Shown: one piece after another, positions 1-64,000 of the stretch
Layout: each line of letters opens with the position of its first letter
How positions within the stretch are numbered: position 1 is the stretch's first letter
Assembly: GCF_014284235.1 (NCBI RefSeq)
Contig: NZ_JACOGD010000005.1
Span: forward strand, 124,001 to 188,000
Direction of reading: 5' to 3'
Length of the DNA: 64,000 nucleotides
Source: Cognatundibacterium curvum
GTDB taxonomy: Bacteria > Pseudomonadota > Gammaproteobacteria > Burkholderiales > Burkholderiaceae_D
Program-made: the position numbers and the translations under genes
Notes under the pieces: model-generated
Told to the model about the DNA's origin: nothing
Databases searched by the model: none
What the model saw: the letters and a program-made list of their open reading frames with translations, nothing else

Positions 1-187
1 TCAGGTGACATTGCTCAGGTAATTGCGGCAGTAGCTGCTGTGCCATCGCCTCTATGCTGTCGCCCTGCAGTGGTTCGCAAAGTATGAGTGGACTGATTGT
101 GGAGAGCGCTGGCTGTACCGCATGCCAAAGACGCCCGTCACACATGAAACCGGGTATCAGGACCAGAGGCAGGGAGGTAGCAGTCAT
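1..187 (-). CDS. alpha/beta hydrolase, N-terminal fragment (runs off the window)
   Basis: Only the first 62 codons are in the window; the gene continues leftwards past base 1. Reading from an ATG at 187 gives MTATSLPLVLIPGFMCDGRLW and onward. The 'LVLIPGFMCDGRLW' stretch is the first core strand plus oxyanion-hole loop of alpha/beta-hydrolase-fold esterases. The reading frame upstream is closed by a stop at 245-247 and holds no other ATG, which supports this start, although no clear ribosome binding site precedes it. The nucleophile and the rest of the fold lie outside the window, so substrate cannot be guessed. It lies 87 bases downstream of the DUF1045 gene on the same strand and could be co-transcribed with it. 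Confidence 0.7.
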   Translation of the reverse strand, partial: MTATSLPLVLIPGFMCDGRLWHAVQPALSTISPLILCEPLQGDSIEAMAQQLLPQLPEQCHL

Positions 188-274
188 CAGTAAAATCAGG
201 GCCGGGCGCAGAAAAACGGCTATTGTAACCGCAGCCTGTACAGGTCAGACTGACAGCAGCGTGACTCACTTTGC

Positions 275-964
275 TTAGTCTGCAGCGAATGGAAATTGTT
301 GCAGCAAGATAAAGGGCGCGCCAGCTTCGCTTTCATAGCATAGCGAAATACCTTCTATGCGCAGCGGTTCTGTGAGTGCGAAATGCCGTAGCGCTGCCTG
401 ATAAATCGCACTGGCAGAATCCGTGTTATCGAGCGCATCGGTCAGGGTCAGATGAAAGCGAAATTCTTCTTCGGTATAGGGATAACCCCAGTGCGATAAC
501 AGCCGTAACTGGCGCGCACTCAATTGCTGTTGCTGCCGTTTTGCCAGTTCTTCCGGTCGCAGTGGTGCACGCAGATGATCGAACTCACGCACACTGTGCA
601 TGGCCAGGGCATTGATCTGGCTTTCATCTCCTTGCGGCCGTAAGGCCAGAAACTGACCCATACGGCTGACCTGAGGCGAGGGAATGGTGATAGCACTGCG
701 GCTGGCACAGAAGGCTTGCAGCGCCTGTTCCAGATCGGCACGCTGATATCCTTCAGCCAGCCGGAAAGGCGCTTTCAGCGTGGCGTGAAAGCCATAGCGT
801 CTGGCATCACGCGTCAGGGTATGCAAGACCTTGGGTGCGACATCTGTTACGCGCAGTTGCTGTCCCTCCCGCATATCACGGATATCGCGACCCAGCCACA
901 GATTACCGGCTTGCAGCCAGGCCGGGTTGGATACGGGGGAAAAGTAAAGCGCGTACCTGGCCAT
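275..964 (-). CDS. DUF1045 family protein, phosphonate-metabolism associated
   Basis: 229 residues, matching the DUF1045 family, whose members are often encoded in phosphonate (phn) loci and share the 2H-phosphoesterase-like fold of RNA ligases. Paired H-x-[TS]-h motifs are visible: 'HATLKAPF' near residue 60 and 'FHLTLTDAL' near residue 170, the usual two catalytic histidine motifs. The start ATG overlaps the stop of the upstream binding-protein gene by one base (TAATG), so the two are translationally coupled. A phnM lies 1.3 kb away on the other strand, which agrees with the family's association with phosphonate breakdown. The exact reaction is unknown; a cyclic-phosphate or phosphodiester substrate is inference from the fold. 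Confidence 0.8.
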   Translation of the reverse strand: MARYALYFSPVSNPAWLQAGNLWLGRDIRDMREGQQLRVTDVAPKVLHTLTRDARRYGFHATLKAPFRLAEGYQRADLEQALQAFCASRSAITIPSPQVSRMGQFLALRPQGDESQINALAMHSVREFDHLRAPLRPEELAKRQQQQLSARQLRLLSHWGYPYTEEEFRFHLTLTDALDNTDSASAIYQAALRHFALTEPLRIEGISLCYESEAGAPFILLQQFPFAAD

Positions 965-1848
965 TAATCACCTACCTGATCACTTGGAAAGCGCAATGAA
1001 TCGCGCAATAAAAAACTCATAGGCATGGACAGATTCGCGCCTTTGGGCGGAATTGCGCGCATGAACCAGCGTTCGTAAATCTTATAAATTTCACCGTCGT
1101 GGATGATGCGCAGCATTTCCGTATCCACGATTTTTTTAAAGGCCAGATCATCTTTTCGCATCATGATGGAATACGGTTCTATCGATAAAGGATCGCCGAT
1201 CACCATGAAATCCGCAGGCTTTTTCGCTTCGGCTTTCAGGCTATAGAGCAAGACATCGTCCATAGGAAAAGCATCGGCTTTGCGCTCCTCCACCATACGG
1301 AAAGATTCCTGATCACTATTGCCTTCGATCAGGCGGATATTGAGAGAGTTGATGTCGTTATGCTGGGCCAGCAATTGCACGGTAGTCGTGCTTTTGGTGG
1401 TCACGATAGTCCGGTTACGGAATTGATTCCAGTTTTTGATGCCGCTGTCGGTGCGTACCAGTGCTTTGACTGAAGAAAAGAAATGCGGAATCGTGAAGCC
1501 GTATTTTTTGCGCCGCTCGGCATTATTGGTGGTGCTGCCACATTCCAGATCGATTTTATCTTCCGTCAGCGCACTGAAGCGGGTAGTCGAATCGACGGGT
1601 ACATAAAGTACTTTCAGATTGGGCAGCTTTAATTCTTTTTTCAGCGCATCTGCGACTTTATTGCACAGCTCTATCGCATAGCCATTCGCCTGCTGATTGC
1701 TGTCGGTGAAAGCAAACGGCGGCGTCTCGCGCACGCCTATGCTCAGGGTCTGGGTTTTGCGGATTTTACTGACGGTGTCTGCAGCATACGTTAAGCCGCC
1801 AGCGAGCAGGGTGCTGAGTAAGACTGCGATGTATAGAGAGCGTTGCAT
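964..1848 (-). CDS. Amino-acid ABC transporter periplasmic binding protein (glutamate/aspartate type)
   Basis: 294 residues with a Sec signal peptide (positive start, hydrophobic core, A-Y-A-A-D cleavage region near residue 22) followed by a family 3 solute-binding fold. Typical family features are 'LSIGVRETPPFAF', 'NGYAIELCNKVADAL', 'DLECGSTTNNAERR' and 'DAFPMDDVLLY', closest in memory to GltI-type glutamate/aspartate binding proteins. No permease or ATPase genes lie beside it, so it either serves a transporter encoded elsewhere or binds a related acidic ligand. It is first in a unit with the DUF1045 gene (one-base overlap). Its 5' region faces phnM divergently across a 395-base spacer. Confidence 0.85.
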   Translation of the reverse strand: MQRSLYIAVLLSTLLAGGLTYAADTVSKIRKTQTLSIGVRETPPFAFTDSNQQANGYAIELCNKVADALKKELKLPNLKVLYVPVDSTTRFSALTEDKIDLECGSTTNNAERRKKYGFTIPHFFSSVKALVRTDSGIKNWNQFRNRTIVTTKSTTTVQLLAQHNDINSLNIRLIEGNSDQESFRMVEERKADAFPMDDVLLYSLKAEAKKPADFMVIGDPLSIEPYSIMMRKDDLAFKKIVDTEMLRIIHDGEIYKIYERWFMRAIPPKGANLSMPMSFLLRDSLRFPSDQVGD

Positions 1849-2243
1849 ACTATATCCTTGTGAACAGCTTAAGCGTTGTACAAACAGGTATGCGCAGTGT
1901 CATCGAATTTCCGTGTTGGACCTTTGATACAGCTCAGTGAAGTTCTGGCCAATACCAGCTATAAGCAGACGTAACTGGTACAGACTGCGCGTATTCTTGC
2001 TGCCATTCGCGCCCGCCCTGCATCTTCCCAAAGTTATCAGCCATTACAAGAAATAATTCACGAAAAAAATGCACAAAGCACAGTAAAAATTCTGCGGATA
2101 AAGATACCAGTCATTAAGAATTATTAGACTGACATTTACAAATATTACAATATTTGCAAATATAAACAATATTCATTCATAGACATATTTCCGTCAGGAA
2201 AATATGTTAGTGTTTTTTGCGATAAATTTTAGATAGGCGTGCT
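1849..2243. promoter_or_regulatory. Divergent intergenic region between the binding-protein gene and phnM
   Basis: 395 bases without a convincing gene. The phnM-proximal half (about 2060-2240) is strongly AT-rich, as expected of promoters. It holds an inverted repeat, CAAATAT-TACA-ATATTTG, at 2139-2156, spaced like a regulator operator. Promoters for both flanking genes must lie here, but I could not fix -35/-10 boxes with certainty. Confidence 0.5.
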
Positions 2244-3398
2244 ATGCAGACTCTTTCGCTACCCGATATTGCGATACGGAACGCCCGTATTGTGACTGCG
2301 ACTCAGGCCATCACGGGCAGTCTCTTAGTCAGCCAGGGTAAGTTTGCTGACATCCATGCTGGCAATGCGGGCCTGAGCGGGGAAGACTGGTATGGAGACT
2401 ATTTATTGCCGGGGCTGATAGAGCTGCATACCGACAATATGGAAAAGCATCTGATGCCGCGCCCCAAGGTTAACTGGCCGGTGTTGCCAGCGATTATTGC
2501 GCATGATGCGCAGATCGTCGCAGCCGGCATTACCACCGTACTTGACGCCATTGCGGTTGGTGATATCGAACCGGACAGCCTGCGCACCCAGACCTTACAC
2601 AGTTGCGTTCAGGGCTTGAGCAAGGCGGCGCAGGCTGGTGTGTTGCGTGCAGACCACTTGCTGCATCTGAGACTGGAACTGGCTGAGCCGGAGCTGCTGC
2701 AATTGTTTACGCCTTTCCTGGATGATGCGCGTTTGCGGCTGGTGTCGCTGATGGATCATACGCCGGGTCAGCGTCAATGGACGGACCTCGATCATTACCG
2801 CACCCATGTGACTGGTAAGCGTGGCTGGAGCCATGAAAAAGTCGATCAGATGCTGACGCTGTCATTGCAGCGGCAACAGCGTCATGTGGCGGCAAACCGG
2901 CAACAGATCGTGCAGTTATGCCGCCAGTCGGCGTCCCGTATTCCGCTCGCTTCACACGATGATACGACGCTCGCGCATGTGCTGGAAGGTGTGGCCGATG
3001 GTGTCACGATTTCCGAATTTCCGACTTCGCTGGAAGCGGCACAGGCAGCCCGTGCACATGGTTTAGCGATCGTCATGGGCGGGCCAAATTGCGTGCGGGG
3101 CGGCTCGCATTCCGGCAACGTGTCGGCTATGGAGCTGGCCAGACTGGGCTTACTCGATATTTTCTCTTCCGATTATGTGCCCGCCAGCTTGCTGCAGGCG
3201 GCGTTCCAATTGCAAAATGCGGATTACCGCCTGCCCGCTGCAATCGCCACCGTCAGCCGCAATCCGGCCCAAAAGCTAGGGCTCACGGATCGCGGTGAAA
3301 TTGCACCTGGCTTACGTGCCGACTTCCTGCGGGTACGCCTGATCGATGGCATGCCAGTTGTGCTCGGCGTCTGGAAACAGGGCCAGAAGTTGTTTTGA
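2244..3398 (+). CDS. phnM: Alpha-D-ribose 1-methylphosphonate 5-triphosphate diphosphatase
   Basis: 384 residues, about the length of E. coli PhnM (378). It is an amidohydrolase-superfamily enzyme that removes pyrophosphate from the 5-triphosphate intermediate of the C-P lyase pathway in the cytoplasm. Family signatures are visible: 'LLPGLIELHTDNMEKH' (the HxD-type metal site of PhnM), 'PRPKVNWP', 'LMDHTPGQRQ', 'LASHDDTT' and 'VMGGPNCVRGGSHSGN', ending with the amidohydrolase 'GLRADFLRV'. An AGG is set 8 bases before the ATG. The core C-P lyase genes (phnG-L, phnI, phnJ) are not in the window, so this is an isolated phnM; only DUF1045 across the intergenic region fits the same pathway. Confidence 0.9.
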   Translation: MQTLSLPDIAIRNARIVTATQAITGSLLVSQGKFADIHAGNAGLSGEDWYGDYLLPGLIELHTDNMEKHLMPRPKVNWPVLPAIIAHDAQIVAAGITTVLDAIAVGDIEPDSLRTQTLHSCVQGLSKAAQAGVLRADHLLHLRLELAEPELLQLFTPFLDDARLRLVSLMDHTPGQRQWTDLDHYRTHVTGKRGWSHEKVDQMLTLSLQRQQRHVAANRQQIVQLCRQSASRIPLASHDDTTLAHVLEGVADGVTISEFPTSLEAAQAARAHGLAIVMGGPNCVRGGSHSGNVSAMELARLGLLDIFSSDYVPASLLQAAFQLQNADYRLPAAIATVSRNPAQKLGLTDRGEIAPGLRADFLRVRLIDGMPVVLGVWKQGQKLF

Positions 3399-3538
3399 GT
3401 TGCGAAAGCAGCAGTGCTGTTATTTCTGGTTTATTTTGCATAAAATAGTGCGATTGTATTAATTTTAATCATTGAACGAAGCTGATTGATGCAGAAATTT
3501 GTAGCACCACATTTCAACTATTGAGCGGAGGAGAAAAA

Positions 3539-4099
3539 ATGAAAATCATCGCAGGTACTATTGTCGCTGCATCTTTACTGCTGTCAGCCTGTTCCACGAC
3601 TACGTACTCCAACCTGAATGCGGAGACGCAGCCAGTTGCAGGTATGGGCTATATCGGTGGTGAATTCGTTTCACAAAAAAGCAATTTCAATCCAACGCTG
3701 GTACTGATACGACAGGGTACCCAAGAAGAAATTCCGGTACATTTTTCCACTGCTCTACCGACTGAATTACGGCATACGGAAGTGGGCCTGATGCGTTTGC
3801 AGCCAGGTAGGTATAAGGTTAAAGGCTGGGTGCCAATGGCAGGGAATAATGACAGAGTAGTCGGCAAGGTTTTTTCTGATACATTATTCCAAAAAGAAAT
3901 TGAAATCCGTGCGGATACCGTCGTTTATTTAGGTAAATTCTTTACCACATCAAAATGGACACCTTCTTATCCTCAGGAAGTGATCTCGGTCCGGGTGGAA
4001 GCTGAAAAACTCAGCACTGAAAATGCTCACAATAAGCTGAGTCAGGAATTTCCAAAACTCGCAGCTTACAATTTCGACTGTCTGCTCTGCGCTAAATAG
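3539..4099 (+). CDS. Small outer-membrane-type lipoprotein of unknown function
   Basis: 186 residues from ATG 3539, which follows a strong GGAGGAG ribosome binding site; an in-frame TTG at 3521 lies before that site and is rejected as start. A lipoprotein signal is clear: MKIIAG start, hydrophobic core, lipobox L-S-A-C with the lipidated Cys near residue 17, followed by S/T-rich linker. The rest is a beta-rich domain containing 'LRHTEVGLMRLQPGRYKVKGW', which resembles carbohydrate-binding or DUF2846-like folds, and a C-terminal 'FDCLLCAK' with a Cys-x-x-Cys pair. No family is recognised with certainty. It is a single gene whose 3' end converges with the kinase operon on the other strand. Confidence 0.75.
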   Translation: MKIIAGTIVAASLLLSACSTTTYSNLNAETQPVAGMGYIGGEFVSQKSNFNPTLVLIRQGTQEEIPVHFSTALPTELRHTEVGLMRLQPGRYKVKGWVPMAGNNDRVVGKVFSDTLFQKEIEIRADTVVYLGKFFTTSKWTPSYPQEVISVRVEAEKLSTENAHNKLSQEFPKLAAYNFDCLLCAK

Positions 4100-4111
4100 A
4101 CCTGCAGTACT

Positions 4112-4144
4112 GCGCTGACTGTTGCCATGGTTCGCAGTCAGCGC
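4112..4144. terminator. Hairpin between convergent lipoprotein and kinase genes
   Basis: A perfect 10-base stem, GCGCTGACTG ... CAGTCAGCGC, starts 12 bases after the lipoprotein stop. There is no long T-run on either side, so it may act with Rho or as an mRNA-end stabiliser rather than as a classic intrinsic terminator. Confidence 0.55.
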
Positions 4145-4204
4145 TAGTTCAATACCGATACCCCGCAGATATGCGGCTGTTGGGGCAAAAATGCCCTGAA
4201 CGCC

Positions 4205-5632
4205 TTATTTATCGCTGTTCTTCACTACCGTGACCGTGCAATTAGCTTCCGCCACCACCTGGGCCGATACGCTGCCCAGATAGCGCCGCAAAGCTGAACT
4301 GCCGCGTGAACCTATGATGATGTGGTCGACATCATTGTTATGCGCATACTCGATGATGGCAGTCGCCGGGTCGGGCGCTTCCAGCACGTGAAAAGTGATT
4401 TTGTCGGCCGCCATCTGCAAAGGCCGCGCCCAGTGTTTCAGATCAACCAGTTGTTTGACATGGATATTCTGACCTTGTTGGATCAGGCTTTCATCCATAC
4501 CTATGCGGCTGGTCTTGCGTATGGTGAGGCAGGCCAGTCGCGCGCCGGGTTCGGTTTGCAGCATGCGGCGCGTGATCTGGCGCAGCTGTTCAGCCAGCGC
4601 CTCTGAGCCATGGGTCAGATCGAGTGCGGCCACGATGATGGGGGCCTTGGCTAATTGTTCCGATACCGTGTGCTGCAACAGCGGTTCCGAGCCGGCCACC
4701 TTTAAGCGCCGTTTAAACATCGCCAGATAGCCATCCTGTTGCTGCTTGCCAGCGCGTGCGGTCAGGGTCAGCTGATCGGGATTCTGCAACAGAAAGCCGA
4801 GCTGCGCAGCAGTATCAAAGCGGTCCTGAGGATTGACTTCCAGACAGCGCAGGATAATTTCCTGTAGCCAGGCCGGCAGGTCGGGGCGATGCTGACGCGG
4901 CGGAACAGGATCGCGGTACAGCCGTTTCTTCAGTCCAGCCACCGAGGTCGGATGACCGTAAGGACGTTCGCCGGTCGCCAGGTGATACAGCAGTACGCCA
5001 AGTGAAAACAGGTCACTGCGTGGTTCATTGCGTACGCCCAGTACTTGCTCGGGCGAGATATACGGCCCGGTTCCCATCGGCAGGCGGAATTCTTCATCAA
5101 GCAAATCAGGCAGACGGTCGTGACGCGATAAACCAAAATCGATCAGCACTGCCAGGCCGTTGCGGAACATGATGTTGCTGGGCTTGATATCAAGATGGAT
5201 CACATGCTGGCGATGCAAATCATGCAGCGCATACGCAATCCGTATGCCGGCGCTGACCACTTCTTCTATCGGTAACGGCGCCTGTTCAAAGCGGCTGCGC
5301 AGCGATTCGCCTGCGATCTGCTCCATCACGATATAGGGCTGGGCATCAAAGTCACCGGAGCCGAAATAGCGCGGCACATGCGGCCCTTTGAGTTTGGGCA
5401 TAATCATCTGCTCAACTTCAAAGGCCACAATTGCGGTCGGATCATCGCTGGAATACAGCAGTGGTACCTTCATGATCAGTGGTGGCACACCCTGTTCCAA
5501 CCCGGGTTTGCCAAGATGGCGTGCACGCAGATCGGTGATACGCCATAACGCTGCCATGCCGCCGGTATGGAGTTTTTCTTCCAGCCGGTAGCCGTCGAAT
5601 TCCATCCCTGCCTGCAGGCTGCGTGCGTTCAT
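4205..5632 (-). CDS. Serine/threonine protein kinase fused to a universal stress protein domain
   Basis: 475 residues with two joined domains. Residues 13-285 form a Hanks-type kinase: Gly-rich loop 'LHTGGMAALW', lysine K55 in 'IMKVPLL', catalytic loop 'HLDIKPSN' (D148, N153; Leu replaces the common Arg of HRD), 'IDFGLSR' (D165), activation-segment end 'GTGPYISPEQ'. Residues about 330-473 form a UspA-like nucleotide-binding domain with 'DHIIIGSRGSSALRR' and a C-terminal 'CTVTVVK'. The Usp ATP loop G-x2-G-x8-G-S is one residue shorter than the usual x9 spacing. No membrane segment is seen, so it should be cytosolic. The gene starts 2 bases after the stop of the upstream metallophosphoesterase gene, suggesting joint expression. 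Target proteins are unknown. Confidence 0.9.
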   Translation of the reverse strand: MNARSLQAGMEFDGYRLEEKLHTGGMAALWRITDLRARHLGKPGLEQGVPPLIMKVPLLYSSDDPTAIVAFEVEQMIMPKLKGPHVPRYFGSGDFDAQPYIVMEQIAGESLRSRFEQAPLPIEEVVSAGIRIAYALHDLHRQHVIHLDIKPSNIMFRNGLAVLIDFGLSRHDRLPDLLDEEFRLPMGTGPYISPEQVLGVRNEPRSDLFSLGVLLYHLATGERPYGHPTSVAGLKKRLYRDPVPPRQHRPDLPAWLQEIILRCLEVNPQDRFDTAAQLGFLLQNPDQLTLTARAGKQQQDGYLAMFKRRLKVAGSEPLLQHTVSEQLAKAPIIVAALDLTHGSEALAEQLRQITRRMLQTEPGARLACLTIRKTSRIGMDESLIQQGQNIHVKQLVDLKHWARPLQMAADKITFHVLEAPDPATAIIEYAHNNDVDHIIIGSRGSSALRRYLGSVSAQVVAEANCTVTVVKNSDK

Positions 5633-5634
5633 GC

Positions 5635-6378
5635 CTAATTTCCTGTCAGTAAACGGTTCGCCAATGCTGCCGGTAAGCCAGCTGCCAGCACTTTTTGCGC
5701 CGCGCTGTCGTGGTCATAGGGTACGCGGAAAAAAGTCAGCTCCTGGGTTTCGGTATCAAAGCTGGCATAGCAAGCAGCCGGATTGCCATCACGTGGCTGC
5801 CCGACTGAGCCAGGGATGGCCAGCCAGCGCCGCTGACGCGACAGCGGGATACTGTTTTCCGGCGTAGGCAGAAATTCGCCAGTCTTGCCGGTCATGGTCA
5901 TGTGATACAGGGTAGGTGCATGCACATGGCCGCAGAAGGTGATCTGGGCTTTGCACGCATGCATACTGCGCATCGCTTCCATCACGCCATCGATGTATTC
6001 CCATTTATCAGGTGCCCAGGCATTTGCATGCACCAGCAAGACTTCGTCCAGCTCTACCCGGTAAGGCAGGGCGCGCAGGAAATCGAGTTGTGGCTGGCTG
6101 AGCTGAGAGCGGGTCCATTCGACTACCTGACGCGCGACCGGATTCATGCCTTGCCGCTCTTCCTGAAACAGACCCGCATCATGATTGCCCATGACTACCC
6201 ATGCCCCGCGTTTTGTATACTCCATCACGGTTTGTACCACCCAGCCCGGGTCTGCGCCATAGCCGACCAGATCACCTAAAAACGCATATTGGGATACGCC
6301 TTGCTGTTGCGCATGCGCGAGGCAGGCTTCCAGCGCTTCGCGGTTGGCATGGAGATCTGTCATTAAGGCAAGCAGCAT
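5635..6378 (-). CDS. Calcineurin-like metallophosphoesterase
   Basis: 247 residues with the complete metal-binding set of the family: D8 and H10 in 'TDLHAN', D36 in 'GDLVGYG', N65-H66 in 'MGNHDAG', a histidine in 'LLVHANAW', and 'CGHVHAP'. It resembles the YfcE/MJ0936-like group of phosphodiesterases or diadenosine-polyphosphatase-like proteins more than the exonuclease group. It is cytosolic (no signal peptide). The stop codon is followed after 2 bases by the kinase-Usp start, so phosphoesterase and kinase are made from one message. Whether it opposes the kinase or hydrolyses a nucleotide sensed by the Usp domain is inference. Confidence 0.88.
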   Translation of the reverse strand: MLLALMTDLHANREALEACLAHAQQQGVSQYAFLGDLVGYGADPGWVVQTVMEYTKRGAWVVMGNHDAGLFQEERQGMNPVARQVVEWTRSQLSQPQLDFLRALPYRVELDEVLLVHANAWAPDKWEYIDGVMEAMRSMHACKAQITFCGHVHAPTLYHMTMTGKTGEFLPTPENSIPLSRQRRWLAIPGSVGQPRDGNPAACYASFDTETQELTFFRVPYDHDSAAQKVLAAGLPAALANRLLTGN

Positions 6379-6461
6379 GGTGATCCGTCAAAAAAGTGAT
6401 AAAAACCAGAGTCTGTCAGTCTGCTCACTATGCATTCTGCAGACTGATACAGCTTCTTCTT

Positions 6462-6563
6462 AGGACTGACGCAAAATTGTCCCGGCAAGGCATGGCGACG
6501 CAGGCAGTACGCAGTGTACGACAAGGAGCCATAACGCAGCTGGGGCGGTTTTGCGTCAGTCCT
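6462..6563. repeat. Palindromic intergenic repeat, full copy
   Basis: A 102-base element bounded by perfect 15-base terminal inverted repeats, AGGACTGACGCAAAA (6462-6476) and its complement (6549-6563). The centre holds a small palindrome, GTACGCAGTGTAC. Related copies lie at 39576 and 43551. It sits in the non-coding gap between the phosphoesterase and queC and encodes nothing. It looks like a mobilised REP/MITE-type element; no target duplication is obvious. Confidence 0.85.
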
Positions 6564-6618
6564 ACCTTAGGCATCAGTGTAGCGGCGCAGCCTAACACCA
6601 GACTTACATGGTGTTTGG

Positions 6619-7341
6619 TCAGGCGGCGCTGTATTGCTGATAACCGCGCGCACGTAATTCACAGGCCGGGCAAGTGCCGCAGCCATATCCCCAGTCATGC
6701 AGCGCGCCGCGTTCACCCAGGTAGCAGGTATGGGTATCTTGCCGTATCAGATCCACCAGCGGCTGACCGCCAAGCTGCGCAGCCAGTGACCAGGTTTGGG
6801 CTTTATTAATCCACATCAGCGGTGTTTCCAGTTTCAGGCGGGTCGCCATGCCCAGGTTCAGCGCGACCTGCAGCGCTTTCATGGTGTCATCGCGGCAGTC
6901 GGGATAGCCGGAAAAATCAGTTTCGCACATGCCGCCGACCAGCACATTCAGACCACGGCGGTAAGCCAGGGTCGCTGCCACCATCATGAACATCAGGTTA
7001 CGGCCTGGTACAAAGGTATTCGGTAAACCGTTTTCCTGCATCTCGATCGCGATATCTTCCGTCATCGCGGTGTGGGATAGCTGGGAAATCAGGGCGAGAT
7101 CGATCATATGGTCTTCGCCCAGCCGTTCACGCCATTCGGGCTGGATGTCACGAATACGCGACAATAACTGCGGTCTGACCGTGAGTTCTATCGCATGACG
7201 CTGACCATAATCAAAGCCTATGGTCTCCACCCGCGCATAGCGCTCCAGCGCCCAGGCGAGGCAGGTGGTCGAATCCTGACCACCACTGAATAAAACCAGT
7301 GCGCGATCAGACTTGTGATGAGAAATAAGCAAATTATTCAT
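6619..7341 (-). CDS. queC: 7-cyano-7-deazaguanine (preQ0) synthase
   Basis: 240 residues. QueC converts 7-carboxy-7-deazaguanine to preQ0 with ammonia and ATP, a step in queuosine tRNA modification in the cytoplasm. The N-terminal PP-loop is complete: '[15 protein letters not shown]' at residues 16-30. '[13 protein letters not shown]' follows, and a substrate-binding 'FVPGRN'. The C-terminus carries the zinc site, 'CYLGERG' then '[13 protein letters not shown]', with four cysteines. Length matches the family (about 230). Other que genes (queD, queE, queF) are not in the window. The gene is divergent from the flippase gene across about 100 bases; I saw no convincing preQ1 riboswitch in that gap. 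Confidence 0.95.
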
Positions 7342-7447
7342 GTCGTAAAGTAAAAAACCGGCAAGGAGTGTAAAAGATCGAAACTTACTTCACAGCACCC
7401 TTGCTGAATGTTATGGTGAGCGTTGAGACCAATGTTAACGCAAGCCC

Positions 7448-8749
7448 ATGAGTTTTCATAAAAAATTTCTTTCTTCCTCCATCTTATCTGTCATTGATCA
7501 GGGCCTGCTCAGCGCACTCAATTTTCTGATTGGCGCCTTATTAATCCGTTTAGTAGCCAAAGAAGACTACGGCTTATATGGACAGCTGTATGCGGGTGGT
7601 TTGCTGGCAGGTTTGCTGGTGGACTCCTGGATTGCCGGGCCGCTGACCACAGTGACCAGTGTGGTCAGCGAAAACACGCGTCGCCATTTGCTGCGTACTT
7701 TCTGGATGCGCCAGATTATCTGGACTTTAGTGATGGCGGTGATCGCCTTTGTGGTCGTCGAATTTATTCCTGCAGCCACCCATTATGGTGAAAAAAGCTG
7801 GGGGCTGGGCGCAGCATTTGGCCTGTACGTGATCGGCAATGGCTTGCGTGAATACGGCCGCACTGTCGGCTTTATCCAGTCTGCGATTCCTCAGGTGCTG
7901 CGTCAGGATGTGGTGTATGTCTTGCTGGTGCTGACCGGTCTGACCGGCTTACTTCACTTTGAATGCCTGGCGTTGCTGCCCTTGTTTCTGGTCTTGTCCG
8001 CGGCCTCCCTGCTGGCTGCTTTATACGGACGCGGCGCACTGATGCAGCTGACAGCGACCCAGGTAGCGATCGAAACGCATGACCAGGAAACCCTGCGTGC
8101 GCATCAGGAAACGATACGTAGTCATGGACGCTGGGCGGTCGCCGGTGCGCTGGTGGGATGGCTGTCCAATTACAGTTATGTTTATTTGTCTGGCGCCATA
8201 CTCGGTGCGGCAGCGATTGCGGATCTGAATGCCTCGCGTCTGTTGCTGATGCCGATTCCGCTGGCAGTGGCAGCCTGGACCCGGGTAGCCCGGCCGGAAG
8301 CCGGGCGTCTGATGCAGGAGCATAACTGGGCAGGCTTGCGTAAGCTGACTTTGATGTCGGTGGTCGGTATTGAGTTGGTGGTATGCAGTTTTGTGATTGT
8401 GCTTTTGTTGGCATTACCCTGGTTGCACGAGCATTTCATTGATAAAAACAAATACGCCGGACTGGATTTGCTGATCATGTTGTGGGGAGTCTATTTTGCG
8501 GTGAATGCAGTACGTACTATCGGCACTTCATGGCTGATGAGTGGCGGCGCATTCCGCTCCATGTTCAAGCTGGGCATGGTGACGCTGGTACTGGTGATTG
8601 CGATCACTACGCTGACCATGCCTTACTGGGCCAGCGCGGGTGCGATTGTGGCCTTAATCTGCGTCGAGGTGTTTGAGACGGTGGTGGTGTGGCGCTTTAT
8701 TCTGCCTTCGTTGCGGAGGCAGGCAGAAAACGCGCTTGCAAATGGCTGA
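7448..8749 (+). CDS. Polysaccharide/O-antigen flippase-like membrane protein (MATE/MOP superfamily)
   Basis: 433 residues with about 12 hydrophobic segments and the start typical of Wzx-like proteins ('SSSILSVIDQGLLSALNFLIG', 'YGLYGQLYAGGLLAG'). Members move lipid-linked glycans or similar amphiphiles across the inner membrane. No glycosyltransferases are next to it. Its 3' end overlaps by 53 bases the 3' end of the convergent hydrolase gene of the aminoacyl-carrier operon, an arrangement that suggests the two units have evolved side by side. A role in exporting a product of that operon is inference. Confidence 0.8.
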   Translation: MSFHKKFLSSSILSVIDQGLLSALNFLIGALLIRLVAKEDYGLYGQLYAGGLLAGLLVDSWIAGPLTTVTSVVSENTRRHLLRTFWMRQIIWTLVMAVIAFVVVEFIPAATHYGEKSWGLGAAFGLYVIGNGLREYGRTVGFIQSAIPQVLRQDVVYVLLVLTGLTGLLHFECLALLPLFLVLSAASLLAALYGRGALMQLTATQVAIETHDQETLRAHQETIRSHGRWAVAGALVGWLSNYSYVYLSGAILGAAAIADLNASRLLLMPIPLAVAAWTRVARPEAGRLMQEHNWAGLRKLTLMSVVGIELVVCSFVIVLLLALPWLHEHFIDKNKYAGLDLLIMLWGVYFAVNAVRTIGTSWLMSGGAFRSMFKLGMVTLVLVIAITTLTMPYWASAGAIVALICVEVFETVVVWRFILPSLRRQAENALANG

Positions 8750-10520
8750 CCAGCAGATCGCTCACATATTGTTGCGCCCATAGCGGTGTGAACGTGTGGT
8801 CTGCGCCTTTGAATATGCTTAGACGTATCCGCTCACTGTCACCCAGCAAAGCGCCATGTCGCCCCAGATTTTCTGTCATCAGGTCGACACTGGCGTCACC
8901 CGCATCCATAATCAGCATGATTTCCACGCCGCGCGCATCGAGCTGGCGGAACTGACGCGCCACCTTGCCTAAAAAATGGTGATTCTGGACTAGTTTCCCG
9001 ATCAAAGCCTGAGAAATGTTACTCAGGCGTTTGGCCACTCTTGCACTGAGTTTGCGCATGATCTGACGCAGTTTGATTTCACCTTTAAACAAGCGCTTCC
9101 AGGTATGCAGATTGCGTACTGCCTTTACATAGAAATGGGTGGATTTGATCGATTCCTGTTTGCGCGCCGTAATGGTGTCGCCCTCATGCCATTCAAACAC
9201 CAGCTGATTCATCAGCACGACACCACGCACCCTGACATCCTTGAGTGCACTCAGATACGCGAAGTAGGCCCCCGAGCATAAACCAGCCACCACAAAGCCT
9301 TCGCAATACACGCTGTTTTCCATGAAGTGCATGGCATGTTGGATATCATCAACGCCGCTATCGGCATACACATCGTTTTCCCGGTCTTGCGGCGTGGGCT
9401 TGCTGTAGCCGATGCCGGCTTTATCAAAACGCAGCACCGGAAAGCCAGCCTGGGCCAGGGCACGCGCAAAGCGCACGTACAGCCTATGCGTTCCAACCCG
9501 GTGATTGGCGCCTATATTACACAGTAAAACCGCAGGCAAGTGCGGCGTGATCGCCTGCACAGGCAGCGTTAACACGCCGCTGTAGCCAGAAAAAAACACC
9601 AACTTTTCTTCGATCTGTACCTGCCCTGTATTTAAAATTTTCCGGGTCTCTTTGGGGACACTGGGCATGACTGTTTTACTGCCTATCGGAAAAGCAGGGC
9701 TGAGCCAGGACACGATTTCGTGCAGGATCTCATCCGGCAGCACGCTTTCATAGGCATCACCCGGCATCATGGCGGCATAACCCGGCGTGCTGCTCAGGGT
9801 GACAGGTACGCCGGCATCCTGCCAGTGTGCGCACAGTTTTTCTTCCTGAGCGCTCACATCATCACGTGCGATCAGCAATACCGGACAGGCCGGAACCGTC
9901 ATGTTCATCATGTCCAGTTTACCCAGACTGGCACGCATATCGGCATCGAATATATAGCCGGTCAGCTCATCTTCGCTCACTTGCCGCGTACTGTCCGTCT
10001 CTGTTGCACTGCTGGTCGCACCCATGGTGCGCAATACCCGTAATTCACGGCTGTAGGCGCGGCCTGAAATGACCGGTGCCAATCCTATGAATGCGCTGGC
10101 CTTGCAATCCTGCGTAACGCTGGCAGCCAATAAGGCGCCCAGTCTTAAACCAAACAGTGCAATCTGACTGACCTGCGCTATGTCACGCAAGGTCTGACTG
10201 GCAGTGCAAATATCCTGCTGCCACTGTAGTATGCGGTTACCAGCCTGATCGGCCGCATCGCCGGTATTGCGGTAATCAAAAAACAGCACATCGAAGCCAG
10301 CCCGTGCCAGCCGTTCCGCCAGATGGCGGTAGCTGCGGTAAGCCACCATATACTCATGCCCAAATGGTGCGCATAGCACCACGCCGCACTTCCGGCTGCC
10401 CCCCGCTTCACGCTGATGCGCGGGATGGTACCAGCCCATCAGTGGCGCTTCCGGATCGCCGAACCAGAAAGCTTCTGGTCTGCACAGAATTTGCTGGCTT
10501 GGAAATTGTTGCGAATTCAA
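8697..10520 (-). CDS. Double alpha/beta-hydrolase-fold protein with altered nucleophile elbows
   Basis: 607 residues made of two hydrolase-fold units, about residues 15-275 and 305-600. Unit 1 keeps 'CAPFGHEYMVAYRSYRHLAE' and 'FDYRNTGD' but its nucleophile elbow reads G-L-R-L-G (124-128), with Arg where Ser is expected; this resembles the exosortase-A-associated hydrolase 2 family. Unit 2 has 'RFDKAGIGYS' and an elbow G-L-C-S-G with Cys415 as possible nucleophile, and ends with 'FKGADHTFT', a good catalytic-His motif. So unit 1 is probably non-catalytic and unit 2 may be a Cys hydrolase or acyltransferase. It is last in a seven-gene operon and starts 4 bases inside the glycosidase gene (ATGA). 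No signal peptide is seen. Confidence 0.85.
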   Translation of the reverse strand: MNSQQFPSQQILCRPEAFWFGDPEAPLMGWYHPAHQREAGGSRKCGVVLCAPFGHEYMVAYRSYRHLAERLARAGFDVLFFDYRNTGDAADQAGNRILQWQQDICTASQTLRDIAQVSQIALFGLRLGALLAASVTQDCKASAFIGLAPVISGRAYSRELRVLRTMGATSSATETDSTRQVSEDELTGYIFDADMRASLGKLDMMNMTVPACPVLLIARDDVSAQEEKLCAHWQDAGVPVTLSSTPGYAAMMPGDAYESVLPDEILHEIVSWLSPAFPIGSKTVMPSVPKETRKILNTGQVQIEEKLVFFSGYSGVLTLPVQAITPHLPAVLLCNIGANHRVGTHRLYVRFARALAQAGFPVLRFDKAGIGYSKPTPQDRENDVYADSGVDDIQHAMHFMENSVYCEGFVVAGLCSGAYFAYLSALKDVRVRGVVLMNQLVFEWHEGDTITARKQESIKSTHFYVKAVRNLHTWKRLFKGEIKLRQIMRKLSARVAKRLSNISQALIGKLVQNHHFLGKVARQFRQLDARGVEIMLIMDAGDASVDLMTENLGRHGALLGDSERIRLSIFKGADHTFTPLWAQQYVSDLLVSHLQARFLPASATKAE

Positions 10521-13084
10521 ACCTGGCTCCCATTGTGTGCGTGATGAATCGAGGTACTTGTTTCAGCCGGTGGCCGCAGCCGCTGGACTGACAGCAGATT
10601 CATCGCCTGCAGTTGTACTTTGACCTGCCCGGGCGCGGCATGCAGGCGCAGTCTGACGGTATAGACGACACCCGGACTCAAATGAAAATAATTATCCAAC
10701 GCATCCGCACCACTGACTTGTAGCTGCACCCCATGTAAGAAGCGGCGGCAGCTTAAATGCAGACGCAGCATGCCATTGCCTTCCGGCTGCCAACCGGCAT
10801 CCAGTCCGGCATCGCTTTCCATACCGGCTAAGCGCGCCGCCGGAAAATGATGATCATGGCTGCAGGCTGTGCTTTCACCATCCCGTGTCAGATGGACGCT
10901 GGCCAGATGATGGCCGGGCGGGCCGAAACGGTAGGCATAGCTGGTATCCATGAAATGCGGCAGCAAGGCATCGGCACGTAACATGATGCTGCTGTGCGGC
11001 GCTACCTGAACTGGCACGCTGATGTCCGCGATGTTGGTATCGGCATGACGTGTCAGACGCAGATGCAGACTGCCATGCAGGCTGCTGGCCGCATCATTTC
11101 TGACGTGGATGGCCAGACCGTTCAGGCCTTCATCCGTGAAGAATACCAGCTGCGCTGCCATTGCCCGTTTGACGAAGTAATAGGCTGCTTTCGGCTGGCC
11201 CGATGCATCGACCAGACCCCAGCCTGCACCAGCCCACAGATCGCGCCAGAACCAGATCAGCGCACCATGACAAGCGGAACCGTGACGACGCCATTCATGC
11301 AGAGCCTGTGCCATGACTTCACCGCTAGTCAGGCGTGACAGTGCGATGTAGCGTTCACGTTCGGCATAGCGCAGCCGCGCCGGGTCTAATCCATATAATT
11401 GCTGCAAATAGTGATCGCGTACATCTTCAAAATCCCAGCCTGTGCCATGGTCACGTGGCACGGCTTTTTTCCAGGATGGATGCAGACCTGGGAAGTCGCC
11501 CTGTCCAGACATGCTGTCGAGCAGACTATCTTCCGGCATATTGGAAAAACCCAGGCATTCGGAAGTGAAGCGTACACCGCTGCGACGTGCGTCATCCAGC
11601 GGGCGCAAATAGGCGCCAACGCCAAAATAATGCGCCACGCCGCTGTCGACCTGAAATGGCATCACGCCGCCGCTGGGGCTGGAGGGCCAATAAATACAGT
11701 CAGGCCGCAGCTCCTGACAAATTTGCGGCAAGCTTTCACTGAAAAATGGATTGCTCCAGTTTTCACGTGGCTGGCCCAGCATGGCGGCCTGTTGTTCGAT
11801 TTCGCTATTGCCGCATAAGACGGCGAGACAGGCAGAAGTTTGGGTGCGGCTTAAAAAAGATTTTGCTTCCTGACAGACTTGCAAACCGAAAGCGAGGTCG
11901 GCTACAGGATAGTCCATATTGGCAAACATAAAGTCTTGCCAGACCAGGATGCCGAGTTCATCGCACAGCCGGTAAAAGTGCGCGTTTTCATACACCATGG
12001 TACCGACTACGCGCAGCATATTCATACCGGCGTCACGCGCCAGTGTCAGCATCTGACGCTGCTTTTCTTCGCTTGCATTCAAAGACAGCAGATCGGCTGG
12101 TGTCCAGCAGGCACCGCGACAGAAAACCGGTACATCATTCACATGCAGTGAGAAATTGCCATCGCGGGTATCAACATGGATGTGGCGGAAACCAAGCTCG
12201 CCGAGTGCAATCAGGCTTTGTCCGCGTGCCGTGGTCAGTGCCAGGCAGGCGGTATATAACTGTGGTCTGCCATGCGTATGAGGCCACCATAACTGCGGTG
12301 AGGGAAACAGCAATTCGCCTTGTATAGCTGTGCCGCAGTCGCTCGTCTGGTGCAGATCCAGTTGCTGGGTATAGCTGCCTACATGCAGACTGGCTTGCAG
12401 CAGCGGCTCATCGCTGACACAGCGAGCAGAAAAACTGACCACGCCATCCTGCGCTGACAGCCGCGTCTGCAGTTGCACTTCGCTCAGGCGTACAGGTGCC
12501 GCATACTCTATCCAGATATCGCGGTAGGGTCCGACCGGTGGCACCGGTGGCGACCAGCCCGGCATACGCCCCAGCAGACTGGTGCGTAACCAGCGCAATT
12601 GCTGTTGTTCGACCAGGCGGGTTTTCCAGCGCGGACGCGGGCGTTTTTTTGCCAGTTCAGCATTCAATGCGCAGCAACGTATGGCCAGCGTACCCTGACC
12701 ATGTACCTCGAGTTCTTGCAAATTCAGCGTATAGCGCAGGAACATATTATCGGTACGCAGCAGCAGTCTGTCATTCCAGAAAATTTCTGTATGCGTGGCT
12801 AAACCATCGAAATGCAGAAACTGCGCCTCAGCTGGCAAATCCAGCTGGCAGCGGAACCAGACATCCTTATCATCCAGCTGTAAATCCTGAAACTGAAACT
12901 CACCCGCCTGTGCCAGTGCTGACAGGGCGGTACACGGAAGCTGTACCGGATAGCCATTCAAAAATTCCTGTTCCGCCTCACTGGCCAGCGCATAGCGTCC
13001 GGCATGGACGATCGCCATTTGCCACGCTGCCTGCAGCGCTTGCAGGCTAGGCGCAGCGGTGGCTGAAGTGTAATGCCCGTTCAT
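10517..13084 (-). CDS. Glycoside hydrolase family 2, beta-mannosidase-like
   Basis: 855 residues. Order: N-terminal jelly-roll sugar-binding domain (about 30-195, with 'HFDGLATHTEIFWND'), immunoglobulin-like domain (about 195-300), then a TIM barrel with 'VPVFCRGACWTPADLL', 'GMNMLRVVG' and 'LGILVWQDFMFAN'. Catalytic residues fit the beta-mannosidase subgroup: acid/base E428 in 'CGNSEIEQ' and nucleophile E509 in 'FTSECLGFSN'. The length matches bacterial beta-mannosidases. No export signal is visible, so it would act in the cytosol, odd for a scavenging enzyme but sensible for trimming or transglycosylating an internal intermediate. It overlaps both neighbouring genes by 4 bases. The true sugar is unknown. 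Confidence 0.88.
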   Translation of the reverse strand: MNGHYTSATAAPSLQALQAAWQMAIVHAGRYALASEAEQEFLNGYPVQLPCTALSALAQAGEFQFQDLQLDDKDVWFRCQLDLPAEAQFLHFDGLATHTEIFWNDRLLLRTDNMFLRYTLNLQELEVHGQGTLAIRCCALNAELAKKRPRPRWKTRLVEQQQLRWLRTSLLGRMPGWSPPVPPVGPYRDIWIEYAAPVRLSEVQLQTRLSAQDGVVSFSARCVSDEPLLQASLHVGSYTQQLDLHQTSDCGTAIQGELLFPSPQLWWPHTHGRPQLYTACLALTTARGQSLIALGELGFRHIHVDTRDGNFSLHVNDVPVFCRGACWTPADLLSLNASEEKQRQMLTLARDAGMNMLRVVGTMVYENAHFYRLCDELGILVWQDFMFANMDYPVADLAFGLQVCQEAKSFLSRTQTSACLAVLCGNSEIEQQAAMLGQPRENWSNPFFSESLPQICQELRPDCIYWPSSPSGGVMPFQVDSGVAHYFGVGAYLRPLDDARRSGVRFTSECLGFSNMPEDSLLDSMSGQGDFPGLHPSWKKAVPRDHGTGWDFEDVRDHYLQQLYGLDPARLRYAERERYIALSRLTSGEVMAQALHEWRRHGSACHGALIWFWRDLWAGAGWGLVDASGQPKAAYYFVKRAMAAQLVFFTDEGLNGLAIHVRNDAASSLHGSLHLRLTRHADTNIADISVPVQVAPHSSIMLRADALLPHFMDTSYAYRFGPPGHHLASVHLTRDGESTACSHDHHFPAARLAGMESDAGLDAGWQPEGNGMLRLHLSCRRFLHGVQLQVSGADALDNYFHLSPGVVYTVRLRLHAAPGQVKVQLQAMNLLSVQRLRPPAETSTSIHHAHNGSQV

Positions 13085-14076
13085 GTGGAAGTTAACTGAT
13101 CCAGACTATGTTGTAAGGCGTGCATACCCTGATCCCAGTGCTCTGCCATCTGGCTGACCAGCGGCGCTAAATCAACTGCGCGCTTGCCCATGACGGCTCT
13201 GGCAGTTTTCAGCAGCAGGGTTTTACAGCTTTCGGAAATCGCCTGAAACTCCTGTGCTGCCACACTGAAATCGTTACCGGTACTGGCTTGCAGCCAGTGC
13301 AAATGCTGGCTGCCGAGGCTGAAGCCGGCACCCAGCTGGCGCAGGGTGGCAAATGCATACGCATGATAAGCTGCCATGCCCTGTTCTTTGAGCGCTTCCA
13401 CATCCTGTACAAAAACCGGCAGGAATGCAGAAACCGGGTTGCCGTGTGGACGGCGCGCCAGATGTTTGCGCAGCAGTTGCAATGCGATCGCGGCAAGCTC
13501 AGGCTCGGTTTTGATTTGTACCCGGTCCAGGCGCACGAACTCAGCAAACAAAGGCATAAAAGCCGGATCATAGGGCTTGCCGAGGCGGAAGGTCTCAATG
13601 AAATCCTCGCCCTGCAATTCATGGTAACTGCTATTGTGGAAATAGCCCATGCGCTGCTGCTCCAGGTCGATTTCCTGTATTGCTATCGTGGTTTTGACGT
13701 GATTGCTGCGATAGTCAGTACCGGCCGTATCCGGAAGATAAAACGAATCGGTTTCGGTCAGCACCAGCCGCCCGCGTCTGAGCTGCTCACTTGCATTGGG
13801 CAGCAAACCGCGCCAGACATTGAGCTCCTGTACATCGATGCCGTATAGCGCAAACAAATCTTCATGCGGTGGCTTGTAAAACGTCCACTGGTCACCGTCG
13901 AAATCATTCGCAAATACCATAGACAAACAGGCCAGCGGATTGAGGCCTTGCGCATGCAAAACCTCAACCCAGACATCGATGTAGCAATTGGTTTCCGCCC
14001 AGTCGCGATCCGGACCGTGCAGACTGTGCTGGCGGTACTCGCTCAGTACGATAGGGGGCAGGGCGTGCAGAGTCAT
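13081..14076 (-). CDS. DUF1839 family protein
   Basis: 331 residues, recognised as DUF1839 from the conserved start 'ETNCYIDVWVEVLHAQGLNP', 'FANDFDGDQWTFYKPP', 'DLFALYGIDVQELNVW' and 'VLTETDSFYLPDTAGTDYR'. The family occurs almost only next to amino acid:carrier-protein ligases and their carrier protein, and has no established activity. Cys/His/Asp conserved near the N-terminus (C31 in 'TNCYID') could support transfer chemistry, which would make it a candidate aminoacyl transferase; this is inference. The gene overlaps the ligase gene upstream and the glycosidase gene downstream by 4 bases each. It is soluble, with no signal peptide. Confidence 0.85.
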   Translation of the reverse strand: MTLHALPPIVLSEYRQHSLHGPDRDWAETNCYIDVWVEVLHAQGLNPLACLSMVFANDFDGDQWTFYKPPHEDLFALYGIDVQELNVWRGLLPNASEQLRRGRLVLTETDSFYLPDTAGTDYRSNHVKTTIAIQEIDLEQQRMGYFHNSSYHELQGEDFIETFRLGKPYDPAFMPLFAEFVRLDRVQIKTEPELAAIALQLLRKHLARRPHGNPVSAFLPVFVQDVEALKEQGMAAYHAYAFATLRQLGAGFSLGSQHLHWLQASTGNDFSVAAQEFQAISESCKTLLLKTARAVMGKRAVDLAPLVSQMAEHWDQGMHALQHSLDQLTST

Positions 14077-14984
14077 AAGCCTAAAATATCGCGTGTCGCT
14101 GCAGGCCAGCCAGCGGTATCCATACCATGGGTTTTAAACAAGGCCATCACGATGCGTTCCAGACCAAAACCCAGGCAGGCGGTATGCGCCACTTCACCAT
14201 CGGCAGTCTGAATTTCAAACAATTTGCCGAAATGATCCTGATGGTAATTGAAGGAGCATACTGCGGTCGGTTTTTCCTGAGAGATGACAGGAATCACGAC
14301 TTCAAATTTCAATTGCTGTTCACGCTGATTCGCTGCCAGCATACGGCCACCACGGCCAAAGAAAGGATCAGAAGCGACTTCAGAGTGCGCAGGCAGTCCC
14401 AGCGATTGCAGGATATCGAGGCCACGTTGCAGCCACAGATCACGCCATGCCACCACCATATCCGGCGTACCTACGCGCACAAACTCGCGCACACGGAAGG
14501 ATTGCATACGGGTTGGTTCCGGCGAGGGTTCATTGCGGAATACCCAGTTTTGCATATCGACCAGACGACCGCCTTCGGGCAGGGTGCCGGTGAAGCTTGG
14601 ATATACCGGATAGCAGGCCGCTGGCGTCAGGCAGACGCCGGTCATGGTTTGCAGATGGGTCCAGGGACGGCCTTCATGCACATTTTCTATCAGTTCCTTG
14701 TGCTGGGCTTCATTGCCGGTAAAGCTGAATATGGTGCCCGCCAGCTGCGGGAAGGAGTCCAGATATTCGCTGCGTTCCAGCACTTTGCGGTCGAGGCAAG
14801 GCGGGAAGGACATGCGTGTTGCCTGATCGGCTGCCGCGACGCGCGAGACATAATCATCAAAGCGGCGCAGCACTTCTTCAAATACGGGGCCGCGGCCAAA
14901 TATGCCTTGTACGCCGACAGGAATAATATGACCGGCTGCAATCAGGTCATTGCTCAGTACTTCAGGAGAAAAATCGATAGACAT
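14073..14984 (-). CDS. Amino acid--[acyl-carrier-protein] ligase (class II aaRS homologue)
   Basis: 303 residues from ATG 14984, which has an AAGGAAG site at the right spacing; a further in-frame start at 15053 lies inside the upstream gene and lacks one. It is a shortened seryl-tRNA-synthetase-like catalytic core without a tRNA-binding domain. Class II motif 2 is 'VFRNEPSPEPTRMQSFRVRE' and motif 3 'LGFGLERIVMALF'. C124, E167 and C270 match in spacing the zinc ligands known from Bradyrhizobium glycine:carrier-protein ligase (E-to-C distance 103). Known members activate Gly or Ala with ATP and load it on the phosphopantetheine of a dedicated small carrier protein; such a carrier is encoded two genes upstream. 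Confidence 0.92.
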   Translation of the reverse strand: MSIDFSPEVLSNDLIAAGHIIPVGVQGIFGRGPVFEEVLRRFDDYVSRVAAADQATRMSFPPCLDRKVLERSEYLDSFPQLAGTIFSFTGNEAQHKELIENVHEGRPWTHLQTMTGVCLTPAACYPVYPSFTGTLPEGGRLVDMQNWVFRNEPSPEPTRMQSFRVREFVRVGTPDMVVAWRDLWLQRGLDILQSLGLPAHSEVASDPFFGRGGRMLAANQREQQLKFEVVIPVISQEKPTAVCSFNYHQDHFGKLFEIQTADGEVAHTACLGFGLERIVMALFKTHGMDTAGWPAATRDILGL

Positions 14985-14997
14985 GGCGCTTCCTTTA

Positions 14998-16161
14998 TCA
15001 GTCGTCTTTGAGAACCAGCAACAGGTTGGCATTAGTCGCCAGTATTCTGTCATTACCCACCATCAGCGCGGCAGACAGGCCGTCACGCAGATGACGGCTC
15101 ATGCTGAATTTGCTGTCATTTTTATAGGCCAGGATGCCGCAGATGGACAGCGCTTTAATCACGATTTGTGGCAAGGCCTGGGTCGCGTCCACTTTCAGAT
15201 TATTCATTTTGAGCGAATACGCAATCGAAGAAAGCGGGCCGGTAGCGGCATCGCTGGCAGCGGATAATTGTTCGTATTCAGTCAGGCAAGCCTGTACTGA
15301 AGTGCGCAGGCTTTGCAACATGCTGACTAATTCCGCCAGTCGCAGCGCCGTTGGCGGCACGGTGCCGGGATTGGATCTCGCTTGTCCGCGTACAAAGCTG
15401 CGTGCCTTGTTGACCGCCGCAGTGGCGCAGCCCAGCCAGCAACCGCCCCACAGCAGATGCGATACCGGCACTACAGTACGCGCAGACATGTCACCGAAAG
15501 GCACTTCCATAATCTGATCGCGATGGCCGCTGGCTGTCATCAGGAAGGGCGGGCTGCAAGTGCCACGCATACCCATGGTATCCCAGTTTCCTTTTTGCTC
15601 CAGCGTGTAATCTGCTTTGCGCACCAGAATCAGCGACTGATCGCTGTTGGCAGCGTCAGCATGGCGGCGTGCCGTAACCATCAAATCATCAGCCTGGGCA
15701 CCATAGGAAATCGTGGTCGCATCTTTCACCAGACTGAATTGATCGCCATTGAGCTCGACTGCGCAACGGCTGCGGCGCATTTCGCCACCGACACCGACTT
15801 CCGAGGTCACCGAAGCAATCAGATACTGATGCTTCACCAAGTCCTGCAGATATTGTCGGTACCAGGGGTGATCGGCAGCATGTTCGACCAGGGTGATGAC
15901 CTGAATCTGATGCATCGCGAATATCATGGCGGTGGCGGCACACTGACGCCCCAGAATTTCACAGATCTCCACTAATTCACTCAGGCTGGCACCTGCGCCA
16001 CCGAGTTCAACCGGTATATAGGCGCTCAGCAATTTTTCTTGCTTTAATGCGTCTATCGCTGCTTGTGGAAAACGTGCATCACGATCCACTGCATCCGCAT
16101 GGGGTGCAGCAAAGTCTTTGGCTATCAGGCGCGCTGTTTGAATGAGTGAAGAGGTTTGCAT
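14998..16161 (-). CDS. Acyl-CoA dehydrogenase family flavoprotein in aminoacyl-carrier operon
   Basis: 387 residues with the three-part fold of the family: N-terminal helices ('FPQAAIDALKQEKLLSAYIP', 'ELGGAG'), middle beta domain ('LIASVTSEVGVGG', 'GNWDTMGMRGTCSPPF') and C-terminal helical bundle. Homologues that act on carrier-bound amino acids are known, such as prolyl-carrier oxidases. The C-terminal position that is usually Y-E-G-T (with the catalytic Glu of medium-chain enzymes) reads 'MVGNDRIL' here, so the base is missing or elsewhere. It starts 2 bases after the carrier-protein stop and ends 13 bases before the ligase start. A substrate such as glycyl- or alanyl-S-carrier is inference. 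Confidence 0.88.
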   Translation of the reverse strand: MQTSSLIQTARLIAKDFAAPHADAVDRDARFPQAAIDALKQEKLLSAYIPVELGGAGASLSELVEICEILGRQCAATAMIFAMHQIQVITLVEHAADHPWYRQYLQDLVKHQYLIASVTSEVGVGGEMRRSRCAVELNGDQFSLVKDATTISYGAQADDLMVTARRHADAANSDQSLILVRKADYTLEQKGNWDTMGMRGTCSPPFLMTASGHRDQIMEVPFGDMSARTVVPVSHLLWGGCWLGCATAAVNKARSFVRGQARSNPGTVPPTALRLAELVSMLQSLRTSVQACLTEYEQLSAASDAATGPLSSIAYSLKMNNLKVDATQALPQIVIKALSICGILAYKNDSKFSMSRHLRDGLSAALMVGNDRILATNANLLLVLKDD

Positions 16162-16163
16162 GA

Positions 16164-16403
16164 TCAGGCGCTCAATTCTTCAACTGCAGCATGAATCGCA
16201 TTGATACTTTCAAATACGCTGCGTTTCAGCATACGGTCAGGGAATTCCAGATCGAAAGCGTCTTCGAGCGCCAGCATCACATTCACGCTGGCGTGTGAAG
16301 TCATGCCAGCTTCATACAAATCTGCATCATCAGACAGACTGTCGATGTCAGTGCTGAATTTACCTTGTTCTTTAAGAACCTGACGGATTTTTTCTTTACT
16401 CAT
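16164..16403 (-). CDS. Dedicated acyl/aminoacyl carrier protein
   Basis: 79 residues, acidic, four-helix carrier fold. The phosphopantetheine site is 'EAGMTSHASVNVMLALED' with Ser36 as attachment residue; Thr replaces the usual Asp of the D-S-L motif, as in carrier proteins that partner class II-synthetase-like ligases. A phosphopantetheinyl transferase gene lies directly upstream and overlaps its start by 4 bases. It is distinct from the fatty-acid ACP (no D-S-L-D/E motif), so it should be a private carrier for the amino acid loaded by the ligase downstream. Confidence 0.9.
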   Translation of the reverse strand: MSKEKIRQVLKEQGKFSTDIDSLSDDADLYEAGMTSHASVNVMLALEDAFDLEFPDRMLKRSVFESINAIHAAVEELSA

Positions 16404-16927
16404 GGTGTAACCTTTTTAGCGTTGAAATGGGAGGGGCGATAAACTTGACGCGGTCTGCGACCTTGAGTCTGCCTGGTTTGCCGGGTTGCAATTACCGTGG
16501 CTAACGCATATTCGTGCTCGTGACTCAGGCTGAGCGAGCAATGCAGGATGCCTGCCTGTCTGGCGAACAGAGATGCCGGTGGGTGCAAGCGGATAGAAGG
16601 AGACTTTCCTGCTGGACGTATTACTTCAATTGCACGCCACGGGAGTGCGCTGTTTTTGTCCAGACCCAGGATTTTCATCACGGCTTCTTTTGCAGCAAAA
16701 CGCGCTGCGAGACTGGCGTTGCGGCGTTCTGGTATGCCCGCACAGTCGTTTAATTCAGCGGCGCTGAAAACCTTGTCCAGGTAGCGTTGGCCGAACTGAG
16801 AAATGGCCTTGCCGACCTCAGGTATCCATACCAGATCGTTTCCTACCAGCAAACTATCATCCCGCTTGGCCTGTACATTACGGCAACAGCGAATTGAAAA
16901 ATTGGAGAAAACCGGAGCGCTGTACAT
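16400..16927 (-). CDS. AcpS-type 4'-phosphopantetheinyl transferase
   Basis: 175 residues. It moves phosphopantetheine from CoA to the serine of a carrier protein. The AcpS motifs are present: 'LLVGNDLVWIPEVGKA' (metal Asp in G-N-D-L), 'RYLDKVFSAAELNDC' and 'SLAARFAAKEAVMKILGL', then 'LSLSHEHEYALATVIA'. The core begins only near residue 27, so the N-terminus is longer than in housekeeping AcpS (about 125 residues) and the C-terminus has a basic tail; a later start is possible. It is the first gene of the operon and overlaps the carrier-protein gene by 4 bases, so it is likely dedicated to it. Confidence 0.88.
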   Translation of the reverse strand: MYSAPVFSNFSIRCCRNVQAKRDDSLLVGNDLVWIPEVGKAISQFGQRYLDKVFSAAELNDCAGIPERRNASLAARFAAKEAVMKILGLDKNSALPWRAIEVIRPAGKSPSIRLHPPASLFARQAGILHCSLSLSHEHEYALATVIATRQTRQTQGRRPRQVYRPSHFNAKKVTP

Positions 16928-17013
16928 GGCAGCCTGCGAAAGTGTAACTGAAAGTAATAGGATAGCCGAATAGCAATTTCTTTTAGTTAAAAAATGTCAA
17001 GTTTTAATAAAAA

Positions 17014-17059
17014 AAAGACGAATTAATTCTAATAAGAAATTAACTCGTCTTTGTTTTTT
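17014..17059 (-). terminator. Intrinsic terminator after the DUF3108 pair
   Basis: On the minus strand a stem of about 15 base pairs (AAAGACGAGTTAATT paired with AATTAATTCGTCTTT, one mismatch) is followed by a run of eight T. It would end leftward transcription from the DUF3108 genes and so separate them from the aminoacyl-carrier operon, which must have its own promoter in 16928-17010. Confidence 0.8.
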
Positions 17060-17148
17060 GTTGACTCAGGCAGTGCATTCGCTTTTTATTTCCATGTGGA
17101 AATTAATTGTGCCCAGCGCGGAATAAGTTTGCTCCGCTGCCTTCCGTT

Positions 17149-17883
17149 TCAGAGCTTGTTGACGCTCTCCAGCAACTGATCCACAAAATCCCCATCCGCA
17201 TCATTAAAGCGCAGCCGCACCGGATACCAGTTGAGTCCAGGTGCGAGCCAGATATCGAGTTGCTGATCTTTGGAGTCATGCGGTGGCGCCTTGCTGATAT
17301 GGATGCACTGGTATTCTCCGAGTGCTGTGCGGATGGTTTCTGTACCAATAACTTTGAAGGTCCAGGTTTCTGCATCGCGGCGGCCGGCAACAAACATTTT
17401 CCATTCGCTGCCTGTCGTGAAGCGCGCACTGGCGGCCCTGGCCTGAGCCACCAGTTGCCAGGTCGCGCTGCTGCGATCCTGTTCCCCGCCTTTAATCGGA
17501 TAGGTTTCAGCTGAAGCGCTGAATTTTATTTTTTTATTCTGGCGTTCAAAGACAGTCTGGGTTTCGGGCTTACCGAAGCGTTTCTCTGTGAACAGTTCCG
17601 GTGCCAGACCCTGTTCATCTATGCTACCCTGACTGCTGGTGTTGAGGATTTTTCCAACCAGTACCGCACGGGTTTCGCTCTGTATGCTGTATTTTCCATC
17701 TTGCTGTTGCCAGCGCACCAGCGCTGAGCCGCCTATGTTTAAGCCGCTTTGTCTGGCCTTAATGCTGTATTGAAGTTCTGCCGCAGGTGCCAGCTGGGTG
17801 GCTGGAAAACTGTCTGCTGCTAACGCTGCCAGACTTTGCCAAAGACATATACCAAGCAGACTGCGGATGATTGCGTGAGACAT
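17149..17883 (-). CDS. DUF3108 domain protein, exported
   Basis: 244 residues. A signal peptide is clear (MSHAIIRSLLGICLWQSLAA, cleavage near A-L-A-A-D). The mature part is the beta-rich DUF3108 domain: 'LQYSIKARQSGLNIGGSALV', 'YSIQSETRAVLVGKIL', 'GEYQCIHISK', and the hallmark end 'LDIWLAPGLNWYPVRLRF'. The domain probably sits in the periplasm or outer membrane; its role is not known. The ATG overlaps the stop of the preceding paralogue by one base. Followed by an intrinsic terminator. Confidence 0.85.
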   Translation of the reverse strand: MSHAIIRSLLGICLWQSLAALAADSFPATQLAPAAELQYSIKARQSGLNIGGSALVRWQQQDGKYSIQSETRAVLVGKILNTSSQGSIDEQGLAPELFTEKRFGKPETQTVFERQNKKIKFSASAETYPIKGGEQDRSSATWQLVAQARAASARFTTGSEWKMFVAGRRDAETWTFKVIGTETIRTALGEYQCIHISKAPPHDSKDQQLDIWLAPGLNWYPVRLRFNDADGDFVDQLLESVNKL

Positions 17884-19031
17884 CAGGAACTTCCTTTCTC
17901 GGGGTTGAGGATGGCGGTCACATATTGACTGGTGACCGTACCATTCGATTCAGTATTACGGATTTGCACCGGATACCATTGCCAGCCTGGAGCCAGCCAG
18001 ATTTCCAGCGTGGAATTATATTTTCCGGCGCGCGGCGGACGGATGATATGCCAGGTCTCCAGCTCGCCCATGCGGGTTTTCAAGACTTCTTTGGCCTGTA
18101 CCTGAAACAGGAATTCCTGCGCCTCGCGGTCTTCAGCCACCTGTACCCGCAATTGCTGTCCAGCCTGAAATAACTGCGGTGAACCTTTACCAAGTGCACT
18201 CAGTTGCAGGAAAATACTGGCACGGTCTTGCGCGCCAGCCTGTAAAGCGGTGCTGCGGTTGCTGGATGAGAAACTGATGGTCTGGCTGTCGTGTTGAAAA
18301 TGGGTGGCGGTCTCGCTGCGGTTACGCCGTTTCTCACTCATGGTCTGCGGCTGTAAACCAAATTCTGTCCAGTTTCCCTCGCTTTGCATCTGATACAAAT
18401 TTAATGTAGTGAGCAACAAATCAAGCCCGGCCTGGACTTTCACCTGATAACGGCCATTCTGAATATGAAACGCAATTTCACCCACCCCATAAACCGGATT
18501 TTTTCCCGGACTTTCGCTGACCAGCTTAGTCTTTAATACGGCGCTGTCCGGTGCTATCGCCGCATAGCCATGTAAGCTCAGACTTTGATCAGATTCGGTC
18601 AGTGGTGTCAGCACCGTGACCGGATCGAGCGTGATACTGCTGCTGAGCTCATTGAGTTGATGGAGCGAACCGGTTTGCGCACTTGCTTCCGATACCGTAC
18701 TTGCAGCGCCGATATTCTCGCTCAAGCTGATAATGGCCGCAGGTGGTGCAGGCATGGCCTGACTGCGCGCTGTGATCTGGGGCTGTTTACTTTCACCTGC
18801 AGGTGCACGTGGTGGTGGAGTCGGCGCAGCCCTTGCTGTAACTGTTGGCTTGACAGTCAGTTGCACCGTCACTGGTGCCAGCTTAGGGCTGACCGCTGGC
18901 GCAGGCCGTATGGCTGGTGCACCCCATTGCCACAGCAGCAGATGGCCCGCCAGCGCCAGGCCGGCAAACCACAGGTAGTACATGCATCCGGGCGGCGTCG
19001 CGCTCATCATCTGGCTGGGTGTGAAAGACAT
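17883..19031 (-). CDS. DUF3108 domain protein with membrane anchor and Pro-rich linker
   Basis: 382 residues. Layout: a short N-terminus, one transmembrane segment ('MYYLWFAGLALAGHLLLWQW', about 17-36), a Pro/Ala/Thr-rich linker (about 40-100, TonB-like in composition), then a C-terminal DUF3108 domain ending 'LEIWLAPGWQWYPVQIRN'. The same end motif occurs in the next gene, so the two are tandem paralogues differing in their N-termini. The stop overlaps the downstream start (TGATG), so they are coupled. This layout suggests an inner-membrane protein whose domain spans into the periplasm. Function unknown. Confidence 0.85.
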   Translation of the reverse strand: MSFTPSQMMSATPPGCMYYLWFAGLALAGHLLLWQWGAPAIRPAPAVSPKLAPVTVQLTVKPTVTARAAPTPPPRAPAGESKQPQITARSQAMPAPPAAIISLSENIGAASTVSEASAQTGSLHQLNELSSSITLDPVTVLTPLTESDQSLSLHGYAAIAPDSAVLKTKLVSESPGKNPVYGVGEIAFHIQNGRYQVKVQAGLDLLLTTLNLYQMQSEGNWTEFGLQPQTMSEKRRNRSETATHFQHDSQTISFSSSNRSTALQAGAQDRASIFLQLSALGKGSPQLFQAGQQLRVQVAEDREAQEFLFQVQAKEVLKTRMGELETWHIIRPPRAGKYNSTLEIWLAPGWQWYPVQIRNTESNGTVTSQYVTAILNPEKGSS

Positions 19032-19242
19032 ACGCGCAGTGTAAACCGAGTTAGTTCTGATCGCGATCAGAATTTTCCTGAGACTTCATGATGGCGCGTC
19101 AGGGTGCATGACATGCTCCCGACTTGAGCTTTCATAGTTGACGGACTGTCATTGCTGGTGCAAGATGAAATCTGCTCTTATGTCTGCTGCAGTGCTGTAC
19201 TCCGCTGTATGCGGCTATCCATGATACTAACCGGAGTAATCC

Positions 19243-20145
19243 ATGCAAAATCCTTTTACCGGCGCAGAAGCGCCTGGCCTGTCTCAGATGGCTGACCCGC
19301 TGGGTTTTATTAAAAAGCTGTGGGGCAGTATGCAGGTACCTGGCATGGTCACGCCACCGATGTCGCTCGATGAACTGGATAAGAAAATTCAGGATTTGAA
19401 GACAGTGGAATCCTGGCTGAATGTGAACATGAATATGCTGCGCGGTACCATACAGACGCTGGAAGTGCAGCGCGCCACGCTTGCTGCCTTACAGTCTCTG
19501 GGTGATAGTTTTGTACAGCAAACGCGAGAGGCGCAGCAGGCTGCCGCAGAAACCGCCGCTGCGGCCAGTGCCGGAGCTACATTTTCGAACGCAGGCTGGC
19601 CGATGTCAGCGGCCAGTGACAAGAATGCTGAAGCAGCCAGTGACAGCAGCAATGAGGCATCGCCTGCCGCAGCCGCAAAAGCAGCCGATGCCGCTAATGC
19701 AGCGGATGGAACGCACGCAGCAGACACCGCAGCCAGCCGGGAAACATCTACAGCTGAAGAGTCCGCCAACGCATTTTCTAATCCTGCGGTCTGGTGGAAT
19801 TTGCTGCAGGATCAGTTTAAGCAGGCTGTCAGTAAGGCGATGCAAGCTGAATCCGTTAGCAGCGAAAGCAATGCAGCAGAAGCGCAGCCGGAAGCTGAAA
19901 AAAAATCGCCCTCAGTCAAACCAGCCGTTAAGCCCGCCAGCACGAAGAGTGCGAACACTGCCAGGCCAGCTGCGGGCAAAACGGCGGCGCGTGCAAAAGT
20001 CAGTAAAGCCAGTTCAGCAAAACCTGCATCAGCAAGCAAAAAGAGCGGCGCCGCCGCCCCGAAAAAAACGCAGAGCCGTTCCGCTGCCAGCACCCAGATT
20101 AAAACCAGAGTACCGCTCAAGACTAAGAAGCAGTCTGTGAAATAA
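19243..20145 (+). CDS. phaM: PhaM-like polyhydroxyalkanoate granule-associated protein
   Basis: 300 residues. The N-terminal 95 residues match PhaM of Cupriavidus: 'DPLGFIKKLWGSMQVPGMV', 'SLDELDKKIQDLKTVESWLN' and 'MNMLRGTIQTLEVQRATL'. PhaM activates the PHB synthase PhaC and tethers granules to the nucleoid. The middle is Ala-rich and low complexity. The last 90 residues are Lys/Ala/Pro-rich, histone-like, as in PhaM's DNA-binding tail. Codon choice in the low-complexity part produces long overlapping frames on both strands that are not genes. It is divergent from the DUF3108 pair across about 210 bases. Confidence 0.88.
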   Translation: MQNPFTGAEAPGLSQMADPLGFIKKLWGSMQVPGMVTPPMSLDELDKKIQDLKTVESWLNVNMNMLRGTIQTLEVQRATLAALQSLGDSFVQQTREAQQAAAETAAAASAGATFSNAGWPMSAASDKNAEAASDSSNEASPAAAAKAADAANAADGTHAADTAASRETSTAEESANAFSNPAVWWNLLQDQFKQAVSKAMQAESVSSESNAAEAQPEAEKKSPSVKPAVKPASTKSANTARPAAGKTAARAKVSKASSAKPASASKKSGAAAPKKTQSRSAASTQIKTRVPLKTKKQSVK

Positions 20146-20191
20146 TCAAATAAGCAGCTCAGCAGATCAGCGAACGGCTGATTAGACATGG

Positions 20192-20235
20192 AAAAAACGC
20201 TGGTTTAGCTCAGCATGCGCTATCCAGCGTTTTTT
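20192..20235. terminator. Bidirectional intrinsic terminator between phaM and a lipoprotein gene
   Basis: A perfect stem AAAAAACGCTGG (20192-20203) / CCAGCGTTTTTT (20224-20235), with A- and T-runs at the two ends, lies between two converging genes and can serve both directions. Confidence 0.85.
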
Positions 20236-20244
20236 GTATCTGCT

Positions 20245-21165
20245 TCAGTTCTGTGCTGCGCTCAGTGCCGCTTTCAGATCGCTGTCAGTCCAGTTCAGCG
20301 TACGGCTTTCTTTCGTCGCTTCACAAGTAATGGTCAGCTGGCTCAGGCTGATCAGTTGTACGCTCACATTCACACAGGCTGTGCTGCTGCCACCGACGGC
20401 GACATTGTATTTACCGGCGGTAGGACGGGTCGTCATGCCATTGGATTCAGAACCAAATACGATATTGCCCAGATTGACCACACGATTTGCCGCGCCATTA
20501 TTACGGGTATAGAAAAACCCATTGGCGATGCTCAGACTGCTGCCAGTATTGCTGGCATTGCCTGCTACTGCGGTCATACTGTAATTGCCAGTGCCCAGGC
20601 TGAAGCTGGCAACACCGCTGCCGATCTGGGTCACATCTTTACTGCTGTCGCTGGTGTCATCGGTGGCGGTGAAGCTGGCGCTGCTGATCTGGTATTGGGT
20701 CACCGCCAGATTGTCACCGACATTCACCTTGATCGCGCCGCTGCTTTGGAAGTTAAGCATTTTAATGCTGCCGATCTGATTAGGCACACCGCTGAAGGCA
20801 CCCTGATACGCGTTATCGGCCGGGAAGCGGCGTATGCAATTGTTCATGCTGGTGGTGCCACCGGCATAGCTGACGCTGCCACCCTTAGGGCAATTACCGG
20901 TGTTGCCGGCAATGACGGCAAAATCATGCAGGCCTGCGACCATTTGTGATGCAGTCCAGCTCTCAGCAAACACTTTCAATGCCTCGGTCAAACCCGCAGA
21001 GCTGCCTGCACCCGAACTGCCGCCAGAGCTGCCACCTGAGCTGCTGCCGCTGGAACCGCTGCTGTTGCTGCTGGCATTTCCTGCATTGTCACTGCCGCCG
21101 CCACAAGCGCTCAGTGCAGCGATCAGACTCAGAATAAGCAGGCTGGATGGAATACTTTTTTTCAT
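20245..21165 (-). CDS. Lipoprotein with Gly/Ser-repeat linker, unknown function
   Basis: 306 residues. A lipoprotein signal is present: MKKSIPSSLLILSLIAALSAC with Cys21, followed by G-G-G-S. Residues 25-57 are a low-complexity Gly/Ser linker built of S-S-G units, then a beta-rich domain. Four cysteines in the mature part (in 'NTGNCPKGG', 'MNNCIRRF', 'STACVNVS', 'TITCEATK') could form two disulfides in the periplasm. I do not recognise the family. It stands alone, with the STPK gene upstream on the same strand 73 bases away. Confidence 0.75.
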   Translation of the reverse strand: MKKSIPSSLLILSLIAALSACGGGSDNAGNASSNSSGSSGSSSGGSSGGSSGAGSSAGLTEALKVFAESWTASQMVAGLHDFAVIAGNTGNCPKGGSVSYAGGTTSMNNCIRRFPADNAYQGAFSGVPNQIGSIKMLNFQSSGAIKVNVGDNLAVTQYQISSASFTATDDTSDSSKDVTQIGSGVASFSLGTGNYSMTAVAGNASNTGSSLSIANGFFYTRNNGAANRVVNLGNIVFGSESNGMTTRPTAGKYNVAVGGSSTACVNVSVQLISLSQLTITCEATKESRTLNWTDSDLKAALSAAQN

Positions 21166-21238
21166 ACTGTCCTCGTTGTGAATGAATCAGAAATAATGGG
21201 TCTTCATTCGCTAAGACGGTGTAGCGAGAAAAAAAGCG

Positions 21239-24166
21239 TCACAGGCTCTGATTTTTTTCCAAGGCTTGCTGTAATGCTGTGCGGGTTTGCTGTTGCCAGA
21301 CACTGTCGGCAGGATCATCCATACCTGCACGCATTTGTAATGCGAGCCTGAAAGCAGCGATGGCTTGTGGATATTGCGCACGCTGCAAATAAATCCATCC
21401 CAGCGCTTCTTGCAAATTCACGCTTTGACCACGCCAGTAGTCAGCTTGCTGCGGTGTTTGCAAATCCTGATAGTCAGCCTGGATGCGTCGTAAGTCTTCA
21501 TCTGTTTTGCTGACGGGCAGGCGTGCCAGTTCGCGCCAGGCCAGACTGCGCGAATAATCAGCACGGTTGTTTGCATAGCTGATGCTCTGGCGATAGAGTT
21601 GAGCGGCCAGTGCAAAATCCCGCTTGCGCAGTGCAAGCTCACCCTGTACCAGCAGACCGCCAAGTGCGCGTTTTTTTTGATCTGGCCAGTATTGTTCACG
21701 TAATTGCTGGCTGTGGCGCACATGTTGTTGTGCGAGTTCAGTCTCGCCCTGCATGGCCCAGGCTATGCCACAGTGATCGGCTGCCATTAAACGCAGTCGC
21801 GGATAACTGATGGTTGCCTGCATATCGATGTTGCGGCAGACTTGCAGCATCTGTGCCAGATTACCTGTTCTGAGCAAAAGCCGTAAATAACCGACCTGTG
21901 CGCTCTCCAGATAGTCGGGTTTTTGGGTGCGCCATTCTGGTAGCAATACAATGTCATAAGCGGTGCGCGCCTGTTGCAGCGCCTCGGATCTGCGCGTTGA
22001 ATCGGCCAGTACATTCGCGATATACAGTCTGGCTTCCGATACGCGGTAATGATGTTTGCCCCAGACCTGTTCCATATTGTGCATGGCCTGGATCGCGACC
22101 TGGCTGGATTCGGCCGGGCGTCCGAGTTTATCCAGACAGATCGCCACGCCCTGACGCGCTTCCGCAGTTTGCCAGTTATTTTCGCCGAATTCCAGCAGCC
22201 GCACTTGTAAGGCTTCCTGATACGCGGCCAGTGCCTTGTCGGTCTGGTCAGAATTCAAATAGGCCATCGCCATACTGACCAGTGCATAGCCCAGCTCATT
22301 CCGGTTTGCACTGTTGCGTGCCAGTGTGATGGCCTGTTCCAGATGCTGGAAAATCCGTGGGTCATTCGCTGCATATAATTTGCTCGCACATTGCCCGGCC
22401 TTTCTGTGGGCTTGCGCCAGTTGCTCGCCGCTGGCTGCTGCATGCCGGAATATAGCCAGTGCCTGCGTAGTTTGCTGACACGCGCGCTGATGCTGACCGA
22501 CACTGGCCAGCCAGTCCACGCTGTCGATCAGTGCATTCGCATACTCACTGCTTTGCTCTCCATACACCTGTTTTGCCAGTGCCAGATTATGCTCATATAG
22601 GGTGCTGGCTGCGTCGCTCAGACCAAGCTGAATAGCGAGTTGGCCCAGATCATGAGTCAGCTTGCTACTTTCGGTAGGCAGTGCAGAAAAATCCCTGACG
22701 GCGTTTTGTATGCCGGTTGCGACCAGATCTTTCAGACTCAGATCGCGTCTGGCCAGGTCAGGGTCCGGTTTTTGTTCAGGATTAAAAATACGCAGCACGA
22801 ATTGATACATGGCTTGCGCACGATCCGCCTCCTGCCGTGCCTTATTCGCCTGAAACAGCGCGATTGCACCGGTGCTGAGTACCACGCTGAGTAACAGCAC
22901 ACTCAAGGCAGTCAGCGCGCGATAACGCTGTACAAAACAGCTACTGCGATACCAGAAATTGTCTGGCCGCGCACTGACGGGTTCCCGGTTCAGATAGCGG
23001 CGCAAATCGCTGGCCAGCGCATGCGCAGTCGGATAGCGCAGCTCAGGCGATTTTTGCAGCGCTTTATGCAGGATGGCGTCCAGATCCCCCTGCAATTGCT
23101 GACGCAGTTTACGGTCATTCGCACGGCTGGACGCAGACGCAGCCGGCTGCTGCAAAATGGCATACTCGAGCGCGCGTCGTGAACGGTCTTCCGGCTGATA
23201 TGGACTATGTCCAGTCAGCAGTTCGTAGAGCACCACACCGAGTGAGTACACATCGGTGGTAATACCGACTTCTTCGCCGCGCAGCTGCTCCGGCGACGCA
23301 TAGCGCCAGGTCACGGGCTTGCCCTGAATTGCTTTGATACCTGTCAGTGCCTGTGGTTCGTCACTGTGATCTGCCTGCAAAATATGGGCAATCCCAAAAT
23401 CCAGCAGACGTACATACCCTTCGCTGGTGACCAGAATATTGGAGGGTTTCAGATCGCGGTGTACCACCAGACGCGAGTGAGCGTACTGCACAGCAGAACA
23501 GGCCTGCACCATCAGTCTGACCCTTGCAGCTGTATCCAGCCCCTGGCTGTGACACCAATCCTGGATATGCATGCCTGCTACATATTCGAGTGCGAGCCAG
23601 CTTTGCTGAGCGTTATCCATACCGGCATCGTACAGACGTGCAATATGCGGATGTACCAGTTGCGCCAGGATGTCGCGTTCGCGCGCAAAGCGCTCCACTA
23701 CCCGTTCTGACAGCGTATCGGCATGCGGTAATTTTAAGGCGACTTCGCGCCGGAACTCGCCTTCTTTGACTGCCAGCCAGACGCTGGCCATGCCGCCTTC
23801 ACCGAGTTTGCGCAGCAGGCGCCAGGGGCCGATCTGGCTGTCAGGCTGGTAATTGCGGCGCAGGCTCAGGCTGCCGTCATCCGTCAGCGTGATTTTCGGA
23901 ATCGTCGACATGAAATCGTCTTGTTCCGCTTGCCAGTGTGCCTGTGCCAGGCTGTACAGACGCGCGCGCAAGTGTTGCTGTGGCGGCGGCAGATGTTGCA
24001 GGAATTCGCGCTGCTGATCTGCGGAGAGTTCCAGCAGTTCATCGAGCAGGGCAGAGAGGATGTGCCAGTCTTGCGTCTGGGTGCTCAAGGCTGAACTCCG
24101 CTTAGTTTCCGTTGTGTCTGGATTTGCATATGGCTCATAACGCACTGACCTGCAAAAAAGCGCCAT
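21239..24166 (-). CDS. Transmembrane serine/threonine protein kinase with TPR-like C-terminus
   Basis: 975 residues. A helical N-terminal domain (about 30-85) precedes a complete Hanks kinase (about 113-395): Gly loop 'LGEGGMASVW', K145 in 'VALKLP', 'VHRDLKPSN' (D238), 'LDFGIAH' (D256), 'WRYASPEQLRG'. One transmembrane helix follows at 418-439. The rest, which should be periplasmic, is helical repeat sequence resembling TPRs, for example 'ALAAYQEALQVRLLEFGE' and 'AIAAFRLALQMRAG'. An alternative TTG start at 24088 has a better-placed GGAG. An ECF sigma factor gene ends 57 bases upstream, and such sigma-kinase pairs are a known arrangement in which the kinase controls the sigma factor. Confidence 0.9.
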   Translation of the reverse strand: MALFCRSVRYEPYANPDTTETKRSSALSTQTQDWHILSALLDELLELSADQQREFLQHLPPPQQHLRARLYSLAQAHWQAEQDDFMSTIPKITLTDDGSLSLRRNYQPDSQIGPWRLLRKLGEGGMASVWLAVKEGEFRREVALKLPHADTLSERVVERFARERDILAQLVHPHIARLYDAGMDNAQQSWLALEYVAGMHIQDWCHSQGLDTAARVRLMVQACSAVQYAHSRLVVHRDLKPSNILVTSEGYVRLLDFGIAHILQADHSDEPQALTGIKAIQGKPVTWRYASPEQLRGEEVGITTDVYSLGVVLYELLTGHSPYQPEDRSRRALEYAILQQPAASASSRANDRKLRQQLQGDLDAILHKALQKSPELRYPTAHALASDLRRYLNREPVSARPDNFWYRSSCFVQRYRALTALSVLLLSVVLSTGAIALFQANKARQEADRAQAMYQFVLRIFNPEQKPDPDLARRDLSLKDLVATGIQNAVRDFSALPTESSKLTHDLGQLAIQLGLSDAASTLYEHNLALAKQVYGEQSSEYANALIDSVDWLASVGQHQRACQQTTQALAIFRHAAASGEQLAQAHRKAGQCASKLYAANDPRIFQHLEQAITLARNSANRNELGYALVSMAMAYLNSDQTDKALAAYQEALQVRLLEFGENNWQTAEARQGVAICLDKLGRPAESSQVAIQAMHNMEQVWGKHHYRVSEARLYIANVLADSTRRSEALQQARTAYDIVLLPEWRTQKPDYLESAQVGYLRLLLRTGNLAQMLQVCRNIDMQATISYPRLRLMAADHCGIAWAMQGETELAQQHVRHSQQLREQYWPDQKKRALGGLLVQGELALRKRDFALAAQLYRQSISYANNRADYSRSLAWRELARLPVSKTDEDLRRIQADYQDLQTPQQADYWRGQSVNLQEALGWIYLQRAQYPQAIAAFRLALQMRAGMDDPADSVWQQQTRTALQQALEKNQSL

Positions 24167-24223
24167 CGCGTGAAAAAAAAGAGCATGGGCGACGAAGATA
24201 GGCTAACAGTTTGGGCAGATGGC

Positions 24224-24775
24224 TTAGCGGCGCAAAGCTTCATACAGCCAGGCACGTGCTTTCAGCCAGTCACGTTGCACAGTACGTCTGGCGATGCCAA
24301 GGAATTCAGCTGCTTCTTCCTCAGTGAGACCGGCGAAATAGCGCAATTCGACCAGCTGGGCCAGCCGTGGTTCCAGTTGTTCCAGTTCAGACAAGGCTTC
24401 ATGGACACGCAATAGTTCAGAGGTATCGGGATGGCTGATGATCAGCTCTTCATCGAGCGAAATATGATCCACGTCACCGCCATGCCGCTGCGCCTGACGT
24501 TTGCGTACATAATCGATGACTATTGTACGCATCGCTTTGGCGGCATAGGCCAGAAAAAAATGACGCTGAGCGCCTGGTAATTGCTGCAGATTCTGTAAAC
24601 GCAGCCATAACTCAGCGATCAGTTCCGTGGTGTTGAGCAAGGTCAGATGACCGCTACGGCGCAGACGTGATTTCGCGAGCTGACGCAAATCCGGATAAAT
24701 CATTTGCATCAGGCGCCCGGTCGCGTCAGGATCACCCAGACGTGCTTGTTGGAATACCGTGGCAAAGTCCTGCAT
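24224..24775 (-). CDS. ECF sigma factor of the kinase-associated type
   Basis: 183 residues from ATG 24775; an in-frame GTG at 24820 would add 15. Region 2 is 'YPDLRQLAKSRLRR ... ELIAELWLRL' with 'AKAMRTIVIDYVRKRQA'; region 4 is 'LVELRYFAGLTEEEAAEFLG' plus 'RRTVQRDWLKARAWL'. It matches the TIGR02999 (Sig-70_X6) group. In region 2.2, where most ECF factors have the acidic D-A-E-D motif that contacts RNA polymerase, this protein reads N-T-T-E (48-51). In Vibrio EcfP the analogous position is a threonine that must be phosphorylated by its partner kinase PknT. No anti-sigma gene is present; the next gene is a kinase. Phosphorylation control here is inference. Confidence 0.88.
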   Translation of the reverse strand: MQDFATVFQQARLGDPDATGRLMQMIYPDLRQLAKSRLRRSGHLTLLNTTELIAELWLRLQNLQQLPGAQRHFFLAYAAKAMRTIVIDYVRKRQAQRHGGDVDHISLDEELIISHPDTSELLRVHEALSELEQLEPRLAQLVELRYFAGLTEEEAAEFLGIARRTVQRDWLKARAWLYEALRR

Positions 24776-24987
24776 AGCGTGTAAGCAGATTAATAAAATG
24801 GCTATTGTATCGGACTTCACTGTCTGATCTCATATTCTGCGCGCCGGCTGTGGTACATCCTGCACGTTTGGCCCCAGGTCTGACCTGAGATTTGGTGAAT
24901 CTGCGCAAATAAGGTATGTTCACGCACAATATGGCGTTACCCGGATAGAGCGATATAAGCGGGCTTAATTTACACCTTAGACGAACA

Positions 24988-25803
24988 ATGAAAATCAGAC
25001 TGATACCGCCTTTATTTAGTCGTATTCTGTTGCCAGCGTTTGTAATGCTGTTTGTGCTGCTGACTGTTATCAGCGGAAGTGCCCGCGCACAGACGAAGCC
25101 GGTAGCGCTGTTTTTGCAGGAAAATCTGGATATCCATGGAACGCAGTTACCCATCGATAAAGACCTGGAAAGAATCCTCATTTATTTCGAACGCGAATCG
25201 GGCTTGCGTTTTGACTGGCGTATGTTGCCCTGGAACCGCGCCCAGATGTTGGGTCGCAATGGCGATGGCATCGTATTCGGACTATCCAAATCACCGGAAC
25301 GGCTTAAGTATTTTCAGTTTTCCCAGCCTGTCGTGAGTGAAAAAATCTGGGCCGTTACCTATGGTGAACCACGTCAGAATTTCCGTACGCTGGAAGACTT
25401 ACGAGGCAAAGTGGTGAGCATAGGCCGGGGTTTCAGTCATGGGATGGATTTTGAAAAAGCCAGGAATGTAGTTTTTACGGTGCAGGAGGATTCGGCTTCG
25501 TCTGGTGCGCGCTTCAAAAAGCTCATGAATAAACGCAGTGATCTGATGCTGTGGCCAGTCCGCCAGCTGAATACTGCGGCGCAGGTCGAGGATTATCTGA
25601 ACAATAAACTGATCCCTGGTTTCAATGATCCGGAATTGAAGGGCAAGCGTTTTCATGTGTCGCAAAAGCCTGTGTTCTACGATACCGTGCATTTTGCGGT
25701 CGCTCAGGGCCAGTATCAGGAAGAATTAGCCCGGCTCAATGAAGTAATACGGCGCGGTACTGAGAGTGGCGAGCTGCCGAAGCTGATGGCTAAGTTTTAT
25801 TAG
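24988..25803 (+). CDS. Periplasmic binding-protein-like protein (family 3 fold)
   Basis: 271 residues with a signal peptide (hydrophobic stretch 14-30, cleavage about A-R-A-Q). The mature part has the family 3 solute-binding arrangement, 'LERILIYFERESGLRFDWRM', 'DGIVFGLSKSPERLKYFQFS', 'LRGKVVSIGRGFSHG'. The group is common in Burkholderiales and related gamma-proteobacteria as single genes without a transporter. Ligand unknown. The 3' end overlaps by 14 bases the 3' end of the convergent PadR gene. Confidence 0.8.
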   Translation: MKIRLIPPLFSRILLPAFVMLFVLLTVISGSARAQTKPVALFLQENLDIHGTQLPIDKDLERILIYFERESGLRFDWRMLPWNRAQMLGRNGDGIVFGLSKSPERLKYFQFSQPVVSEKIWAVTYGEPRQNFRTLEDLRGKVVSIGRGFSHGMDFEKARNVVFTVQEDSASSGARFKKLMNKRSDLMLWPVRQLNTAAQVEDYLNNKLIPGFNDPELKGKRFHVSQKPVFYDTVHFAVAQGQYQEELARLNEVIRRGTESGELPKLMAKFY

Positions 25804-26341
25804 TAGCTTGAGCTAGCTGCTGCAAAGTCTGTAAGGCCTCTTTGGTCCAGGCAATGCGGCCTTCTTCATAGGCGATACCGGCTTTCAGGATCAGATAATG
25901 AATCTGCGCTTCGCGCCCGGCTTCGAGTGCGCTGAAATCGCGCTGTTCAATAGCGCGGTAAGTGGCTAATTCCTGCTCATGTAATTGCAGTCGTTTTTCC
26001 AGTTCTTCCAGCATGCCCAGTGGCCCAACCGCCGCATCTGCCCTGAGTTTCAGCATCAGTTCATCCCGCAGGCGCAGTGGCGCGCTGCTCTCGGCAGCCC
26101 AGCGTTGTAATTCAGCACGCCCGGCTGGCAGCACATCAAATTGCTTTTTACCGGCGCGACCACCTTCGACTTCACTGGACGAAACCCAGCCCTGCTGCTC
26201 CATCCGTGCCAGCTCACGGTAAATCTGCTGATGCGTGGCATGCCAGAAATAGCCTATCGACTTATCAAAGCGACGCGCCAGCTCATAGCCTGAGCAAGGC
26301 TTTTCTATGATCGAGGTCAGCAGGGCGTGTTGTAAAGACAT
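25790..26341 (-). CDS. PadR family transcriptional regulator
   Basis: 183 residues. The N-terminal winged helix is typical of PadR: 'MSLQHALLTSIIEKPCSGYE', then 'GYFWHATHQQIYRELARME' and 'GWVSSSEVEG'. A C-terminal helical dimerisation part (about 100-180, 'LQLHEQELATYRAIEQRDF') places it in the PadR subfamily with a Vir-type C-terminal domain. It is divergent from fadH, and a perfect 8-base-arm palindrome lies 47 bases upstream of its start, so it probably regulates itself and perhaps fadH. Inducers of this family are often phenolics or fatty-acid derivatives; which applies here is not visible. Confidence 0.88.
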   Translation of the reverse strand: MSLQHALLTSIIEKPCSGYELARRFDKSIGYFWHATHQQIYRELARMEQQGWVSSSEVEGGRAGKKQFDVLPAGRAELQRWAAESSAPLRLRDELMLKLRADAAVGPLGMLEELEKRLQLHEQELATYRAIEQRDFSALEAGREAQIHYLILKAGIAYEEGRIAWTKEALQTLQQLAQATNKT

Positions 26342-28669
<2,328 letters not shown>

Positions 28670-28701
28670 GTCGCGTATTTATCATCCGCTAAACACGTAA
28701 C

Positions 28702-28734
28702 AAAAAAGGGAGCGCAACAGCGCTCCTTTTTTTT
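28702..28734. terminator. Intrinsic terminator between fadH and the MHS transporter gene
   Basis: AAAAAAGGGAGCGC-AACA-GCGCTCCTTTTTTTT: a GC stem with one wobble pair, flanked by A- and T-runs, between two converging genes; usable in both directions. Confidence 0.85.
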
Positions 28735-28772
28735 CATGCCGGACTTTTGCTGTCCTGACCGCATGCCTTTAC

Positions 28773-30074
28773 TCAGGCATTGGCTGCTGCTTTTTTATCG
28801 CGTATCAGCAGATATACACCGATCAGGAAACCCAGTACGCTCAGGCTACATACATAATAAGCCGGAGCAAATCTCTCGGTTTTCAGCCACAGCGAGACCA
28901 TCATCGGCGTCAGACCACCGAAGATCGCATAGGCCACGTTATACGAAAACGACAGACCGGTAAAACGCACGGTGGCCGGAAAAGCATTCACCATCACATA
29001 GGGTACCGCACCGACCAGACCAACTGAAAAACCAGCCAGTGCATAGGCGCCGTACAACGTGGACGGGTCTTGCAATACCGTAGAGTAGAAATAGTAAATC
29101 ACCGTGCCAAGCAGGCTGCTGCCCAGAATAAAGGTCCAGCCGCCTCCGATTTTATCGATCAGCCGTCCCGCCAGTATGCAACCCAGTGTGAGTGCAATTG
29201 TGGCCAGCGAGTTCGCCTGCAAGGTCACGGCCGGTGCCAGTCCCAGCTGCTTTTGCAGATAGGCTGGTGTCATCAGTATCACCACCACTATCGCGGCCGA
29301 TAACAGCCAGGTCAGCAACATCGATAAGACGACGGCGCTTTTATGATCCCTGAGTACGGTTTTGAGCGGGAACTCTGCTGCCAGCGCTTTTTTCTCTTGC
29401 AGTTCTTTGAACACCGGCGTTTCATGCAGCCAGCGGCGCAGATACATCGCGATAAAGCCAAACACACCGCCGACGATGAAAGGAATACGCCAGGCCCAGG
29501 CTTCGATCTCAGCCGGGCTGTAGCTGGTGTTAATCAGTGTCGCTACGATAGAGCCCAGCAAGATACCGGCCGTCAGTCCGGCAGTCAGCGTGCCGCAAGC
29601 ATAGCCGGTATGCTGACGCGGCACATGCTCTGCCACAAACACCCAGGCACCCGGTACTTCACCACCGATCGCAGCACCCTGCAGAATGCGCAAAGCCAGC
29701 AAAGCCAGCGGCGCTGCGATGCCTATCGTTGCATAGGTCGGCAGCAGACCCATGGCAAAAGTGGGTAAGGCCATCAGGATGATACTCAGGGTGAACATCT
29801 TTTTACGCCCCAACAAATCACCGAAGTGGGCCATGATGATGCCACCCAGCGGACGTGCCAGATAGCCGGCTGCAAAAATACCGAAAGTCTGGAACTGACG
29901 TAACCATTCCGGCATATCAGGCGGGAAAAACAGCTTGCCGATGACGACAGTAAAAAAGACGAAAATAATGAAGTCGTAAAACTCCAGCGCGCCGCCCAGT
30001 GCAGCTAATGCCAGTGTTTTCATATCCTGTCGGTTCAGTGGCCGTGCGGCCTGAGAGGTACTGCTGATTGCCAT
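28773..30074 (-). CDS. MFS transporter, metabolite:H+ symporter (MHS) family
   Basis: 433 residues, 12 membrane helices. MHS signatures: 'LGGALEFYDFIIFVFFTVVIG' at helix 1, 'FGIFAAGYLARPLGGIIMAHF', 'GDLLGRKKMFTLSI' (the MFS loop 2-3 motif), 'RILQGAAIGGEVPGAWVFVAE' and 'FGFIAMYLRRWLHETPVF'. Relatives import citrate, alpha-ketoglutarate, proline/betaine or shikimate. The substrate cannot be read from sequence. Monocistronic: its start lies beyond a 189-base gap from the NTF2-like gene and its end meets the fadH terminator. Confidence 0.92.
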   Translation of the reverse strand: MAISSTSQAARPLNRQDMKTLALAALGGALEFYDFIIFVFFTVVIGKLFFPPDMPEWLRQFQTFGIFAAGYLARPLGGIIMAHFGDLLGRKKMFTLSIILMALPTFAMGLLPTYATIGIAAPLALLALRILQGAAIGGEVPGAWVFVAEHVPRQHTGYACGTLTAGLTAGILLGSIVATLINTSYSPAEIEAWAWRIPFIVGGVFGFIAMYLRRWLHETPVFKELQEKKALAAEFPLKTVLRDHKSAVVLSMLLTWLLSAAIVVVILMTPAYLQKQLGLAPAVTLQANSLATIALTLGCILAGRLIDKIGGGWTFILGSSLLGTVIYYFYSTVLQDPSTLYGAYALAGFSVGLVGAVPYVMVNAFPATVRFTGLSFSYNVAYAIFGGLTPMMVSLWLKTERFAPAYYVCSLSVLGFLIGVYLLIRDKKAAANA

Positions 30075-30263
30075 TGCATGTCTCCTGGTTGGAATGGCTG
30101 CGCTTGGGCAGACAGACCATCAGCAGCGTATTGCAGCCTCAGGTGTGCCTTGCGCAGTGTCGTATTGGCAAAGCAGCATAACGAGGCTGACCCAGAATTG
30201 CAATCGTGGATACATGCAAGATTTTCACGCCAGCCAGTGCTGCACCAGGCGTCATCGACAAAT

Positions 30264-30695
30264 TTATTGATTCGCCGCTTTTTTCAGCAGGCGCATCAGG
30301 CCACCAAGAACCGGTAATTTTTCATACAATTCTTCAGCCGCATCCCAATAATCGCGGTGCATTTCAACCTGACCCTGCGCATTGAAGCGTACGTGAGTCG
30401 CACCGCGTATGCATTGCTCTGCGCGGTCAAATCGCTTCATACGGAAATAAAATTCCCAGCACAAGAAGGCCGTATTGTCCTGTAATACGGTGCTAGTGAC
30501 TTTAAAGCGCGGCTGATCGACTTGCACAAACATGTGCTCAAAAATGCGCGTGATGGCCGGCAGGCCACGCACTTCATTGAACGGGTCTTTAAAACTTGCA
30601 TCCGCACTGTAAATCACAGTGAGCTGACTCACCGTCGCCGGGCTGATGTGTTCAAAAAACTGTACCAGGTTATGCAGACTGGTCTGATAAGACAT
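30264..30695 (-). CDS. NTF2/SnoaL-like small protein
   Basis: 143 residues with the cone-shaped NTF2-like fold pattern: 'VSQLTVIYSADASFKDPFNE', 'IFEHMFVQVDQPRFKVTSTV', 'AFLCWEFYFRM', 'THVRFNAQGQVEMHRDYWDA'. The 'FKDPFNEVRG' and 'HRDYWDAAE' motifs are typical of the SnoaL-like proteins found next to SDR, DUF1365 and cyclopropane-synthase-like genes. It is the last gene of the lipid-modification run, 82 bases after the SDR gene. Binding or isomerising a small hydrophobic molecule is a family-level guess. Confidence 0.82.
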   Translation of the reverse strand: MSYQTSLHNLVQFFEHISPATVSQLTVIYSADASFKDPFNEVRGLPAITRIFEHMFVQVDQPRFKVTSTVLQDNTAFLCWEFYFRMKRFDRAEQCIRGATHVRFNAQGQVEMHRDYWDAAEELYEKLPVLGGLMRLLKKAANQ

Positions 30696-30777
30696 GTGCT
30701 ACTCCGGGAAAAATGGACATGTGTAAGGCAAATTGCTTCAGCGCTGAGATCTGTCGGCTGAGAACCCTGCGCATAGC

Positions 30778-31545
30778 TTAAAGTCCTGTGACTTTATGCA
30801 CCAGATAAAAATAACTACGGTACGGCAGTATGCGTGCCAGCCGCAACCAGTTGGTGAAACGGTGAGGAAAATGGATATGAAAATCACCGCGTTCCATGCC
30901 CTGTACAATCGCACTGGCCGCCTGAGGCGCCGTCATCAGCGCGGGCATCGCAAAGTCGTTGTTGGCGGTCAGCGGGGTATCGACAAAGCCGGGATTAATC
31001 ATATACACCGCGATATTTTTAGGACGCAAATCCAGAAACAGGGACTCACATAAATTGATCACCGCCGCCTTGCTCGGACCATAGGCCAGCGCCTTAGGCA
31101 GACCCGACAGACCAGCGACTGAACCAACTATGCCTATGCCGCCTGATTGCTGTCTGAGCAGCTCAGGCAACACCACATCGAGGCAATGATAAACCCCGCG
31201 AATATTGATATCGAGAATGCGGTTAGCCGCACCCAGATCAAAGCTGTCTGCCCGCATTTCATTGTAGGCACCAGCCACAACCAGCACCAGATCGATGCCC
31301 TGCCATTGCTGCATCAGACGCGCATGTACCGCGCTGACACTGGCTGCATCGGTGATGTCCAGCGGTGCCACACAGGCAGCGGAAAACGGTGCCGCCAGCA
31401 ATTGCAGTGCAGCTTCGTTGCGCGCTGATACGGCGACCCGCGCGCCACGCTGTAGCAACAGGCGTGCGGTTTCAGCACCGATACCGGTTGAGGCACCGAT
31501 AATCCAGATGCGCTTTCCCTGCCAGTCGTGGATGCGCGGGTTCAT
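30778..31545 (-). CDS. Short-chain dehydrogenase/reductase
   Basis: 255 residues. Cofactor motif 'IWIIGASTGIGAETARLL' (T-G-x3-G-x-G type), 'LVVAGAY' (N-A-G variant), catalytic Ser in 'GIVGSVAGLSGLP' and the Y-x3-K pair in 'ALAYGPSKAAVIN'. R-rich loop after the second strand ('VSARNEAAL') suggests NADP(H). Its start overlaps the DUF3833 stop by 4 bases, so it belongs to the lipid-modification operon. Substrate probably a fatty or polar lipid intermediate, by context only. Confidence 0.9.
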   Translation of the reverse strand: MNPRIHDWQGKRIWIIGASTGIGAETARLLLQRGARVAVSARNEAALQLLAAPFSAACVAPLDITDAASVSAVHARLMQQWQGIDLVLVVAGAYNEMRADSFDLGAANRILDINIRGVYHCLDVVLPELLRQQSGGIGIVGSVAGLSGLPKALAYGPSKAAVINLCESLFLDLRPKNIAVYMINPGFVDTPLTANNDFAMPALMTAPQAASAIVQGMERGDFHIHFPHRFTNWLRLARILPYRSYFYLVHKVTGL

Positions 31546-32120
31546 GGCCGTGGTCCGTCGCGTTTAGTGAAAGACAGGGTCACGCTGCCCAGATGCACAC
31601 CGAACTTACTCATTTGTGCGCGGTTCAGCATCACCTTGTCGTCCATCTGCACCATCAGATCATCAAAATCGACGTTGATGATGCGTCCATCCACCGGTAA
31701 GGCCAGCACATAATTCCAGTGCAGAGTATTACCGGAAACGATGCCTTGTGCTTCACCCACGACGTCAGGCGCAGTGCCAGTGAAGCGGCCAGGTCCGGTT
31801 TTTTTCAGCGTCCAGATGCGGGTTTGTTTGCTGCCATCGGAATAGCTGAAATCTTCATGCAGGGTGCCGGTATCACCTTGCCAGTCGCATTGCATGACGA
31901 CGGTAAAGCGTTTCACGATTTCGCCTGAGCGGTTTTGAAACATGCCCCAGGCATCCAGCTTGCCATTGAAGTAGCGCTGTAAGTCCAGCACTGGCTGTTC
32001 CTTCGCATACAGCGCGGGATCATAAGTGCTGGCGCAGGAGCTCAGCAAAACGGCCAGCGTCAGTGCGCCAGCCAGCTTCAGGCCGGGCAGCGCCCATGTG
32101 CGTTGCGGACGTGTTTTCAT
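31542..32120 (-). CDS. DUF3833 lipoprotein
   Basis: 192 residues. Lipobox 'LSSCAS' with Cys near residue 29. The mature domain fits DUF3833: 'LDLQRYFNGKLDAWGMFQNR', 'FTVVMQCDWQG', 'GTLHEDFSYSDGSKQTRIW', 'NVDFDDLMVQMDD'. The fold is lipocalin-like and recurs in loci with cyclopropane-synthase-like methyltransferases and DUF1365, so it could handle the modified lipid in the envelope (inference). It is 38 bases after the chalcone-isomerase-like gene and overlaps the SDR gene by 4 bases. Confidence 0.87.
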   Translation of the reverse strand: MKTRPQRTWALPGLKLAGALTLAVLLSSCASTYDPALYAKEQPVLDLQRYFNGKLDAWGMFQNRSGEIVKRFTVVMQCDWQGDTGTLHEDFSYSDGSKQTRIWTLKKTGPGRFTGTAPDVVGEAQGIVSGNTLHWNYVLALPVDGRIINVDFDDLMVQMDDKVMLNRAQMSKFGVHLGSVTLSFTKRDGPRP

Positions 32121-32158
32121 GTGCGTTTCCTTCAGCCAGTCAGTGAGCGTGTTCAGAA

Positions 32159-32797
32159 TCAGGGTGTAGTGCCAGCGTTGTTGCCATTACCGGCCAGTAA
32201 TTGCTTGCGTAAGGCCGGTGCGGAGGTATTTGTATGCAGCCAGATCGCAAAGAAAGCCTGTGCAAATTCGCTGTCTTTGACTTCAGCGAGCAGTTTTCCA
32301 TCCAGATAAAAACGTGCGCCATTTGGACCATCATAGATGCCGGTGATACGCGTGCCTTCTTTCACATCCGGGAAGATTTGCTGCATAGTGCTCAGCCATT
32401 GTTGCCGTTTTTCCGGTGTGCCGACCTGCAGTTTTTCCATTTCATCCAGACTGGCTTGCGCAATCTTTTTACCGACCAGACTACGCGCATAGCGCAAATC
32501 CAGCGCATAGCGTTTCAAATCGGGACGCCAGCCTTCCGGGCCTGTCCACAGACTGGCCTGATAGATCGCCAGTCCAAACCAGCGGTAGCTGCCGCTACCG
32601 GACAGCCGCGCCTTGCCTAACTCTTGCTGGATATGGGATGGTACGCTTTCGCTCTGGGTCTGCGCTGTAGCCGGAGTTTGCCCCTGAGTCTGACTGCTGG
32701 CATGCAGCGGACTGAAGCAGCTAAGCAGCAGCAAGCCAGTTGGCAGCCAGCGTCGCAGCAAGGCTGGCCGATGAGTGTGTATGGGTTGCGGTTTCAT
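32159..32797 (-). CDS. Chalcone isomerase-like exported protein
   Basis: 212 residues from ATG 32797, which overlaps the stop of the methyltransferase gene (ATGA); a longer frame upstream lies wholly inside that gene and is rejected. Signal peptide ('LLRRWLPTGLLLLSCFSPLHA'). The mature part matches chalcone-isomerase-like proteins: 'LSGSGSYRWFGLAIYQASLW', 'ALDLRYARSLVGKKIAQASL', 'ITGIYDGPNGARFYLDGKLL' and 'QAFFAIWLHTNTSAPALRKQ'. Bacterial members bind fatty acids or have unknown roles; plant flavonoid chemistry is not implied. Confidence 0.87.
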   Translation of the reverse strand: MKPQPIHTHRPALLRRWLPTGLLLLSCFSPLHASSQTQGQTPATAQTQSESVPSHIQQELGKARLSGSGSYRWFGLAIYQASLWTGPEGWRPDLKRYALDLRYARSLVGKKIAQASLDEMEKLQVGTPEKRQQWLSTMQQIFPDVKEGTRITGIYDGPNGARFYLDGKLLAEVKDSEFAQAFFAIWLHTNTSAPALRKQLLAGNGNNAGTTP

Positions 32798-34038
32798 CGT
32801 TTGCGCAGTGTGAATTGAGCGACATCGATATTCCCGGCGCGGAAGCCGGCTTCGCAATAGACCAGATAAAATTCCCAGGTTCGCAGGAAGGCCTGATCAA
32901 AACCCTGAGCCCGGATTTCCGGCAATTTTTCGAGGAAGGCCAGCCGCCATTCCTGTAAGGTTCTGGCGTAATCCAGCCCGAAGGTAAAGGTGTCTTCCAC
33001 CTCCAGACCGTATTCCTTCGCCAGTGCGTGGAAGCGTGCGATGGAAGGCAGCATGCCGCCCGGGAAAATATATTGCTGGATGAAGTCAGTGCCGTTGCGA
33101 TAGCGTGTAAACAAATCGTCGGCAATCGTAATGCTTTGTATGCAGGCGCGGCCGCCACGCTTCAGGTTACGCTGCAGGCAGGCGAAATACGAAGGCCAGT
33201 ATTGTTCGCCGACCGCTTCAAACATTTCTATCGAGGCGATTGCATCAAACTCGCCGCGTGCATCGCGGTAATCAAGTATTTGCAGATCGCTTTGCGCATG
33301 CAGTCCGGCACGCTGCAGCCGCTCGCGCGCAAAATGCAATTGCTCGGTAGAGAGTGTCAGCCCGGTCACGTGGGCACCTGCTTCACGCGTCGCCATTTCA
33401 GCAAAACCACCCCAGCCACAGCCAATTTCCAATACCTTGGCGGAAGCTGGCAATTGCAGCTGATTCAGGATGCGCCGGTATTTCATGAGTTGTGCATCAT
33501 GCAGATTGCCGACCTGATCGCCATCGAACAAGGCACTGGAATAGGTCATGGAAGGATCCAGCCACAGCCGGTAAAAATCATTTCCTATATCGTAATGCGC
33601 ATGAATATTTTTCTTGCTGCCGGTGCGTGAATTACGGTTGAACAGATGCTTGATGCGATACAGCAGGCTGCCCCACCAGGTGCCGTAAATCACCGATTCC
33701 AGCTGCGTCCGGTTGCGTGTGATCAGCTCGATCAGGCCGACCAGGTTTGGGCTGTTCCAGTGCCCGGCGATAAAGCTTTCGGCAAAACCGATATCGCCAG
33801 ACTTCAGTACAGAACGTATCATTTGCCAGTCATGCATATGCAGCTGCACATGACGGTTGCCATCATCGGCACGTCCAAAACAGGCACTTTGCCCGTCGGG
33901 AAAATGCAGGGTCAGGCTACCGTGCTCCAGCTTGCTCAACAGGTTCAGTACGATACGCATTTCAGCCGGAAAGTGGCTGGTATCCAAATGGGCGATGGCC
34001 TGGTTTGCGCTGGACAGGGTGGGGTGTAGACTGCTCAT
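32794..34038 (-). CDS. Cyclopropane-fatty-acid-synthase-like SAM methyltransferase
   Basis: 414 residues, close to Cfa length. SAM motif 'VLEIGCGWGGFAEMA', 'THFPDGQ'-type N-terminal domain, 'IASIEMFEAVGEQYWPSYF' and 'QQYIFPGGMLPSI'. Compared with my memory of E. coli Cfa, the bicarbonate-site Cys139 region reads 'MTYSSALFDGD' (Ser for Cys) and the His266 position reads 'CIQSITIADD' (Gln for His), while Glu239 and the late Cys ('FYLVYCEAGFR') remain. This subgroup may methylate rather than cyclopropanate an unsaturated acyl chain. It overlaps DUF1365 upstream and the chalcone-isomerase-like gene downstream by 4 bases each. Confidence 0.9.
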   Translation of the reverse strand: MSSLHPTLSSANQAIAHLDTSHFPAEMRIVLNLLSKLEHGSLTLHFPDGQSACFGRADDGNRHVQLHMHDWQMIRSVLKSGDIGFAESFIAGHWNSPNLVGLIELITRNRTQLESVIYGTWWGSLLYRIKHLFNRNSRTGSKKNIHAHYDIGNDFYRLWLDPSMTYSSALFDGDQVGNLHDAQLMKYRRILNQLQLPASAKVLEIGCGWGGFAEMATREAGAHVTGLTLSTEQLHFARERLQRAGLHAQSDLQILDYRDARGEFDAIASIEMFEAVGEQYWPSYFACLQRNLKRGGRACIQSITIADDLFTRYRNGTDFIQQYIFPGGMLPSIARFHALAKEYGLEVEDTFTFGLDYARTLQEWRLAFLEKLPEIRAQGFDQAFLRTWEFYLVYCEAGFRAGNIDVAQFTLRKR

Positions 34039-34892
34039 CGGCTGACCTCTTGTTGGGGTGGACTGGGTTTAGTAAAAAAAGGAACGCGCTTGATCCACAG
34101 ACGCAAAGCCTGCCAGTGGATACGCCACATGACAGCTAAAGTCATCAGGGGATAGCGCAGCATGACAAAGGCGATGTGGCGGTCACTGAGTGGCCCGGCC
34201 TGCCCGGATACGCTGGTGAGTAATAAAGGACCGGCGGCATCGTCGTAATCGATTTTCGCCAGATAGCGCGCTGCGGTTTGCGTTGAATCTGCAGCCTGCA
34301 TTTGCTGTGTTGCTTGACGGTGCAGGAAACGGAAACGATAGCGTCCCTGCACTTCGCAGAATGGCGACACATGGAATACTTTTTCAGCCTGACTTTCCTG
34401 ACCATTTGTCAGCGCGGCATCCTGCGCCAGTAAATACACATGCTTTTCACCGAAGGTATTATTCACCTCGCACAGAATCGCGCGCAATGCACCGTCCTGA
34501 CGGTGACAAAACCAGAATGAGACTGGGTTAAACACATAACCGAAAACACGCGGAAAGCATTGCAGCACGATCTCACCATCGGCATCATGTATGCCATGCG
34601 CATGCAGTAATTGCTGCGCCCAGGTCAGCAAGGCACCCTGACCATCGCCGTGATCGCGGCTGTAAAACGACAGGCAATTCCAGCTGTTGAGTGAGAACAG
34701 GCGACAGCCGGTATCTGCGCTTTGTTGTTCCAGATTTTGCAGTGGTATGCGCAGAAAAAACACGCCGTAACGGAAGGCATGCACGGCAGGACGCAAGCGC
34801 TGATGGATTACCACGCCGCGGCACAGTTCTATCTGACTCGCGCCGCGATTGGCTGTGGTGTGCGAGTTATCCATAGTCGCTCTGGCTTCCAT
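34035..34892 (-). CDS. DUF1365 family protein
   Basis: 285 residues with the DUF1365 pattern: 'LCRGVVIHQRLRPAVHAFRY', 'FLRIPLQNLE', 'LFSLNSWNCLSFYSRDHGDG', 'VLQCFPRVFGYVFNPVSFWF' and 'LCEVNNTFGEKHVYLLA'. The family is fixed in operons with an FAD amine-oxidase-like gene and a cyclopropane-synthase-like gene, as here, and takes part in an unclear step of membrane-lipid modification. No signal peptide; likely peripheral to the membrane. It starts 8 bases after the FAD gene and overlaps the methyltransferase gene by 4. Confidence 0.9.
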   Translation of the reverse strand: MEARATMDNSHTTANRGASQIELCRGVVIHQRLRPAVHAFRYGVFFLRIPLQNLEQQSADTGCRLFSLNSWNCLSFYSRDHGDGQGALLTWAQQLLHAHGIHDADGEIVLQCFPRVFGYVFNPVSFWFCHRQDGALRAILCEVNNTFGEKHVYLLAQDAALTNGQESQAEKVFHVSPFCEVQGRYRFRFLHRQATQQMQAADSTQTAARYLAKIDYDDAAGPLLLTSVSGQAGPLSDRHIAFVMLRYPLMTLAVMWRIHWQALRLWIKRVPFFTKPSPPQQEVSR

Positions 34893-34900
34893 ATTCAGAT

Positions 34901-36211
34901 TCAGGCTGCGGCCGACCAGGTGTCGCCAGTTTCAGAAGAAGCGACACGCGCCAGGATGTTTTTCGCCACATATAGTCCCGATTTCAGGCCATCTTCGTGG
35001 AAGCCATAACCTGTCCAGGCACCGGCAAACCAGGCTTGCCGCTGGCCTTGTAATTGCGTCAGTGCCTGTTGTGCAGCAACGGCTTTGCTGTCAAATACCG
35101 GATGCGCATAGTCGTAGCGTGCCAGTACCTTATCTGCTGCCGGTTCACGGATAGGATTGAGCGTCACGATAATCGGCGTCTCACAAGGCAACGGTTGCAA
35201 TTGATTGATCAGATAGTGCACACAGACACGTGGTTCAGCCCCATTTTCGCTTTCATAATTCCAGGCCGACCAGGCTTTGCGGCGCGTCGGCAGGAAGCTC
35301 GCATCGGTGTGCAGTACCGCGTGATTTGGCTGATAGCCAACCGCCGACAACACGCTGCGCTCTGCGCTGCTGGCATCTTTCAGCAAGGCCAGGGTCTGGT
35401 CGCTGTGGCAGGCGAAGACGACCTGATCAAAGCTTTCCATACCGCGTGTTGATTCAACGATCCAGCTGCGCTGCGCATTTTGATACACCGCATGGACCGG
35501 CGTTTTCAGATAGCTGTTGCTGATCACAGGCAGCATTTTTTCTACATACTGGCGCGCACCGCCTTTGACGGTTTGCCATTGCGGCCTGTCATTCACTTGC
35601 AGCAAACCGTGGTTATGGCAGAAATTGACAAAGGAGGACAAGGGAAACGCCATCATGGTTTCGGTGGGGCAGGACCAGATGCAGGCCGCCATAGGCAGCA
35701 GATACCAGTTTCGGAATTCGTCGCTATAGCGATGCTGATCGAGGAATTGTCCCAACGGTGTGTGGAATTCTTGCTGGCTGGCCGACTGGGCGAGTGCAGT
35801 CGTCTGTTGATTGAAGCGCAGAATATCGCGCAACATGCGCAGAAAGCCGGGATTGAACAGATTTCTGCGTTGTGCAAACACGGTATCCAGATTGGCTCCG
35901 GCCCACTCCAGCAAGCGTCTGCCTTGCGGCATTTTGACCGAGAACGACATATCGGTTGCCACAGTCTCTATCTGCAAATCCTGAAACAGCCGCACCAGAT
36001 TCGGATAGGTTTTGTGATTAAACACCAGGAAGCCGGTATCGACGCCGAAGGTTTTGCCTTCCAGATTGACATCGACAGTATGCGTATGTCCGCCAAAATA
36101 ATCGTTTGCCTCAAACAGGCTCACCTCAGGTTTGACTGCAAGTTTTGCCTTGGACAATTCGTAGGCGCAAGACAAGCCGGAGATGCCGGAACCGATGACA
36201 GCGATTTTCAT
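34901..36211 (-). CDS. FAD-dependent amine-oxidase-like oxidoreductase
   Basis: 436 residues. N-terminal FAD motif 'IAVIGSGISGLSCAYELSKA', then 'LFEANDYFGGHTHTVDVNLE' and 'GVDTGFLVFNHKTYPNLVRL', typical of the NAD/FAD-binding partner of DUF1365 and cyclopropane-synthase-like proteins; the C-terminal FAD motif is 'AWFAGAWTGYGFHEDGLKSG'. Likely a desaturase or dehydrogenase acting on acyl chains of membrane lipids. It is first in the operon that runs leftwards to the NTF2-like gene, and faces a TetR gene. A palindrome, TCACACCTTGATGTGA, lies 32 bases before its start. Confidence 0.9.
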   Translation of the reverse strand: MKIAVIGSGISGLSCAYELSKAKLAVKPEVSLFEANDYFGGHTHTVDVNLEGKTFGVDTGFLVFNHKTYPNLVRLFQDLQIETVATDMSFSVKMPQGRRLLEWAGANLDTVFAQRRNLFNPGFLRMLRDILRFNQQTTALAQSASQQEFHTPLGQFLDQHRYSDEFRNWYLLPMAACIWSCPTETMMAFPLSSFVNFCHNHGLLQVNDRPQWQTVKGGARQYVEKMLPVISNSYLKTPVHAVYQNAQRSWIVESTRGMESFDQVVFACHSDQTLALLKDASSAERSVLSAVGYQPNHAVLHTDASFLPTRRKAWSAWNYESENGAEPRVCVHYLINQLQPLPCETPIIVTLNPIREPAADKVLARYDYAHPVFDSKAVAAQQALTQLQGQRQAWFAGAWTGYGFHEDGLKSGLYVAKNILARVASSETGDTWSAAA

Positions 36212-36242
36212 AGGGGCAGAGATCGTTGTTGAAGTTTCATTA

Positions 36243-36258
36243 TCACACCTTGATGTGA
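36243..36258. promoter_or_regulatory. Palindrome in the leader of the lipid-modification operon
   Basis: TCACA-CCTTGA-TGTGA, perfect 5-base arms, 32 bases upstream of the FAD-oxidoreductase start. Half-sites (GTGA/TCAC) resemble those of the second palindrome at 36395. It could bind the TetR protein encoded next door; the binding partner is not shown by sequence alone. Confidence 0.4.
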
Positions 36259-36394
36259 CGCTTAGTTTGCATTGCTGTTATTTCTTGCAGGAACGTTGTT
36301 ATTCGCGCCTGACGCCATCATTTTTTGTGTTTTACCCCGGATTTCCTGTGCATCTTGCTATGCTGGAGTAAAATATGACTATTAATTTCAAAAC

Positions 36395-36410
36395 GTGACT
36401 CATCAGTCAC
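36395..36410. promoter_or_regulatory. Candidate TetR operator
   Basis: GTGACT-CATC-AGTCAC, perfect 6-base arms with 4-base centre, in an AT-rich stretch 41 bases before the TetR start. Placement between the two divergent units is what a self-regulating TetR repressor would use. Confidence 0.5.
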
Positions 36411-36450
36411 AAAATATACTACAAAGTTTTATTTTGTGCAGAAAAATATC

Positions 36451-37074
36451 ATGCAGATAAAAATTCCCTTTAAAAAACAACAGTTTGATGCGCGTGAAGA
36501 GGCCATCATCGATGCCGTGAACCGGCTGTTATCGGAAAAAGGCTATGACCTGATGACCATGGATGATGTGGCCGATGCGGTGGGAATTGCCAAAGGCAGC
36601 CTGTATAAGCATTTTTCTTCAAAAGAAAAACTGGCTGCCGCAGCGCTGACCCGATTGTTGAATGCCATCGTGGCCGAGCTCGATGGTCTGTCCGCCGACT
36701 TGCCAGCGCTGGCGCAGATACGGCATATCCTGGCCTGGTCACTCAGACTGCGGCTGCAGGGCGGCGTGCCGCATTTACCTTCGACCAGCCTGACTTTGCA
36801 GCGCAGTCTGATGTTGAACCTGGAATACGTGATGGTGGCGCTGAAAGTGCATAAGCGCTTTCATGCCATGGTGGCGCGTGCGCGCGAACAGGGCGCACTG
36901 ACGCCATTGGTGCCGGATGATGTGCTGGTCTACACCCTGTATTCACGCGCCTGTGATCCGACCATGGAATTCCTGCTCAGGGATAAAAAATTCAGCCATG
37001 AACAAATCGTAGATGCGATGGTGCATGCGACCATAGGTGGATTTTTATCAGAACAGGCGCGTGCGCAGTTTTGA
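36451..37074 (+). CDS. TetR/AcrR family transcriptional regulator
   Basis: 207 residues from ATG 36451 (a GTG 15 bases earlier is possible; neither has a strong ribosome site). N-terminal TetR helix-turn-helix: 'REEAIIDAVNRLLSEKGYDL', 'TMDDVADAVGIAKGSLYKHF', 'SSKEKLAAAAL'. The C-terminal ligand domain is divergent, as usual. It is transcribed away from the lipid-modification operon and has operator-like palindromes in the shared 239-base gap, so it probably controls that operon. The ligand is unknown. Confidence 0.9.
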   Translation: MQIKIPFKKQQFDAREEAIIDAVNRLLSEKGYDLMTMDDVADAVGIAKGSLYKHFSSKEKLAAAALTRLLNAIVAELDGLSADLPALAQIRHILAWSLRLRLQGGVPHLPSTSLTLQRSLMLNLEYVMVALKVHKRFHAMVARAREQGALTPLVPDDVLVYTLYSRACDPTMEFLLRDKKFSHEQIVDAMVHATIGGFLSEQARAQF

Positions 37075-37144
37075 CTTGTGTCTGAATAAATTTGGTGAGC
37101 AGGCTAAGTCGAAAAAATGAATGTGAAAAGCTGACAGTGCTTAG

Positions 37145-37663
37145 CTAATGACCATTAAAAAAATGTTCTATTTTCCCTTGGCGGCATTGAGGACATTCGA
37201 TGCCGGCATAAAGAGCAGATTGAAGTGGGCCTTGTCCACAGCGTGTACAGTGCGTTTGCGATAAATCCAGTTCCTTGGGTAGAGATGTAACAAGCCAGTG
37301 TTTATCATCACAATACTGATTTGTTTTTAGCCAATAAAAGCTTGCAAGTCTTTTGCCCTTTGGCTTCACCTTGCGCAGGAAATAAATAAAATTCTCAGCA
37401 GGTGGCCCATAGGGATGAGCTGCCAGGTGAATTTCACCGCAGTGGCAGCAAACACACATTTCTCCCCAAAGCGCCGTAGCAGATGCATCACCTACCATAT
37501 ATCGATCAGCCCAAACCTGAAGCCAAAAGTTACATGCTGAGCAGGAAAATACGAAGTGCGGGAGACTCATCGCTGAGAAGACAAATTCTTGAATTGGCTG
37601 AAAAGGGGGGGAGTCTCCCAAGTGTACAAAAACTGACCTGTCTCGACATAGCGTCTGAATCAT
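37145..37663 (-). CDS. Cysteine-rich zinc-ribbon-like hypothetical protein
   Basis: 172 residues if started at 37661-37663; a second ATG at 37570 (141 residues, MSLPHFVFSCSACN...) is equally plausible since neither has a clear ribosome site. Cysteine pairs are spread over the protein: 'CSACNF', 'CVCCHCGE', 'CTRCGQ' and 'CPQCRQ', which look like two split zinc ribbons. I do not recognise the family. Base composition seems lower in GC than neighbours and codon use includes rarer codons, suggesting a recent acquisition. It follows the glutathione peroxidase gene by 34 bases and may ride on its message. Confidence 0.6.
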   Translation of the reverse strand: MIQTLCRDRSVFVHLGDSPPFQPIQEFVFSAMSLPHFVFSCSACNFWLQVWADRYMVGDASATALWGEMCVCCHCGEIHLAAHPYGPPAENFIYFLRKVKPKGKRLASFYWLKTNQYCDDKHWLVTSLPKELDLSQTHCTRCGQGPLQSALYAGIECPQCRQGKIEHFFNGH

Positions 37664-37697
37664 GGGCCAGTCTTTTTCAATTGGAAATCAGTTTCTC

Positions 37698-38258
37698 TTA
37701 CTGCGCCAGCGCCTTTTCAATATCGGCCACCAGTTTCTTATCATCCGGTGTCGTCATGCTGGAGTAAGCCGCGACCACATTGCCTTTGCGGTCGATCAGG
37801 TATTTATAGAAATTCCATTTCGGGGTGGTGCCGGTGGCTTTGACCAGTTCGGCATAGAAGGGATTGATATCCTTGCCGCTGACTGCGGTTTTGGCAAACA
37901 TGGGGAATTTCACGCCATAGGTGTTAAAGCAGAAATCGGCGATTTCCTTGCTATTACCCGGTTCCTGTTTGCCGAAATCATTCGATGGGAAACCCAGCAC
38001 CACCAGACCCTTATCGCTGTATTTGGCAAACATCTTTTCCAGACCTTCATATTGCTTGGTGAAGCCGCAATAACTGGCGGTATTCACGACCAGTGCTACT
38101 TTGCCTTTGTACTGGCATAAGTCCTGTGGCGCGTCATCCTGCAAGCGGTTAAAACTGTGTTTCAGCACTGCCGGGCAGGCATCCTGTGCGCTGGCATAGC
38201 CACTCGCCAGACTGAGTCCGGCAAAACTGATAGCAAGCAACTGTGTACGTAGCAACAT
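37698..38258 (-). CDS. Exported glutathione-peroxidase-family protein
   Basis: 186 residues from ATG 38258, which has CAGGAG 7 bases before it; an in-frame ATG at 38291 lacks a site. Signal peptide 'LLRTQLLAISFAGLSLASGY'. The peroxidase core has 'ALVVNTASYCGFTKQYEGLE' with the active Cys in place of selenocysteine, 'LVVLGFPSNDFGKQEPG' (Gln) and 'TPKWNFYKYLID' (Trp-Asn), giving the full Cys-Gln-Trp-Asn set. It probably reduces hydroperoxides in the periplasm with thioredoxin-like reductants. The export signal distinguishes it from the usual cytosolic bacterial enzymes. Confidence 0.92.
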   Translation of the reverse strand: MLLRTQLLAISFAGLSLASGYASAQDACPAVLKHSFNRLQDDAPQDLCQYKGKVALVVNTASYCGFTKQYEGLEKMFAKYSDKGLVVLGFPSNDFGKQEPGNSKEIADFCFNTYGVKFPMFAKTAVSGKDINPFYAELVKATGTTPKWNFYKYLIDRKGNVVAAYSSMTTPDDKKLVADIEKALAQ

Positions 38259-38291
38259 GGCGAACTCCTGGATAAAGATGTATGACCGCAA

Positions 38292-38539
38292 GCGCGGTCT
38301 TATGGTTCCTGCTTGCCAGCCAGACCAGATGCGAAGTGCACAAGCTGAATATGGCTTCGATGTGGATAGAAAATCAAAAACGGCTTAGTGTAGCCGAGCC
38401 ATGGATTTTGTGCTGTGTGTTCCTTTATGTGAAATTTGAATATTGAAAATCAAAAATCTTAGTTTTCAAATATATAGCCTGACTTTAAGCTGGATTTATT
38501 GATGATTCAACCCTTAAAGACGAAATGGAAGGTTTAAGC
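38292..38539 (+). promoter_or_regulatory. Control region of the sulfate uptake operon
   Basis: AT-rich gap between the peroxidase gene and sbp. Around 38435-38470 it carries TTTGAA ... TTCAAA arms within A/T tracts, the kind of sequence CysB proteins bind upstream of sulfate genes. Transcription start not resolved. The ribosome site GGAAGG (38526-38532) precedes the chosen sbp start. Confidence 0.45.
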
Positions 38540-39568
38540 ATGATCACTACTCGATTTTCCTGGGCAATACTGGCAACTGGTGTCGTACTGAGTTCAGCAC
38601 TGGGGCTGAGTGCGACTGCGCAGGCCGCCGATATCTCGTTGTTGAACGTCTCCTATGATCCCACCCGCGAGTTGTATCAGGACATCAATCAGGGATTTGC
38701 CAAACAATGGCAGGCGAAAACCGGCGATAAAGTCACCATCAAACAATCGCATGGCGGTTCCGGCAAACAGGCGCGCGCCGTGATAGACGGGCTCAATGCC
38801 GATGTCGCCACGCTGGCACTGGCCTATGACACCGATGCGCTGGCAGAAAAAAATCTGCTCGATAAAAACTGGCAAAAACGTTTGCCGCACAATGCCTCGC
38901 CTTACGCCTCTACCATCGTATTCCTGGTGCGTAAAGGGAATCCAAAAGCAATTAAAGACTGGAATGACGTGGTGAAACCGGGTGTGGCAGTCATCACGCC
39001 TAATCCTAAGACTTCCGGCGGCGCGCGCTGGAATCATCTGGCAGCCTGGGGCTATGCTTTGAAACAGCCGGGTGGCTCCGAAGCGAGTGCTAAAGAATTT
39101 CTGAGCAAGCTGTACAAAAACGTACCGGTACTCGACTCTGGCGCACGTGGTGCGACCACCACCTTCGTAGAACGCGGCATCGGTGATGTGCTGCTGGCCT
39201 GGGAAAATGAAGCGCTGTTAGCGATCAAAGAACTGGGCCCGGACAAGGTGGAAATCGTGGTGCCATCTACCAGTATTCTGGCTGAACCGGCGGTATCCGT
39301 AGTGGATAAAGTGGTTGACCGGCGCGGTACCCGCAAAGTCGCAGAAGCTTATCTGCAGTATCTGTACAGTGATGAAGGTCAGGACGCAATTGCTAAACAC
39401 TACTATCGTCCGACCACAGAAAAAGCGACGAAAAAATATGCAGCGCAATTCCCGAGTGTGAAGTTGTTCACGATTGACGATGTGTTCGGCGGCTGGACCA
39501 AAGCGCAGAAAACCCATTTCGCAGATGGCGGTATTTTCGATCAGATTTATCAGCCAGGTAAGCGTTAA
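38540..39568 (+). CDS. sbp: Sulfate/thiosulfate ABC transporter periplasmic binding protein
   Basis: 342 residues from ATG 38540 (GGAAGG before it); ATG 38525 lies too close upstream to use that site. Signal peptide ends near A-Q-A-A-D. Family motifs: '[20 protein letters not shown]', '[20 protein letters not shown]', '[13 protein letters not shown]', '[20 protein letters not shown]', '[11 protein letters not shown]'. It binds sulfate in the periplasm and delivers it to CysT-CysW-CysA encoded downstream. One EAL-like gene and a repeat element interrupt the distance to cysT. Sbp and CysP cannot be told apart by eye. Confidence 0.94.
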
Positions 39569-39575
39569 TCGCAAT

Positions 39576-39665
39576 AGGACTGACGCAAAACCGCCCCAGC
39601 GGCGTTATGGCTCCCCTTCGGATGCGCCTGGTACAGCTTGTACTGCCTGAGTCCTCTCATGCAAA
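39576..39665. repeat. Palindromic intergenic repeat, degenerate copy
   Basis: The first 39 bases (39576-39614, AGGACTGACGCAAAACCGCC and on) match the complement of the right arm of the 6462 element with one difference, so it is inserted in the opposite orientation. The far end is decayed; only fragments such as TACTGCCTG remain. It lies 7 bases after the sbp stop. Confidence 0.75.
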
Positions 39666-39704
39666 GTGACTGCCTGTGATACGGCACAATCAGGAGAAAA
39701 ATTT

Positions 39705-40559
39705 ATGCATTATCCAACCCTGCAACATTATTTGAGCCGTTTGCAAAGCGCGCTGTCGAATTCCCAGTTGTGGCTGGATGAACAGGGACGCGCGCGCGGA
39801 CGCTATTTCAATGCCAGCCTGAGCACTGCTTTTCAGGCGATACGCAGCGGCCAGGATCAGCAAGTGATTGCTTACGAAGCCTATGCACGCAGTTTCGATC
39901 CAACTGACCAGGGCTTAAATGTATGGCGCTTGCTGGAGTTTGTCGCGAATGATGAAGAGTCGGTTGAGCTGGATCGTTTGTGCCGCTTACTGCATACCAT
40001 GAATTTTTATCGTCAGTCCGGGGTGCGTCAGCTGGATCTGTATCTGAGTGTGCATAGCCGTTTGCTGGCGGCGATAGAGGGCAATCACGGCATGGCATTC
40101 CGCCGTATTCTGGATGTGCTGGAATTGCCGCATCAGCACATCATATTGCAGATGCCTGCCGCCACCGCCAGCCAGCGTTGGGTGCTCGCGCATGTAGTGG
40201 AAAACTACCGCCGCAATGGCTTCCGGGTCGGGGTAAATGCGGCCAATCTGGAGCAGGCCATCGATTTACTGCAAAGGGTCAGACCAGATGCGATCAAGAT
40301 CGATATTTATGCAGCGAACCGGCCTGAATTACAGATCAGTTTGCTGGAACAGGCTGAGCGTGCGCAATGCCAGGTCATCTTCAAACGCATAGAGCAGCAA
40401 GAAAAATTCGACGCACTGCAAAACAGCCATGGCACAGCCAGCCCCTACCTGGTACAAGGTTTTTTATTCGATATCCCGGCCGCGGAACTGCCGGTCACAT
40501 ACAGCTTTACCCAGCCCTTGCCCAGAGCGGTATATGCACAAGCCAGACCATTGGCCTGA
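39705..40559 (+). CDS. Degenerate EAL-domain protein inside the sulfate operon
   Basis: 284 residues from ATG 39705 (AGGAG 8 bases before). The fold follows an EAL barrel: 'AFQAIRSGQDQQVIAYEAYA', 'VWRLLEFVANDEESVELDRL', 'LDLYLSVHSRLLAAI', 'FRVGVNAANLEQAIDLLQRV', 'RPDAIKIDIYA'. Catalytic positions are changed: E-A-L reads E-A-Y, the E-x-T-E equivalent reads 'LQMPAAT', D-D-F-G reads 'VGVNAA'. It therefore should not hydrolyse c-di-GMP, but could bind it or a protein partner. It sits between sbp and cysT on the same strand, probably co-expressed with sulfate uptake. Confidence 0.82.
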   Translation: MHYPTLQHYLSRLQSALSNSQLWLDEQGRARGRYFNASLSTAFQAIRSGQDQQVIAYEAYARSFDPTDQGLNVWRLLEFVANDEESVELDRLCRLLHTMNFYRQSGVRQLDLYLSVHSRLLAAIEGNHGMAFRRILDVLELPHQHIILQMPAATASQRWVLAHVVENYRRNGFRVGVNAANLEQAIDLLQRVRPDAIKIDIYAANRPELQISLLEQAERAQCQVIFKRIEQQEKFDALQNSHGTASPYLVQGFLFDIPAAELPVTYSFTQPLPRAVYAQARPLA

Positions 40560-40694
40560 GGATGCAGAGGCAGCTCGCTCAAATACGGGCTTATGCATTA
40601 TTAGTCTAAAGAAATAACAAAAAATTCGTTTTTCATATATGAGATTACTGAGAAGATTCGCCATCTTTAGTTAAATCAGTAATAAAGGCTGACT

Positions 40695-41555
40695 ATGGCA
40701 TTCCTGGCATTGAGTACGCAGGCCAGAGGAAAGCGGGTCATCCCAGGGTTTCATCTGTCTCTGGGATTTACCCTGTTTTACCTCGGACTGATCGTCCTGA
40801 TCCCGCTTTCCGCGGTGTTTCTCAAAACTTTTACCATGAGCTGGGCGGATTTCGTCAATACCGTGACGTCAGATCGCGTGCTGGCGTCTTATCGGCTCAC
40901 GTTTGGTGCATCTTTCCTGGCAGCGCTGATCAATGTGGTGTTCGGCGGCATTGTGGCCTGGGTGCTGGTGCGCTACTCATTTCCGGGTAAGCGCTTTATC
41001 GATGCGCTGGTCGATTTGCCGTTCGCTTTGCCGACGGCAGTGGCCGGCATCACGCTGGCGACTTTGTATGCGCCGAATGGCTGGATCGGTAAGCTGCTCA
41101 CGCCGCTAGGCATCAAGGTGGCATTCACGCCGCTGGGTGTGCTGGTGGCGCTGACCTTTATCGGTTTGCCGTTTGTTGTGCGCACCGTGCAACCTGTGCT
41201 GGAAGAAGCAGAAAAAGAATTAGAAGAAGCCGCCCTGAGTCTGGGGGCGAGTCATTGGCAGACCTTTGCCAGAGTGATCTTCCCGACGATTTTGCCGGCC
41301 TTGCTGACCGGCTTTGCACTCGCATTTGCCAGAGCTACCGGTGAATACGGTTCTGTGATTTTTATCGCAGGCAATATGCCTATGGTGTCGGAAATTACAC
41401 CGCTGTTTATGATCACCAAGCTCGAACAGTATGACTACGCAGGTGCTACCGCGATTGCCGTGGTGATGCTGATCCTGTCGTTTGTGATGTTATTGACGAT
41501 TAATGCCTTACAAGCCTGGACGCGTCGCCGTCAGCATGCCGGGAGAGAAGAATGA
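40695..41555 (+). CDS. cysT: Sulfate ABC transporter permease
   Basis: 286 residues, six membrane helices. '[20 protein letters not shown]' starts the first helix; '[20 protein letters not shown]' and the EAA-type loop '[20 protein letters not shown]' that docks onto CysA are present; '[19 protein letters not shown]' is typical of CysT (CysU). It forms the channel with CysW. The stop overlaps the cysW start by 4 bases. The 135-base gap upstream holds an AT-rich stretch with TCATATATGA (40633-40642) and could contain a second promoter. Confidence 0.95.
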
Positions 41556-42457
41556 GTGCGACTGTGAGCCATCTGCAAAACCCTGTTGCGCGCCGCGCAG
41601 AACCTGCGATTCAGCCTGCTGCCACTACTGAGGCACGCTGGATACGGATAGTGCTGACGCTGACTGCACTGGGCTTTCTGACTTTATTTTTGTTTGTTCC
41701 GCTGGCTGCGGTTTTTGCTGAAGCCCTCAAGAAAGGCTGGAGCCTGTATCTGGACGCGATCCTGGAACCGGATGCCTTGTCGGCGATACGGCTGACCCTG
41801 ATCGCGGCCGGCATTGCGGTGCCATTGAATCTGGTGTTCGGTGTGGCTGCTGCCTGGACCATCGCAAAGTTTGAATTCCGTGGCAAAAGCATTTTGCTGA
41901 CGCTGATCGATTTGCCGTTTTCAGTGTCGCCAGTGATTTCCGGTCTGATCTATGTGCTGTTGTTCGGCGCACAGGGCTGGTTTGGCGAATGGCTGCGTGA
42001 ACACGACATCAAAATTCTGTTCGCAGTGCCGGGCATCGTGCTGGCCACTATTTTTGTCACTTTTCCGTTTGTTGCGCGTGAGCTGATCCCGCTGATGCAG
42101 GCGCAAGGCAGTGAAGAGGAAGAGGCCGCGCTGGTACTCGGCGCGTCCGGCTGGCAAACTTTCTGGCATGTGACTTTACCCAATATTAAATGGGGTCTGC
42201 TGTATGGCGTGATCTTGTGTAATGCACGTGCCATGGGTGAATTCGGCGCGGTGTCGGTGGTGTCCGGTCATATCCGTGGTGAGACCAATACCATGCCCTT
42301 ACAAGTCGAAATTTTATACAACGAGTACAACTTTGTTGCCGCGTTTGCAGTCGCTTCCTTGCTGACTTTGCTGGCGTTGCTGACACTGGCTTTGAAGACC
42401 CTGGTGGAATGGCGCAGTCATGAACAGCGTCGTCATCAGGCTGATCAGGCCGCTTAA
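41552..42457 (+). CDS. cysW: Sulfate ABC transporter permease
   Basis: 301 residues. After a polar N-terminus (about 27 residues) come six helices; '[20 protein letters not shown]', EAA loop '[20 protein letters not shown]' and '[20 protein letters not shown]' with the CysW-type '[16 protein letters not shown]'. Partner of CysT in the inner membrane. It begins 4 bases inside cysT and is followed 21 bases later by cysA. Confidence 0.95.
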
Positions 42458-42478
42458 TTCAGGCAGGAGTAAAAGAGC

Positions 42479-43543
42479 ATGAGTATCGCAGTCAAAGAAT
42501 TACACAAACGTTTCGGCAACTTCACCGCGCTTGATAACGTATCGCTGGATTTTCCAAATGGCGAATTAACCGCTTTGTTAGGACCATCTGGCTGTGGCAA
42601 AACCACTTTGTTACGCATCATCGCGGGTCTTGAATATGCGGATCGTGGCCAGGTCTTGCTGGACGGGCAGGATGCTTCGCAACAGCATGTGCGCGAACGT
42701 CAGGTGGGCTTTGTGTTTCAGCATTATGCGCTGTTCAAACACATGACGATTTTTGAAAACATCGCGTTCGGACTGCGGGTGAAACCGCGTGCAGTACGCC
42801 CATCAGAAACTGAAATCCGCGAGAAAGTCACGCGCCTGCTGGAGCTGGTGCAACTGGACTGGCTGGCTGACCGTTATCCGCCACAGTTATCCGGTGGTCA
42901 GCGTCAGCGTATCGCACTGGCGCGTGCACTGGCAGTCGAGCCACGTGTGCTGTTGCTGGATGAGCCTTTTGGCGCACTCGATGCCAAGGTCAGAAAAGAA
43001 TTACGGCGCTGGTTAAGACGTTTGCATGATGAATTACATGTGACCAGTATTTTTGTCACGCATGATCAGGAAGAGGCATTAGAAGTCGCGGATCAGATCG
43101 TGTTGATGAATCATGGTGTGGTCGAGCAGGTCGGCGCACCGGCTGAGGTATATCAGCATCCGGCCACGCCTTTCGTTTATGGCTTCCTCGGGAATGTAAA
43201 TCTGTTCCATGGTCGCGTACATGAAGGAATTTTGGATGCCGGTGGCGTGCAGTTCTCTGCACCTGGCCATGCAGATACCAAAGATGCAGTCGGTACCGGC
43301 TATGTGCGTCCGCATGAATTCGATATCGACCGTTATTCGCCGGGTGCGGAAGGCCTGGTGGTGCAACTGCGTCGGGTACACAGCATAGGTCCGCTGGCGC
43401 AGCTGGAGCTGGAACGCGATGACAATGGCGATCTGGTGGAAGCCATGATTTCCAGCGAACGCTATCAGTATCTGAATCTGAAAGTTGGCGAGGCACTGGT
43501 ACTGCGTCCACGTCGCTTGCATGTCTTTGTCAACGCACAATAA
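42479..43543 (+). CDS. cysA: Sulfate/thiosulfate ABC transporter ATPase
   Basis: 354 residues. Walker A '[13 protein letters not shown]', Q-loop '[20 protein letters not shown]', signature '[15 protein letters not shown]', Walker B '[13 protein letters not shown]' and switch His in '[17 protein letters not shown]'. The C-terminal TOBE-like regulatory part (about 240-354) has '[18 protein letters not shown]'. It energises sulfate import through CysT/CysW. Ribosome site AGGAG before the ATG. A short repeat element separates it from cysB. Confidence 0.96.
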
Positions 43544-43550
43544 ACAAGGA

Positions 43551-43616
43551 AGGACTGACGAAAAATTGTCCCGGCAAGGCGCCAGAACGCCGCCGGTGTG
43601 GTTTTGCGTAAGTTCT
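43551..43616. repeat. Palindromic intergenic repeat, short copy
   Basis: 66 bases. The left end (43551-43580) matches the 6462 copy at 29 of 30 bases, and the right end GGTTTTGCGTAAGTTCT matches its other end with two changes, but the centre of the long copy is missing. It fills the cysA-cysB gap and could fold as one hairpin in the operon message. Confidence 0.8.
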
Positions 43617-43629
43617 GAAGGAAGATACT

Positions 43630-44571
43630 ATGAATTTCCAACAATTACGTTCTATCCGTGAGGCGTCGCGGCGCGGTTTTAATCTGACCGAAGTCGCGAA
43701 TGTGCTGTTCACTTCTCAGCCTGGTGTGAGCCGCCAGATCCGCGAACTGGAAGAGGAGCTGGGCGTCGATATTTTCGAGCGCAATGGTAAGCGCCTGACC
43801 GGTCTGACTGAGCCGGGTAAAGGCATACTGCCGATTATCGAAAGGCTGTTACGCGAAGCTGAAAATTTGCAAAAAGCCGGCAATGAATTTTCCGACCAGA
43901 CCCGCGGTACGCTGTCTATTGCGACCACCCATACCCAGGCGCGTTATGTACTGCCGGAAGTGGTGCAAAAATTCCGTCTGGCCTATCCGGATGTACGTAT
44001 CGCCTTACAGCAAAGCAGTCCGGAACATATCGCGGAATGGGTAATTTCAGGCAAAGCCGATATCGGTATCGCAACCGAAGGTTTATCGCAATTCAAAGAC
44101 CTGGTCTCGTTCGCCTGCTATGAATGGAATCACATGATCGTGGTGCCGGATGGTCATCCTTTGCTGAATCAGTCACTGCTGACGCTGGAAGAATTATCGA
44201 AATATCCTATCATCACTTACGACCGTGGTTTCACGGGGCGCAGCCACATTGATGCGGCATTTGAACAGGCTGGTTTGCAGGCAGATATCGTACTGACCGC
44301 GATGGACTCTGACGTGATTCAGCAGTATGTGAGCCTGGGTCTGGGCGTGGGTATCGTTGCCTCGATGGCGGTGGAAGCCAGCCGTGGTCAGGGCTTGCGT
44401 ACCCTGTATGGCAAGCATTTATTCACGCCGAATGTGACGCGGCTGGCAGTACGCCGTGGCGCATATTTGCGCAGCTACACCTATGACTTCATCCGCGAAT
44501 TCGCACCGGCATTGAGTAAGGAAGAAATTCACCGCGTGCTGAGCGAAGCCAGTCAGGCCGATCCAGGCTAA
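43630..44571 (+). CDS. cysB: LysR-type regulator of sulfur metabolism
   Basis: 313 residues. N-terminal winged helix 'MNFQQLRSIREASRRGFNLT' with 'LFTSQPGVSRQIRELEEELG', the CysB-specific start 'NFQQL', and effector domain 'GTLSIATTHTQARYVLPEVV', 'ALQQSSPEHIAEWVISGKAD' and 'YDRGFTGRSHID', which contact sulfate/N-acetylserine in CysB. In Burkholderiales it activates sulfate transport genes. Located right after cysA with only the repeat between, so it may be read through from the operon. A terminator follows at 44601. Confidence 0.94.
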   Translation: MNFQQLRSIREASRRGFNLTEVANVLFTSQPGVSRQIRELEEELGVDIFERNGKRLTGLTEPGKGILPIIERLLREAENLQKAGNEFSDQTRGTLSIATTHTQARYVLPEVVQKFRLAYPDVRIALQQSSPEHIAEWVISGKADIGIATEGLSQFKDLVSFACYEWNHMIVVPDGHPLLNQSLLTLEELSKYPIITYDRGFTGRSHIDAAFEQAGLQADIVLTAMDSDVIQQYVSLGLGVGIVASMAVEASRGQGLRTLYGKHLFTPNVTRLAVRRGAYLRSYTYDFIREFAPALSKEEIHRVLSEASQADPG

Positions 44572-44600
44572 AGCTATCCGGGCTGAGACGGCGACTGCAG

Positions 44601-44636
44601 GGAGCAGAGCGTGTAAAATACGCGTTCTGCTCCTTT
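44601..44636 (+). terminator. Intrinsic terminator after cysB
   Basis: GGAGCAGAGCGTGT paired with ATACGCGTTCTGCTCC forms a long GC stem followed by TTTTCCTTTT. It ends the sulfate operon just before the adenylyltransferase gene, which therefore needs its own promoter or read-through. Confidence 0.75.
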
Positions 44637-44652
44637 TCCTTTTGCACGCTTT

Positions 44653-45144
44653 ATGGCCTCCTTCGAAGACAAAGTCTGTTCCCGCGCACAACTCGCATCA
44701 CGTGTCGCTGCCTTGGCAAAACCAGTGGTGATGACCAATGGCGTATTCGATATTCTGCACCGTGGCCATGTCACCTATCTGGCGCAGGCCAGGGCGCTTG
44801 GTGCTTCGCTGGTAGTAGCGGTGAATACTGATGCTTCAGTGCGGCGTCTGGGTAAAGGCGATGACCGGCCTGTGAATACAGCGGCTGATCGTATGGCTGT
44901 ACTGGCTGCGCTGGAAGCAGTCAGTCTGGTGGTGGAGTTTGATGAAGATACTGCCTTAGAGGCGGTCATTGCAGCGCATCCGGACATCTATGTCAAAGGC
45001 GGTGACTATGACATGCGGGCAATTCCCGAAGGACAGGCGGTGCTGGCTTATGGTGGACAGGTCGCTGCGATCGACTTTGAGCATGACCGCTCGACCAGCA
45101 AATTGCTCGCCAAGGTGCGCGCAACTTCAGCAGCAGACGCATAA
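44653..45144 (+). CDS. rfaE2: D-glycero-beta-D-manno-heptose 1-phosphate adenylyltransferase
   Basis: 163 residues, single-domain form equal to the C-terminal half of HldE. It makes ADP-heptose precursor for lipopolysaccharide inner core. Nucleotidyltransferase motif 'TNGVFDILHRGHVTYLAQAR' with H-x-G-H, 'VAVNTDASVRRLGKGDDRPV', and 'DIYVKGGDYD', the hallmark of the family, with 'RSTSKLLAKVR' at the end. The kinase partner (rfaE1) is elsewhere, as usual in beta-proteobacteria. Confidence 0.94.
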   Translation: MASFEDKVCSRAQLASRVAALAKPVVMTNGVFDILHRGHVTYLAQARALGASLVVAVNTDASVRRLGKGDDRPVNTAADRMAVLAALEAVSLVVEFDEDTALEAVIAAHPDIYVKGGDYDMRAIPEGQAVLAYGGQVAAIDFEHDRSTSKLLAKVRATSAADA

Positions 45145-45168
45145 GTCAAAACGAACATCACTGTCGGC

Positions 45169-47952
45169 TCACAACTTGCCGGCAGCCTGGTGCAGGAAGT
45201 GGTCGAAATCGCTGGCCGGCAGCGGTTTCGAATACAGATAGCCCTGCACAAAATCACATTTTGCGCTGCGCAGTAGCTGTTCCTGTTCCGCGTTTTCGAC
45301 GCCCTCGGCCACTACCTGCAGACCCAGTTTGTGCGCCATCATAATGATCGCTTCACACAAGGCCATATCGCTGCTGTCATCGCGCAGATTGCGTACAAAG
45401 GACTGATCGATTTTCAGATAATCGATATCGAATTTTTTCAGATAAGACAATGCAGAATAGCCGGTGCCGAAATCATCTATCGCTACCTGTATGCCTGCAT
45501 CGCGAAAGCCGATGAGGCGCGAGGCAACCTTGTTGTCCGCGTCCAGCAACAGGCCTTCAGTGATTTCTATATTAATCGCCTGGCCCGGCAATCCTTGTTG
45601 TTCCAGATAGCTGATCCAGCCAGTGTAAGGACTGTTCTCATTCTGGAATTCCACCGGTGACTGATTGATGCTGATCTGGAAGTCAGGATGTATGGTTTTG
45701 CGCCACTGACTGACCCAGCGTACTGACTCCTGAAACACCAGTTCACCGATCGCATGGATCTGGCCGCTGCTTTCAGCAATCGGGATAAACTCCAGCGGAC
45801 TGATCCAGCCCTTGTGGGGGTGGTACCAGCGTATCAGCGCTTCGGCTTTGCGTATGACGCCACTATCGGTTTCTACAATAGGCTGGAAGTAGACCTGCAA
45901 TTGCTTGTCACTGATGGCGCTGCGTAAGTCATTATTCAGACGCAATCTGGCCAGCGCCGCAGTTTGCAGATTCGGCGTGAAATAGCTGAAGCGGTTACGG
46001 CCTGCGGCTTTGGCCGCATACATGGCCTGATCCGCATGCTTGATCAGATCGGCCAGATTGTCTGCATCGCGCGGATAGATTGTGATACCTATGCTGGCCG
46101 ATAAATAAATTTCTTCACCGGCCACATGGAAGGGGGAGGCGAGTTGTTCTATGATTTTGCGCGCTATTTGCTCGACCTGCACCGTATCGCTCTGGTCTGG
46201 CAATGACACCGTGAATTCATCGCCACCCAGACGGGCTACGGTATCGGTTTCGCGCACACACAGGCGCAGACGTCTGGCAGCTTCGACCAGCAGGCTGTCA
46301 CCAGTTGCATGTCCGAGCGTATCGTTGACTTCTTTGAAAAAATCCAGATCGATGAACAATACTGCCAGCATGGTATGCCTGCGTTTGCTTTGACGCAGGT
46401 TTTGTTCCAGCCTGTCGTAAAACATGCGGCGGTTGGGTAAGCCTGTGAGTGGATCAATATTGGCTTGCTGCCAGATGATGGCTTCCGATTGCTTACGCGC
46501 TGTAATATCAAGTACCGTTCCCAACATCCGCAAGGGATTGCCCTGATCATCCCATTCGACCAGCGCACCGACCGATAAGATCCAGACCCAGCTGCCATTC
46601 GCGTGTTTTTGCCGGAACTCAGCGCGGTATTCTGGCGCTTTACCATTGATGTAATCGCGGAACGCGCGTTCCGACAGCGCCAGGTCTTCCGGGTGTAAGC
46701 GGCGTAACCAGTTTTGTCGGTTTTCAGAAAACTGTTCCAGTGCATAGCCCAGCATTAAGGCGTAGTCGGCATTGACGATAGCCATGCCGGTCTGCACATT
46801 CAGATCGTATAAGCCCTGATGCGTCGCCGATAAGGCCATGCGCAGGCGCTCTTCGCTGTCGCGCACATCGGCTTCGGCTTGCTTGCGTTCAGAAATATCG
46901 GTATGCGTGCCGACCACCCTGACAGGTTCGCCATGCATATCGCGCTCAATGACAGTACCGCGCGTCAGTATCCATTTCCAGCGCCCGTCTTTACACTGTA
47001 CCCGGTGTTCATTGATGTAGGTCGGTGTCAGACCGTCAAAGTGTGCCTGCCGGTCAGCTTGCATCTGCTCCAGATCATCCGGATGGGTGCGCCGGTCCAG
47101 CTCATCGGATAAATCCTCGATTTCATTCGGTCCGTAGCCATAGATCGCTTTCAAACGGTCTGACAGAATTTCTATGCCGGTTTGCGGATACCAGTCCCAC
47201 ACCCCGTCACCTGAACTTTCCAGCGCCAGTTGCCAGCGTTCCTCGCTTTGCCTGAGCTGCTGTGTCAGTTCGGCATACACGGTGACATCGTGCATGATCA
47301 TGTACCAACTGCGTTTACCGGTCAGTGCTGCTGTTGATTCCTGGCATTCGACAGCGAGCTCGCGCCGCTGATGCTGTTGTTGATTGTGTGAGATGTGTAG
47401 CGTGATGCTCTGCGGCTGGCGTCCTGCCATGCTTGCATCTAACAGTCTGTGCAAGCGGCTGGCATTGTCTGCCTCAAACAGCGCGCTCAGGTCTTGCTCT
47501 TGTCCAGATGCGACGGCACCGGTCAGCCATTGCCGCAAGGTTTGATTGATAAACAAAATGCCCGCTTCAGCATTGACTTCGAGTATGCCGATGGGCAGTG
47601 CATGTAATAGTTGTTCGGGATGGCTGGTCTGGGAGTAGGGCAGCCATTCTGCACTGCCCTCTATGATTTGCGCATCACCCTGTAATACTTCAGCGACGAC
47701 GCGCACACAGCCTGGCTGCTGAGCCGAACGCAGGCTTAACTGACATTCCAGCCCGGTTTGCTGTACCAGCATCTGCTGTAAAGCCTGTTCCCAGGCCTGA
47801 GCAGATGCAGGCGTGAGCAAGTCAGCGATCACATCGAAAGCTAAACTGGATGCCTGATGCGGAATGCCAATGAGCGCACACATGCCTGCTGACCACTGCA
47901 TTTCTCTGGTGCTGGCATACCATCTCCATAAGCCGACTCTGCTCAATTGCAT
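45169..47952 (-). CDS. PAS-GGDEF-EAL signalling protein (cyclic-di-GMP turnover)
   Basis: 927 residues from ATG 47952 (AGGAG just before, spacing short); a TTG at 47991 is an alternative. Several PAS/PAC units fill residues about 10-500: 'GDGVWDWYPQTGIEILSDRL', 'RCKDGRWKWILTRG'-type PAC, 'GTHTDISERKQAEADVRDSE', 'GTVLDITARKQSE'. The GGDEF domain has an intact 'VARLGGDEFTVSL'; the EAL domain has intact 'RKAEALIRWYHP', 'NIEITEGLLL', 'IDDFGTGYSALSYLKKFDID' and 'VAEGVEN'. Both enzyme activities look possible. No membrane segment is evident, so sensing is probably cytosolic. The 3' end comes 24 bases after the convergent rfaE2 stop. Confidence 0.92.
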   Translation of the reverse strand: MQLSRVGLWRWYASTREMQWSAGMCALIGIPHQASSLAFDVIADLLTPASAQAWEQALQQMLVQQTGLECQLSLRSAQQPGCVRVVAEVLQGDAQIIEGSAEWLPYSQTSHPEQLLHALPIGILEVNAEAGILFINQTLRQWLTGAVASGQEQDLSALFEADNASRLHRLLDASMAGRQPQSITLHISHNQQQHQRRELAVECQESTAALTGKRSWYMIMHDVTVYAELTQQLRQSEERWQLALESSGDGVWDWYPQTGIEILSDRLKAIYGYGPNEIEDLSDELDRRTHPDDLEQMQADRQAHFDGLTPTYINEHRVQCKDGRWKWILTRGTVIERDMHGEPVRVVGTHTDISERKQAEADVRDSEERLRMALSATHQGLYDLNVQTGMAIVNADYALMLGYALEQFSENRQNWLRRLHPEDLALSERAFRDYINGKAPEYRAEFRQKHANGSWVWILSVGALVEWDDQGNPLRMLGTVLDITARKQSEAIIWQQANIDPLTGLPNRRMFYDRLEQNLRQSKRRHTMLAVLFIDLDFFKEVNDTLGHATGDSLLVEAARRLRLCVRETDTVARLGGDEFTVSLPDQSDTVQVEQIARKIIEQLASPFHVAGEEIYLSASIGITIYPRDADNLADLIKHADQAMYAAKAAGRNRFSYFTPNLQTAALARLRLNNDLRSAISDKQLQVYFQPIVETDSGVIRKAEALIRWYHPHKGWISPLEFIPIAESSGQIHAIGELVFQESVRWVSQWRKTIHPDFQISINQSPVEFQNENSPYTGWISYLEQQGLPGQAINIEITEGLLLDADNKVASRLIGFRDAGIQVAIDDFGTGYSALSYLKKFDIDYLKIDQSFVRNLRDDSSDMALCEAIIMMAHKLGLQVVAEGVENAEQEQLLRSAKCDFVQGYLYSKPLPASDFDHFLHQAAGKL

Positions 47953-48037
47953 AGACTCCTGTGCGGTTTGCGCCGTGTAGACGTAATGCAATATTGTGTC
48001 TTAAATCACCTTTTTAGTAAAAGTGAATTGAGACTGT

Positions 48038-48508
48038 TCAGCTGCCACCGGCAAAATCATGTTGGCGCCAAGCCTCATACACCACAACGGCGACCGTATT
48101 CGATAAATTCAGACTGCGGTTATCGGGCCGCATAGGCAGGCGTATGCGCTGGCTGGTCGGGAAAGAGTTGCGTAATTCCGGTGCCAGACCACGGGTTTCT
48201 GCACCAAATACAAAGTAATCACCCGGTGCAAAGGCGAGTTTGGCAAAACCGGTTGAGCCATGGGTAGTCATGGCAAACATGCGGCTGCGGTCGGGTTGTT
48301 CCTGTTCCAGAAAAGCTTCCCAGTTTTTATGAACTTTCATGCTCGCATAATCATGATAATCCAGTCCGGCGCGCTTCATTTTGCTGTCATCCAGCGGAAA
48401 ACCCAGGGGTTCGATCAAATGTAGCTGGACGCCGGTATTGGCACACAGACGGATAATATTGCCGGTATTCGGAGGGATTTCTGGTTCAACCAGGACGACA
48501 TGAAACAT
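48038..48508 (-). CDS. trmL: tRNA (cytidine(34)-2'-O)-methyltransferase
   Basis: 156 residues, the size of TrmL. SPOUT-class trefoil methyltransferase modifying the wobble base of tRNA-Leu. Start 'MFHVVLVEPEIPPNTGNIIR' with 'LCANTGVQLHLIEPLGF', then 'VFGAETRGLAPEL' and C-terminal knot 'RLPMRPDNRSLNLSNTVAVV'. It lies 8 bases downstream of comF, same strand, as often in Burkholderiales. Confidence 0.95.
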   Translation of the reverse strand: MFHVVLVEPEIPPNTGNIIRLCANTGVQLHLIEPLGFPLDDSKMKRAGLDYHDYASMKVHKNWEAFLEQEQPDRSRMFAMTTHGSTGFAKLAFAPGDYFVFGAETRGLAPELRNSFPTSQRIRLPMRPDNRSLNLSNTVAVVVYEAWRQHDFAGGS

Positions 48509-48516
48509 GGACTTCC

Positions 48517-49257
48517 TTATTCAAAATGAGGCGGTGTGCGGGCAAACACATAATTGCTGACCTGCTTAGCACCATAGCGTTTCAGCATTGTAGCGATTTC
48601 ATGCAAGGTCATGCCAGTGGTAATCACATCATCCACGATGGCGATATGCCTGCCCTGTAGTTGAGGCAGATAGTCCGCCGCCGGACTAAAGGCCTTGGCA
48701 ATATTCCTGCGCCGGTCGGCCGGTGCCAGCATGGCCTGTTGCTGGGTATGCCTGACTCTGTGTATCGCATACGGCAGACAAGCCACGCCCAGCATGGCTG
48801 CCAGCGGACGTGCGATTTCCAGTGCCTGATTAAACCCCCGTTCCTGCAAGCGCTGCGGGCTCAGCGGAACCGGGCAGATCAGATCGGGCAGAACCAGCCC
48901 GGGCTGGCGCAGTATCGCATCGCGGATAGCGCGCGCCAGCAGCACAGCCAATGGCAACTGGTGCGCAAATTTTAAGGCCAGCACCAGTTGGTCCTGAGGT
49001 GGCTGATAGTCGGTGGCACAGATGGTGATGTCAAATGCAGGCGGATGTTGCAGGCATGCGCCGCAGCGCTGACCGGCTGTGCTCAATGCAATCCCGCATT
49101 GCAGACAGGCTTTGCCGCTGCGCGGCAGCGAACTTTGCAGACAGGCTGCACACACCGCTTCCGGGCTGGCCTGACGGCACAACAGGCAACTGCAGGCTGC
49201 GATTTGCGACAGTCCGCTAAGGGCGCGCAGCAGAACGGGTGGCAGACGGGTATTCAT
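48517..49257 (-). CDS. comF: ComF family phosphoribosyltransferase-like protein
   Basis: 246 residues. N-terminal zinc-binding cysteines ('AACSCLLCRQASPEAVCAAC', 'CLQCGIAL', 'CGACLQHPP'), then a type I PRTase domain with 'PDLICPVPLSPQRLQERGFN' and the PRPP motif 'HIAIVDDVITTGMTLHEIA'. ComF is needed for DNA uptake in competent bacteria; its enzymatic role is unclear. It is divergent from the methyltransferase gene across about 145 bases and leads trmL. Confidence 0.93.
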   Translation of the reverse strand: MNTRLPPVLLRALSGLSQIAACSCLLCRQASPEAVCAACLQSSLPRSGKACLQCGIALSTAGQRCGACLQHPPAFDITICATDYQPPQDQLVLALKFAHQLPLAVLLARAIRDAILRQPGLVLPDLICPVPLSPQRLQERGFNQALEIARPLAAMLGVACLPYAIHRVRHTQQQAMLAPADRRRNIAKAFSPAADYLPQLQGRHIAIVDDVITTGMTLHEIATMLKRYGAKQVSNYVFARTPPHFE

Positions 49258-49403
49258 GCTTATTCAGCAGCTAATGACGCAAGCGTGTAAACTCTGGCCT
49301 TTACTGTAGCAGATTCTCTACGCCACACAGCCAGCATTCGTGCTCTGCTCGTTGACTGGTGTGGCCGTATAGCTACCCCTGAACTGTTTTTTTTCTTCGT
49401 CTT

Positions 49404-50315
49404 ATGCAAAGCGCTCCCATCGATCTCCAGCTGGTCCCTCGTCTGTTCTCTGATCCTGCAAAAATAGCTGCATCGGACTTTTTACGACGTGAAATCGCTG
49501 CGCGCATGCGTGACAAGCTGGAACTGGTGCGTATCAGTCCGGCGCATGTACTCGACGCGGGTTGTGGCACTGGCGCGGATTTGCAGGAATTGCAAAAACT
49601 CTATCCTGAGGCACAACTGAGCGGCATGGATAGCTCTGAGGCCATGCTGCAACAAGTCAGGGAACAACAGGCACAGGCCAGGACCGTATTGGGTAAATTG
49701 CTGGGAAAGTGGACGCCGGTCGCTTTGCGCGGCGCGCCTGAAGCCAGTTTGCTGTGTGAAGATTTTGCCGCCACCAGCCTAGCGCCACAAAGTCTGGACC
49801 TGATCTGGTCGAATCTGGCGCTGCACTGGCATCCTGAACCCGACCGCGTCTTCAACGAATGGCGCCGCCTGCTCAGAACCGAAGGTTTACTGATGTTTTC
49901 CTGCTTTGGGCCGGATACCTTCGTCGAGTTACGCGATGTGTTTGCGGCAATCGACAACTGGCCCCATACCTTGCCCTTCGTCGATATGCATGATTTTGGC
50001 GATATGCTGGTTAATGCCGGATTCTCTACTCCGGTCATGGATATGGAGAAGCTGACCCTGACTTACGACAGTCCGCATAAGTTATTGCAGGATGTACGTG
50101 CGCTGGGCGGCAATCCGCTGGCGACCCGTGAGCGTGGTTTGTTTGGCCGTCAACGCTATCAGCGCCTGTTGGCATTACTGGAAAAACAACGCGGCGCAGA
50201 TGGGCGTATTGCGCTCAGCATAGAAGTGGTGTACGGACATGCGTTTAAACCCGTCAATACCCGTACCGCCGCAGGAGAATCCATCGTACGCTTTGATTTG
50301 CCACGCAAAAAATAG
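49404..50315 (+). CDS. BioC-like SAM-dependent methyltransferase
   Basis: 303 residues. SAM motif 'VLDAGCGTGADLQELQKLYP', 'LSGMDSSEAML', 'LDLIWSNLALHWHPEPDRVF' and 'GLLMFSCFGPDTFVELRDVF', a set that matches malonyl-ACP O-methyltransferase BioC. Burkholderiales carry such a gene beside comF. The N-terminus 'RLFSDPAKIAASDFLRREIA' is BioC-like too. Without other bio genes nearby the biotin role is likely but not certain. Divergent from comF. Confidence 0.8.
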   Translation: MQSAPIDLQLVPRLFSDPAKIAASDFLRREIAARMRDKLELVRISPAHVLDAGCGTGADLQELQKLYPEAQLSGMDSSEAMLQQVREQQAQARTVLGKLLGKWTPVALRGAPEASLLCEDFAATSLAPQSLDLIWSNLALHWHPEPDRVFNEWRRLLRTEGLLMFSCFGPDTFVELRDVFAAIDNWPHTLPFVDMHDFGDMLVNAGFSTPVMDMEKLTLTYDSPHKLLQDVRALGGNPLATRERGLFGRQRYQRLLALLEKQRGADGRIALSIEVVYGHAFKPVNTRTAAGESIVRFDLPRKK

Positions 50316-50320
50316 TCATT

Positions 50321-50354
50321 TTTTTCAGAGAAATTTCACAGTTTTTCTGAAAAA
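50321..50354. terminator. A/T-rich hairpin after the BioC-like gene
   Basis: TTTTTCAGA ... TCTGAAAAA, perfect 9-base arms, 6 bases after the stop codon. The T-run is in the 5' arm and no T-run follows, so it is a poor intrinsic terminator and perhaps an mRNA end structure. Confidence 0.35.
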
Positions 50355-50423
50355 CGACAACATATTTGATGTGAATTCTCATTTTGTTTGCGTTGCATCA
50401 TAGAAATTGCGGAAGTATTCTGC

Positions 50424-50453
50424 TTGATGTGCGTTTAAATTCCGCCTTATACT
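50424..50453 (+). promoter_or_regulatory. Candidate sigma-70 promoter for the cox operon
   Basis: TTGATG, 18-base spacer, TATACT, ending about 98 bases before the coxB ATG. The boxes match the consensus at 4 and 5 of 6 positions. It is the best match in the 236-base gap. Confidence 0.45.
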
Positions 50454-50551
50454 CATGCCGTTGTAGAAGTTGCCAGCACGCACTTTGTAACAATATCTCC
50501 GCGTTCTGGTGATCAATTCATAAGAATTCTAATCAGGGTTTTGGGGAAATC

Positions 50552-51724
50552 ATGAGACACGCAAAGCGATACAAATCGTTCATGCTGAGTGCTGCACTTC
50601 TGGCAACAGGAATGCCTGCCTGGGCTGTGGTCGACAGTCAGGGCGGTCCGGCAGTCCGTCAGCTGAACTTGCAAACACCGGCAACACAGATTGCCGAACA
50701 GATCTACTCCTTACACAACTTAATGTTGGTTATCTGCCTGGCGATTTTCGTCGCTGTGTTCGGGGTGATGTTTTATTCCATTCTCAAACACAGAAAATCC
50801 CTGGGTCACAAAGCCGCGACTTTCCATGAAAGTACCTCGGTTGAGATCGCCTGGACGGTGGTGCCTTTCATCATCGTGATCCTGATGGCCTTGCCTGCGA
50901 CCAAAACCGTAGTGGCCATGAAAGATACCTCCAATGCCGATATCACGATTAAGGTGACCGGCATGCAATGGAAATGGGGCTACGATTACCTCAAAGGCGA
51001 GGGCGAAGGCATTTCCTTCTTATCCACGCTGGCAACGCCACGTACCCAGATCGGTGCGCCTGGTGTAGAGCCGACAGAAGCGCGCGGCGATAACTACCTG
51101 TTGGAAGTCGATAATCAGGTCGTGGTGCCGGTCAATAAAAAAGTCCGCATGATCACCACTGCCAATGACGTGATTCACTCCTGGACTATCCCAGCCTTCG
51201 GTGTCAAACAAGATGCAATTCCTGGCTTCGTACGCGACACCTGGTTTAAAGCCGACAAAATCGGTGTTTATCGCGGACAGTGCGTGGAATTGTGCGGCAA
51301 AGAACATGCGTTCATGCCTATCGTTGTGAATGTGGTGTCGGAAGACGACTACAAAAAATGGGTAGACGTCAAAAAGAAAGAAATGGCTGCCAAAGCGGAC
51401 GATCCGGCTAAGGTCTGGACTGTAGACGAACTCAAACAACGCGGTGAAAAAGTGTATGCAGCTAACTGCGTTGCCTGCCATCAGGCGACGGGTAAAGGCG
51501 TACCGGGTGCCTTCCCGGCACTGGATGGATCAGCGGTCGTGACTGGTGAAAAAGGCGCACAGATCGGTATCCTGCTGAACGGTAAAAATGCGATGCCAGC
51601 CTGGAAATCCACTTTGTCTGATACAGAAATTGCGGCGGTCATTACCTATACCCGCAACAGCTGGTCAAACAAAGCGGCAGAAAACATCGTCCAGCCAGCC
51701 GAAGTTCTGGCTGCGCGTAAGTAA
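50552..51724 (+). CDS. coxB: Cytochrome c oxidase subunit II with fused cytochrome c domain
   Basis: 390 residues. Signal peptide (cleaved near P-A-W-A), two membrane helices (about 55-78 and 97-118), cupredoxin domain with the CuA ligands in '[17 protein letters not shown]' and the Trp-rich '[15 protein letters not shown]'. The C-terminal extension (about 290-380) is a c-type cytochrome with heme motif '[19 protein letters not shown]' and Met ligand in '[14 protein letters not shown]'. It accepts electrons from cytochrome c in the periplasm and passes them to subunit I. First gene of the oxidase operon. Confidence 0.97.
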
Positions 51725-51747
51725 CCACAGGAATAACAGGAGACAAG

Positions 51748-53343
51748 ATGAGCACTACTACCGTTGATCACGCTCACGATCACTCTCATGACCACGCGCA
51801 CGACCATCCGCATGGTTTCCGTCGCTGGTTATTTGCCACCAACCATAAGGATATCGGCAGCCTCTACCTGTGGTTTGCCTTCACCATGTTATTGACCGGC
51901 GGTGTACTGGCGCTTGGCATTCGCAGTGAATTATTCCAGCCAGGTTTGCAACTCATGCAGCCGGAATTCTTTAACCAGCTGACCACGATGCATGGTCTGA
52001 TTATGGTGTTCGGCGCGATCATGCCGGCCTTTGTTGGTTTCGCAAACTGGATGATCCCGCTGCAAATCGGTGCTTCCGATATGGCATTCGCGCGCATGAA
52101 TAATTTTTCATTCTGGCTGATGCCACCGGCTGCTTTGCTGCTGGCGGGCTCCTTCTGGGTGCCGGGCGGCGCCACCGCTGCAGGCTGGACCCTGTATGCG
52201 CCGCTGTCTACGCAAATGGGACCGGGTATGGATATGGCGATTTTTGCCGTCCACATCATGGGTGCATCATCCATCATGGGTTCCATCAATATCATCACGA
52301 CCATCCTGAACATGCGCGCGCCTGGCATGACGCTGATGAAAATGCCGATGTTTTGCTGGACCTGGCTGATCACTGCCTATCTGTTGATTGCGGTGATGCC
52401 GGTACTGGCCGGTGCGATTACCATGACGCTGACTGATCGTCACTTCGGTACTTCTTTCTTCAATGCAGCTGGTGGCGGTGATCCTGTGATGTACCAACAC
52501 ATTTTCTGGTTCTTCGGACATCCAGAGGTGTACATCATGATTTTGCCTGCTTTCGGTATCGTGTCCCAGATCGTGCCTGCATTCGCCCGTAAGCCTTTGT
52601 TTGGCTATGCATCGATGGTGTATGCAACCGCCTCCATCGCTATTCTGTCTTTCATCGTGTGGGCGCATCATATGTTCACCACCGGTATGCCAGTCACCGC
52701 GCAACTGTTCTTCATGTATGCAACCATGCTGATCTCGGTTCCTACCGGCGTCAAAGTGTTTAACTGGGTAGCGACCATGTGGAAGGGCTCGATGACTTTT
52801 GAGACACCGATGCTGTTCGCAGTCGGCTTCATCTTCGTCTTCACTATGGGTGGATTCACCGGCCTGATTCTGGCGGTCACACCTATCGATATCCAGTTGC
52901 AGGATACTTATTACGTAGTGGCGCATTTCCACTATGTGCTGGTGGCTGGTTCGCTGTTCTCGCTGTTCGCCGGTTACTACTACTGGGGACCAAAGTGGAC
53001 AGGTTTCATGTACAACGAAACACGCGGCAAAATCCATTTCTGGGGTTCGCTGATTACTTTCAATATCACTTTCTTCCCTATGCATTTCCTGGGCCTGGCC
53101 GGTATGCCGCGTCGTTATGCGGATTATCCGGCGCAGTTCACGGACTGGAATATGGTGGCGACAGTCGGTGCGTTTGGCTTCGGTCTGATGCAGGTTTACT
53201 TCATCCTGGCGGTGGTGATTCCATCGATCCGAGGCGGTCAGCCGGCAGCAGCTAAACCATGGGAAGGCGCGGAAGGTCTGGAATGGACAGTACCAAGTCC
53301 GGCACCTTTCCATACCTTTGAAGAACCACCTGTCTTTAAATGA
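51748..53343 (+). CDS. coxA: Cytochrome c oxidase subunit I
   Basis: 531 residues, 12 helices. Contains heme a/a3 and CuB ligands: '[16 protein letters not shown]', '[17 protein letters not shown]' (His-Tyr cross-link site), '[12 protein letters not shown]' and '[20 protein letters not shown]'. The proton K-channel and D-channel regions look normal. The N-terminus has a striking run of His-Asp repeats (residues 8-24, [13 protein letters not shown]), a possible metal-binding tail on the cytoplasmic side. GGAG precedes the ATG. Long antisense frames opposite it are codon shadows. Confidence 0.97.
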
Positions 53344-53381
53344 GACCTTGAGGGCAGTGCAGGTCGTGAGGCCTGTGCTGC

Positions 53382-53495
53382 ATGATGATGAATAATGAAA
53401 AAAAGCCCAACAATCTCAGAACGGCGCTGATCCTGGCCTCGGTCGCACTGGTGTTTTTTATCGGTGTATTTATCAAGCAGGGAATACTGCGTTAA
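53382..53495 (+). CDS. Cytochrome oxidase small assembly protein, 37 residues
   Basis: Short gene, ATG 53382 (two further in-frame ATGs follow at 53385 and 53388) to TAA 53495. It reads MMMNNEKKPNNLRTALILAS and on to a single membrane helix ('LILASVALVFFIGVFI') with a short tail. The same small gene occurs between coxA and ctaG in many Burkholderiales cox clusters and is named cytochrome oxidase small assembly protein. It lies 38 bases after coxA and 12 bases before ctaG, on the same strand. Its precise job is unknown; membrane location suggests help with subunit I or copper insertion. Confidence 0.8.
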   Translation: MMMNNEKKPNNLRTALILASVALVFFIGVFIKQGILR

Positions 53496-53507
53496 GCGGG
53501 CTCAGGC

Positions 53508-54095
53508 ATGGATGAACATACCGATCAGGCACAGGGCAATGTAGGCTTGAACCGCCGCATGTTAGGCAAATTGCTGGTGATTGCCGTCATGATGTTTGGC
53601 TTTGGTTATGCCTTAGTCCCGATTTATAAACAGATCTGCGAATTGACAGGTGTGAATATCCTGACGCCTAAAGATATTTCCCTGAAAGAGATATCGAATA
53701 GCCAGGTGGATCTTAGCCGCGAAGTGACTGTGGAATTTGATGCCAATACCCAGGGGCCTTGGCGATTTCGTCCTGTGGTGTCAAGCATGAAAGTGCATCC
53801 GGGTGAAATGGCGCAGATCGTATATGAAGTCGTTAATAAACAGGCTGTGAAGATGGATGCACAGGCGATACCCAGCTATGCGCCGCAGCAGGCAGCCAAT
53901 TATTTTAAAAAAATGGAGTGTTTCTGTTTTAAACAACAGACGCTGGAAGCCAATGAAGCACGGCAAATGCCGGTGGTGTTTTACATAGATCCTGCCATTC
54001 CCAAAGACGTGAAGACGATTACTTTGTCCTATACTTTCTTTGAGGTCGGTGGCAAAACCCAGTCGCTTGCCATGGCAGCGCAGGAACAGAAATGA
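53508..54095 (+). CDS. ctaG: Cytochrome c oxidase assembly protein CtaG/Cox11
   Basis: 195 residues. One N-terminal membrane helix ('LLVIAVMMFGFGYALVPIYK') then a periplasmic immunoglobulin-like domain. The copper site is 'KKMECFCFKQQTLEANEARQ' with the Cox11 C-F-C-F motif, and 'YDLRH'-region equivalents. It delivers copper to CuB of subunit I. The start is 12 bases after the small assembly gene, and DUF2970 follows 7 bases after its stop, within the same message. Confidence 0.95.
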   Translation: MDEHTDQAQGNVGLNRRMLGKLLVIAVMMFGFGYALVPIYKQICELTGVNILTPKDISLKEISNSQVDLSREVTVEFDANTQGPWRFRPVVSSMKVHPGEMAQIVYEVVNKQAVKMDAQAIPSYAPQQAANYFKKMECFCFKQQTLEANEARQMPVVFYIDPAIPKDVKTITLSYTFFEVGGKTQSLAMAAQEQK

Positions 54096-54102
54096 GTCAT
54101 GA

Positions 54103-54315
54103 ATGAGTGATTTAAAAGAAGCGGCGCAACGCAAAATGTCGTTTGTAGCGACGATGAAAGCGGTGTTCTGGTCGTTTCTGGGTATCCGCAAAAAAGGAGA
54201 TTATGAACAGGATGCAGCCCAGCTCAATCCTGTTCATGTGATCATCGCAGGCATCATCGGCGCTGTGCTGTTTGTCATGACGCTGATATTTATCGTTAAA
54301 CAGGTCGTCGCATAA
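54103..54315 (+). CDS. DUF2970 small membrane protein
   Basis: 70 residues. 'KAVFWSFLGIRKKGDYEQDA' and the 'LNPVHVIIAGIIGAVLFVMT' membrane segment fit DUF2970, a family restricted mainly to beta- and gamma-proteobacteria and located between ctaG and coxC. A single C-terminal helix (about 45-67) is visible. It likely assists oxidase assembly or stability, by position only. Confidence 0.9.
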   Translation: MSDLKEAAQRKMSFVATMKAVFWSFLGIRKKGDYEQDAAQLNPVHVIIAGIIGAVLFVMTLIFIVKQVVA

Positions 54316-54347
54316 TAACAATCCGAGATACGTTTCAGGAGATGGAA

Positions 54348-55208
54348 ATGAGTTCTTCAAAAGCAGCAGCACCTTATTACTTTGTGCCCGGCCCTTCGAA
54401 ATGGCCTGTCCTCGCCGGCGCATCTTTATTGCTGACGATGATAGGCGCATCCGCCTGGGTCAATAGTGTGAGCTGGGGTTCTTATGCGAACTTTGCCGGC
54501 ATCATCCTGACGCTGGTCGTTTTATACAACTGGTTCGGTGATGCGATTGCGGAGTCAGAAGGCGGCAAATACAGCGCGCGTATCGACGTGTCTTACCGCT
54601 GGAGTATGAGCTGGTTTATTTTTTCTGAAGTGATGTTCTTCGGTGCCTTCTTCGGTGCCTTATTCTATGCGCGCAGCATCACCATGCCATGGCTGGGTGA
54701 TCTTGATCACAAGGTCTTGTGGCCGGATTTCGCAGCGCAATGGGGGAACACGGGTCCGGCCGGTACGGTCGATGCGTTTAAGACTATGGGACCATTTCCT
54801 ATCCCGACTATCAATACCGCTTTGCTGCTGACTTCAGGTGTCACGCTGACCCTGTCTCACCATGCACTGCGTGCCGGCCAACGCGGAAAAACGGCGCGCT
54901 GGCTGTTCGCCACGGTTTTGCTGGGTGCGGTGTTCATGGGCTTTCAGGCTTACGAATACATGCATGCTTACAGCGAACTGAATCTGAAACTGACTTCAGG
55001 CATTTATGGTTCGACTTTCTTCATGCTGACCGGCTTCCATGGCTTCCATGTGACGATGGGCGCAATCATGCTGTCTGTGGTGCTGTATCGCGTACTCAAA
55101 GGCCATTTCACACCGGAACAGCATTTTGCGTTTGAAGGTGCGGCCTGGTACTGGCACTTTGTAGACGTGGTCTGGCTGGGACTGTATGTCGTGGTGTACT
55201 GGTTGTAA
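54348..55208 (+). CDS. coxC: Cytochrome c oxidase subunit III
   Basis: 286 residues from ATG 54348, with AGGAG 6 bases before; ATG 54342 directly abuts the site and is unlikely. Seven helices. Motifs: 'PYYFVPGPSKWPVLAGASLL', 'FIFSEVMFFGAFFGALFYAR' (the Glu of subunit III in a helix), 'SGVTLTLSHHALRAGQRGKT', 'GFQAYEYMHAY', 'TGFHGFHVTMGAIML' and 'WYWHFVDVVWLGLYVVVYWL'. Structural subunit needed for proton uptake stability. Followed by two hairpins at 55221 and 55269. Confidence 0.96.
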   Translation: MSSSKAAAPYYFVPGPSKWPVLAGASLLLTMIGASAWVNSVSWGSYANFAGIILTLVVLYNWFGDAIAESEGGKYSARIDVSYRWSMSWFIFSEVMFFGAFFGALFYARSITMPWLGDLDHKVLWPDFAAQWGNTGPAGTVDAFKTMGPFPIPTINTALLLTSGVTLTLSHHALRAGQRGKTARWLFATVLLGAVFMGFQAYEYMHAYSELNLKLTSGIYGSTFFMLTGFHGFHVTMGAIMLSVVLYRVLKGHFTPEQHFAFEGAAWYWHFVDVVWLGLYVVVYWL

Positions 55209-55220
55209 GCATTGCCAGGT

Positions 55221-55254
55221 TTGACGACGGGCAGGCATTTCGTATCGTCGTCAA
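55221..55254. terminator. Hairpin downstream of coxC
   Basis: TTGACGACG ... CGTCGTCAA, perfect 9-base arms with a 16-base loop. It starts 13 bases after coxC. No T-run follows, so it may stabilise the message end. Confidence 0.4.
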
Positions 55255-55268
55255 ACTACGCAGCACAG

Positions 55269-55293
55269 GCCGCAGGTTTGCTGCGGCTTTTTT
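55269..55293 (+). terminator. Intrinsic terminator after coxC
   Basis: GCCGCAG-GTTTG-CTGCGGC followed by TTTTTT, between coxC and the convergent DUF2909 gene. It separates the first oxidase unit (coxB to coxC) from the surf1-ctaA-ctaB-sco unit. Confidence 0.8.
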
Positions 55294-55330
55294 CTGTCTG
55301 CTGTATTCTGTTTTGGTTTTCTCGTGACGT

Positions 55331-55531
55331 TCAGCGTATGCCGGTTGGCTGTATCCAGCCCATCTTGTTAGCGAACAGGATCAACAGGAACAGGGTGATG
55401 GAAAAGCCGACCCGGAATGCCAGTGCCTGCACCGTGCGATTACTTTTTCCCTTATCTTTCATCAGATAAACCAGTGCGGAACCCATGCTGACAATGATCA
55501 GAAAAAAAGCGATGGCGACAAGAATTTTCAT
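55331..55531 (-). CDS. DUF2909 twin-transmembrane protein
   Basis: 66 residues on the opposite strand to the oxidase genes. Two membrane helices: 'VAIAFFLIIVSMGSALVYLM' and 'ITLFLLILFANKMGW', joined by a short basic loop 'KDKGKSNRT'. The 'GSALVYLMKD' and 'ALAFRVGFSI' motifs are those of DUF2909. The family is found between coxC and surf1 in proteobacteria and is likely involved in oxidase function; unknown mechanism. Its orientation opposite to its neighbours is the usual one in Burkholderiales. Confidence 0.88.
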   Translation of the reverse strand: MKILVAIAFFLIIVSMGSALVYLMKDKGKSNRTVQALAFRVGFSITLFLLILFANKMGWIQPTGIR

Positions 55532-55672
55532 AGTGAATCAGACGTTGCCGTCCCGTGAATTGAAGGATGGTTGACGCCATTGAACCGTGCTGTCAACGCG
55601 TGTGCAGAAGAGTTTGCGGCCTGGCCGGACGACATCCATCTGCCTTGTACATATTTTGAATTGTAATACTGA

Positions 55673-56392
55673 ATGTCACTTTCTTTTCAATTTCGTCTGA
55701 TCCCCAGTATCGCAGCCTTGCTGCTGATTTGCACGGGCTTGTCGCTGGCACAGTGGCAGACTCGGCGTGCCGAACAACGTGAGCAAGTTGCCCTGCAGCG
55801 TGAGCAGGCACAACGGGTTATCATGCCGCTCAATTCGAATCTGCATGCAGCGATCGAACCCTATACCCAATTGCGGGTACGTGGCGAGTTCGTGGCAGAC
55901 TGGCCCCTATATCTCGATAACCGCCCACTGCATGGTGTGTCTGGCCGCTATTTGCTAATGCCTTTCCACATCGCAGACAGCAATCAGTATTTGCTGGTGG
56001 CGCGTGGCTGGCAGGCAAGGGACCCGCAAGACAGGCTGAAGCTGGCACCCGTGCCGCTGCCTCAGGGGGAAATAGAGATTATAGGGACGGCGCGCAGCGG
56101 CTTCGATCATGTGATGCAACTGGGGCAGCCTGAGCAAGTGCGGCCCGGCGCGCTGGTGCAGAACATCAGCGCAGCCGAAGTCGCGCAGGCCAGCGGAAAG
56201 CAGTTTTTATCCATCATGCTGGAACAGACTTCCGATAGCGCAGATGGATTGCAGCGTGACTGGGCTAAAGCCAGCAGTGGTGCGGAAAAAAACCGCGCCT
56301 ATGCTTTTCAATGGCTGGCTTTATCGCTAATGGTTTTTATCTTTTATGTCGTGACAGGAATACGCCGTGGACAACAAGCAGCAAACAACTAA
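55673..56392 (+). CDS. SURF1 family oxidase assembly protein
   Basis: 239 residues. Two membrane helices at the ends ('LIPSIAALLLICTGLSLAQW' near the start, 'FQWLALSLMVFIFYVVTGI' near the end) flank a periplasmic domain. Family motifs: 'LGxWQ'-type 'SLAQWQTRRAEQ', 'PYTQLRVRGEFVADWPLYLD', 'NRPLHGVSGRYLLMPF', 'LLVARGW', and 'NRAYAFQWLALS' for the C-terminal 'Y-A-x-Q-W'. SURF1 helps insert heme A. The downstream gene begins 26 bases inside it. Confidence 0.92.
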   Translation: MSLSFQFRLIPSIAALLLICTGLSLAQWQTRRAEQREQVALQREQAQRVIMPLNSNLHAAIEPYTQLRVRGEFVADWPLYLDNRPLHGVSGRYLLMPFHIADSNQYLLVARGWQARDPQDRLKLAPVPLPQGEIEIIGTARSGFDHVMQLGQPEQVRPGALVQNISAAEVAQASGKQFLSIMLEQTSDSADGLQRDWAKASSGAEKNRAYAFQWLALSLMVFIFYVVTGIRRGQQAANN

Positions 56393-56969
56393 GGGACGCT
56401 GGAAATTATTACTGGTGCTGGCAGTATGTGCCGCACCGATGATTTTTTCGTATCTGTCGTATTACGTGATTAAGCCTGAGGGCAGAACCAACTACGGAAC
56501 GATACTTGATCCGCGTCAGTATCCTATTCCCGATTTGCAGTCGCATCGTCTGGGCGATACGCCAAGCTCAGCGCAGACAGGATTGCGCGACTATGCCGGA
56601 AAATGGCTGTTAGTCACGATCAGCAGTGCCGACTGCGATGCTGCCTGTGAAAAGCGGTTGCATAATTTGCGACAGTTACGGCTGGCACAGGGCAAGGAAA
56701 TGGAGCGCATAGAGCGGGTCTGGCTGCTGACCGATCAGGCGCCGGTAGAAACCCGTTTGTTGCGTGAATATGATGGCATGCGCGTGTTGCAGGTTGATCG
56801 TGCGCGCCTGGCCGCCTGGTTGCCGGTAGCTGCAGACACCACGCTGAGCGAGCATATCTATGTGATTGATCCTCTGGGCAATCTGATGATGCGCTACCCT
56901 AAAAATGCGGATCCGAATAAGATCAAAAAAGACCTCTCTAAACTGTTACGTGCTTCGGCGATAGGTTGA
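56367..56969 (+). CDS. Membrane-anchored thioredoxin-fold protein of the oxidase cluster
   Basis: 200 residues starting with GTG 56367, preceded by AGGA; it overlaps surf1 by 26 bases. One N-terminal membrane helix ('LLLVLAVCAAPMIFSYLSYY') then a thioredoxin-like domain with Cys-x3-Cys in 'SSADCDAACEKRLHNLRQL' and 'HIYVIDPLGNLMMRYP', a pattern shared with SCO proteins, but without the SCO C-x3-C-P and His copper site. The related protein in Burkholderiales is annotated as cytochrome oxidase-associated; it may reduce the CuA cysteines. The next gene starts 2 bases after its stop. Confidence 0.8.
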   Translation: MDNKQQTTKGRWKLLLVLAVCAAPMIFSYLSYYVIKPEGRTNYGTILDPRQYPIPDLQSHRLGDTPSSAQTGLRDYAGKWLLVTISSADCDAACEKRLHNLRQLRLAQGKEMERIERVWLLTDQAPVETRLLREYDGMRVLQVDRARLAAWLPVAADTTLSEHIYVIDPLGNLMMRYPKNADPNKIKKDLSKLLRASAIG

Positions 56970-56971
56970 TT

Positions 56972-58060
56972 ATGTGGTTGCAACTTGCATTGATTGCGCT
57001 GGCGGTGGCGACCATACCGCTGTGTATTATCCTGTTTTCTTCCGATTCCGATAAACACCGCAAGCTGCTGGCGGTCACGCTGGCACTGACCTTTGAGCTG
57101 ATCATGTTCGGCGCGTTCACCCGCCTGACTGATTCCGGTCTCGGCTGCCCCGACTGGCCCGGCTGTTATGGCGAATCCAATCCTTTCCAGGCGCACAGCG
57201 ATATCAAGGCGGCGGAAGCTGTGATGCCGGATGGCCCGGTCACTGTGGCCAAGGCCTGGATAGAAATGATACATCGCTACCTGGCCATGAGTGTTGGTCT
57301 GCTGTGTATTGCGCAAGTCGTCATGGCCTTGCGCGCACGGCGGCGCGGCTATCCGCTGAGTCTGGCCATCGCCTGCCTGCTCATGGTCTGTGTACAAGGC
57401 GCATTTGGTCTCTGGACTGTCACGCTGAAATTACAGCCTGTGATCGTGACTACCCATCTGTTGTTAGGCATGGGCTTGCTGGCCTTGCTGGCAGCGAGTC
57501 TGGAACAATATCAGTGCTTTGCCGGTTCATCCAGGATCAGCACTCAGCCTCAGTTGCAGCCTCGATCTCTGCCGTGGCTGGCGGGCGTGGCACTGTTGTT
57601 TGTGTTTTTTCAGATAGCTTTGGGTGGCTGGGTTAGTACCAACTACGCAGCTATGGCTTGCCAGGATTATCCTCTCTGTCATGGTGAACTCATTCCTGAG
57701 ATGGATTTTCAGCATGGCTTCAGCCTCTGGCGCCAGTTAGGGCTGACGGTGGGTGGCGATTACATCACTTATCAGGCCTTAGTCGCGATACACTGGGTGC
57801 ACAGAAATTTTGCCTTGCTGGTGGTGTTGGTGGTGGGCTGGGCGGCCTGGCGCGCAATGCAATTGGAAGCCTATCGCCAACTGGGGAAGGCGATATTGTT
57901 CGCCGTACTGGCACAAGTGGTGTTGGGCATATCTACGGTCTTGTTATCCTGGCCATTGTTGCTGGCTGTTTTGCACAACGGGATGGCGGCGGCGCTGGTG
58001 CTGTTGCTGACCATGTTAAACTACCGCATCCTGCACGCGCGCCGTGCTGCTGTAAATTGA
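56972..58060 (+). CDS. ctaA: Heme A synthase (CtaA/Cox15)
   Basis: 362 residues from ATG 56972; a TTG at 56966 precedes the end of the previous gene and is rejected. Eight membrane helices. Heme-binding motifs: '[20 protein letters not shown]', '[14 protein letters not shown]', '[17 protein letters not shown]', '[20 protein letters not shown]', '[17 protein letters not shown]' and '[14 protein letters not shown]'. It oxidises heme O to heme A, needed for subunit I. ctaB starts 4 bases after its stop. Confidence 0.94.
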
Positions 58061-58064
58061 ATCC

Positions 58065-58949
58065 ATGACCACACTCACTCTTCCCTCCAACCGTATTGCC
58101 CAGTATTGGGCACTTACCAAGCCGCGCGTGACTCAGCTCGCGGTATTCTGTGCCGTGATCGGCATGTTTCTTGCGACGCCGGACTTACCTGACTGGCGCA
58201 TACTGGTGGCAGCAACCATCGGTATCTGGCTGCTGGCCGGTGCGGCGTTTGCGGTTAACTGTCTGGTTGAACGTGAAATTGATGCGCGTATGGCGCGCAC
58301 CGCGCGCCGTGCTACTGCCCAAGGTGAAATCACCGCACCGCAAACGCTGGTGTTTTCCGGCGTGATCGGTGGCATGGGCATGTGGGTGCTGTATAACTTT
58401 GTGAATCCGCTCACGATGTGGCTGACTTTCGTCACCTTTGTTGGCTATGCGATTATTTACACCATCATCCTGAAACCGGCCACGCCACAGAATATTGTGA
58501 TCGGCGGCTTGTCGGGCGCGATGCCGCCTGCACTGGGCTGGGCAGCTGTCGCCAATGAAGTGCCTATGCAGGCCTGGCTGCTGGTGATGATTATTTTTGT
58601 CTGGACCCCGCCGCACTTCTGGGCGCTGGCGATGTACCGCCGTGATGACTATGCGCGCTCCGGCTTGCCTATGCTGCCAGTGACACATGGCCCCAAAATC
58701 ACTTGCCTGCATATCTGGTTGTACACGATCGCTTTGTTTGCCACCAGCCTGTTGCCATTCGCGGTACACATGAGCGGTCTGATTTATCTCGGCAGTGCCA
58801 TCATGTTAGGTGCGGTATTCCTTTGGTATGCATGGAAAATGTACACCGACTATAACGATCTGCTGGCACGCAAAACCTTTGCCTATTCGATTATTTATTT
58901 GTCTCTGCTGTTTGCGGCCCTATTGGTCGATCACTATATCAAATTATGA
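58065..58949 (+). CDS. ctaB: Protoheme IX farnesyltransferase (heme O synthase)
   Basis: 294 residues, nine membrane helices, UbiA superfamily. '[20 protein letters not shown]' at the start; prenyl-diphosphate metal motifs '[20 protein letters not shown]' and '[19 protein letters not shown]'; '[16 protein letters not shown]' is the hallmark. It farnesylates heme B, giving heme O for CtaA. The stop overlaps the sco start by 4 bases. Confidence 0.96.
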
Positions 58950-59536
58950 AATTACTCTCGACATTGGCAGCCTGTTGTCTGGCACTCGGCCTGATCGCCT
59001 GCAGCCCACCTGCTGAAAAATTCACGAATACCGATCTGACTGGTCTGGATTATGCGAAAGACTTCAAGCTGACCGACCACAATGGCAAGCCCAGAACCCT
59101 GGCTGATTTCAAAGGCAAGCTGGTATTGATCTTTTTTGGTTACACCCAGTGTCCGGATGTCTGCCCGACCACCATGGTGGAAATGGCGAATGTGATGCAA
59201 AAGCTGGGGCCGGATGCAGATAAGACCCAGGTCTTGTTCGCCACCATAGACCCTGAGCGCGATACCCAGGCCTTGTTAGCCGCGTATGTACCGAATTTCG
59301 ATGCCCGTTTCCTGGGTTTATATGGCGATGCCGCGGCGACTGCCCAGGTTGCCAAGGACTTTAAAGTGTATTACCAAAAAGTGCCGGGTAAAACACCGGG
59401 CAGCTACACCATGGATCATACGGCCGGTACCTATGTCTTCGACCAGCAGGGCCGCATACGGCTGTTCCTGCGTCATGGACAAGGCCCTGATCCTATCGTG
59501 CATGATTTGAAGCTGTTGTTAGGAAAAGCCAGCTGA
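58946..59536 (+). CDS. SCO1/SenC family copper chaperone, lipoprotein
   Basis: 196 residues. Lipoprotein signal ([20 protein letters not shown], Cys19). Thioredoxin fold with the copper site '[20 protein letters not shown]' (C-x3-C-P) and the distal His in '[20 protein letters not shown]'. It delivers copper to the CuA site of CoxB, whose gene begins this cluster. The start overlaps ctaB (ATGA). A hairpin that includes the stop codon follows. Confidence 0.95.
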
Positions 59537-59583
59537 ACATGGTCATCATGTTCAGCTTAGCTGGCCGGAATTTACTTCCGGCC
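59531..59583 (+). terminator. Double hairpin at the end of the cox/cta cluster
   Basis: Two stems in tandem: AGCTGAACATG-GTCAT-CATGTTCAGCT (59531-59557, spanning the sco stop codon) and GGCCGGAA-TTTAC-TTCCGGCC (59563-59583). No T-run follows; probable mRNA 3' structure. Confidence 0.6.
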
Positions 59584-59626
59584 TGACTGGTTCACTGCCC
59601 GCCGTAGCAAAACGCGGGAGCCGCAG

Positions 59627-60214
59627 TTAAGAGATGCGTGCGCTTTGCATGATCTGATTCACACGCTCGATATGACGCGAGTAAAACACCAGCTTAGGTG
59701 CCTGATACACCATGGCATACAGTTGATTGCGGCTGATGGCCACGTTGGCCGTGCCCAGAATTTCCACATTGTCGATTTTTCTGATCACCGCATATTCAAA
59801 ATGAAAGCCTTTGACGCCACCAAACAGTGTGGGTTGCAGTTTCAATAGTTTGAAGGTGGAGCCATCGCGTGTCAGCGATCCCTCGAACAGCGCAACAATT
59901 TGCTCAGGCTGTAAGCTGGCTTTGAACACATAGTTTTTCTTATCCCGGGCAGCATCCGAACCCGGATGTATGGTTTCGTTTTCATTTAAGCCTGAATAGA
60001 TGTTCAGCTTGTCGATGGCCAGGCCTTCCATAGTCCAGGTCTCGGCATGCGGACCATTCATGCCAGAGACGTTGATCTGATTCCAGGCGCCACTTAAATT
60101 CAATTGCAAATGTTCACCGATGTTCCTGGGGCCAGCGTCTATCTTAGTGGTCGTGACGCAGGCAGTTGTGAGCAAGATTGCGGAAAGTACGACGCATTTC
60201 TTAAAGATATTCAT
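59627..60214 (-). CDS. Lipoprotein linked to an M48 protease, unknown function
   Basis: 195 residues. Lipobox 'LLTTACVT' with Cys near 19. The mature part is beta-rich: 'LSGAWNQINVSGMNGPHAET', 'EGLAIDKLNIYSGLNENETI', 'ALFEGSLTRDGSTFKLLKLQ', 'GVKGFHFEYAVIRK'. No family is recognised. The ATG overlaps the protease stop by 4 bases, so the two are coupled; the pair plus the upstream gene forms a three-gene unit. It might be a partner or substrate of the protease in the envelope; this is context only. Confidence 0.75.
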   Translation of the reverse strand: MNIFKKCVVLSAILLTTACVTTTKIDAGPRNIGEHLQLNLSGAWNQINVSGMNGPHAETWTMEGLAIDKLNIYSGLNENETIHPGSDAARDKKNYVFKASLQPEQIVALFEGSLTRDGSTFKLLKLQPTLFGGVKGFHFEYAVIRKIDNVEILGTANVAISRNQLYAMVYQAPKLVFYSRHIERVNQIMQSARIS

Positions 60215-61371
60215 GAATTGGATTCCTCTAAATAATTTTTAACCATCAGCGCATCGGATGCGTCCGGTGCTAATTCCAGGTAACGGGAAAAACTCGCTGA
60301 TGCCAGTTTTTGTTGGTTTTGACCACGGAATACGATGCCAAGGCCACGATGGGTTTCAGCCGGTTCACGGCCAATAACGATTGCAGCCTGAAAATCCGCG
60401 ATCGCCTTGTCCGCATCACCAGGTTGATTGCGCAGTCGGAAAATATCGCCTCTGGCCCACAGATATTCAGCCTCAGTCGGAAAACGTGCTGACAGGCGTG
60501 ACAGCAAGACGACAGATTCTTCATGGCAGCCGCGTTTGATTTCATCTTCCAGCCATCCGTGCAAAAACGGCTTGGTCTGTTTCCGCCACTCTTGCTCGTT
60601 CAGCTGGCCACCCGCCGGGAGCTGGTTTGCCAATTGGATTAATGTGTCTTTTCTCTCTACGCTGGCCGGATGGGTCGCAAACAGCATGCTGTTTTTTGAA
60701 GGGTCACGCTCCGCGGATGCGTTGCTTTCCTCAATCAGATTGGCCCAGACTTTGGCGGCTTCGGCTGGATCATAGCCAGCCTGGCTCATCAGCGTCAGTC
60801 CGAATTCATCAGCCTGACGTTCCTGATCGCGGGAAAAGGAAAAAGAGCTGGCGACCACACTCAGTGCGCCTATCAGTCCTGGCAAGCCAAAGATACTTAA
60901 AAACTGCCCAAATGCCGCTTTGGACTTGGCATCACGTAAGCGATTGACGGTATGGCGTTCCATATAATGAGCCAGTTCATGGCCCAGAATAGCGGAAAAT
61001 TGCGCTTCATTTTCCACCCTCAGCATCAGTCCACTCCAGACCTGCATCATGCCATTTGGTGCCATGTTGGCATTGAAGTAGCGATTTCGCACCAGATGTA
61101 CCCTTACGTCCGCGCAATGATTGCCAGCAAGCTTACAGGCAATGTCCTGGATGTACGCTTGTAAAGCCGCGTCACGCAATGCAAACGGACTGCGACGCAA
61201 GCGGGTTTCTTCTCTGTCCATCATGGCCCATAAGCCGCCTTCATCGCTGGTGATGTCTGGCTTGCTCATACGCTCGGGTATTTTCCATGGCGTGTTTGCG
61301 AATGCGCTACGCGTCAACAGCAGGCTTGCGGCCAGCGCTGAGCCTGAACGCAAAAAGTAGCGGCGCTTCAT
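60211..61371 (-). CDS. M48 family metalloprotease, exported
   Basis: 386 residues with an R-R-Y-F-L-R signal start. Zinc motif 'ILGHELAHYMERHTVNRLRD' (H-E-x2-H), the third ligand in 'RDQERQADEFGLTLMSQAGY' (E of E-A-D type), and 'LFATHPASVERKDTLIQLAN'. The C-terminal third (about 260-385) has TPR-like helices ('VVLLSRLSARFPTEAEYLWA', 'AIADFQAAIVIGREPAETHR'). Resembles BepA/YcaL-type periplasmic quality-control proteases acting on the outer membrane. It overlaps the upstream gene and the lipoprotein gene by 4 bases each. Confidence 0.9.
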   Translation of the reverse strand: MKRRYFLRSGSALAASLLLTRSAFANTPWKIPERMSKPDITSDEGGLWAMMDREETRLRRSPFALRDAALQAYIQDIACKLAGNHCADVRVHLVRNRYFNANMAPNGMMQVWSGLMLRVENEAQFSAILGHELAHYMERHTVNRLRDAKSKAAFGQFLSIFGLPGLIGALSVVASSFSFSRDQERQADEFGLTLMSQAGYDPAEAAKVWANLIEESNASAERDPSKNSMLFATHPASVERKDTLIQLANQLPAGGQLNEQEWRKQTKPFLHGWLEDEIKRGCHEESVVLLSRLSARFPTEAEYLWARGDIFRLRNQPGDADKAIADFQAAIVIGREPAETHRGLGIVFRGQNQQKLASASFSRYLELAPDASDALMVKNYLEESNS

Positions 61372-62093
61372 TGCGGTGTTGGGAATTTATTGAGCAGGGA
61401 ATCTACCGTGTCCTTCGCTTTATCTTCTTCGCGCAAATCGCCGGTAGAGCTGATCAGTCGGTTAAACCAGACCACTTGGCCGGTGCGTAAATCAACCAGT
61501 GAGGCATAGCCCAGCTGTGTGCCACCGGTCAGACCAACGCCCAGAAAGGCCATCGCAAGCATAGCGGCCTTACGTTCCGCGCTGGCGTAACTGTCACGTA
61601 CCCAGGTGAACAGCGCATAATCAGCTTGCGTTTTTTCCTGTATTGGTTTGACGGCCTCTCCCATCGACCAGTCTAATTTGCCTTCTTTGGTTGGCAGGTT
61701 GAAACCAGAGTGACCAAAGTGATGGGTATTAATGGCTTGCGCAACGGCGGCGTGTAATGCACTGATATCACTGAAGCTATCTGCTTCCTCAGAGGCCAGG
61801 TCCAGGCTGACCAAACCCAGTGCCTTACGTTTTTTGAGCAAGGCTTGGTTAAAGTGTTTCGTGGCAGCTTCAGTCCAGTCTGCGCGTGGTTCATTCATCC
61901 CGCCCGCACTCATAGAAAACAGCTCTACGTCGGTTGGCATCAGGACCACTTTTTCGCCTTTTTTCAGGCCTCCAAATCCCGCTGCAATTTGCTCAACGGC
62001 TGCTGCCGGTCCTGCGCTGACCAGCGTGAATGCGATCAATAAAACGCAACTACTCAGTATCTGTAAATGACGCCTGGAATACGAAAAACTCAT
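61368..62093 (-). CDS. Exported protein of unknown function, leader of the M48 operon
   Basis: 241 residues from ATG 62093, which has GAGG before it; longer in-frame starts lack a site. Signal peptide 'LQILSSCVLLIAFTLVSAGP'. Mature part: 'LKKGEKVVLMPTDVELFSMS', 'DYALFTWVRDSYASAERKAA', 'GGTQLGYASLVDLRTGQVVW', typical of a periplasmic lipid- or stress-related protein of the GNA1162/CsgG-like type (the last motif resembles the nucleotide-free strand in such proteins). I do not assign a family with confidence. It overlaps the protease gene by 4 bases and is the first gene of the unit. Confidence 0.7.
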   Translation of the reverse strand: MSFSYSRRHLQILSSCVLLIAFTLVSAGPAAAVEQIAAGFGGLKKGEKVVLMPTDVELFSMSAGGMNEPRADWTEAATKHFNQALLKKRKALGLVSLDLASEEADSFSDISALHAAVAQAINTHHFGHSGFNLPTKEGKLDWSMGEAVKPIQEKTQADYALFTWVRDSYASAERKAAMLAMAFLGVGLTGGTQLGYASLVDLRTGQVVWFNRLISSTGDLREEDKAKDTVDSLLNKFPTPQ

Positions 62094-62465
62094 GGACTGC
62101 CTCATATGATTTGATTGTTCATGCAAAATCGCGCGGTGATTTATTTCACTACCACTGACGTGTTTTCCTATAGCGTTAGCAAGCATGTCGGATGCTGAGT
62201 CTGTGCATGCGTAACGGTGTTGATTGTATAACTTATCTGTAAGGTAATGATCAAAATTATTGCATTTTTATATTGAAGAAGTGCTTAGTTTGAATTCGTT
62301 CAGCCGTGGACTTAACGCAATCCCAGTGCCACGGTCTGCTAGTTATGATGATCAGTGTAAGCTGGGTTATGATCGGATTTCTGGCGCGCCGGATGAAGAT
62401 AACTTTCCATCTGATGTTGCCTCAATGCGCCTTAATCTGAGTGATGAAGACTCCGGGAAGATGGT
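62094..62465. other. Gap between the M48 operon and the patatin gene
   Basis: 372 bases holding the divergent promoters. A 76-codon open frame at 62260-62490 has no ribosome site, overlaps the patatin start and shows no recognisable family, so I do not call it. AT-rich stretch around 62220-62280 is where promoters are most likely. Confidence 0.5.
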
Positions 62466-63560
62466 ATGTCACAACAAAAAACAGTATTGATACTGCAGGG
62501 GGGCGGAGCCTTAGGCGCCTATCAGGCAGGGGTTTTTCAGACTTTGCATGAACAAGGAACAGACCTGGATTGGGTGATAGGAACTTCTATCGGTGCGATC
62601 AACAGTGCTTTGATCGCAGGCAACCCACCGGAACAGCGGCTCGCGCAATTACAGGCATTTTGGAACAGCCTGGCCCCGGATGCTTTGCACAGAGAGCAGT
62701 TCTGGCCCTGGAGCGGGATGCTGAAAAATCTCAGTACCATGGGTATTTTGCTCAATGGCGTGAATGGCTTTTTCAAGCCACGACCCGGTGCAGCCTGGGA
62801 TATGCAGCGCACCGTTCCCTTGTCTGAAGCTGGCTTTTATGACACTTCAGAGTTGAAAACGACACTGCATCAGTATGTCGATTTTGAATACCTCAACCAG
62901 GGACATATGCGGCTCAGCATCTGTGCGGTGGATCTGGATGATGGGCAAAGTGTGGTGTTTGATAATACGAAACAAGTCATCACTGCCGAACACATTATGG
63001 CTAGCGGTGCCTTGCCGCCTGGCTTCCCGCCTGTGCTGATTGATGGTCGTGCCTATTGGGATGGCGGGGTGTATTCGAATTCGCCGCTGAGTATTTTTCT
63101 TGAAGAGGAAGAAAACGAAGATGCCCTGTGCTTTATGGTGGACTTGTGGGACCCGACTGAAAGCAGGCCAGCCTCGATTGCAGAGGTGATGACGCGCTAT
63201 AAAAACATACAGTATGCCAGCCGCTCACGGGAATTATTGATGATGCATCAGAAAATGCAGAATATGCAGCGTGCAATTCGTACGCTTACTAAGCATTTAC
63301 CCGCGTCGGCACGCCAGGATAAGCAATTGCAGCCGCTGATGAAAATGGGCTGCGATCATACGGTGAATGTGGTGCATCTGATTATGAAGGCGCTGCCGGA
63401 TGAACATTATTTTAAAGACGTAGACTTTAGTGCCAGTACCATCCAGACCCGCTGGCAGGCAGGTGTGCATGACTGTGAGCGTGCATTGCGGCACAAGTCC
63501 TGGCTACAGCCTTTACCGCCCCATGCCGGACTGGTCATACACGAGCTGCCTCAGGAATAA
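62466..63560 (+). CDS. Patatin-like phospholipase (DUF3734 type)
   Basis: 364 residues. The Ser-Asp dyad is intact: oxyanion loop 'LQGGGALGAYQAGVFQTLHE', nucleophile elbow 'VIGTSIGAINSALIAG' (G-T-S-I-G) and Asp in 'AYWDGGVYSNSPLS'. The C-terminal DUF3734-like part has 'RYKNIQYASRSRELLMMHQK', and 'AGVHDCERALRHKSW' at the end. No signal peptide; likely a cytosolic lipase, and relatives occur with PHA genes or fatty-acid genes in Burkholderiales. The start has GGAAG 7 bases before. A terminator follows. Confidence 0.92.
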   Translation: MSQQKTVLILQGGGALGAYQAGVFQTLHEQGTDLDWVIGTSIGAINSALIAGNPPEQRLAQLQAFWNSLAPDALHREQFWPWSGMLKNLSTMGILLNGVNGFFKPRPGAAWDMQRTVPLSEAGFYDTSELKTTLHQYVDFEYLNQGHMRLSICAVDLDDGQSVVFDNTKQVITAEHIMASGALPPGFPPVLIDGRAYWDGGVYSNSPLSIFLEEEENEDALCFMVDLWDPTESRPASIAEVMTRYKNIQYASRSRELLMMHQKMQNMQRAIRTLTKHLPASARQDKQLQPLMKMGCDHTVNVVHLIMKALPDEHYFKDVDFSASTIQTRWQAGVHDCERALRHKSWLQPLPPHAGLVIHELPQE

Positions 63561-63603
63561 AGTACAAAGCAGGTCTGCCAGCAGCGAAATGTACAGCATA
63601 CAA

Positions 63604-63629
63604 AAAAGGCACTCATCAGAGTGCCTTTT
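63604..63629. terminator. Bidirectional terminator between the patatin and rpoH genes
   Basis: AAAAGGCACTC-ATCA-GAGTGCCTTTT, perfect 11-base stem with A- and T-runs, between converging genes. Confidence 0.85.
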
Positions 63630-63667
63630 AGCATGAAAGGAGCAGTAAGCAACTTAGTGAAAACTGC

Positions 63668-64000
63668 TTAATTAAAGCTGCTGAGGGCACCCTTCATTTT
63701 TTTCAGTGCCGCACTTTCGATCTGGCGGATACGTTCTGCAGATACGCCATATTCATCGGCCAGTTCATGCAAGGTGGCGCCGGAGCCATCGTCGTTTTTC
63801 AACCAGCGCGATTCGATAATATGACGTGAACGCGGGTCCAGTTTGGCCAATGCTGATTCCAGTCCTTCGCTTTGCAATCTGTCGTACTGACGGGTTTCCA
63901 GTACGCGCGTCGGTTCTTCAGACTCGGTTTTCAGATAGGCGATAGGTGCAAATTTGTCGTCATCATCATCGCCAGGTGCATCCAGTGCAATATCGTGGCC
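63668..64000 (-). CDS. rpoH: RNA polymerase sigma-32 (heat-shock sigma factor), C-terminal part
   Basis: The last 110 codons of rpoH; the 5' part lies beyond base 64000. Reading frame: 'GHDIALDAPGDDDDKFAPIA' (region 3), 'EEPTRVLETRQYDRLQSEGL', then region 4 'LDPRSRHIIESRWLKNDDGS', 'ATLHELADEYGVSAERIRQI' (the helix-turn-helix that reads the -35 of heat-shock promoters) and 'ESAALKKMKGALSSFN'. It directs RNA polymerase to chaperone and protease genes. The frame continues without a stop to the window edge. Confidence 0.95.
   Translation of the reverse strand, partial: GHDIALDAPGDDDDDKFAPIAYLKTESEEPTRVLETRQYDRLQSEGLESALAKLDPRSRHIIESRWLKNDDGSGATLHELADEYGVSAERIRQIESAALKKMKGALSSFN

Follow-up and report, generated by a model that had tools for sequence, protein, structure and literature searches.

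A close described counterpart of the gene set considered here appears in a note added in proof from 2010, which presented the neighborhood of an amino acid:[carrier protein] ligase, naming Agrobacterium Atu2574, and predicted the amide ligation of an amino acid to a sugar (PMC2922099). The neighborhood given there comprises the same components: a SerRS-like ligase, an ACP, a redox enzyme, a conserved uncharacterized protein, and a glycosidase. Relatives of the ligase are described as loading Gly or Ala onto carriers (PMC5370406). Lincosamide synthetase (LmbC, LmbN-CP/CcbZ-CP, LmbD/CcbD) likewise brings together an amino-acid loader, a carrier, and a papain-fold condensing enzyme; the last of these, CcbD, is described as taking proline from its carrier and coupling it to an amino sugar (PMC12945683). 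A comparable ligase, carrier, and pair of hydrolases also occur in the exosortase-A-associated cassette (TIGR03098, TIGR03100, TIGR03101; compared through locus L040), but all scores of the cassette studied here lie below the curated cut-offs of these three models.

The window, by which we mean the whole 64,000-nucleotide stretch of DNA that was analyzed, carries the seven same-strand genes reported in the first-pass annotation; all seven ORFs were found, on the minus strand, together with one gene that converges on them:

16400..16927, minus strand: PPTase, AcpS-type phosphopantetheinyl transferase (PF01648 60 bits; TIGR00556 above cut-off); accessory
16164..16403, minus strand: carrier protein, 79 aa (NF005480); Ser36 is the phosphopantetheine site
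14998..16161, minus strand: ACAD, acyl-CoA-dehydrogenase-fold flavoenzyme; V368 in place of the usual catalytic Glu
14073..14984, minus strand: amino acid:[carrier protein] ligase with a class II aaRS core (NF005479; Bll0957 structures 4h2w/3mey)
13081..14076, minus strand: DUF1839, papain fold (PF08893 364 bits); C31, T130, H147; proposed amide-forming condensing enzyme
10517..13084, minus strand: GH2, beta-mannosidase type; nucleophile E509, acid/base E428 after Ser427
8697..10520, minus strand: double alpha/beta hydrolase, TTG start; no nucleophile in unit 1 (R126), C415/D542/H575 in unit 2
7448..8749, plus strand: membrane protein called flippase; converging; a neighbor in Undibacterium-type genomes only, and not counted as a member of the system

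The ORF list begins the ligase at 15053, but the ATG at 14984, with AAAGGA just ahead, looks the better start. Counted with this start and in order of transcription, the first junction is a 4-base overlap, gaps of 2 and then 13 bases follow, and each of the last three junctions again overlaps by 4 bases, which confirms the tight spacing originally described. The proposal that these genes form an undescribed pathway was too strong, as both the neighborhood and amino-acid-to-sugar ligation had been put forward in 2010 (PMC2922099). That note added in proof, however, carries no fold, residue, or loader-exchange evidence. New here are the exchange of the loader, the loss of the catalytic Glu in the ACAD, the S-E motif of GH2, and the Cys-less DUF1839 beside an intact copy, together with a model-based fold link between DUF1839 and AziU2-U3, CtaG, and CcbD.

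Six of the genes (carrier, ACAD, ligase, DUF1839, GH2, and double hydrolase) keep their order across Proteobacteria, Planctomycetota, and Verrucomicrobiota, and because gene order recurs in several phyla, the cassette reflects more than chance association. Among 58 loci fetched by DUF1839, some of them cut by contig ends, the ACAD is present in 57, the carrier and GH2 in 56 each, the ligase in 52, and the hydrolase in 43. When the 44 DUF1839 copies with enough flank are considered, 42 form a same-strand chain with GH2 and 43 do so with at least one other member. Incomplete sets also occur; the chain ends after DUF1839 on a Rhizobium binae plasmid and after GH2 in Caballeronia grimmiae. Mirror-tree correlations (r 0.65–0.95) take no account of shared ancestry and count for little here. 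As a marker of the cassette, DUF1839 is far from rare: it occurs in 16 of the 398 genomes of a phylum sample, and in 111 of 249 genomes of one family in the same order.

The expectation that the whole gene set would co-occur in other genomes thus holds for an ordered core of six genes and fails for the PPTase, which accompanies the cassette at 8 of 58 loci, only in some Undibacterium-type loci. The source genome has five PF01648 places, that of the cassette included, and we reject the PPTase as a core part and regard it as local to Undibacterium-type genomes. The flippase gene, which overlaps the converging hydrolase gene by 53 bases, has no Pfam match and a single NCBIfam match (NF058658, 19 bits against a cut-off of 720). 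It neighbors the cassette in 12 of 58 loci, all Undibacterium-type, and in none of the 46 others, some of which are short; its suggested role as an exporter within the system is not borne out by this distribution.

The case for aminoacyl-carrier chemistry, as first suggested, is strengthened by profile scores: the ligase reaches 423.9 bits against NF005479 (curated cut-off 357) and the adjacent carrier 111.4 bits against NF005480 (cut-off 72), making this a probable loading pair. Ser36 of the carrier, noted earlier within G-M-T-S, is invariant in all 56 aligned carriers. The ligase residues read as zinc ligands (C147, E190, and C293) are likewise present in 52/52 ligases and align with Cys/Glu/Cys of Bll0957, which we take to be its zinc ligands. 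No NF005479 ligase was found in the six cassette genomes that lack the ligase gene (0/6), and all six encode a stand-alone amino-acid adenylation protein, represented by that of L054 (TIGR01733 361 bits, cut-off 317) and five relatives at 58–78% identity; the best match to the L054 protein in each of three ligase-bearing gammaproteobacterial genomes has 31–33% identity. Judged from these sequences, the adenylation enzyme appears to take the place of the ligase in some genomes as a natural loader replacement. A substrate code read off the six adenylation proteins by eye is too uncertain to serve as evidence. Lincosamide synthetase also uses a stand-alone adenylation loader, as in these six genomes, whereas the loader of the cassette is usually an aaRS relative.

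In classical acyl-CoA dehydrogenases, the Glu of the YEGT motif is catalytic. With the alignment register taken from 8i4p, this residue is replaced by V or I in all 57 cassette ACAD copies. The position of a second classical base, of the isovaleryl-CoA dehydrogenase type, was assigned by eye and does not enter the argument. The best fold matches are a mix of dehydrogenases and oxygenases and therefore do not establish oxygenation; without the classical Glu base, however, oxygenation (for example, N-oxidation) is likelier than alpha,beta-desaturation. The suggestion that the flavoprotein acts on the carrier-bound amino acid gains support from a separate group of loci (L093–L098), which lack DUF1839, GH2, and hydrolase: the ACAD adjoins the ligase in 6/6 of those fetched and a carrier was found in 5/6. 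These loci differ from the cassette in having the carrier on the opposite strand, and their ligases score 335–364 bits versus 456–511 for the 52 cassette ligases, on a profile built from those same 52.

DUF1839 was called papain-like in a 2023 survey, which also described a swap within its triad from modeling (PMC10318531). All 18 PDB matches of the DUF1839 model (pLDDT 94.9) at E<=0.001 are chains of AziU2-U3, CtaG, and CcbD; the superpositions span the whole chain (TM 0.50–0.62) and are loose (rmsd 5.6–7.4). A profile search for sequence homology to solved structures, these three included, gave no PDB match up to E 10. The nucleophile C31 is present in 57 of 59 DUF1839 sequences, and the two without it come from genomes with a second, intact copy. 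T130 occupies the canonical His place (57/59), with H147 at the third place (59/59), such that the triad is permuted. This permutation and the lack of sequence similarity to CcbD both set the cassette apart from lincosamide synthetase. Nearly all of the 24 two-copy genomes examined belong to one genus; 23 have one Cys-less DUF1839 beside an intact copy, and in all 24 one DUF1839 keeps the full Cys/Thr-or-Ser/His set. Among six single-copy genomes examined, L160 has Ala at the Cys position, and L161 and L162 keep C31 without T130. Transfer had been ascribed to either DUF1839 or the hydrolase; the modeled fold favors DUF1839 as the probable transferase. For CtaG, one of the three fold relatives, the proposed acceptor of the hydroxybenzoyl group that it transfers is a peptide bound to a carrier rather than a sugar (PMC6772006).

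The ACAD, GH2, and double hydrolase are additions relative to lincosamide synthetase as described. GH2, with an N-terminal domain match of 55 bits, has the nucleophile E509 in 51/51 copies, as in beta-mannosidases, but the N-E acid/base motif of that group is replaced by S-E in 46/51 and by T-D in 4/51, and is kept in 1/51. With this motif lost, GH2 is rejected as an ordinary beta-mannosidase. Changes of N-E to S-D in glucosaminidases and to S-E in GH2_14, a subfamily reported with beta-galactosidases, have been tied to altered C2 recognition (PMC12243196); S-E is present in GH2_14 also, and therefore does not prove an amino sugar. The described lack of an export signal stands as far as hydropathy indicates it, with a maximum of 1.02 over the first 45 residues (2.49 for the flippase). 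The two halves of the 8697–10520 gene give Hydrolase_4 and Abhydrolase_1 matches. Against the exosortase-A-associated models TIGR03100 and TIGR03101, they score 143.1 bits (curated cut-off 168.45) and 99.6 bits (curated cut-off 202.75), and membership in that cassette is rejected on these values.

On a narrow balance, and by analogy, the cassette is probably a self-contained, lincosamide-synthetase-like amide-forming system. What computation establishes is the membership of the cassette, its conservation, the protein folds, and the residues at the active sites; from these we infer its substrates, step order, acceptor, and product as follows. The ligase, or the adenylation enzyme in some genomes, would charge the pantetheine thiol of the carrier with a small amino acid, and the ACAD would then modify the carrier-bound aminoacyl group, more likely by oxygenation (such as N-oxidation) than by desaturation. 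The acyl group would move to Cys31 of DUF1839 and from there to an amine, the likeliest bearer of which is an amino sugar in the form of a beta-glycoside. A cytoplasmic GH2, altered at its C2-contact site, would cleave a sugar off this beta-glycoside, and the double hydrolase may perform a final acyl transfer or hydrolysis through Cys415 of its second unit.

The same loading and DUF1839 chemistry could instead decorate the envelope, with LPS, exopolysaccharide, or a similar polymer as the acceptor. This reading, which we consider rather unlikely, is close to the cell-surface sugar proposal of 2010 (PMC2922099) and to the glycan processing suggested in the 2023 survey (PMC10318531); L051 and L063 lie, as judged by eye, among putative glycosyltransferases, and the hydrolase halves resemble exosortase-A-associated hydrolases. 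Those resemblances fall under curated cut-offs (143 of 168, 100 of 203 bits), however, the GH2 N-terminus is without strong hydrophobicity, and no neighboring family is constant around the cassette, with no recurrent extra family in more than six locus groups. Decidedly less probable is a pathway in which DUF1839 couples the modified amino acid to a non-sugar amine while GH2 strips a temporary sugar mask. The peptide acylation proposed for CtaG fits such a pathway, but neither a glycosyltransferase nor an amine-forming enzyme is a cassette member across the fetched loci. The same is true of an uptake system, which speaks against a hydrolytic role, in which DUF1839 would be a thioesterase or an amidase and the operon would serve to degrade an amino-acid-bearing glycan. 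The papain fold accords with degradation, and so do two members of the set, the glycosidase and the protein resembling hydrolases, but ATP-driven carrier loading would usually serve synthesis, and we regard this role as very improbable.

A tentative and on the whole somewhat doubtful extension of the preferred amide-forming reading is that the cassette represents a widespread natural-product class. Proteobacteria and planctomycetes would then have their own counterpart of lincosamide assembly: a ligase derived from tRNA synthetases, rather than an NRPS, would supply an oxidized (possibly N-oxidized) amino acid, a permuted papain-fold enzyme would couple it to an amino sugar, and a cytoplasmic glycosidase would unmask the conjugate. 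The role of amino acid:[carrier protein] ligases, in question from 2010, is still called unknown in a passage of a 2022 review (PMC9437257). With a concrete carrier-dependent amide-forming chemistry proposed for DUF1839, down to the residues involved, and with a loader that is exchanged in nature, this question may become answerable by a short in vitro experiment.

The seven open reading frames that the first-pass annotation had joined into one operon were recovered on the minus strand, and its gene spacings were reproduced once the ligase start was placed at the ATG at 14984.

8697-16927, minus strand: the seven-gene operon
16400-16927, minus strand: phosphopantetheinyl transferase (PPTase), within the operon
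7448-8749, plus strand: converging membrane protein

The window's genome is Undibacterium-type; its nearest named loci are those of Undibacterium crateris (DUF1839 97% identical), currently listed as Cognatundibacterium, family Oxalobacteraceae, and U. rugosum (95%). Upstream of the operon, at 17149-19031, lies a pair of adjoining secreted-looking proteins, the first matching DUF3108 (78 bits).

A DUF1839 search of genome contigs returned 40 named loci; the window, two other genomes of its genus and 15 loci from a phylum sample bring the set to 58 loci with 59 DUF1839 copies. Beside DUF1839, these loci hold the acyl-CoA-dehydrogenase-fold enzyme (ACAD) in 57 cases, the carrier (CP) in 56, GH2 in 56, the tRNA-synthetase-like ligase in 52 and the double hydrolase in 43, part of the gaps being contig ends. 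The order CP-ACAD-ligase-DUF1839-GH2-hydrolase was found again in Undibacterium, Azospirillum, Pleionea, and Planctomycetota and Verrucomicrobiota MAGs, and is plasmid-borne in Azospirillum sp. B510 and Mycetohabitans rhizoxinica; plasmid cassettes of Caballeronia grimmiae (without hydrolase) and Rhizobium binae (without hydrolase and GH2) are shorter. Among the 44 DUF1839 copies with enough flank, 42 share a single same-strand chain with GH2. Locus L063 has no GH2 and a second copy in L068 stands alone, so that 43 copies are chained to some other member; in 30 of the 44 the chain also takes in the hydrolase. DUF1839 occurs in 9 of 25 genomes of the window's genus (its own counted); 16 genomes from elsewhere in the order, covered by the same search, had none.

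The proposal that all seven genes travel together stands for six, whose order recurs across phyla, and is not supported for the PPTase, which is at this place in 8 of 58 loci and is one of five PF01648 (PPTase family) matches in its own genome. The converging membrane protein, previously read as a flippase of the system, appears in 12 of 58 loci, all Undibacterium-type. Confinement to such loci (for the PPTase also L033, a Burkholderiales MAG contig with DUF1839 75% identical) speaks against both as cassette members. An unannotated lipoprotein-like family recurs close to the cassette in six loci, all gammaproteobacterial (L042:7558-8229, with relatives in L048, L053, L054, L061 and L064). In Cupriavidus metallidurans CH34, an ORF (L091:10040-11638) adjoining a second DUF1839 near the cassette carries an ILAGGAGTRLW motif, by eye as in mannose-1-phosphate guanylyltransferases.

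The ligase is distributed more widely than DUF1839. It scores above the cut-off in 28 of 398 phylum-sample genomes, with matches below it in 16 more, and the 16 genomes with DUF1839 all belong to the 28. Six of the 12 ligase genomes without DUF1839 were fetched (L093-L098): ACAD adjoins the ligase in all six, the carrier was recognised in five (all except L094), and DUF1839, GH2 and hydrolase were seen in none. ACAD therefore accompanies aminoacyl-carrier loading as such, over which DUF1839, GH2 and the hydrolase form an added layer. A neighbouring gene in L094 and L095 resembles, by eye, a PLP-dependent sulfhydrylase. Locus L040 also has a second cassette (L040:390-5332) of the same logic, in which DUF1839 and GH2 are absent: it holds an adenylation protein, a weakly matching carrier, a further ACAD-fold enzyme and two individually encoded hydrolases similar to those associated with exosortase A.

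In some genomes the ligase is exchanged for another amino-acid-activating enzyme. It is absent between ACAD and DUF1839 in six loci (L036, L042, L046, L051, L054, L062), and its profile, NF005479, found nothing anywhere in these six genomes, five of which are MAGs, where single absences may reflect incompleteness, and one an isolate (L051, Aliikangiella marina); the same search found the ligase in a ligase-bearing seventh genome. The carrier gene of L054 and L062 is directly preceded by the gene of a free-standing adenylation protein; the L054 protein exceeds the cut-off of the amino-acid-adenylation model (361 against 317 bits). The other five ligase-less genomes encode relatives of the L054 protein at 58-78% identity; among gammaproteobacteria that bear the ligase, the three genomes compared gave best matches of 31-33%. 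The adenylation protein lies away from the cassette in four of the six ligase-less genomes. Such a swap between amino-acid-activating enzymes speaks for an amino acid being the cargo.

Available text of PMC10318531 describes DUF1839 as papain-like with a swapped C-(T/S)-H triad, and our 59 copies retain C31 (57/59), T130 (57/59) and H147 (59/59). The AlphaFold model (pLDDT 94.9, pTM 0.92) matched 18 PDB chains at E ≤ 0.001, every one AziU2-U3, CtaG or CcbD, in loose superpositions (TM 0.50-0.62, rmsd 5.6-7.4); the first match beyond them had E 0.04. No sequence similarity to these proteins was found; LmbD likewise lacked sequence similarity to databases, according to a 2015 extract (PMC4351081). 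The modelled fold thus places DUF1839 among carrier-dependent condensing enzymes, from which it differs, however, in its permuted triad. Excerpts describe CcbD as forming an amide between carrier-bound proline and a thio-octose amino group by a Cys-based ping-pong mechanism (PMC12945683), and CtaG as a proposed peptidyl transferase between carriers (PMC6772006). This fold link of DUF1839 to condensing enzymes does not appear in the available text of the one paper found to name DUF1839 (PMC10318531).

Paired copies bear on Cys31. Both Cys31-less operon copies among the 59 belong to genomes that carry a further DUF1839. A family sample of 30 genomes, 29 from genus g31, comprised 24 two-copy and six single-copy genomes, two-copy genomes of other genera (e.g. 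g30) lying outside it with one exception. All 24 two-copy genomes have one DUF1839 with Cys31, T/S at 130 and H147; the other lacks Cys31 in 23, L169 keeping it. Loci L143-L159, L166-L168 and L068, and L067 with L010, pair a Cys-less operon copy with an intact, converging copy nearby, usually past GH2 and in one genome on a separate contig. Single-copy genomes have Cys31 in five of six cases, two of the five without T130; in the sixth (L160:6734-7798) the sole DUF1839 has Ala instead, and ligase and GH2 were not recognised in the locus. This conservation supports a need for Cys31, with L160 the one clear exception, and suggests that the Cys-less protein is a pseudoenzyme partner of the intact copy.

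The closest PDB relatives of GH2 are beta-mannosidases (5n6u, 6bye). Its nucleophile, E509, is invariant (51/51). The acid/base residue is Glu in 47 copies and Asp in four, and is preceded by Ser in 46, Thr in four and Asn in one, whereas 6bye has N-N-E. Exo-beta-glucosaminidases are reported to have S-D, the Ser tolerating a C2 amine, and GH2_14, a subfamily with beta-galactosidases, S-E (PMC12243196, in part); this is at most a hint of a C2-modified, perhaps amino, sugar. In the double hydrolase, the nucleophile place of unit 1 is R or G in all 43 aligned copies, and in unit 2 Cys415, D542 and H575 are each kept in 42 of the 43; Cys415 would suit acyl transfer.

The ACAD model (pLDDT 94.9) matched short-chain dehydrogenases, the monooxygenase TdsC, the acyl-ACP dehydrogenase TcsD, the nitrososynthase DnmZ and KijD3, none standing out. 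Classical acyl-CoA dehydrogenases use the Glu of the YEGT motif as their base. Profile alignment to 8i4p puts this Glu at residue 368, where the 57 cassette copies all carry V or I; P and E fill the position in the other two alignment rows, both L040 paralogues. The cassette residue fits, short of proof, the monooxygenation by a redox enzyme already guessed in 2010 (PMC2922099, excerpt).

The cassette's central idea, ligation of an amino acid to a sugar, is itself already in the available part of that 2010 note; our literature search found no study of this gene combination. The present analysis adds the recurrence of the cassette across phyla, the exchange of its loader, the DUF1839 fold assignment and the residue evidence. 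An amino sugar is the putative acceptor, by analogy with CcbD and from one GH2 motif.
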